From a virus, in the IMG/VR virus record IMGVR_UViG_3300027806_000136, positions 1-26,791 of that record: a DNA stretch of 26,791 nt; one strand, 5' to 3'. Positions 1-26,791 of this stretch are shown here, in pieces. The notes under the pieces were generated by a model. It did no database searches. It was not told where the DNA came from and saw only the letters and a program-made list of their open reading frames with translations. Positions within the stretch are counted from its first letter, which is position 1. The number at the start of each line of letters is the position of its first letter. Made by a program: the position numbers and the translations under genes.

Positions 1-72
1 ATAGCCTACCGGGGCCAGTTACGCAGCGTCGCCGTGATAATCCTAAGTGGGGCCGAGAACACTAGCAGGAGA

Positions 73-87
73 CCTATCCCCGATAGG
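73..87. other. Short hairpin after the helicase gene
   Basis: CCTATC-CCC-GATAGG is a perfect 6-bp stem with a 3-base loop, starting one base past the helicase stop codon on the minus strand. No T-tract follows, so it is not a convincing intrinsic terminator. A longer imperfect inverted repeat pairs bases 2-14 with 78-90 (one mismatch). The first 87 bases hold no gene I can support. Confidence 0.35.
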
Positions 88-1617
88 CTAACTTGCGCAT
101 TCGAACCTCATCTTGTTGGGCGCATAGCGCAAATAGATTTGGCCGGGCGCACCTTGCACGTCGTGAAACTTGCTTTTCCAGACTGCGCAAAGCGTGCGCG
201 TGCATCCCGGCTTCGGATCGCCGTCTTCATCGCGCTCCGGATCACGGTGCACGGTGACGCCTAGGCTTGTCTTGTTGAAGAAGTAGGAGGAACCCGCGAT
301 TTCATACGGACCGGGCGGGCGGATTGCGCCACCGCGACCGGGTTCGATCTTACGAGGGTGCGCAACAATCGCGATATGCGCCTTCAATGTGCGCGCCAAT
401 CGATTGATGCGAGAGAGCGAGCGGCCAATGAAGTCGTGCTCGCTTTCGCCACGCTCGCGCGTTTGGATCAGTTCGCCCCACGGATCGAGCGCCACGAACT
501 TAACGCCATGCCGAACGATCGCCGTCGTTGCCGCATCGAGGAACCAATCGATCGTCGGCTCAACGTCTTCAAGTTCATAGTCGCCGTTGCCGCTGGCGTA
601 TCCGTTCGGATCGATCGGAATGACGTGATCCTCTAGCCAATTATTCGCGGCGTCGATTTCTTCTCGCGTCCAAGGCTGACCATTGGGGCCACCGTCGCGC
701 GGTCGTCCGATCCTGTATTGCAGCGCTTGCCGGCGATAATCGCGGTTCGGCATGATTTCCAGCATCGCCATAGCCACACGAAAATCCGGCTGGTTTTCAC
801 ACAGCGACCATTTGATTTGATTGAGCAGTGTTGACTTGCCGTTGTTCGGGACGCCGGTCCACACGCTCGAATAGCCGGGCATGATGCCGATCCGCTTATC
901 AACGGCCGGCGAAATTCCGGAGCGCCACACAATCGGATCAGCATCGGAGCCGGGCGGGTAATCGGAGAAGCGCCGCACACCGGCGACATTCACCCATCGC
1001 GCCTTGCTCACGCACTCGCGCAATCTCTCAGCGCCAAATCGAACAAGCACGTCGTTCGCGTCTTTGCAGTGATCGGGGAAGGGAACGAACTTGCAGCGCG
1101 CCGGCCCGAGCATCGTCGCCAAGTCTTCGATCAGCGCATAACCCTTCGCGTCAGCGTCGGCGCAGATGATGACTTGCCGCGCCCGATCCATCTTTTGCAG
1201 CACGTCGGCGATAAACCGATAGCGCCCTTGCGTCTGTTCTGGCGACGCGTTCTCGCTGCTTTGCGAGCCGTTCGGCATGGACATGGTGCGCGGATAGCCG
1301 GCTTGGATGACGGAGATCGCGTCGAGAATGCCTTCGGTTATGACCAACGGATAATCTTGCAAGCCAACATCATCGATCACGACTTCATTCCAAAAGCACA
1401 TGACGCCGCCCGTATCCCGGCGGAATTGCTTCTGATCGATGCGCCGGTATTCCCGATTGACCGGGCGATCATTGCGCAAGAACGGGAAGGCGAGCCATTC
1501 GCCGTCAGAATTTCCACCGGGAGGTGGGCGGCTTTCTGGTTCGAACTTTAGAGCTAGCTCCAAGTCGATCCCGCGCTCTTCCAGAAAATCTATCGCCGCG
1601 TTCGTAAGCATCGCCAT
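88..1617 (-). CDS. Phage primase-helicase (TOPRIM + DnaB/T7 gp4-type helicase), 509 aa
   Basis: This is the replicative enzyme that unwinds the phage fork and probably primes it. Counting from the ATG at 1617, a TOPRIM fold occupies about residues 90-195: the Glu of LVITEGILDA, the Asp pair of IICADADAKG, then KDANDVL. A RecA-type helicase follows, with Walker A GVPNNGKST (about 255-263), Walker B FVALDPWGE (about 374-382), the H3 strand IAIVAHPRK (about 415-423) and a terminal DNA-binding motif around YEIAGSSYFFNKTS. The frame is open up to an ATG at 1659, but 1617 or 1611 is preferred because the family-typical stretch AIDFLEERGID begins there. The zinc-binding domain expected at the N-terminus is absent from this frame and is encoded by the preceding, overlapping gene. 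It is the last gene of the leftward early operon visible here. Confidence 0.88.
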   Translation of the reverse strand: MAMLTNAAIDFLEERGIDLELALKFEPESRPPPGGNSDGEWLAFPFLRNDRPVNREYRRIDQKQFRRDTGGVMCFWNEVVIDDVGLQDYPLVITEGILDAISVIQAGYPRTMSMPNGSQSSENASPEQTQGRYRFIADVLQKMDRARQVIICADADAKGYALIEDLATMLGPARCKFVPFPDHCKDANDVLVRFGAERLRECVSKARWVNVAGVRRFSDYPPGSDADPIVWRSGISPAVDKRIGIMPGYSSVWTGVPNNGKSTLLNQIKWSLCENQPDFRVAMAMLEIMPNRDYRRQALQYRIGRPRDGGPNGQPWTREEIDAANNWLEDHVIPIDPNGYASGNGDYELEDVEPTIDWFLDAATTAIVRHGVKFVALDPWGELIQTRERGESEHDFIGRSLSRINRLARTLKAHIAIVAHPRKIEPGRGGAIRPPGPYEIAGSSYFFNKTSLGVTVHRDPERDEDGDPKPGCTRTLCAVWKSKFHDVQGAPGQIYLRYAPNKMRFECAS

Positions 1618-1813
1618 CCCTAAAGGTTCGCGCCCAATTACAGTGATTGCAGAATACACGAACCGCGTCGGGGTCCACCTGAACGCCTAAGCATTTCTGC
1701 CTTCGGTGTTCCGGCTTGCGCTCTGCGCTGCAATTGGGACAGGTTGAATATTGCCGGCCAAGGGTAGAACTACACATCACGCCGGCGGCGCGTGCAGCTT
1801 CGACCGCCTTCAA
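1505..1813 (-). CDS. Primase zinc-finger domain protein, 102 aa (split from the primase-helicase)
   Basis: The start is TTG at 1813, sharing TTGA with the upstream stop. Four cysteines form a classic primase zinc ribbon: CPNC at residues 25-28 and CNHC at 55-58, followed by W60. In T7 gp4-like enzymes this domain sits directly before the TOPRIM domain in one polypeptide. Here the next residues of that polypeptide, AIDFLEERG, are in a different frame, +1 relative to this one. The 40-odd residues after the CNHC ribbon are Arg-rich and look like an out-of-frame tail overlapping the helicase gene. Possible explanations are two separate proteins with translational coupling, a programmed +1 frameshift near ACC TTT AGG GAT (about 1618-1629), or a sequencing error. 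Confidence 0.72.
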   Translation of the reverse strand: MKAVEAARAAGVMCSSTLGRQYSTCPNCSAERKPEHRRQKCLGVQVDPDAVRVFCNHCNWARTFRDGDAYERGDRFSGRARDRLGASSKVRTRKPPTSRWKF

Positions 1814-2157
1814 GCGCCGAGAACGAAACCGGTGTTTAAGCCCGCTTGCGTCGCGAGATAAATTGAAGCGCGAACGATGTGGTCTTTAACGCCGAGCTTC
1901 GCTCCGATCGCGGAAACTTCCACGCCTTTGCCTGATAGTTCCGCAACCTTTTCTAAAATCTGATTGCAGCGCCAGAGATCGCGCGCCTCTTGCGATTGCG
2001 GCCCGCCGCGCTCGTCTCCGTCATTGAAATAGGCATTGCTCGTGATCCGATACACGGAAGAGGTGGAGCAATTTAACCGAAACGCGATGTGCTTCGCTGG
2101 TGCTCCGCCGCTCCACATATCTAATACGTAGTTTTTTTCGATTGTTTCTTTGGTCAT
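1810..2157 (-). CDS. Small protein with two helix-turn-helix-like regions, 115 aa
   Basis: The ATG at 2157 overlaps the upstream stop as ATGA; a longer open frame to 2250 is ignored because it would overlap the previous gene. Two stretches look like helix-turn-helix units: AKHIAFRLNCSTSSVYRIT (about residues 17-35) and VSAIGAKLGVKDHIVRASI (about 82-100). It is probably a DNA-binding protein of the early operon. I do not recognise the family and assign no target. Confidence 0.7.
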   Translation of the reverse strand: MTKETIEKNYVLDMWSGGAPAKHIAFRLNCSTSSVYRITSNAYFNDGDERGGPQSQEARDLWRCNQILEKVAELSGKGVEVSAIGAKLGVKDHIVRASIYLATQAGLNTGFVLGA

Positions 2158-2315
2158 GGGTTTGTCGCTTGGAAAACTTGCATGGCCGCATTGATCAGCC
2201 ACACGATAAAGAGGGAAGCGATAGACCACACGACGCAATAGTAGATGCACGCGGCGACTTGATACGCGCCGCGTGCAAAACTATTCACCGCGAAAATGCT
2301 ATCGCGGTCACGCAT
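2154..2315 (-). CDS. Small single-pass membrane protein, 53 aa
   Basis: The ATG at 2315 sits in an ATGA overlap with the upstream stop, and the stop overlaps the next gene the same way. This is strong evidence that a very short frame is genuinely translated. The second half is hydrophobic (CVVWSIASLFIVWLINAAM) and long enough for one membrane helix, preceded by a polar N-terminus. Function unknown. Small early membrane proteins of phages often target host envelope functions, but nothing here shows which. Confidence 0.65.
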   Translation of the reverse strand: MRDRDSIFAVNSFARGAYQVAACIYYCVVWSIASLFIVWLINAAMQVFQATNP

Positions 2316-2539
2316 CACGCGGCCAGCGCCCAAAGGGCTTCGGTCCCGCGACCGCCGCCAGCATCCTTGCGCACAAGCTTGCCGGCCTTCTTCAATCGGC
2401 TGCAAACTGACGACACGCTTGCGCCCTTGGCGCGGACACGTTGCGCGAGCTTGTCAGTCGTCGCGCCATTCTTGTACGCCGCAAGCGCCTTAATCACGCG
2501 TTCGGCCAGCGTCGGTTGCTTCTTTACTTTCTTCGCCAT
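2315..2539 (-). CDS. Small basic winged-helix-like protein, 74 aa
   Basis: The start at 2539 is chosen because a purine-rich ribosome-binding stretch (GAGAGTGAGAAA) lies directly before it and the protein becomes regular from MAKKVKKQ onward. A 65-base gap separates it from the previous gene, the only real gap in this operon. The sequence reads as helix, helix, recognition helix (DKLAQRVRAKGASVSSVCS) and a wing-like end (GKLVRKDAGGG), a layout seen in winged-helix DNA-binding proteins. Probable regulator or DNA-binding accessory protein; target unknown. Confidence 0.65.
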   Translation of the reverse strand: MAKKVKKQPTLAERVIKALAAYKNGATTDKLAQRVRAKGASVSSVCSRLKKAGKLVRKDAGGGRGTEALWALAA

Positions 2540-2604
2540 TTTCTCACTCTCACTATGCGGTCGATGCCGCTCTAAACCGCACGCAAAATGCGCGCGGAAG
2601 TCTG

Positions 2605-2940
2605 TCACACCATCCAAGATTGGATGCCGGCGGTATTGTCTTCGTCCTGATTGCCGCTCTGTTGCGCGCCACCACCGCCACCACCGGGGCTAGGCTTTGC
2701 GGCTGCTATGTACGTGCGCGGATCGGCGACTTCATTCAGCGCCGCCGCTATGATCACGCGCAGCAATCCAGGCTTGCCGATTTCTTTCAGCTTCTTGCCG
2801 AGTAGGGCGCGAGCACTCGCTTCCTTAACCCCTTGCGCGACAATCATTTCAACGCCCAATGCAAAAATAAATTTGGACGCTTTGGCGCGGACGTCGGCCA
2901 TCTTGTCGGTAACGTCCAATAGAAGCTGTTCGTCGCTCAT
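2605..2940 (-). CDS. Early-operon protein of unknown function, 111 aa
   Basis: The ATG at 2940 shares a base with the stop of the resolvase gene (TAATG). The first 80 residues are predicted mostly helical, with alternating charged and hydrophobic positions. The C-terminus is a low-complexity linker with six consecutive glycines (SPGGGGGGAQQ) and an acidic end that finishes in hydrophobic residues. That layout, a folded domain plus Gly-rich linker plus acidic tip, resembles ssDNA-binding proteins, but I see no diagnostic OB-fold motif, so this is only a suggestion. Confidence 0.6.
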   Translation of the reverse strand: MSDEQLLLDVTDKMADVRAKASKFIFALGVEMIVAQGVKEASARALLGKKLKEIGKPGLLRVIIAAALNEVADPRTYIAAAKPSPGGGGGGAQQSGNQDEDNTAGIQSWMV

Positions 2941-3377
2941 TATTCGAGGCTCCAAATACAAACGTGAAGCCAATCGCCATCGATGCTCCACTCTTTCGAT
3001 GCGCGAAGGTGAACGATTTGCGCATCGTCCATGATCACGCCCGGCCAAGTCATCACGCGTTCGCCGCGACGCTTCTTGTGTTCCGGCATGAGCGCATCGA
3101 GCACGGCCTTCGCTACGTTGTCCGCGTCCGGCCGTTGCGTGTGATAGACGCGACCCTTCGCGCTCTTAGGGAGGGCAAAGCGCGCCGTTATGGATGCCGC
3201 CAGCGGCCCCGAGAGGGGTTCGCGCCCGGCCCAAACGCGCCGCGCCTCACTGCGCAGTGCGTCCGCATAGTCTCGCGTCGGCTTCGGGGTGTAGGCATGG
3301 CCCGCAAAGCGCGGCCGGCCTTGTCCCTTCGGCTTTATCGCTAAATCCATGACGAATTGCCGGACGCGCTCACTCAT
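2940..3377 (-). CDS. rusA: RusA-family Holliday junction resolvase, 145 aa
   Basis: RusA dimers cut four-way junctions to resolve recombination intermediates and branched phage DNA before packaging. Diagnostic features: the N-terminal strand ending KGQGRPRF and the TP..T.DYADALR helix; the catalytic region RPDADNVAKAVLDAL (residues 82-96) with acidic residues D84 and D86; and VIMDDAQIVHL (114-124) with D117/D118. A lysine, K128, follows in the last helix. The length matches lambdoid RusA (about 120 aa) with a small extension. It lies in ATGA and TAATG overlaps with its neighbours, within the replication/recombination operon. Confidence 0.93.
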   Translation of the reverse strand: MSERVRQFVMDLAIKPKGQGRPRFAGHAYTPKPTRDYADALRSEARRVWAGREPLSGPLAASITARFALPKSAKGRVYHTQRPDADNVAKAVLDALMPEHKKRRGERVMTWPGVIMDDAQIVHLRASKEWSIDGDWLHVCIWSLE

Positions 3378-3850
3378 TGTTCGGCGGGCTCCAATGGCAA
3401 CACGCCGTCATTGTCTTTCGCGGATTGCGCGAAATTGAATTCGCTCAACACGGATTGGAAATTATTCCAGCCGTCCATCCATGCTTGCCCTTCGGCGCTG
3501 CCCGGCGGATATGGCGGATTAAGCGGCGCGTCATTGATCGCAGCAAACCAGCCGCGCCGACGAGCGTCGGCCGTCTCGTCATTGTCGCGCGGAACGTAAG
3601 CGTCGAACATTTCAAACTGCACCGGCACACCAAGCGCGTTCAACACGTTGGCTTGTCGCTCGGCTCGCTCGCGGCGCGCGTCGTCGCTCACTTCATATTC
3701 GCTGATCGCAGCGCGGACGTCGGACCACCGCACGCCGGCCCCGCTCGCTTGCTGCACCATCGATTTGAGTAGGGCTTGTGCGGATTTGACCGCCGTCTGC
3801 CGCTTCAAAAGAAAATGGGTGTAGATCGCAATGGTGTTTGGATCGCTCAT
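3374..3850 (-). CDS. Phage protein with C-terminal RMF/CrpP-like domain, 158 aa
   Basis: The ATG at 3850 is chosen for its ATGA overlap with the Cro-like gene. Residues 1-80 are helical with many charged positions (an Arg/Glu-rich stretch near 56-68). Residues about 93-129 read as a small helical hairpin, ARRRGWFAAINDAP then NPPYPPGS then AWMDGW. This matches the pattern of ribosome modulation factor and CrpP-like proteins (R..G..A...G....PY......W..GW). RMF dimerises and hibernates ribosomes in stationary phase. Domain assignment is by pattern only; the N-terminal part is not recognised. Confidence 0.65.
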   Translation of the reverse strand: MSDPNTIAIYTHFLLKRQTAVKSAQALLKSMVQQASGAGVRWSDVRAAISEYEVSDDARRERAERQANVLNALGVPVQFEMFDAYVPRDNDETADARRRGWFAAINDAPLNPPYPPGSAEGQAWMDGWNNFQSVLSEFNFAQSAKDNDGVLPLEPAEQ

Positions 3851-4092
3851 GCGCCGATACCTTTCTCGATTGGTTTGAAATCCCGCCACGCGAGGCGAAC
3901 GCCTTCGGATTTGGCCGCTTCGAGCAGGCGCATCTTGTCATCGTCGGGGATTGTCCCGCCGGTGCCGCTAGGCTTCGGCATTCGCCACCGTCTAATCGTG
4001 CTCTCGTCTTTATCGAGAAGACGCGCGACGGCGCTGACGCCGCCAAACCTATCGATGATGCCGTTAGCCGGCTCGCAAGCGTGTTTCTGCAT
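3847..4092 (-). CDS. Cro-like transcriptional regulator, 81 aa
   Basis: A helix-turn-helix is visible in IIDRFGGVSAVARLLDKDES followed by TIRRWR, the pattern of phage Cro-type proteins (FGG...A..L......I..W). It is the first gene of the leftward early operon and diverges from the repressor gene, as Cro does. ATG codons at 4101 and 4092 are both in frame; 4092 is preferred because the repressible promoter just upstream would place the transcript start within a few bases of it. In that case the mRNA would be leaderless or almost so. Confidence 0.78.
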   Translation of the reverse strand: MQKHACEPANGIIDRFGGVSAVARLLDKDESTIRRWRMPKPSGTGGTIPDDDKMRLLEAAKSEGVRLAWRDFKPIEKGIGA

Positions 4093-4098
4093 CACGCT

Positions 4099-4127
4099 CA
4101 TGTGAGGCAAGCTCACGCTGGCGTCAA
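4099..4127 (-). promoter_or_regulatory. Leftward early promoter overlapped by a repressor operator
   Basis: Read on the minus strand, a -35-like TTGACG (4127-4122) is followed by the 17-bp palindrome CGTGAG-CTTGC-CTCACA (4117-4101). The spacing TTGAC-N5-CGTGAG-N5-CTCA is the same as at 4865-4891 and within one base of that at 8056-8081. Repressor bound here would cover the -10 region and silence the cro-to-helicase operon. Confidence 0.7.
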
Positions 4128-4166
4128 GAGTACCCGAAATGGGTTGTAAAGTTTTTGCGGTAATAC

Positions 4167-4200
4167 TTGACGTTATCCCCAGTCGTGAGTAAATCTCATG
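4167..4200 (+). promoter_or_regulatory. Repressor promoter with operator over the -10 region
   Basis: TTGACG (4167-4172), then 17 bases, then TAAATC (4190-4195) gives a plausible promoter for the repressor gene with a leader of about 50 bases. The palindrome CGTGAG-TAAAT-CTCATG (4184-4200) covers the -10 element, which suggests negative autoregulation. The operator sits farther from its -35 than in the other sites. Confidence 0.65.
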
Positions 4201-4240
4201 CACGAGTGAGGGCGAATTGCCCTAGTCGATATGGGGGATC

Positions 4241-4248
4241 AGGGAGAG
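4241..4248 (+). promoter_or_regulatory. Ribosome-binding site deciding the repressor start
   Basis: AGGGAGAG lies six bases before the ATG at 4255. This makes 4255 the better start than the in-frame ATG at 4231, which has no comparable site. Confidence 0.7.
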
Positions 4249-4254
4249 ATCAAA

Positions 4255-4857
4255 ATGATTGACACGCGTTGGCTGCTAAAGCGGATCGAAGAGAGGGGCG
4301 AAAGCATTGCGTCACTTGCTCGCGCCGTTGGGAGAGATCGCGCTGTCGTGCATCGCATTCTAAATGGCGATCAACCGATGCAACTTTGGATGACGCCAAT
4401 CCTATCGGAGAAACTTGGGATTACAGAGACGGAGCTTTTATCGAGATCGGGGGAATTGAACCTCCCGCCGTTGTCGTGCGCGCCTATCATTCCTTGGCAT
4501 TCCGTTGGCGCTTTTTCGATGACAAAGACGCACATAGAACTTTCGTCCAAATACGAAAGAATAGCGGTTCAAATCGATAGCGATACGCTGATCGCCGTTA
4601 GGGTAAGCGATAAGTCGATGGACGGTTTATTTCCGGAAGGATCAATCGTGGTCGCCGATTACTCGCAAAAAGACATTCATAATTACGAGGTCGGCATATT
4701 CACGAGTGCTGATCATTGCGTTCTGCGGCGCTATCGAGTGCAGCGGCGCAAGCCTTACCTCGTGGCCGAAAGCGTTGACGGCATCACGGAAGAAGAATTT
4801 TGCGGCGACATTATTGGTCGCGTCGTCGCCGTGCCTTTACTCTCACGTCATGCGTGA
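4255..4857 (+). CDS. S24/LexA-type phage repressor, 200 aa, apparently cleavage-deficient
   Basis: The N-terminal helix-turn-helix covers about residues 17-38 (SIASLARAVGRDRAVVHRIL). The C-terminal half is the LexA/CI peptidase S24 fold: VRVSDKSMDGLFPEGSIVVA carries the nucleophile-position serine S121, and GDIIGRVVAVP is the terminal strand. In LexA the catalytic lysine lies 37 residues after the serine. Here that position, 158, is arginine in CVLRRYRV. The Ala-Gly cleavage site is also missing; the aligned bonds read V84 G85 A86 F87. It is therefore predicted to dimerise and bind DNA but not to self-cleave in the SOS response. It likely acts on the CGTGAG-N5-CTCAYG operators around it. Confidence 0.85.
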   Translation: MIDTRWLLKRIEERGESIASLARAVGRDRAVVHRILNGDQPMQLWMTPILSEKLGITETELLSRSGELNLPPLSCAPIIPWHSVGAFSMTKTHIELSSKYERIAVQIDSDTLIAVRVSDKSMDGLFPEGSIVVADYSQKDIHNYEVGIFTSADHCVLRRYRVQRRKPYLVAESVDGITEEEFCGDIIGRVVAVPLLSRHA

Positions 4858-4858
4858 G
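4842..4858. promoter_or_regulatory. Inverted operator half-sites at the repressor stop
   Basis: CTCACG-TCATG-CGTGAG has the operator half-sites in reversed order and overlaps the repressor stop codon. It could be an auxiliary or chance site. Confidence 0.3.
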
Positions 4859-4864
4859 GATCCC

Positions 4865-4891
4865 TTGACATAGGCGTGAGGCTAGCTCATG
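4865..4891 (+). promoter_or_regulatory. Rightward promoter with repressor operator downstream of the repressor gene
   Basis: A perfect -35 TTGACA (4865-4870) is followed by the operator CGTGAG-GCTAG-CTCATG (4875-4891), in which GCTAGCTC fits a Caulobacter-type -10 element (GCTATAWC). Transcription from here would run antisense to the minus-strand gene 4920-5282 before reaching the rightward operon at 5333. Confidence 0.65.
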
Positions 4892-4919
4892 TATCGGGAA
4901 GACGTCGCTTAGGAGCGCG

Positions 4920-5282
4920 TCACCCGAAAGCTAGTCGAACGACGCGAACACGCGCGAGGCGTTTGCTTTCCGGTCCTTGGGAGGCTTCCGCGTGGTCGCG
5001 CATCAATTGTTCTGCTTGGTCTCGGTCCATAAGGACAAGCGAGCGGTTCAAACCTTTAAGCCAATAGTCCGCCATTGGCTCGATCCGGAAAAGTGTCCGG
5101 CCCCATTTCTTACGCGGGTTCTCCACCTTGGCCGCATAGCGGTCGGGCCAGCCGATAACCGCATCCAATTCTTCACCCGACATTCCCAGCGCCTCGCGGT
5201 CTCCGCGAAGCGTGGTCGCAATGTCCGTTGCGCTGGTCACGATGACCGGAGCGCGTCGATTTACGATTTGCGGCGGTCGCAT
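4920..5282 (-). CDS. Xre-like regulatory protein, 120 aa
   Basis: The start at 5282 has a good ribosome-binding site (CAGGAG about 8 bases upstream); the frame up to 5342 is rejected because it would cross the neighbouring start. Residues 17-55 (TSATDIATTLRGDREALG then MSGEELDAVIGWPDRYAAK) follow the helix pattern of Xre-like proteins in rhizobial phages and chromosomes that recognise a gene-end layout of ..LG.S.E.LD...G....Y..K. The rest, VENPRKKWGRTLFRIEP and following, is typical of the same group. It is convergent with the repressor gene and divergent from the 5333 operon. Probably a second regulator of the lysis-lysogeny decision; the exact role is unknown. Confidence 0.72.
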   Translation of the reverse strand: MRPPQIVNRRAPVIVTSATDIATTLRGDREALGMSGEELDAVIGWPDRYAAKVENPRKKWGRTLFRIEPMADYWLKGLNRSLVLMDRDQAEQLMRDHAEASQGPESKRLARVRVVRLAFG

Positions 5283-5331
5283 GTGATCGCTCCTGAAACC
5301 TTCAATAGTGCGTGGACTAAGGAAGTTACAC

Positions 5332-5348
5332 CGTGAGCGCAACTCATA
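5332..5348. promoter_or_regulatory. Repressor operator between the divergent genes at 5282 and 5333
   Basis: CGTGAG-CGCAA-CTCATA matches the 17-bp operator consensus. It overlaps the GTG start of the rightward gene and lies 50 bases upstream of the leftward Xre-like gene, so one bound dimer could affect both. No clear -35/-10 pair is visible around this copy. Confidence 0.6.
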
Positions 5349-5584
5349 CCCTGATAATGAACGTCACCATTGCTAGCGCCGTCATGTCGGCAATCGGCTG
5401 GTCTTTGGTTTTCGCTGGTCTCTGGTTCTCCACGCGCGAACGCGTGGTCAAGCTGTTTGAGGGCGACAACCAAGCGACGATCTATCTCGATGAAGTTCTC
5501 GGCTTGAGCGGCCTCGTGCTGGCGCTCGCCTCATCCATCGCTTTCGTTTCAACCACAGTGCTGACGGTGATCAACAATGCTTAA
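5333..5584 (+). CDS. Two-helix membrane protein, 83 aa
   Basis: The GTG start has AAGGAAG about eight bases upstream. Two hydrophobic segments, about residues 9-31 and 57-79, flank a polar loop with RERVVKLFEGDNQ, which predicts a hairpin in the inner membrane. It is the first gene of the rightward recombination/lysogeny operon and overlaps the next gene by eight bases. Candidates are a superinfection-exclusion or envelope-modifying protein; nothing in the sequence decides between them. Confidence 0.65.
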   Translation: MSATHTLIMNVTIASAVMSAIGWSLVFAGLWFSTRERVVKLFEGDNQATIYLDEVLGLSGLVLALASSIAFVSTTVLTVINNA

Positions 5585-6485
5585 GCCTTCCGACTTCAAC
5601 GCATCATGCATTTCAGACATAGGCCACGACGAATATCACGCGGACCCTTGCCCCATCCCATCGCTGAACCACACGGTCGCAAAAATTCTGATCGAGCGTT
5701 CGCCGATGCACGCCTATCGCGCGCATCCTCGCCTTGGAGGAGAAAAAAATAAGTCCAATCGCGTCATGGATATTGGTTCGGCCGCGCACGCTATGGCGCT
5801 TGGCGTCGGTAATCCGGTTCGATCGCTGAAATTCAAAGATTTCCGCACGAAGGCGGCGCAGGAAACGCGCGACGCGATGCTTCAAAACGGCATCACGCCG
5901 TTGCTTGAAGACGATTACAACATGGTCCTCGCAATGGCTCCGCTGTTGCGCGCCGGTATCGAAGACGTCGCGGGCAAGTCGATTGATAACTTGCTTCGGG
6001 AAATATCCGTGTTCGGTCTCGAAGATGGCATGTGGTCGCGCTGCAAGCCGGACGCCATGACGGCAGACTTTCGCCTGATCATCGACGCCAAGACTACGTT
6101 GACGGCGCACCCGGAAGATTACTCGAAGAAGGTGTTGCACGATTACGCAACGGCCGTGGCGTTCACGTTCCAGACGCTTGATTTGCTTGATCCGGAGGGC
6201 GTCGGCAAACGTCGATATGTGTTCGTCGTTCAAGAGCGCGATTGCCCCGAGGCTATCACGTACCACGAACTTGATCCGACCATGTTGGAGATCGCGCAAA
6301 GCCAGATGCAGCGCGCGCGCCGACGTTGGGCGCATTGCGTCCGGACGAACGAATGGCCGGCATACGATCGCGGGCCGCACATGGCCGTTCCCCCTCAATA
6401 TATTGTCGATGAAGAAATGGGTCTCGCGCATGACGAAGCGATGGCCGCGCACGTCGAAGCGATGAAGAAGGGGGCTGTGCTTTGA
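5577..6485 (+). CDS. RecE-like PD-(D/E)XK exonuclease, 302 aa
   Basis: The family digests one strand of linear double-stranded DNA to make 3' single-stranded tails for annealing during phage recombination. The nuclease core reads E142 (LLREISVFG), D159 (RCKPDAM) and D170-A-K172 (IIDAKTT), then a helix with Y190 and the Q219-E220 pair of FVVQERD, the usual order for this superfamily. The N-terminal part has the DIGSAAHAMALG stretch typical of the RecE/exonuclease VIII-like phage group. The length fits stand-alone phage versions. It lies second in the rightward operon and is followed by two small genes that probably serve the same pathway. Confidence 0.85.
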   Translation: MLKPSDFNASCISDIGHDEYHADPCPIPSLNHTVAKILIERSPMHAYRAHPRLGGEKNKSNRVMDIGSAAHAMALGVGNPVRSLKFKDFRTKAAQETRDAMLQNGITPLLEDDYNMVLAMAPLLRAGIEDVAGKSIDNLLREISVFGLEDGMWSRCKPDAMTADFRLIIDAKTTLTAHPEDYSKKVLHDYATAVAFTFQTLDLLDPEGVGKRRYVFVVQERDCPEAITYHELDPTMLEIAQSQMQRARRRWAHCVRTNEWPAYDRGPHMAVPPQYIVDEEMGLAHDEAMAAHVEAMKKGAVL

Positions 6486-6799
6486 AAAACGATCCGAACA
6501 TGCAGCGCGTGTTGAAAAATAATCCGACCGGCTTCACGGCCCAGGATTTCACCGGCGCGCACGATGTGATCATGGGCGTCGGCGCGCTGTTGCAACACTT
6601 CAAGGATGGCGTTCTGCCGGCGATGGCGGAAGTCGTTCACAAGGATTTAAGCGACGCCAAGTCGCTCATGCTCACGCCGATCAAAAGGCGACGCGGGCGC
6701 AAGATGGTTCGCCTCTTACTTGCGGCCGAGATTTTGAAGAAGCGCGCCGCTGAAATGGCGCTGATCATGGACATTGTTGATCCGGAGGATGCACGTTGA
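6482..6799 (+). CDS. Conserved small recombination-operon protein, 105 aa
   Basis: It starts at TTG 6482, which shares TTGA with the nuclease stop; GAAGGGGG lies upstream as ribosome-binding site. The protein is helical with a basic patch KRRRGRKMVR around residues 68-77, consistent with nucleic-acid contact. I do not recognise the family. Its position between the RecE-like nuclease and the next gene suggests an accessory role in recombination. Confidence 0.65.
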   Translation: MKNDPNMQRVLKNNPTGFTAQDFTGAHDVIMGVGALLQHFKDGVLPAMAEVVHKDLSDAKSLMLTPIKRRRGRKMVRLLLAAEILKKRAAEMALIMDIVDPEDAR

Positions 6800-7461
6800 G
6801 TAACGTTGATATGGCGGCGACCATTGCGCCGAAGTCTGACCAATTGAATTCCGACGACCTAATCGCCGGCCCACGCACGATCACGATCACAAAGGTAACG
6901 GCGCGCGTATCGTCGCCGGAGCAACCGATCGCCGTCTTCTTTGAGGGCGACAACGGCAAGCCTTATCTGCCTTGCAAGTCGATGCGCCGCGTCATGGTCG
7001 CAGTTTGGGGCGTGAATTCAGAGGCATATATCGGTAAGGCGATGACGCTCTATCGTGATCCGAATGTGTTGTTCGGCGGCATCGCAGTCGGCGGCATTCG
7101 CATCAGTCACATGAGCGGCATCGATGGCGAGAAGTCGATGGCGCTTTCGACCGCCAAGACTAAGCGCGTTCAATACACGGTCGCTCCGTTGGTCGAACGC
7201 AAAGCCGCCAAGCCAGCGGAGAAGTCGAGCGAGCCTAAGCTTACGCTACTCGGCAAGAATGGTCCGACCCAGGTCGCGCCGGCCAAGTGGCAAAGCGCGC
7301 TAGTCGATGCAATCTCGAAGCTCCCCTTCGATCGCGCCAAGTCGATCTACGAAGACAACGCCGAGTACATCGAAGCGGCGCGCGCGACGCATCCGGAAGA
7401 AGCGGATCGCGTTGAAGCGGCGTGGCAGGATCGCCGCGACGACGCGGAGATTTCGATCTAA
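6796..7461 (+). CDS. Conserved phage protein beside the RecE-like nuclease, 221 aa
   Basis: A TTG start at 6796 shares TTGA with the preceding stop and has GGAGGAT upstream. Residues 28-125 look like a compact beta-rich domain: ITITKVTARVSSPEQPIAVF, then CKSMRRVMVAVWG, then GKAMTLYRDPNVLFGG and GIRISHMSGI. I recall near-identical signatures in alphaproteobacterial prophages, where they are unannotated. The C-terminal half is a linker and helices rich in Lys and Glu. Being next to a RecE-like nuclease it may fill the ssDNA-binding or annealing role, but no RecT, Red-beta or Erf motif is visible. Confidence 0.7.
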   Translation: MSNVDMAATIAPKSDQLNSDDLIAGPRTITITKVTARVSSPEQPIAVFFEGDNGKPYLPCKSMRRVMVAVWGVNSEAYIGKAMTLYRDPNVLFGGIAVGGIRISHMSGIDGEKSMALSTAKTKRVQYTVAPLVERKAAKPAEKSSEPKLTLLGKNGPTQVAPAKWQSALVDAISKLPFDRAKSIYEDNAEYIEAARATHPEEADRVEAAWQDRRDDAEISI

Positions 7462-8039
7462 TGGGTACGAGCAAAGCTCAGCTATTGCCGTGGACGCCAG
7501 AGAACAAGGCGCTCTTGATCAAACTCTTTGACGTTGACGGGCAGTCGCAATCCTTCTGCGCAAAGAAGATGACGGAGGTAATGGGCCGTCCGGTTTCGGT
7601 TAGCGCAATCGCGGGACAAATCCGCGTGTTGCGCCAATCGGGACGCATGCAATGGACGCGCCCGGAGGACACTCAACGCCGTGTGCGTCGAGATAACAAC
7701 GCGCGGCTCCGGCACAAGTCGAAGAAGGGGGAGACGAACACAAAGAAGAAAGAGCCGCCGCCGCCAAAGCCTTCGCTTGTTCGCGAAGACTTGTTGTCGC
7801 CCATCTCGCAAGAAGACGGCTCGGCAATGAACTACGACACGATGCGTCCCGGCCGATGCTTGTTTATGTTCGGCGATCCGAAGTTTGAATTTTCATTCTG
7901 CGGACGGCCGGTGTCATCGGAGCGCGGCCCTTGGTGCGCGGGGCATCATCGCGTTTGCTACCAAGAAGGAACGTCACGCAAAGCAAAGCGCGCGCCGGAC
8001 GACAAGAAGGCAATCGCAAACGCAAAATTTAATTGGTGA
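7461..8039 (+). CDS. GcrA-like cell-cycle regulator homologue, 192 aa
   Basis: GcrA of alphaproteobacteria binds RNA polymerase sigma-70 region 2 and activates promoters marked by GANTC methylation. The C-terminal domain matches the sigma-interacting domain closely: CLFMFGDP (133-140), then EFSFCGRPV (143-151), then GPWCAGHHRVCYQ (156-168), with the conserved Cys/His pattern C..........FCG.......C..H...YQ. The N-terminus has WTPENKALLIKLF, the GcrA-like opening, then a longer helix-turn-helix-like region through residue 62. The middle is a basic, Lys/Pro-rich linker, as in GcrA. It starts at ATG 7461, overlapping the previous stop by one base. Confidence 0.82.
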   Translation: MGTSKAQLLPWTPENKALLIKLFDVDGQSQSFCAKKMTEVMGRPVSVSAIAGQIRVLRQSGRMQWTRPEDTQRRVRRDNNARLRHKSKKGETNTKKKEPPPPKPSLVREDLLSPISQEDGSAMNYDTMRPGRCLFMFGDPKFEFSFCGRPVSSERGPWCAGHHRVCYQEGTSRKAKRAPDDKKAIANAKFNW

Positions 8040-8043
8040 TCGT

Positions 8044-8358
8044 GTGATCAAACTCTTGACTATCCGTGAGGTATGCTCACGTATGAAGAGAAGCCGCGCC
8101 ACGCTCTACCGGCGAATTAAAGCAGGGAGTTTCCCCGCTGCATTCGAGCCGGGGCGTTGGCGTGAAAGCGATGTGGACGCGCACATAGAAAAACGCGCGC
8201 CACAGTCACCGGCTTGGGAGGTGGATCATGTTGCTATCGAAGCTGCCCTTACACGTAGTCGCGCGCGGACCACGCCAAGACGGAACGTTCAACGTAATGT
8301 TCCGCGTCCGGAAGGATCGCCCCCGAGATTGGCCGTCGTCAATTCCGATCCCGTTTGA
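8044..8358 (+). CDS. AlpA/excisionase-like DNA-binding protein, 104 aa
   Basis: GTG at 8044 is the only start that keeps the whole domain; it follows the GcrA-like stop by four bases. Residues 6-47 form the MerR-like winged helix of AlpA/Xis proteins: LTIREVCSRMKRSRATLYRRI, then GSFPAAFEPGRWRESDVDAHI. These proteins bend DNA at attachment sites or activate integrase genes. The 3' end overlaps the integrase by 131 bases in another frame. A repressor operator lies within codons 8-13, and an in-frame ATG at 8083 could give a shorter product lacking the start of the domain. Confidence 0.75.
   Translation: MIKLLTIREVCSRMKRSRATLYRRIKAGSFPAAFEPGRWRESDVDAHIEKRAPQSPAWEVDHVAIEAALTRSRARTTPRRNVQRNVPRPEGSPPRLAVVNSDPV
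8056..8081 (+). promoter_or_regulatory. Internal repressible promoter inside the excisionase gene
   Basis: TTGAC (8056-8060), then four bases, then operator CGTGAG-GTATG-CTCACG (8065-8081), the same architecture as the sites at 4099-4127 and 4865-4891. Transcripts starting here would lack the 5' end of the excisionase gene and so would express integrase without full excisionase. Confidence 0.6.
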
Positions 8359-9358
8359 TCGGCGACGCGGCAACCTATCCGATCCGGCCGAAGTATCCCG
8401 CATTCTAGCCGACGCGGCCAAGCTGACGGAGCGCCTTGAACGCGAGCGCGCCGGTGAGAAGGGCGATCGTCCGGACGCCGGAACCATGCCGGCCGTCGCC
8501 GCCGCGTGGCAAGCGTCGTGGGAGGGGGATATCCGGCCGCGAACTCAGGAAGCCTATCGCAAAAGCCTACGTCCGCTTCTGGCGTGGTCGTCTGTATTGA
8601 GACACCCGCCCGTCGCCCTGCTGACGTTGCCGCAAATCCTCACGTTCCTTGCCGGCTATAAGGATCGACCAGCGCAGCAAGCGGCGCTGCGACGTTGCTT
8701 GTCGGCGATGCTATCCTTTGCCCGCGCGCACGGCATCATTGACACACACCCGCTCGGCGTGCCGGTGCGGATCAAGCGCGCCAGGATGCAGCGCAAGCGC
8801 GCCGTCGATCTATGGGACGCGAAGATAACCCAAGCCTATGCCGACGAAGCCGACCGCCTTGGATGGCGCGGGCTGGCGAACATGCTGCATCTCATGTGGG
8901 AGACGTCGGCCGATGCGACGGACGTCGTGACGTGGCGCAATGGTGCGAACCTCCCGCCAGATCGTGACGTTATCGATTACACGCGAGGGAAAACGGGGGA
9001 GCGCTGCGTTATCCCGATCAGCGCCGCGCTCGCCGCGCGCCTTCGCAAGTTTGGCTTGATGCTCGTCACCGATCCGGCCGGCCGTCCCTATAAGGCCGAG
9101 TGCATCAAGAGCGACAACCAGCGTGGCGGGCATTTCCGCGTGCTGCGGAAGCGCATCATCGACGCCGGCGGGCCGTCGCGTGTGCTCGATCACTTGCGAC
9201 ACAGCGCCGTGACGGACGCGCTCACGAAGGGCGCGAAGCTGGAACACTTGCCGTCGCTGACGGCGCACCGTGGCGAGCAAATGGTTGAGGCTATCTATTC
9301 ACAGATGACGGAAGCGCAGGCGCGCGCTGTCCAGATCGCCCGAGGGATTATCGATTGA
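8228..9358 (+). CDS. int: Tyrosine site-specific integrase, 376 aa
   Basis: It catalyses recombination between attP and the host attB. GGGAGGTGG just upstream supports the ATG at 8228. Residues 1-75 form an N-terminal arm-binding region (GTFNVMFRVRKDRP), and about 85-185 a SAM-like core-binding domain. The catalytic domain has K255 in YTRGKTGERCVIPI, R324 in DHLRHSA, H347 in LTAHRGE and the nucleophile Y357 in EAIYSQM. Odd: the first catalytic arginine, expected in the TG.R...L pattern, is Asp229 in WETSADATDVV. The gene ends 77 bases before a tRNA-derived att core, the usual place for attP. Confidence 0.9.
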   Translation: MLLSKLPLHVVARGPRQDGTFNVMFRVRKDRPRDWPSSIPIPFDRRRGNLSDPAEVSRILADAAKLTERLERERAGEKGDRPDAGTMPAVAAAWQASWEGDIRPRTQEAYRKSLRPLLAWSSVLRHPPVALLTLPQILTFLAGYKDRPAQQAALRRCLSAMLSFARAHGIIDTHPLGVPVRIKRARMQRKRAVDLWDAKITQAYADEADRLGWRGLANMLHLMWETSADATDVVTWRNGANLPPDRDVIDYTRGKTGERCVIPISAALAARLRKFGLMLVTDPAGRPYKAECIKSDNQRGGHFRVLRKRIIDAGGPSRVLDHLRHSAVTDALTKGAKLEHLPSLTAHRGEQMVEAIYSQMTEAQARAVQIARGIID

Positions 9359-9394
9359 CGGTCGCACGGTCATAACTTACACGGTCGCACGGTC
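9358..9394. repeat. Direct 14-bp repeats, candidate integrase arm-type sites
   Basis: ACGGTCGCACGGTC occurs at 9358-9371 and again at 9381-9394, a 23-bp period starting at the last base of the integrase stop. A partial third copy, CGGTCGCACG, lies on the other side of the core at 9570-9579. Such repeats flanking the core fit integrase arm-type sites. Confidence 0.6.
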
Positions 9395-9499
9395 GCTTTC
9401 CGTTCCAAGCCTAAGTGTTTGGAATTAAAGCAAAAGGGTGATTAGCTCAGTTGGTAGAGCAGCTGACTCTTAATCACACGACGTCGAGCCGTAAGTTAT
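9372..9499. repeat. Inverted repeat flanking the att core
   Basis: ATAACTTAC (9372-9380) and GTAAGTTAT (9491-9499) are exact inverted copies on either side of the tRNA-derived core. They could be excisionase or integrase arm sites. Confidence 0.5.
9436..9476 (+). other. attP core: 5' half of a tRNA-Lys(CTT) gene
   Basis: Forty-one bases match the 5' half of an alphaproteobacterial tRNA-Lys: acceptor strand GGGTGAT, D-arm GCTC-AGTTGGTA-GAGC, anticodon stem GCTGA, and loop CTCTTAA with anticodon CTT. From 9477 on the sequence no longer follows a tRNA; there is no T-arm and no matching acceptor strand. It is therefore not a working tRNA. Its place just past the integrase gene marks it as the attachment core. 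The single GANTC of the window (GACTC, 9465-9469) is inside it. Confidence 0.75.
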
Positions 9500-9550
9500 T
9501 GTTTTCGCTTGGCTTCGCGCGACTTGGCTATCTCAAATAGCATCACGCAA

Positions 9551-9563
9551 TATCAACGGGTTA
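9551..9563. promoter_or_regulatory. IHF-like site in the attP arm
   Basis: TATCAACGGGTTA fits the IHF consensus WATCAR-N4-TTR exactly and lies 75 bases past the tRNA-derived core, where IHF bends attP in lambda-like systems. Confidence 0.45.
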
Positions 9564-9782
9564 CGCTCGCGGTCGCACGTTTCGCTTAATCCCGAACGTG
9601 AGGGCCGCGACCACCAAGGCCGTCGCATACGACACGATGAACATGGCCGCGTAATCGTTCCACAAGCCTTGCCCGCCGCCCGCAATGAAGAAGCCGAACC
9701 GCACGGCCGGCGCGGCGAGGCAGATAAAGAAAAGGCCCCGCCAATCGGGGGCCAACAGTCCGGCTATTAAACCTATCAGCAT
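9561..9782 (-). CDS. Small multi-pass membrane protein, possible holin, 73 aa
   Basis: Nearly the whole protein is hydrophobic. Three short segments, about residues 2-12, 17-34 and 45-64, are broken by DWRG and GQGLWNDY, and the end is basic (KRNVRP). This is the size and shape of a small phage holin. It is the last gene of the late strand, beyond a strong terminator, and a second terminator-like hairpin lies within its first codons. It would thus be expressed only by read-through. Its 3' end enters the attP arm. Confidence 0.5.
   Translation of the reverse strand: MLIGLIAGLLAPDWRGLFFICLAAPAVRFGFFIAGGGQGLWNDYAAMFIVSYATALVVAALTFGIKRNVRPRA
9726..9753 (-). terminator. Terminator-like hairpin inside the small membrane protein gene
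   Basis: Read on the minus strand: GGCCCC (9753-9748), an 8-base loop, GGGGCC (9739-9734), then TTTTCTTT (9733-9726). It satisfies the stem plus T-tract rule although it lies 30 bases into an open frame. Confidence 0.5.
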
Positions 9783-9814
9783 GGGCGCTCCTTGCCCCGC
9801 TGACGCTAGAACGC

Positions 9815-9843
9815 AAAAGGGGCGGGGATCAACCCCGCCCCTT
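9815..9843 (-). terminator. Strong intrinsic terminator of the late operon
   Basis: A perfect 11-bp GC-rich stem (9833-9843 with 9817-9827) closes a 5-base loop and is followed by T residues on the minus strand. It falls between the 154-aa secreted protein gene and the possible holin gene, and probably ends most late transcription before attP. Confidence 0.75.
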
Positions 9844-9866
9844 CGCCGTAAGCCCCAGCGCCCGCC

Positions 9867-10331
9867 TTATTGCGAAGTGGATTTCTTCGCAATGTAATCC
9901 TCGATACGCGCTTTCAGTTTCAGCGCGATCGTCGCTTGATACTTTGCGTAGAGGCTGGCGGCGTTTGCCTCGAAGACGCGAAGGGCTTTCGCCAGCATCG
10001 CGTTGCGCACGTCAACCGAATAGCCTTGCGCTCGAATGTCTTCGGCAAGGTCGAACGCTGCGGCCGAGATCGCCTTCGCCGCGACCTGATCAAGCTTCGT
10101 CAGTTGGACGGCCCAGCGCGCCGGGCCGGGCAGAAGGCCGGTGAGGTGGCCGACAAGGCCGGCGGCGACTGCACCAAGGGCGACGATCGCTTCGGCGACG
10201 TACTGGCCCCAGGGGAGGTTGACGGTCGTGTCATCGGCTGCGGCCGGCGCAACCGCGCCGAGGGCGGGGGTCGCAATCAGGGCGACCGCAATCGCCACGT
10301 ATGCGAACAAGTAAGGCTTCGAGATTTTCAT
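9867..10331 (-). CDS. Secreted or membrane-anchored late protein, 154 aa
   Basis: The N-terminus is a signal peptide: MKISK, a hydrophobic run, then an Ala-rich cleavage region near ATPALGA (about residues 20-26). A second hydrophobic stretch, about 45-68 (IVALGAVAAGLVGHLTGLL), could be a membrane helix. The rest is a charged, helical region ending KARIEDYIAKK. A ribosome-binding site GGAGA precedes the ATG. It lies among small late genes in the place phages keep lysis functions, so a spanin-like or holin-like role is possible. No peptidoglycan hydrolase motif is present. Confidence 0.6.
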   Translation of the reverse strand: MKISKPYLFAYVAIAVALIATPALGAVAPAAADDTTVNLPWGQYVAEAIVALGAVAAGLVGHLTGLLPGPARWAVQLTKLDQVAAKAISAAAFDLAEDIRAQGYSVDVRNAMLAKALRVFEANAASLYAKYQATIALKLKARIEDYIAKKSTSQ

Positions 10332-10339
10332 TTAGGGTC

Positions 10340-10359
10340 TCCGATCAGAGGAGATCGGA
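10340..10359. other. Hairpin in the leader of the 154-aa gene
   Basis: TCCGATC (10340-10346) pairs with GATCGGA (10353-10359) across a 6-base loop just ahead of the ribosome-binding site. No T-tract follows, so an mRNA stability or translation role is more likely than termination. Confidence 0.35.
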
Positions 10360-10394
10360 AAGTCCGCTTTGTGTGCTAGCGCCTCAACGCACCA

Positions 10395-10619
10395 TCACGG
10401 ATGTGGCGTCGGGCCAATGATGAAGCCCATAATATTCTTGAAGAAGAAGCCGATCAAGCCGACGACGCCACCGAGCACGGCCGTCGCACCCATGACCGCG
10501 CCCTTTGATACCGTCATCTTGGTATGCATTTCGCGGACCAATGTAAGCGTCTCGTGCTGATCAGCTTCGAGCGCCTTCACTTGGGTTTCCAAGACTGCAA
10601 GTCGTTCTTCGGTGCTCAT
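10395..10619 (-). CDS. XhlA-like coiled-coil plus membrane protein, 74 aa
   Basis: It starts at ATG 10619 with AGGA upstream; an in-frame GTG at 10661 is less likely. Residues 1-37 form a heptad-like coiled coil (ERLAVLETQVKALEADQ), followed by one membrane segment (about 43-66, GAVMGATAVLGGVVGLIGFF) and a short tail. This is the layout of XhlA/haemolysin-type phage proteins that accompany holins. It follows the 871-aa internal protein gene by 42 bases. Role inferred from shape and place only. Confidence 0.6.
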   Translation of the reverse strand: MSTEERLAVLETQVKALEADQHETLTLVREMHTKMTVSKGAVMGATAVLGGVVGLIGFFFKNIMGFIIGPTPHP

Positions 10620-10661
10620 GGGCAATCCTGATCTCATCAAAGGTTGTGGATCACTACGCAC

Positions 10662-13277
10662 TCAACGGCCCCACGAGCCCCAAAGCTCCTGATCCTGATC
10701 CTCCATATCCAAGGTTCCCAGGTCCGGCGAACCCATGTCCGCGCCGTCGCCCGGCCCCCACCAATAGCCCTGTTCAACGCGGCGCGCGCGGCGCGCAAAA
10801 TCGGCTTCGGCTTCGGGGTCAACCATACGCTGCATGTTGTCCCAAACCAGACGTTCCATCGCCGTGTCCGTTGCCCAATGGCGCGGGACGAAGTTCTTCA
10901 CCGTGCGGATTGCTTGCCGGCCGGTGTGTGTTTCATCTTCGCCGCCGGATAGCGCGGTCCCGGCTTCGGTGCCGACGTCTTTGACCAGCGTGGCGACGTC
11001 GAGCAATGCCGACACGGTAGGTCCGCCGGCTTGGCCGGCCGCTTGAACCGTCGTGTCAGCATCGGTCATCCCTCGAATGTAATCGTGAAAGAAGCCGAGC
11101 GACACGGATTTCCAGAACACGCGATTGACGAACTCCGGATCGGAAACGTCCGGCGCTTCCTTGCCTTGCAACACGTCCGAGATGATGACGCCAAGCCCCA
11201 CGAGAACCATACTCGGCATAACCATCCCGAGAAGGTAGTAGCCTGCGCCGGCCGCGAAGCCGCGCGTTCCTTTGCCGTTGGCGTGAAAGATTTCCGCCGC
11301 GCGATACGCGTGGTGTTGGAAGTGTGAGATCGAATAGGTTTTGAGTTTGGCGATCGACCCCAGTACCGTGCCGGTGATAGAGCCCGGCTTGAAAGGGATC
11401 ACGCGCGCCGAACGTGGCGTGCCGCTAATCGTCGCCGCTTCGCCTTCCTCTTGGATCAGCGTTAAAAGCCGGATTGAAACCTCTTCGCCTTCCGTTAATC
11501 CGGGGCGCGCGCGAACGTTTGAATTCACTATCGAGACGCCAGCGATTTCACCAGGGCCGATCACGTTCACACCCCGGCGGTTCACGCGCGGCGCGGCTTG
11601 AATTATGGCCCATGCATCGGCGTCGATATCGTAGCGTTCAAGCATTGTGCGAAACGCTGGCGGCAGTTTGTCGAATGCAGTGTTAGCGTGGCGCGTCACC
11701 TCATGAAGCACGCCCATCGTCCACATAGCGCGCAAGCCCATCGTCATCGGTTTAAGGCCGGTGTAGGTGAGGGCGCGGTCGGTGACGTATTGCGAGATTG
11801 GCGAGCCGAGAACCGTCGCGTGATCGCGCGCCTCGGCGTTCATCACAGATAAGCCCGCGTCGATTTCAACGCCAAGCTCAACCAGCGTTTGTGGATCGGT
11901 CGAAAGCTTCACCGCGTTTACGAGATCGCGCATCATGCCTTGCACGGATAGCGAGCGGAACGCGCGCGTCGCCGCTTGGTTCACGACGTCACTCCCGATA
12001 AGGAACGGCGTGAACGCGAGCATCTTCGCATACATAAGATTGTTGATCGTGCCTTCGACGTGAGCCCAACCTTTGTTGAGAGGGCGTCGCGCTTCGCCAA
12101 CGAAGTAATTCCAGGCGCGTTGTGTGGCGACTGACTTGTCGGTCGCGTACTGCAATCGGCTTTCGGTTGTCAGCTTACGGCCGATATCATCCATCGTCGG
12201 GAATAGCGAAGGCTTCCCCATTTCCGCTTGCTGCGCTTCATAAAGGATCATGCCTCCCACGTTCTCGCCGTCGCCAGCGAGGTAGCGGATCGTGCCGTTT
12301 GAATGCGGCCCGAGGTATTGCATCGCCGCTAGATCGTGATTGATCGTGCGAAGATAGCTCGTCATCGCTTCGAACGGGTTCACGCCCGAGCCAAAGCGAC
12401 TGCTATATTCCATCCATGACGACGCATCTTTGAACACGATCATGCGAGGGTCGGCGTGACGACGCCATGTCGCCGTCCCGTATGTGCCTTGCATCGTCGG
12501 CTTCTCTTTGCTCGCCTGCGATGTGATCGACGTCCAAGCTTCGTCAAGAAAGTCTTCGAACTCCACCGCCGAGAACGGCATCCCGGTTTCAGGGTTCGTC
12601 ATCTTCGCCATGTCAACGCGGGCGCGAATGTAATTCTTCCATTCGTCAATGCCGGCGCGAGCAACGCGTATTGCATCGTGCGTCTGTGCCAAGTGCCAAT
12701 CAGCGCGAAACGAAACATTGCCGCCGGCTTGATTGAACTGATCAATCTTGCGGGCAGAGATACGACGCCACGCGTCGGCGAATGCCTTAGCTGTAGCGTC
12801 TCCGGTGTTCTCACCGAATAGCTCGCGAACAACCAAGTCCATGCGCGCGCGATTGTGACGCACGCCGCTAATCGGCGTTTTTCGGAACTCATGCATCATC
12901 GCGCTAAGTTCTGCGAGATCGAGCTTCGCCAAAGCTTGCGCGCGAAAGTGAACGCGGTTGATCAATTGAAGCGCGTACTCGCCCACATCGACTTCGCCCT
13001 TGCGATTACGGAAGCGCGCCATATCCGCGTCGATGCGGTCGATTGCCTCTTGCTGCAAGCGCGCGACGATCTTGCGATGCTGCGCAAGCGCGATCATTCC
13101 ATTCAAAACGGCTTGGTTCGCTGTTCTCTCCGCTGATAGATTGCCGTGCGGCGTGCCACCGCCGGCCGCTGCGGCTGCGGCGTACTCTCTCGCCCATAGC
13201 CGTTCCATCGCTTTGCGGTCCTGTTGGTGCAATCGCCCCACGGCTGCGGCGGTTCGTGTGCATTTGATGATAGCCAT
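10662..13277 (-). CDS. Large internal virion (ejection) protein, 871 aa
   Basis: The start overlaps the stop of the 2076-aa gene (TAATG). The protein is mostly helical and rich in Ala, Arg and Glu. A membrane-seeking run FTPFLIGSDVVNQAAT lies mid-protein, and a strong hydrophobic segment lies near residues 673-705 (YYLLGMVMPSMVLVGLGVII). The end is acidic and Trp-rich (DQDQELWGSWGR). In T7-like and BPP-1-like phages the last large late protein plays the part of gp16: ejected first, it helps form the channel through the cell envelope. Assignment rests on size, gene order and membrane segments; no lytic transglycosylase motif is seen. Confidence 0.65.
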   Translation of the reverse strand: MAIIKCTRTAAAVGRLHQQDRKAMERLWAREYAAAAAAGGGTPHGNLSAERTANQAVLNGMIALAQHRKIVARLQQEAIDRIDADMARFRNRKGEVDVGEYALQLINRVHFRAQALAKLDLAELSAMMHEFRKTPISGVRHNRARMDLVVRELFGENTGDATAKAFADAWRRISARKIDQFNQAGGNVSFRADWHLAQTHDAIRVARAGIDEWKNYIRARVDMAKMTNPETGMPFSAVEFEDFLDEAWTSITSQASKEKPTMQGTYGTATWRRHADPRMIVFKDASSWMEYSSRFGSGVNPFEAMTSYLRTINHDLAAMQYLGPHSNGTIRYLAGDGENVGGMILYEAQQAEMGKPSLFPTMDDIGRKLTTESRLQYATDKSVATQRAWNYFVGEARRPLNKGWAHVEGTINNLMYAKMLAFTPFLIGSDVVNQAATRAFRSLSVQGMMRDLVNAVKLSTDPQTLVELGVEIDAGLSVMNAEARDHATVLGSPISQYVTDRALTYTGLKPMTMGLRAMWTMGVLHEVTRHANTAFDKLPPAFRTMLERYDIDADAWAIIQAAPRVNRRGVNVIGPGEIAGVSIVNSNVRARPGLTEGEEVSIRLLTLIQEEGEAATISGTPRSARVIPFKPGSITGTVLGSIAKLKTYSISHFQHHAYRAAEIFHANGKGTRGFAAGAGYYLLGMVMPSMVLVGLGVIISDVLQGKEAPDVSDPEFVNRVFWKSVSLGFFHDYIRGMTDADTTVQAAGQAGGPTVSALLDVATLVKDVGTEAGTALSGGEDETHTGRQAIRTVKNFVPRHWATDTAMERLVWDNMQRMVDPEAEADFARRARRVEQGYWWGPGDGADMGSPDLGTLDMEDQDQELWGSWGR

Positions 13278-16200
13278 TAGCGGCAGTGCTCCAACATCGT
13301 GACAACGCGATCTAGCCGTTCCGCTTCGGCGCGCGCAACGCTCGCTGGATTGTTTGGGTCGATGCGATCGGAACCGGCCGGCCGCACCGCTTCACCGTTG
13401 AACATAACGATTTGTTCTTGCGGTCCGAACTCGCCAGCATCGACGGCGCGAATGTAAACACCGTTCGCGCCGTCGCGCTGCGCTGCGGCGATGATGCTAT
13501 CGAAGTCAGCCTTCGTCCGCACCGGGGTATCGCTCGCGTCGTAGATTGGGCCGCGCACTTCATACGCCTCAATGTCGCCGGCAAGGCCAGCGTTCTTTAC
13601 GTTCGGCGTGGTGAACATTAGCCCGTCTTGCGCGCGCTTGCTCTTGCCAAGATAGACGCGCGTTTGAAGCCAGCCGCTTTCCGCCTCTGTGACCGCTTCG
13701 GCAAGGATGCGCGGCTTGTCGCGAAGCATGTCGCGCAAGCGAACCGGGATCGAGCGAACGTCTATCGTGCGCGGTTCGGTGTTCGCCGCGTGACGTAGCG
13801 CGCCCATCGCGAGGAATTGCATATCTTCAAACGTCAGCGCGCGGTCAAGGTGTCGCGTCCAAGGCAGAGTGCGCCACGCCCACGCGCGAACCGAATTGAT
13901 CACGCGCATAACGAAGCCACGGAAGCCGTCGCTCATTTGGTCCGGATCGGCGTAGGTCAAGGCATACGCCACCGCCTCGCTCCACACTTGGCTTTCCGGA
14001 GTGCCGCGCTTCACTGCGATATTGTAGCCCGACACAATGTCCGCGTCGCCGGCTTCGTAAAGTTTACGCGCGTCCATCAAGAAGCGATCATAGCCTTCGG
14101 GGCCAAGCATCTCCGGCATACCAACGTGCTCGCCCACCTCGTGAAGCGTAATGCCGCGCACCAATTCAGGGGGGAGATTGTCGGCGACAAGCCACGATTG
14201 CCCGCCTTCGGAGTAACCAACCGTCCCGTTCGCTCGCGCGAATGCACCACGACGCGGCGGCGATTGCAGTTTGCTTTCGACGTTCTCGATTAGATCGAAG
14301 CGCGCATCATTCAGCGCGCGTTGCTTATCCGCGAGCGCCGCCGTGCGTGGCGTGCGTGTCTGCGGAGCCAACGCGTTAAGCTGTTGCTGATTGTAGCCGC
14401 CGCCGCTCTCGAAGCCGTTCTTCTCGGCAATGTCGCTACGGATAACGGCGATGCCGTCGCTCATACCTTTCTTGCTGACGACGCGAACTTTCACGTAGCC
14501 GGCTGGCGGATCGATTGCATCGAACATGCGTGAATACAGGGAGCGATGCTTCTCCGTCAGCCCAACGAAGCGATAGACCGGGCGCGAGAATTGCGCGGCG
14601 TCGCGGTCTATCGCGGCGGTTGCCATCGAGAGAGTTTCGATCGCACTTGACAGACCTTCGCCGACCTTCGCGTCGATGACTTGAACGCCGCCCGGTTTAA
14701 GGATGCCGAAGTTCACGACGGCCGACGCGCGCGGATCGATTGCCACGATCTCCGCTGCCATTGCGCGACCGGTGGACGAACGCCACGCATAGATATCAGT
14801 GAACCCGAGCCCTTCGCCTTCTGAAATGCGAATGCTTTCGAGCGCATCGGCCAAGGGCCTACGCTCTGCCGGCCCCTTCACCGCATCGAACAAGCGAGCA
14901 TAGAAACCGCGACCGCTGTCCGGCAATTCGCTGACGGACTGCACAACGGTAAGACGCCCGCGCTCCAATAACTTCTTGCCGTAGCGCGGGAAGTCGCGCT
15001 GCAATTGGCGCATGACGTTTGCGACGCTGTTCTTCGGCGCGCGTGGCGCTGCATCGGCCGACGCAAAGCGCACGTTGCGCGGGCGTGAGTAGGCGCGAAG
15101 TCCCTCTTCGCCTTCGCCACCGTCGAACGCCGCCATAAGATCGGCAAGTGCGGCGTCAGCCGTCTTCAACGCTTCCTGATTAGACGCATCGACGTCAGCG
15201 CCTAGCTCGCTTTGCCACTCATCCCAAAGCTCATCCATGTTGCGGCGAAGCTTGGCGATAAGGGGAACGACCTCATCGACGACGCTGTAAGGGTCGCGGT
15301 ATTTCGACCCCTCATCCGGAAGGTCACTCCAAAGCGCGCCGGCGCGGTCGCGTATTTCCTCCGAGACTTCGGGCCACTCTAGGCTTTCGTTGGGCGTGTC
15401 GCGTTCGCTGTCGATGTGGTTAAGAAGATCGTGAAAATCTTCGTACCACATCGACGCGTTTTCGCCGAGTTCATTGAGCGCTAGTGAGACGTCTTCTCCG
15501 ACGAACATATCATCGAAGTTTGAGAGAATGGCGTCTAAGTCTTCATCCCAATTGTCTTTGAACCAATCGGGGTCAGAATTAATGATCTCTTCGAGTAGCG
15601 CGCGCCATTCGCCTTTCTTTGCAACAACGACGTCTGATAGTGTGGAGATGTTTTCAAGTTCTTCGCTGCGAATTTTGCGGATCGCTTCGATTGGTTCGGT
15701 AACACCAACCGGGAGGCTATTCGTCTCGCGCTGCAATTTTTCAATTGCCTCTTGGAACACACCCCAAGGCGCATCAAAGCTATCGAATGCATATCCAACA
15801 CTTGACGGGTCGGCATCGGATATGCGCTTCGACGCACCGTCACCGATAGCAAACTGCCCGGAGCGCGCACGCTCAACCTCTCGAAGCACCTTCTTGCGCG
15901 AGCCGAACGGCGCGTCTTCAATCGCGCGCTCCAACCACTTCTTACCCTTGTCGCCCATGCGATCGATTGCATCGATCAGATCGGCGCGCGCGTCGGCGTA
16001 GCGCTGCACTGCATCTTCGCGATCAACGAAGCGAGCCGCGCGCTTGATGAACTCATTCACCTCTGACGTTGACGGAGCGGGGCGCTTCACCGGAACGACG
16101 GGCGGCGGCGGTTGAACGCCGTTCGTGTCGCGCCACTCTTGCGTGAACTGCGAAAGGAATTCGGCGCGCGTGCGGGCATTGCCGTCGCCCACCGGAAACA

Positions 16201-19200
16201 TGCGCTGGATTTTATCAAGCTGCGGGATCGTCGCGCTTTCGATTGCGGCGATCAGCTTGGCTTCATCCTCGAAGTCGAGCGGGTTCCAAATCTCAATCTT
16301 GGCGTTCTGTTCAACCGCTTCGGCGTGCGTGGCCGGAGCGTCGCCCGTCGTGTCGCCGCGCAAACGTGCGCGCGCTTCCGTCTCCATATCCGGAGTAGGG
16401 CGCGCGTAAATTGCAAGTGCGACGTCCGGAACCGTAGGATCATCAATGCCAAGCGCGTCGAGCGCCGCTTCGATGCGGATCATGTCGGCTTCCGGAACGT
16501 GGCCGATCGCATCCGGCTCCGGCATGTCGGCCATATCGCCACGCATGGCGCGCTCAATGGCGATCTCTGCGAGCGCTTGGCGGAACGCTTCGCCGTCCGC
16601 GTCGTGCGCGTTAGCCAAGTCTGCGGCGCGCTCGTGCTCTTGCATACGCTGTTGCGGCGGATCATTGATCGGTCGCGGCGGGTTTACCTCTGGCGGGCGC
16701 TCTTGCATGAGACCGATCAAACCGCGCTCATTCAGCAAATCGACAAGCCCAGCGACAAAGCGATCGGACGCAATCTCCGGCTTAATCTTCTCGCGTGCCG
16801 CTGTGTCGGCGATCTCTCGAAGCAAGCGCGACACCGCACTAGGCCGCGTTGCGAGCATATCGAGATTGCGAAGCAGGGCTTCGGCTAGGTCGGCGCGGCG
16901 CGCACTCTCTTCCTTGCGAATGATATTGCCGGCGCTTTCGAGCACGTCAGCGTTGCGAGCCGCGACGTCAAACAAGCGCTTGTCGTTTCGCAGCGTGTTT
17001 CCGGCAATGCGCAGAATTTCGGCGCGCTCGCGCATTCCGGAAAGTTCCGGAGCGTCGCCGAACATGGACAATTGCGCCGCTTCCGAACGGAACACTTCGG
17101 CTTGCATCGCCTCATGCACGATAAACGAAGCCTCGCGCACAGAGCGCGGCGGCTGTTGCTGGAACATCGTGATCAGCGGTTCATGGATTTCAGGGCGTGA
17201 TCCGGCGATCTCGCCAATTGCGGCCGCAAAGTTCGGATCAACAACGCCGGCGCGCACCGCTGCGAAGGCTGCATCGCTAAGCTTCGAGATGCCGGCGGCG
17301 ACGCGGAAACCGCGACTGCGCTGCGGAACCGAACTATCGATTAGCTCCGGCGCTTCGCGGAGCAATTGCGCCGTGTCGATTGGATCGCCGGGCGTCTCGC
17401 GCAAGTTCTTCTGCGCTGCGAGATTGCGAACCTCGCGCGTCGTCCATCCGTCCGCTTCTCGATAAAGGTAGCCGTCGAGCCAAACGTTCGCTTGCCCGGC
17501 TTGCGCGGCCGATCGTGCGAGTGCGCGGCGCTGGTGTCCGTCCGCAATGACGCGGCGACCATCGGCGTACTCAAACACCTTGACCTTGCCGGCGCTTGCG
17601 GGATCGAACGTCTCAACGCCTTCAAGCACGCCGGTCAATCCGTCCGCGCCTTGTGATCGCTTGTATTGGAACGTTTCAGCGTCGGCTTCGATCTCACGCG
17701 GATCGAAGCGCATAAACGTTCGCTGGCGCTCTTGACCGTTGAAGCGGATTGTTTCGACCGTACCGGGATCGGGGGCGGGAGTGTCGTCCGCTGCGGCTCG
17801 CGCGGCCGAGACCTCACCCTCTTCGGCAACGCGAACCGGCCGCGCCTCAACCGGGAACTGATCGCTTTCGCCGTTGATGAAACGATCGGCCGCGTTGATG
17901 TAGTCGGCCAATGCGATCGGATCGGCGACGTCCGGATCGGGGAACGTGCGCGCCGTCGCCGCGTCTCGGCTATATGCAGAGACAACAAGGCTTTCCGCTT
18001 GGCCGGTAAGCGCGCGCTGAATGTCGCCGCCCGGCACATCATCAAGAGCTTTTGGAGTGAGAGGAAACACTTCTCTGGGGCGAAAGATAATAACATCCTC
18101 GCCCACGGAAAACCCATCGAAACCAGCGGCTCGCATCGCCTCTTGATTGTATCTGCCGTTTTTAAAGAATGGCCGCGCGTCCTCTCTATTAGCAATCCGC
18201 AAGTTAGCTGTTACTTCGCGAACGTAGTCGCTCCCGCCAGCCTCGGCGTACCTCTGAGACCTTTCACGATCGCGTGCAAAGAATGTCGGCACATTGTTGA
18301 ATTCCCCAAACGGCCCACTACTTGACCCATGATAAAGCGTCATCGGCCGCGACGGCGGCAATTGCACGCCACCAGTATTGTCGGCATCGCGCGCTGAATT
18401 TCGCCCCTCTGTCACATCATTGGGGGTAACGTCAGGCAACGTCTCGCCTTGGCGAAGGCGAAAGATTTGGTCGGCTAGTCGGTCGATTTCCGCCTGATCA
18501 ACAACCGTGAGCGTTTGGCCTTCGACCGTCACCGGGGCGCTGTCGCCTCCATCGTTAAGCCTGCGGATATTTTCTTGAAGCGACGCCACCCGCGCGCGGA
18601 GCGGCGGGGTATCCATTTCAATCGGCGGGGCATCGCCCGGCGCGTCGAGAACACCGCCAGCAACGTCGATCGCTGCGCCAAAGCCGGCGGCGATGATGAA
18701 GTCCAGCGCGATTTGTTCGCCAGAATATTCCTCGCCCATGCGTCGAGCGTCTTCGATCAAAACAGGTTCGATCACCGCTTGACCAACAATGTTCGACAAA
18801 GCGCCGGAGATAGCTCGCTCCGCCAGCGTCATGCCGCGCGCTGCGCCACCGGACGCAAGCTGTGCAATTTGCTCCGGCGATCCAGAAGACAAGCCGCCAA
18901 CGATCATACCCGGAGCGCCGAGCACGCCGCGCACTAGCTGATTAACCGAGTTGTCGTCGCCAAGGTATCGGTGATAGTCGTCGGTGACGTCCCGGCGCAA
19001 TTGAGCGGCTAACGCATCGACGCGCGCGCGGTCTCCGTAGCGCTCCTGAATTGCAGCAAGGCGCGGGTCGGATGCGGCGAGACGCGCAAGCTCCGCGTGC
19101 CACTGCATACGCGGATCGTTGACGGCCGACGCATATCGATCCGTTCCGGTGCCGCTCGTGTTGAGAATTTCTCGATTGAAGTAATCGCCGATGCCGTCAG

Positions 19201-19507
19201 CGACTAGCGGATTGCCGAGACGTTGCCCCGTAATCCGGAACACTTCGTCGTCAGCATCATCGTAAACGTCGCCAAGCGCAGTGATATTGCTGCGCGTGTT
19301 GTCGCGATATCGACCATAGCGAAAGTTCGTGACTTGATCGTAGGCAAGCTGCGGATTGCCCGCCACCATGAGCGCCGGGTTGCCGCTCGATCGAAGCAAC
19401 GCGTCTGTGACGATTTGCCGGGGATTGACGGAAAGCGCCGCCTCTGGCGGGCTCCCTTGCTCTACGTCTTCGTCCTCGGTGCGGTCGGTGAATTGTAGCC
19501 CATTCAT
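13277..19507 (-). CDS. Giant polyvalent virion protein, 2076 aa (ADP-ribosyltransferase-, ParB- and metallopeptidase-like regions)
   Basis: The start shares ATGA with the preceding 755-aa gene. Residues 1-290 are an N-terminal region with hydrophobic helices (about 190-290). About 388-485 reads as an ADP-ribosyltransferase-like domain, with LYHGSSSGPF, PTFFARDRERSQRYA and AAGFDGFSVGEDVIIFRP. About 585-700 is ParB-like with RVIADGHQRRALA (652-664). Residues 1226-1383 are acidic and Trp-rich and lie in low-GC DNA. A zincin-like motif TLHEVGEHVGMPEMLG spans 1787-1802. About 1945-2041 ends like a second transferase fold (GANGVYIRAVDAGE, EQIVMFN). This domain mixture is the hallmark of the polyvalent, DarB-like proteins that phages inject with their DNA against host defences. 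Confidence 0.75.
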   Translation of the reverse strand: MNGLQFTDRTEDEDVEQGSPPEAALSVNPRQIVTDALLRSSGNPALMVAGNPQLAYDQVTNFRYGRYRDNTRSNITALGDVYDDADDEVFRITGQRLGNPLVADGIGDYFNREILNTSGTGTDRYASAVNDPRMQWHAELARLAASDPRLAAIQERYGDRARVDALAAQLRRDVTDDYHRYLGDDNSVNQLVRGVLGAPGMIVGGLSSGSPEQIAQLASGGAARGMTLAERAISGALSNIVGQAVIEPVLIEDARRMGEEYSGEQIALDFIIAAGFGAAIDVAGGVLDAPGDAPPIEMDTPPLRARVASLQENIRRLNDGGDSAPVTVEGQTLTVVDQAEIDRLADQIFRLRQGETLPDVTPNDVTEGRNSARDADNTGGVQLPPSRPMTLYHGSSSGPFGEFNNVPTFFARDRERSQRYAEAGGSDYVREVTANLRIANREDARPFFKNGRYNQEAMRAAGFDGFSVGEDVIIFRPREVFPLTPKALDDVPGGDIQRALTGQAESLVVSAYSRDAATARTFPDPDVADPIALADYINAADRFINGESDQFPVEARPVRVAEEGEVSAARAAADDTPAPDPGTVETIRFNGQERQRTFMRFDPREIEADAETFQYKRSQGADGLTGVLEGVETFDPASAGKVKVFEYADGRRVIADGHQRRALARSAAQAGQANVWLDGYLYREADGWTTREVRNLAAQKNLRETPGDPIDTAQLLREAPELIDSSVPQRSRGFRVAAGISKLSDAAFAAVRAGVVDPNFAAAIGEIAGSRPEIHEPLITMFQQQPPRSVREASFIVHEAMQAEVFRSEAAQLSMFGDAPELSGMRERAEILRIAGNTLRNDKRLFDVAARNADVLESAGNIIRKEESARRADLAEALLRNLDMLATRPSAVSRLLREIADTAAREKIKPEIASDRFVAGLVDLLNERGLIGLMQERPPEVNPPRPINDPPQQRMQEHERAADLANAHDADGEAFRQALAEIAIERAMRGDMADMPEPDAIGHVPEADMIRIEAALDALGIDDPTVPDVALAIYARPTPDMETEARARLRGDTTGDAPATHAEAVEQNAKIEIWNPLDFEDEAKLIAAIESATIPQLDKIQRMFPVGDGNARTRAEFLSQFTQEWRDTNGVQPPPPVVPVKRPAPSTSEVNEFIKRAARFVDREDAVQRYADARADLIDAIDRMGDKGKKWLERAIEDAPFGSRKKVLREVERARSGQFAIGDGASKRISDADPSSVGYAFDSFDAPWGVFQEAIEKLQRETNSLPVGVTEPIEAIRKIRSEELENISTLSDVVVAKKGEWRALLEEIINSDPDWFKDNWDEDLDAILSNFDDMFVGEDVSLALNELGENASMWYEDFHDLLNHIDSERDTPNESLEWPEVSEEIRDRAGALWSDLPDEGSKYRDPYSVVDEVVPLIAKLRRNMDELWDEWQSELGADVDASNQEALKTADAALADLMAAFDGGEGEEGLRAYSRPRNVRFASADAAPRAPKNSVANVMRQLQRDFPRYGKKLLERGRLTVVQSVSELPDSGRGFYARLFDAVKGPAERRPLADALESIRISEGEGLGFTDIYAWRSSTGRAMAAEIVAIDPRASAVVNFGILKPGGVQVIDAKVGEGLSSAIETLSMATAAIDRDAAQFSRPVYRFVGLTEKHRSLYSRMFDAIDPPAGYVKVRVVSKKGMSDGIAVIRSDIAEKNGFESGGGYNQQQLNALAPQTRTPRTAALADKQRALNDARFDLIENVESKLQSPPRRGAFARANGTVGYSEGGQSWLVADNLPPELVRGITLHEVGEHVGMPEMLGPEGYDRFLMDARKLYEAGDADIVSGYNIAVKRGTPESQVWSEAVAYALTYADPDQMSDGFRGFVMRVINSVRAWAWRTLPWTRHLDRALTFEDMQFLAMGALRHAANTEPRTIDVRSIPVRLRDMLRDKPRILAEAVTEAESGWLQTRVYLGKSKRAQDGLMFTTPNVKNAGLAGDIEAYEVRGPIYDASDTPVRTKADFDSIIAAAQRDGANGVYIRAVDAGEFGPQEQIVMFNGEAVRPAGSDRIDPNNPASVARAEAERLDRVVTMLEHCR

Positions 19508-21771
19508 GGAACTACTGCATCACGTCTCCTCTCTGCTAGCGACGCACGCAAACGGTTGATGTTGAAAGCGTAGGGCTGACGATCAGCGCCGGTTCCAACC
19601 ATATAGCGCGCGCCGTTCTCATCGATCAGGAAGTATTCGCCAAGCTCGCGCCCGGTCGGGACAAGACGCGCCTCGCGCCAATCGCTTACCGCGCCGCCCA
19701 TTGGAATGCGGCCGTTTCCCGCCTCGCTGAAATCGCCAAGCGAAAGGCTGCGGTACACTTGGGAGAATTGATCGCGCCTGATCCAATTCGGGATCACGAC
19801 CTCATTGTTCACCGTGACACCGCCGTAGCGCGTCCCTGCGTTCAAGCGGCGTCCGGTGTCCGCTACGCCGCCGAATGCGAATTCGCGGCCACCGATATTG
19901 CGGGAGACGCCACCAAGTACGGATTGAACCGCGCTGCGATATGCGTTCTCGTATCGCGACGAACTCTCGTAAATGGCGGGGTCTCCGATCGCGCGACCCT
20001 CATAATACAAATCCGCCGCGACCTGAATTTCATTCAATTCCTCGGGCGACATGCCGCGCATGTTTTGTTCGCCGAGAACTTCGGCGATTATCGTGTTCTC
20101 AACGCCGGCCGGTCGATTAGTGGGGAGGTAGGTCGATCGGTTGTAACCCTCTTGCTGCCGCGCCTGAATTGCGTTCGTCATTACGCGAGCCGTGCCGGAC
20201 GATGCTTCGCCGCCGCGAAGGTAAACGTTCCCGATCGCCGCGTATTCAGGGCCGGCCGCGCCGGCGATCTCCGATAGAATGCGCTGCGCACGCAAGCGAC
20301 CACCGCCCGGCTCTGACGCCGCTTCACTGACAATGCCGCGAATGATCGAAAGCGCGCCTTCACCGCCACGACTGACTTCGGCCGCAAGGGCTTCGCGTTC
20401 GCCGGGCGATAGGTACGTCAGATCATTGCGCCCAACGTCGCGCCCGAAGCTTTCGACTTGGCGAATGCGCGGACCAAGCCCCTCATAGAGCGGGGCCGGC
20501 GCTTGCCCTTGGTGCAATTGCATGCCCGTCACGGTGTCGGCGCGAAGGAGATTGTCGCGATAGCGTTGCGCCTCCAACAAGGCGACCGCCGCGTCGCCAT
20601 CGCCTTGCTGCGCAAGCTCGCGGAATTGGCCGATGACGCCATCGATTTGCGGAAGCGTAGCGCCTTGGAGCCGGCCGCGAACGTTGTTCTCGATAACAAG
20701 CTCGTTGAATTCTCGCGCGCGCGCTGCACTGCCGCTCGCTTGCACAGCTTGGCTTAGTTCTGCGATCTCGTCGTCGGGGATGACGACGAATGATTGCGCC
20801 ATCGCATTCGCGCCGGAGAGAAGGTCGCGCGCTTCGTTGTTCGCTTCGGAGCGCGCAAGGCGGATTTGCGTCGCAAGCTCACGCTCGGAGCGGCGACGTT
20901 CGACCTCCATTGCATTGATGCGCCGGCGCGCTTCATTGAACGACGCGTCGCGCTGCGCTTCCGTCAATACAAGCTCTGGATTGCGCATCTGTTCTTCGAC
21001 AAAGGCAATCGCTCGCGCTGCGCTTTCAGCGTTGCCGCCTTCGTCCTGATACATCGTGATCGCTTGGTTCGCGACCTGATTGGCAGTCAGTCGAGAGAAG
21101 AAGTTTCCGCGCCGGAATTCCCATTCATCGCCCGTCACGCCGGACAATGGATTTTTCATAATCGCAAGGCCGGTTTGCTCGTATTCGGAAAACGCGGTTT
21201 GGAATTCCTCTGAATTGATATCCTCGTAGCCCGTCAGTCGCGCTTCCATTTGCGCGAGGCGCGCGGCTGCGTTCGACGCGTAAGCTTCGATTGCGCGATT
21301 GCGAAGCCGCTCCCCGATGCGGCGCGTCGCTTCCGTCTCGCGCTGTGTGAGAAGGGCGTCAAGGTGTGGTGCGAGATCGTCGGGCGCGTTCTCCATGAAC
21401 CCGGCGCGAACGCCATCGAATGCAGAAGTGAACGCTTCCGGACTGTCTGCGTGCTCGCTTTCAATCTCGATCAGCCGTTGATCAATGTCGCGCTCCGTCG
21501 CGAGCAAATAGCTCTGCGTCATTGCGTTGTTGTAGATTTCCGCCTCATCGGATAGCGGCGCGCGCAAGCCATAGCGACCCTCGCTCGCGTCTTGTAGTGC
21601 CGCGTTTTGCGCCGCTTGATTTCGAAGCGGCTGCAATTTGTCCATGATGACGCCGGCGGTTTGGCTCAACGCTTGCCAAACGCCAGCCGTGTCGCCAACG
21701 GGGGAGTTAATCGTTTGAACCGACACGACGCTTGACGGCGCATCGAACATACCTGTGCGACGAACTGCCAT
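19504..21771 (-). CDS. Internal virion protein, gp15-like position, 755 aa
   Basis: The start follows the gp14-like stop by one base. The protein is helical almost throughout, with long Arg/Glu/Ala-rich stretches (about residues 60-360) and no membrane segment or signal peptide. A more mixed C-terminal region from about 560 contains FAFGGVADTGRR and YFLIDENGARYMVGT. In T7 and BPP-1 relatives the gene between the small gp14-like protein and the largest ejection protein encodes the gp15-type tube protein of the DNA-ejection apparatus. I assign it by order and composition; no enzymatic motif is visible. Confidence 0.6.
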   Translation of the reverse strand: MAVRRTGMFDAPSSVVSVQTINSPVGDTAGVWQALSQTAGVIMDKLQPLRNQAAQNAALQDASEGRYGLRAPLSDEAEIYNNAMTQSYLLATERDIDQRLIEIESEHADSPEAFTSAFDGVRAGFMENAPDDLAPHLDALLTQRETEATRRIGERLRNRAIEAYASNAAARLAQMEARLTGYEDINSEEFQTAFSEYEQTGLAIMKNPLSGVTGDEWEFRRGNFFSRLTANQVANQAITMYQDEGGNAESAARAIAFVEEQMRNPELVLTEAQRDASFNEARRRINAMEVERRRSERELATQIRLARSEANNEARDLLSGANAMAQSFVVIPDDEIAELSQAVQASGSAARAREFNELVIENNVRGRLQGATLPQIDGVIGQFRELAQQGDGDAAVALLEAQRYRDNLLRADTVTGMQLHQGQAPAPLYEGLGPRIRQVESFGRDVGRNDLTYLSPGEREALAAEVSRGGEGALSIIRGIVSEAASEPGGGRLRAQRILSEIAGAAGPEYAAIGNVYLRGGEASSGTARVMTNAIQARQQEGYNRSTYLPTNRPAGVENTIIAEVLGEQNMRGMSPEELNEIQVAADLYYEGRAIGDPAIYESSSRYENAYRSAVQSVLGGVSRNIGGREFAFGGVADTGRRLNAGTRYGGVTVNNEVVIPNWIRRDQFSQVYRSLSLGDFSEAGNGRIPMGGAVSDWREARLVPTGRELGEYFLIDENGARYMVGTGADRQPYAFNINRLRASLAERRRDAVVP

Positions 21772-21772
21772 G

Positions 21773-22324
21773 TTAACCGCCTGTTACTTTGGTTCCGGAA
21801 CGTGTGGTCGGCTGGCGCTTCTTTAGAACGCCAGTGCGCGCCGTTGTTGGGCTCGTGCGCGTCGGCATTTGCCCGATAACGCCGCCGATGCCTTCGGCGA
21901 GCGCGCCGATTGCATTGATCGTGCCTTCGGTTTTTGCTGCCTTCGAACTCTGTTGCGCCGCCCACATCGCATTCTTTGCGCTAAGGCTTCGCAAGCGCGC
22001 GTCGAGAACTTCGTTCGCACGCGAGCCAAGACTTTCGCGCGTGAAGCTGCGAATAATCGCGTTTCCGGTCGGGCTATCGCCAAGCAAATTCTTGCCGGCG
22101 CGCATAGCCATGATTGCACCGAGGTTCGCGTTCAATTCGGACATGCGCTGCGCCGAGATTTGCTTCGCCTGCAAATCCGCTTGCTTGCTTTCAAGCTCGC
22201 GCATCCGGGCTTCGGCATTGAACTGCCCTTGCGCGGCGGCGCTCTGCGCCATTGCGCCATAGACTTGCGTACCGGTGCCGACGGCCGTCGCGGCTAGCAT
22301 AGCCCAAGTAAGCGGTTCGGCCAT
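21773..22324 (-). CDS. gp14-like small internal virion protein, 183 aa
   Basis: The ATG at 22324 shares a base with the stop of the tail tube B gene (TAATG); the open frame to 22432 is ignored for that reason. The N-terminus is hydrophobic and Ala/Gly-rich (LTWAMLAATAVGTGTQVYGA), followed by a long charged helix (EARMRELESKQADLQAKQIS) and a second Gly-rich segment (INAIGALAEGIGGVIGQ). T7 gp14, which enters the outer membrane on ejection, has this organisation and the same place in the gene order. Confidence 0.68.
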   Translation of the reverse strand: MAEPLTWAMLAATAVGTGTQVYGAMAQSAAAQGQFNAEARMRELESKQADLQAKQISAQRMSELNANLGAIMAMRAGKNLLGDSPTGNAIIRSFTRESLGSRANEVLDARLRSLSAKNAMWAAQQSSKAAKTEGTINAIGALAEGIGGVIGQMPTRTSPTTARTGVLKKRQPTTRSGTKVTGG

Positions 22325-24474
22325 TATCGCACCTCTAACGTCAGCACGCGCACGGTAAATGGCGCGGCTTCTACTTGTGTCAGCGCAAAATCCCAATCGC
22401 GCTTTCGGCCCATGTATTTCTTCTTGCGCCACCCGGTGCGCAATGGGGGCGGTTCGGAGATATCATCGGCGGCGCGGTACGGCGAAAGAACTTGCCCCAT
22501 CGCGTAGAAGATGCCGCTATCTAGGATATCAATCGACGCACCGGCGACGCGTTGATATTCGCTAGGACCGAATTCCGGATCGATTGGGGGCCACGGCTGC
22601 ACCGTGACGGGGAAGCGATCGCCAGCCTCATAATCACGCGGGCCGGTTGTCGGCGATCCAGTGATCACGCCGCCGGCAGTGCAGTCGTAAAGTGAGCCGA
22701 GATCGGCGCGGCGCGCTTCACCGTCAACCGTCTTGCGCCAAACGAGCGCAATATCTTGGCGGCTCGCGAGCGTGGCGCTTGTTGGCGTCGTCCCGCCCGC
22801 GTGCGAGATCAGGATCGAATTATCAAGCAGTCGATCGTTATCGAACCGTTCCAGCGTGTATGAGCCGGAGCGGTTGACGACGGCGTGAACGCTCCCTTGC
22901 CAATAGCATAGGTCAACAAACGAACCGTTGACCGTGCTCCAAAGCGACGCGCCGGCTAGCTCACTGTCTCGGCGATAGTGGACGACGCAAAGCGCGCCGT
23001 CGTTATTGACCGCAAAGATATAGCGCTCCGGCCCAAGGTCGGAGCCATCGACAAGCAACATACGCGAGGGTGAATTGAAGAGGGTACTCGATGCGCCAAG
23101 CAATTCAGTGCCGGACCACGCGCGGCGCAATTGCCCCGTCGCCGTCAAGAGCATAAGGCGATCGGCTTCGGCTTCGGCAAACACAACGCCTTCGGCCGTC
23201 TTGACGGTGTTGCAAGCCGTCGCCTTCTCGGGGCCGATTGGAAGGAATTCGACGTTGGCCGGCGTCAACGGAGAGCCGGGGCCTTCGCCGACGTAATAAC
23301 ACCCGTTGTCGGTCAGCGTGATTAGCTGTTCCATCGACACAAGTTGAATGACGCGCTTGCCCTTAGCATCGCCGGGGCCGTCGATGATCGCCTCATCATC
23401 TAGGCCGGAGCCAGTGTCAAAGTCTTCCGGTATGCCGATCAGCGACATTGCGTGAAGCTCTGGCGCTCCGGCGAAGTCGGCGAAAATCAAGCGATCCTTG
23501 TGCGACAACACCGCTGACGGATAGCCTCGATAGGCGGAAAGCAATTGCTCTTTCCATTGCACGGTGCCGCCGTTTGAACCCGCCGCGCCAACGGCCGTCA
23601 GCGGCGTTGCTCCGGCGGGGCCGAGTAGATTGTTCGAAGACGTGCTGGGGTCGGTGAACGTGTCCATAAGGATCACGTTCAGTTGCGTCGCAGAGACAAT
23701 GCTTGCGACTTCCATTTCGATATCGCCAACACTGTCTTGCACGACTTGCCCGGCCGCGAACCCCTTCGTGCTCCCAACGGTCAAGAGCCGCGTCGGGTAT
23801 AGCTCTTGAATGACCGTCGCCGTTACTGTGTCAGCGTCAGTGAACGCCGTTACCTCAACCTCCCGGTCAAGCAGGGTGAAGCGAACGCCAACGTGCGACG
23901 CGTTGAAAACCGCGCCACTCGCTTGCAGCGTAATGCTACCCGTCACGCCGCTTGGTGTGATCGTCTCGCCGCGCGTTTCGCGGAAGCGATAATAAGGCCA
24001 GCCGCGCGAGCTATCCGTTCGCGTCTCGAATGCGAACGCGGCGATTGAGAACGAAGAGCCGGCTTCGCTCCAAGTCAATTCGCGCGGGGCAAAACCACGG
24101 CTCGCGATGATTAGTCGATCGTCGTATTGCGTAATCTGCATTGTGTGCAGATACGCCGCCGCGATGCCGGAAGGGTTGATCGTTGAAAGGATCGTGCCGG
24201 CCGCGTTGATGACGTCGATTTGCCCGTCGCGGAACGCAAGTAATCGCTCCGTTCCAGCGCGCGAGAGAAACGGCACTACGCGGGAATTACCCGAAAGCGC
24301 CAGCACGCGCGCCAAGCCCGGCCGGCGCGCAAAGCCGCCGCCGTAGGTCAGGCGCACGTTGCGCATGCGCTTTGCGGTCAAGCCCCATAGGTCGGCGTCC
24401 GCGCGCCGCTCGAATTGCGGATCGGCTTCGCCGCCCTCGAAGCTATATTGGACAACGTTGCGAGGACGCCTCAT
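22324..24474 (-). CDS. Tail tubular protein B (gp12-like nozzle), 716 aa
   Basis: It overlaps the tail tube A gene as ATGA. The N-terminus carries the nozzle signature: YSFEGGEADPQFERRADAD, then KRMRNVRLTYGGGFARRPGL (about residues 35-54). Long beta-rich repeats follow (for example YDDRLIIASRGFAPRELTW), as expected for a propeller. The protein forms the hexameric nozzle at the tip of a short tail. Its length is close to T7 gp12 (about 794 aa). It confirms a podovirus-type virion. Confidence 0.85.
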   Translation of the reverse strand: MRRPRNVVQYSFEGGEADPQFERRADADLWGLTAKRMRNVRLTYGGGFARRPGLARVLALSGNSRVVPFLSRAGTERLLAFRDGQIDVINAAGTILSTINPSGIAAAYLHTMQITQYDDRLIIASRGFAPRELTWSEAGSSFSIAAFAFETRTDSSRGWPYYRFRETRGETITPSGVTGSITLQASGAVFNASHVGVRFTLLDREVEVTAFTDADTVTATVIQELYPTRLLTVGSTKGFAAGQVVQDSVGDIEMEVASIVSATQLNVILMDTFTDPSTSSNNLLGPAGATPLTAVGAAGSNGGTVQWKEQLLSAYRGYPSAVLSHKDRLIFADFAGAPELHAMSLIGIPEDFDTGSGLDDEAIIDGPGDAKGKRVIQLVSMEQLITLTDNGCYYVGEGPGSPLTPANVEFLPIGPEKATACNTVKTAEGVVFAEAEADRLMLLTATGQLRRAWSGTELLGASSTLFNSPSRMLLVDGSDLGPERYIFAVNNDGALCVVHYRRDSELAGASLWSTVNGSFVDLCYWQGSVHAVVNRSGSYTLERFDNDRLLDNSILISHAGGTTPTSATLASRQDIALVWRKTVDGEARRADLGSLYDCTAGGVITGSPTTGPRDYEAGDRFPVTVQPWPPIDPEFGPSEYQRVAGASIDILDSGIFYAMGQVLSPYRAADDISEPPPLRTGWRKKKYMGRKRDWDFALTQVEAAPFTVRVLTLEVR

Positions 24475-25067
24475 GTGCGATCAACCGCTCGATTGCGCCA
24501 CGCGCGAAGCATCGGGCTCCGGTTGTTCTTCTTCGGCGGCGACTGACGCTTGTCCCGGTTCATCGCTCGCGTCATCTTGCGCATAGCGATATCTTCGCGC
24601 TCCAAGGCGCGAATGCGTTCCTCGAATGCTTCGAGCACGCGAGCGACCATAAACTCTTGGACCGCGCCGGCGAAGTCAGGGGGCCAACGGGTCTCGCTCG
24701 GCCACCAATTGTAGATAAGCGTCAAGTCTTCGTCGGCCGCGTCTTCGCGGTACGTGTAGATTTTGTTCTCAACAATTTCGTAGGCGACCGCCTTGCCGTA
24801 GGTGTCGATCAAATCGCGGACATTGATGCACTCGGCCGGGATTGCGTACTGCGTTTTGTACGGGGCCGGTGGCGTATCGACCTCGCGCGTCACCGTCTCC
24901 CAACGCGTCGCGAAGCTCCAAGCGTGCGCGCATAGCGCTTCCGTCACGAGACTATCGTAGAGCGCGACCGCCGCGATCACGTCGTCGCTATCGTCGGTCA
25001 GGGATTGAGGAGGCTCCCCGCCCGCTCGAATAACTGCCGCTTTGATGATGCCAAGTTTGTCAGCCAT
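24471..25067 (-). CDS. Tail tubular protein A (gp11-like gatekeeper), 198 aa
   Basis: T7 gp11 forms the dodecameric ring joining portal to nozzle. Here the pattern is typical: an N-terminal helix (KLGIIKAAVIRAGGEP), a helix with LYDSLVTEALCAHAWSFATR (about 36-55), the strand YKTQYAIPAECINV, and a long terminal helix FMVARVLEAFEERIRALERE, followed by a basic tail. The length matches gp11 (196 aa). The start at 25067 follows the terminator at 25077-25113 and has no strong ribosome-binding site. Confidence 0.83.
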   Translation of the reverse strand: MADKLGIIKAAVIRAGGEPPQSLTDDSDDVIAAVALYDSLVTEALCAHAWSFATRWETVTREVDTPPAPYKTQYAIPAECINVRDLIDTYGKAVAYEIVENKIYTYREDAADEDLTLIYNWWPSETRWPPDFAGAVQEFMVARVLEAFEERIRALEREDIAMRKMTRAMNRDKRQSPPKKNNRSPMLRAWRNRAVDRT

Positions 25068-25076
25068 GACGCATAT

Positions 25077-25113
25077 AAAAAGAGCCGGTGCGCTGATTTC
25101 TCAACGCACCGGC
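25077..25113 (-). terminator. Intrinsic terminator between head and tail modules
   Basis: On the minus strand a 9-bp stem GCCGGTGCG/CGCACCGGC (25113-25105 with 25092-25084) with a 12-base loop is followed by TCTTTTTATA. It splits the capsid genes from the tail genes and would lower tail expression relative to capsid. Confidence 0.72.
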
Positions 25114-25142
25114 CAAGTTGGTCCCAGGGAGGGTAGGGACTA

Positions 25143-25652
25143 TTATTCCGCCGGCGGGGCCGGCTGTTCAGGGGCCGGAGCGGGAGCCGGGGCCGGAGCC
25201 GGTTGCGCAGCGAGCGAACCGAGAACGCCTTCGACTTCCGACACGCGCGAGGAGACAAGGGTCAAGCCCTGATCAAGCTCTGCCGCGTCAGCCTTAACCG
25301 CGTCAACGTCGGCCTTAGTCGCATACGCGCTAAGGTCGGGAGCCGACTTAGCTTCAACCGTCGCCACGCGAGCTTCAGCCGCCGCCAAGCGAACTGCGAA
25401 GTCGCGAACTTGGTCGATCAGCGCCGCAACGCTATCGGCCGTGGCGGGGTCGATCGTGCCGGCGATCGCCGACTTGATAGCTTGCGCCTTCTCCGCGCGC
25501 CGCGCCGCCGCCGTGGCGAAGGCCGCGTGCGCTTCATCGTTGAGCGGTTCCAGATTGTCGCCCGGCTCGCCCTCGAAGTTGATCGTAGTGCCGGCTGGAA
25601 CCATCGTGTCGTTGATGAATGCCGGGCTTTTCGTTTTGTACTCAGCGGCCAT
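25143..25652 (-). CDS. Coiled-coil virion protein with Pro-Ala tail, 169 aa
   Basis: AGGCAGGTG precedes the ATG. Residues 1-50 resemble a short beta-rich cap (YKTKSPAFINDTMVPAGTTI). About 50-145 form a long Ala-rich coiled coil (FAVRLAAAEARVATVEAKS, KADVDAVKADAAELD). The end is a Pro-Ala repeat (APAPAPAPAPEQPAP). It lies between cement and tail genes, as an accessory head or tail-fibre-like protein would. I do not recognise the family with confidence. Confidence 0.6.
   Translation of the reverse strand: MAAEYKTKSPAFINDTMVPAGTTINFEGEPGDNLEPLNDEAHAAFATAAARRAEKAQAIKSAIAGTIDPATADSVAALIDQVRDFAVRLAAAEARVATVEAKSAPDLSAYATKADVDAVKADAAELDQGLTLVSSRVSEVEGVLGSLAAQPAPAPAPAPAPEQPAPPAE
25155..25202. repeat. 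GGAGCC/GGGGCC short tandem repeat encoding Pro-Ala
   Basis: Imperfect 6-base units encode the (PA)n C-terminus of the coiled-coil virion protein. Such a tract can change length by slippage. Confidence 0.5.
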
Positions 25653-25688
25653 TTTGCACCTGCCTGCTAGAAGAAAATCCAGATCGAA

Positions 25689-25717
25689 GGGCGGCGAGCC
25701 GAAGCCCGCCGCCGCCC
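25689..25717. terminator. Hairpin after the cement protein gene
   Basis: GGGCGGCG (25689-25696) pairs with CGCCGCCC (25710-25717) just past the cement gene. The minus-strand side continues TTCGATCTGGATTTTC, so the T-tract is poor. It may be a weak terminator or an mRNA-protecting stem. Confidence 0.4.
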
Positions 25718-25719
25718 GA

Positions 25720-26160
25720 TTAGTAGTTCACATACCCACGCGGGAAGGCGAACTGACGGTCAATGTTCGGCGTCAGGAACGCGCGAACCTTACCGGCCGT
25801 CATCGGGCCGGTCGCAACCGTGAAGTTGAGACCCAAGTAGCGTTGCGTGATCTTTTCGATCGGCAAGCGCCCCTTGAAGATCGTGTAGCCGGCAACAAGC
25901 GTCGCCTTGCCAACCACGCTCGCCAACGTTTGCAGCGTGGCCGGAGACGAAAGCGACGCGTTGTCGTCGTCAACCAGATCGACCGTCAACGTTGCCGCGC
26001 CCGCCGCCGTGAACGCTTCGGTTGCCATGACGATCAGATAGAGATCGTCCAGCAAACCGAGATCGCGGTTGTTGGCTCCCAAATCAATCTTGTCCGTTGA
26101 GACGCGCGTCGCAGTGATTGCGTCATCCCAATCGAACCGGGCTTGTTTATCGATAATCAT
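25720..26160 (-). CDS. Bbp16-type capsid cement protein, 146 aa
   Basis: Cement proteins lock the outer surface of HK97-fold capsids. The start MIIDKQARFDWDDAIT, the NNRDLGLLDDLYLIVMATEA region and the C-terminal ..PRGYVNY ending match the Bordetella phage BPP-1 Bbp16 pattern as I recall it. The sequence is beta-rich (LTVDLVDDDN, LGLNFTVATGPMT). AGGAAGGA lies before the ATG. It sits directly downstream of the major capsid gene, as in BPP-1. Confidence 0.8.
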   Translation of the reverse strand: MIIDKQARFDWDDAITATRVSTDKIDLGANNRDLGLLDDLYLIVMATEAFTAAGAATLTVDLVDDDNASLSSPATLQTLASVVGKATLVAGYTIFKGRLPIEKITQRYLGLNFTVATGPMTAGKVRAFLTPNIDRQFAFPRGYVNY

Positions 26161-26189
26161 TCTCGCTGTCCTTCCTGTTTCAGCGTTGT

Positions 26190-26210
26190 CTAATCCCGGT
26201 TCAGGATTAG
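26190..26210. other. Hairpin between capsid and cement genes
   Basis: CTAATCC (26190-26196) pairs with GGATTAG (26204-26210) around a 7-base loop and includes the capsid stop codon. There is no T-tract, so processing or 3'-end protection is more likely than termination. Confidence 0.4.
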
Positions 26211-26791
26211 GAGATCGTGGCTTCCGAGTTCAGAATTGCATCGCAACGCTTCACTTGAATGCCGTCGAACATCATCACGCGCTTTCCGGCGACCGTCTCG
26301 AAGGTCAGATTGGTGCTGACGCGTTCAAGAATGCCAAGACGCAAGGCCGTGAAAATCGTCTTGTTGCAATAAAGCACTTGACGACCGCCGGCCGGAGTTT
26401 CGACGCGCTCGATCAATTGGATCAAGTACGTGATCAGCGCCTTTTGGTTGTTCACCGTACCGCGAACATCGCTCACGTCGATGTTGCAGATACGGCCGCA
26501 CGAACGCCAATCGCGAAGCGTCAAGCCCAGCTTCCAAGAATACTTGGACATGAGCACGGTGAAGCGCGAGCCGTCGCTTTCTTGGCGAACTTGACGGCCC
26601 AGGTTTTCCGCCGAGAGGCCAGCCATCGTACCCTTCGGGTAGATGCCGTGCATCGTGGTCGGACCCCAGCCGCAAAGCCAGATCGACGTGTTATCCGAAG
26701 ACGCACCGCCGGCGCTCACGACGTTCTCAGACGTGTTCACACCCGAAAGGGCGTTGAAGCGCGGCGCGAGACCGTGGAACTTTTCTGGCGC
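26207..26791 (-). CDS. Major capsid protein, partial (C-terminal 194 residues)
   Basis: The frame stays open to the window edge, with residues APEKFHGLAPRFNALSG before the internal GTG at 26740, so the gene starts outside. NTSIWLCGWGPTTMHGIYPK and SWKLGLTLRDWRSCGRICNI are typical of the BPP-1-type HK97-fold major capsid family. The N-terminal arm is missing here. It is the first late gene in the window; terminase, portal and scaffold are expected beyond the right edge. Confidence 0.85.
   Translation of the reverse strand, partial: APEKFHGLAPRFNALSGVNTSENVVSAGGASSDNTSIWLCGWGPTTMHGIYPKGTMAGLSAENLGRQVRQESDGSRFTVLMSKYSWKLGLTLRDWRSCGRICNIDVSDVRGTVNNQKALITYLIQLIERVETPAGGRQVLYCNKTIFTALRLGILERVSTNLTFETVAGKRVMMFDGIQVKRCDAILNSEATIS

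Follow-up and report, generated by a model that had tools for sequence, protein, structure and literature searches.

A divergent GcrA-family protein with replaced recognition residues in a GANTC-poor phage

GcrA is an alphaproteobacterial protein, a regulator of the host cell cycle that normally reads GANTC sites. In Caulobacter crescentus it combines a tri-helical DNA-binding domain, a basic linker and a sigma-interacting domain (PDB 5yiu, 5yix and 7ye1). Phages also carry homologues, among them gp222 of phiCbK, and a host-directed action has been proposed for them (PMC3556154). GANTC depletion has been reported for pelagiphages (PMC9516812), and sinorhizobial phages have been described with their own GANTC methyltransferases (PMC5537653). 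As far as the accessible portions of the last two reports go, the hosts in both are alphaproteobacteria that methylate GANTC, the phages adjust to this mark, and neither report describes a GcrA.

The phage studied here, represented by a viral record whose analysed stretch of 26,791 nucleotides is called the window below, differs from those phages, as described in those portions, in carrying a GcrA-like gene, and from the sinorhizobial ones also in having removed GANTC rather than methylating it. Its protein has the layout of Caulobacter GcrA, with approximately 23-34% identity depending on the alignment, but all four invariant residues of the recognition helix are replaced and the WP of the sigma motif has become FM. 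phiCbK is a large phage with no lysogeny genes annotated in the stretch examined, whereas the window gene adjoins the excisionase and integrase genes of a temperate phage. Moreover, the GcrA-family protein of phiCbK, whose GANTC content is 0.16 of expectation, retains K39 and R42, and that of the window neither. The Rhizobium phages RHph_X2_24, P106B and RHph_TM3_14A share with the window phage a near-total loss of GANTC and the avoidance of much the same hexamers. The GcrA of RHph_X2_24 retains R33 and R42, P106B lacks GcrA, and RHph_TM3_14A has only a protein resembling the sigma-interacting domain. The openly licensed literature thus already describes both GcrA homologues in phages and phages poor in GANTC, and the window protein is a divergent variant.

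The gene, its phage and its surroundings

The GcrA-like open reading frame starts with ATG and encodes 192 residues without an internal stop. The Pfam GcrA profile (PF07750) matches residues 11-175 and so spans both domains, with 49.4 bits against a cut-off of 26.9. By contrast, the NCBIfam equivalog model for GcrA, NF050816, gives 59.6 bits against a cut-off of 280. As this score lies far below the threshold, the function may differ from that of the cell-cycle GcrA. By its sequence the protein is a relative of GcrA, in agreement with the initial annotation, and its status as a cell-cycle GcrA proper is not established. The scan of genome contigs returned no match to the protein itself.

The gene belongs to a packed run on the + strand, in the order repressor, exonuclease, genes without assigned function, GcrA-like gene, excisionase and integrase (Table 1). 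It had been placed in a 'lysogeny operon'; its position directly before the excisionase and integrase genes and downstream of a repressor-like gene bears this out, but the term is only loosely apt. On the minus strand, a 2,076-aa protein (13277-19507) has one 290-residue match, to phrog_10691 of unknown function.

Table 1. Positions of genes, protein domains and the probable attachment core in the window
Feature	Position	Strand	Basis
CI/LexA-like repressor gene	4231..4857	+	phrog_4; Pfam Peptidase_S24, weak HTH matches
RecE-like exonuclease gene	5577..6485	+	phrog_412 E 1.1e-46; NCBIfam exodeoxyribonuclease VIII weak
Gene without assigned function; stop overlaps the GcrA-like ATG by one base	6796..7461	+	phrog_11517 E 3.5e-52
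GcrA-family gene	7461..8039	+	Pfam GcrA E 8.7e-13; phrog_12262 E 2.1e-11; PDB 7ye1 E 8.6e-10
N-terminal HTH DNA-binding domain, ~residues 9-62	7485..7646	+	fold match to 5yiu; conservation in 34 chromosomal GcrAs
Basic linker, mostly low-confidence, ~residues 63-120	7647..7820	+	pLDDT mostly 52-72; charge count
Sigma-interacting domain, ~residues 121-170	7821..7970	+	fold match to 5yix_B; C133, C147, C159, H162 kept
Excisionase-like gene	8044..8358	+	phrog_66 E 2.1e-9; Pfam HTH_17 E 2.4e-9
Tyrosine integrase gene	8228..9358	+	phrog_1 E 1.5e-16
Probable attachment core, 41 bp	9436..9476	+	identical to 5' part of tRNA-Lys genes

The 41-bp segment 3' of the integrase gene is, from its sequence, likely the attachment core. 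It has at least 118 exact matches in bacterial genomes, and those listed fall in tRNA-Lys genes, with many groups of alphaproteobacteria represented besides a few other bacteria. The phage is temperate, and its host is probably an alphaproteobacterium. The window recurs in full, with mismatches at 2 of 26,791 bases, in a second record, G001 (38,293 bp), which beyond it carries terminase, connector and capsid genes; the terminase is 29-34% identical to those of BcepC6B and of a pelagiphage. For the integrase, 397 genomes of one order held no match at 1e-30, and 385 genomes of the class held one weak match; the terminase had one match. Several metagenome records (L031, L032 and L033, besides G001) encode a tail protein 100% identical to that of this phage. 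These near-identical records may reflect either a widespread clone or a contaminant.

Predicted fold and conserved residues

With 16 viral relatives as input, AlphaFold gave a model whose mean pLDDT is 75; most of the DNA-binding domain lies at 93-97 and the sigma-interacting domain at 84-91. The N-terminal part of the model superposes on the solved GcrA DNA-binding domain (5yiu) over 49 residues, at an rmsd of 1.4 and a VIA-align Z of 8.1. For the C-terminal part and the solved sigma-interacting domain (5yix_B), the corresponding figures are 46 residues, rmsd 1.2 and Z 6.0, with a Foldseek TM of 0.82 by target length. Between them, residues 63-120 hold 15 K+R against 9 D+E. The N-terminal part had been called longer and divergent, and indeed approximately five extra residues separate helices 2 and 3, with the tri-helical fold of GcrA retained.

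Small-terminase HTH domains of phages matched this N-terminal part with a similar Z (8.6) in the structure search, so that the fold match of the DNA-binding domain taken alone has no identifying power. The tri-helical fold is a common one, and we set the small-terminase identity aside because GcrA is favoured by the sequence as well as by the presence of the second domain.

Conservation was assessed against 34 chromosomal GcrAs picked by profile, taking as conserved the positions with at least 85% agreement. The window protein retains 11 of 25 such positions in the DNA-binding domain; for the linker and the sigma-interacting domain together, the count is 12 of 16. The comparison with chromosomal GcrA suggested at the outset thus turned out well for the sigma part, which is mostly kept, and poorly for the DNA-binding part. 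In the former, the claim of a well-kept C-terminal signature needs a correction: the motifs cited for it (CLFMFGDP, FCGRPV and WCAGHHRVCYQ) are present, but four nearly invariant positions are changed (W to F135, P to M136, Y to W158 and A to C166). As the WP of the sigma-binding motif is among them, sigma binding could be altered.

The most telling differences lie in the DNA-reading helix. All 34 chromosomal GcrAs share R/K33, N34, K39 and R42 (Caulobacter numbering), and in the window protein these are V47, S48, Q53 and V56. The fold-defining positions A49, G52 and L57 are retained. This replacement gives concrete form, at the level of sequence, to the earlier idea of a new DNA specificity. 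Viral GcrAs generally keep these residues, with at least three of the four present in 53 of 65. The sole other viral protein with none is that of phage Bajun, for which the alignment took the second of its tandem domains.

Several other viral GcrA-like genes are of note. That of the Brevundimonas phage Bajun (L011 10524-11231) apparently encodes two tandem DNA-binding domains followed by a sigma-interacting domain. In Phaeobacter phage MD18 (L010 13219-13593), a 124-aa protein corresponds to the DNA-binding part only (66.6 bits), and its gene lies directly 3' of that for DNA polymerase III epsilon. The low-GC viral contigs L027 and L257 (25% and 42% GC) carry GcrA-like genes with a TVGA-type recognition helix and have ordinary GANTC levels. 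GcrA genes also occur in two phages labelled as cyanobacterial, Synechococcus phage Ssp-JY42 (L006) and Yong-M4-211 (H23). Because GcrA is alphaproteobacterial, these host labels may be wrong.

The alteration of many conserved positions might be taken to mean that the gene is a decaying relic without present function. We find this improbable, as the frame is intact and coupled to its neighbours in a tight run, both predicted domain folds are intact, and the cysteines and the histidine of the sigma domain are retained.

The better preservation of the sigma-interacting domain relative to the DNA-binding domain speaks for the main rival explanation, in which the protein competes for sigma-70. It would sit where GcrA binds sigma region 2, thereby blocking host GcrA-dependent transcription, with its DNA-binding half playing a minor part. 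Some weight is added by RHph_TM3_14A, whose protein EVB41_066 resembles the sigma-interacting domain alone, with 23.3 bits, under the Pfam cut-off. However, the HTH fold, superfluous for a pure competitor, has been retained and is confidently predicted, and the linker is still basic, so that we regard mere competition as unlikely. The gene for EVB41_066 (MN988472 36568-36783; also L318 1069-1284), annotated as encoding 71 aa, lies close to a RecB-family exonuclease gene.

GANTC depletion and its relation to GcrA carriage

The near-absence of GANTC noted initially is confirmed. The motif occurs once in the window against 138 expected from shuffles, and three times in G001 against 189 expected, although the dinucleotide expectation overstates the contrast, since bacterial loci with the same tRNA core (at least 118 listed, mostly alphaproteobacterial) themselves stand at 0.33 of it, with 1.54 GANTC per kb. 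None of the 118 bacterial core loci listed has zero GANTC. When codons were shuffled within the 18 main ORFs, 0 GANTC were observed against 52.5 expected, with a minimum of 35 in 200 shuffles. The GANTC content of the phage is far under the sequence expectation and below the level of the bacterial loci. The sole GANTC of the window, at 9465-9469, lies inside the 41-bp tRNA-Lys-identical core, where it could presumably hardly be changed without loss of identity to the host site.

Other palindromes are avoided as well. In the window, CCGCGG (0 observed, 28 expected), GGCGCC (0, 24), GTCGAC (0, 11), CTCGAG (0, 10) and GAGCTC (0, 9) are all missing, and over the window and G001 together the phage lacks the first four and nearly lacks GAGCTC. 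As several six-base palindromes are missing along with GANTC, this looks like a general avoidance of sites. The stretches of phiCbK, Colossus and Bajun lack CCGCGG, CTCGAG and GAGCTC, with GGCGCC and GTCGAC present. The PF01555 N6/N4 methyltransferase profile had no match in the window record or G001. In G001, NPPY turned up in a motif scan, within a frame of 187 codons whose surroundings are not clearly those of a methyltransferase; the profiles covered part of the small ORFs.

It had been implied that the carriage of GcrA and the loss of GANTC are connected. If this were one linked system, phages carrying GcrA would purge GANTC because of it, as the window, RHph_X2_24 and contig L015 might suggest, all three combining an altered-helix GcrA with GANTC observed/expected ratios of at most 0.02. 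The wider comparison goes against such a connection. The rhizobial phage P106B (KF977490, 56 kb) has 0 GANTC against 198 expected and no GcrA detectable by Pfam, and RHph_TM3_14A (MN988472, 52.9 kb) has 0 against 191. The GcrA-bearing RHph_X2_24 has 4 against 191, in an assembled sequence that overlaps itself by 301 bases. Most GcrA-bearing viral contigs have ordinary GANTC levels, and the median observed/expected ratio is 0.31 both in 65 viral GcrA loci and in eight controls without GcrA (Mann-Whitney p 0.85), the latter being few and hand-picked, with near-duplicate phages retained and kinship ignored in the statistics. Conversely, contigs L231, L241, L254 and L255 are nearly GANTC-free despite retaining K39 and R42. 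A narrower association, between an altered helix and near-zero GANTC (3 of 7 against 9 of 58), was a post hoc comparison and is not significant (Fisher p 0.11), and we do not retain it. As a general rule, the linked system is largely refuted and, in our view, highly improbable.

As GANTC is also missing from related phages without GcrA, its loss seems to be separately caused. The GANTC purge is best read as unrelated to GcrA and as a means of evading enzymes that mark or cut DNA at specific sites.

These data also bear on the role proposed for the phiCbK homologue and other published phage GcrAs. A host-directed mimic would read methylated GANTC in the host genome and push the cell toward replication, with the phage DNA itself GANTC-free; the purge might then ensure that the phage's own DNA is no competitor for the protein. 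Yet all four host-invariant residues of the recognition helix are replaced, which makes a phiCbK-like role at host GANTC promoters less likely, and GANTC loss does not track GcrA across phages. We consider this role rather unlikely for the window protein.

A possible sigma-70 cofactor with changed specificity

Taken together, the retained sigma domain and HTH fold, the replaced reading residues and the scarcity of GANTC in the genome suggest a sigma cofactor with changed specificity. The reading that we favour, at close to even chances, is that the protein is a phage-adapted sigma-70 cofactor with a changed, probably methylation-independent DNA specificity, the GANTC purge being a separate adaptation. 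Its C-terminal domain would bind the primary sigma factor, while the N-terminal HTH would bind DNA with a specificity shifted away from methylated GANTC. Such a cofactor would recruit the RNA polymerase of the host to promoters, of the phage or of the host, that carry a different sequence. The shedding of GANTC and of several other palindromes might meanwhile allow escape from CcrM marking or from restriction enzymes cutting at these sites.

A changed specificity would be in keeping with a phage genome in which the protein would find hardly any GANTC. The promoter scan did no better than chance and yielded no candidate for a new binding motif or promoter. It is tempting to speculate that the reading of methyl-GANTC has been lost altogether and that an epigenetic regulator has become a methylation-independent factor that guides the polymerase of the host to a new sequence, but we hold this to be somewhat doubtful. 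The window protein may conceivably also redirect the host cell cycle, as raised in the initial annotation.

Two aspects appear worth following: the replacement of the recognition-helix residues, and the finding that rhizobial phages, whether or not they have a GcrA, can be wholly free of GANTC. Should the specificity indeed be a new one, a comparison with the host GcrA would reveal which residues read the methyl mark, and it would tell whether activators that act through sigma region 2 are retargetable by means of a small HTH. As for the loss of GANTC, two rhizobial phages free of the motif (0 against approximately 190-198 expected), one with and one without a GcrA-like gene, make the penalty of carrying GANTC in a methylating host testable.
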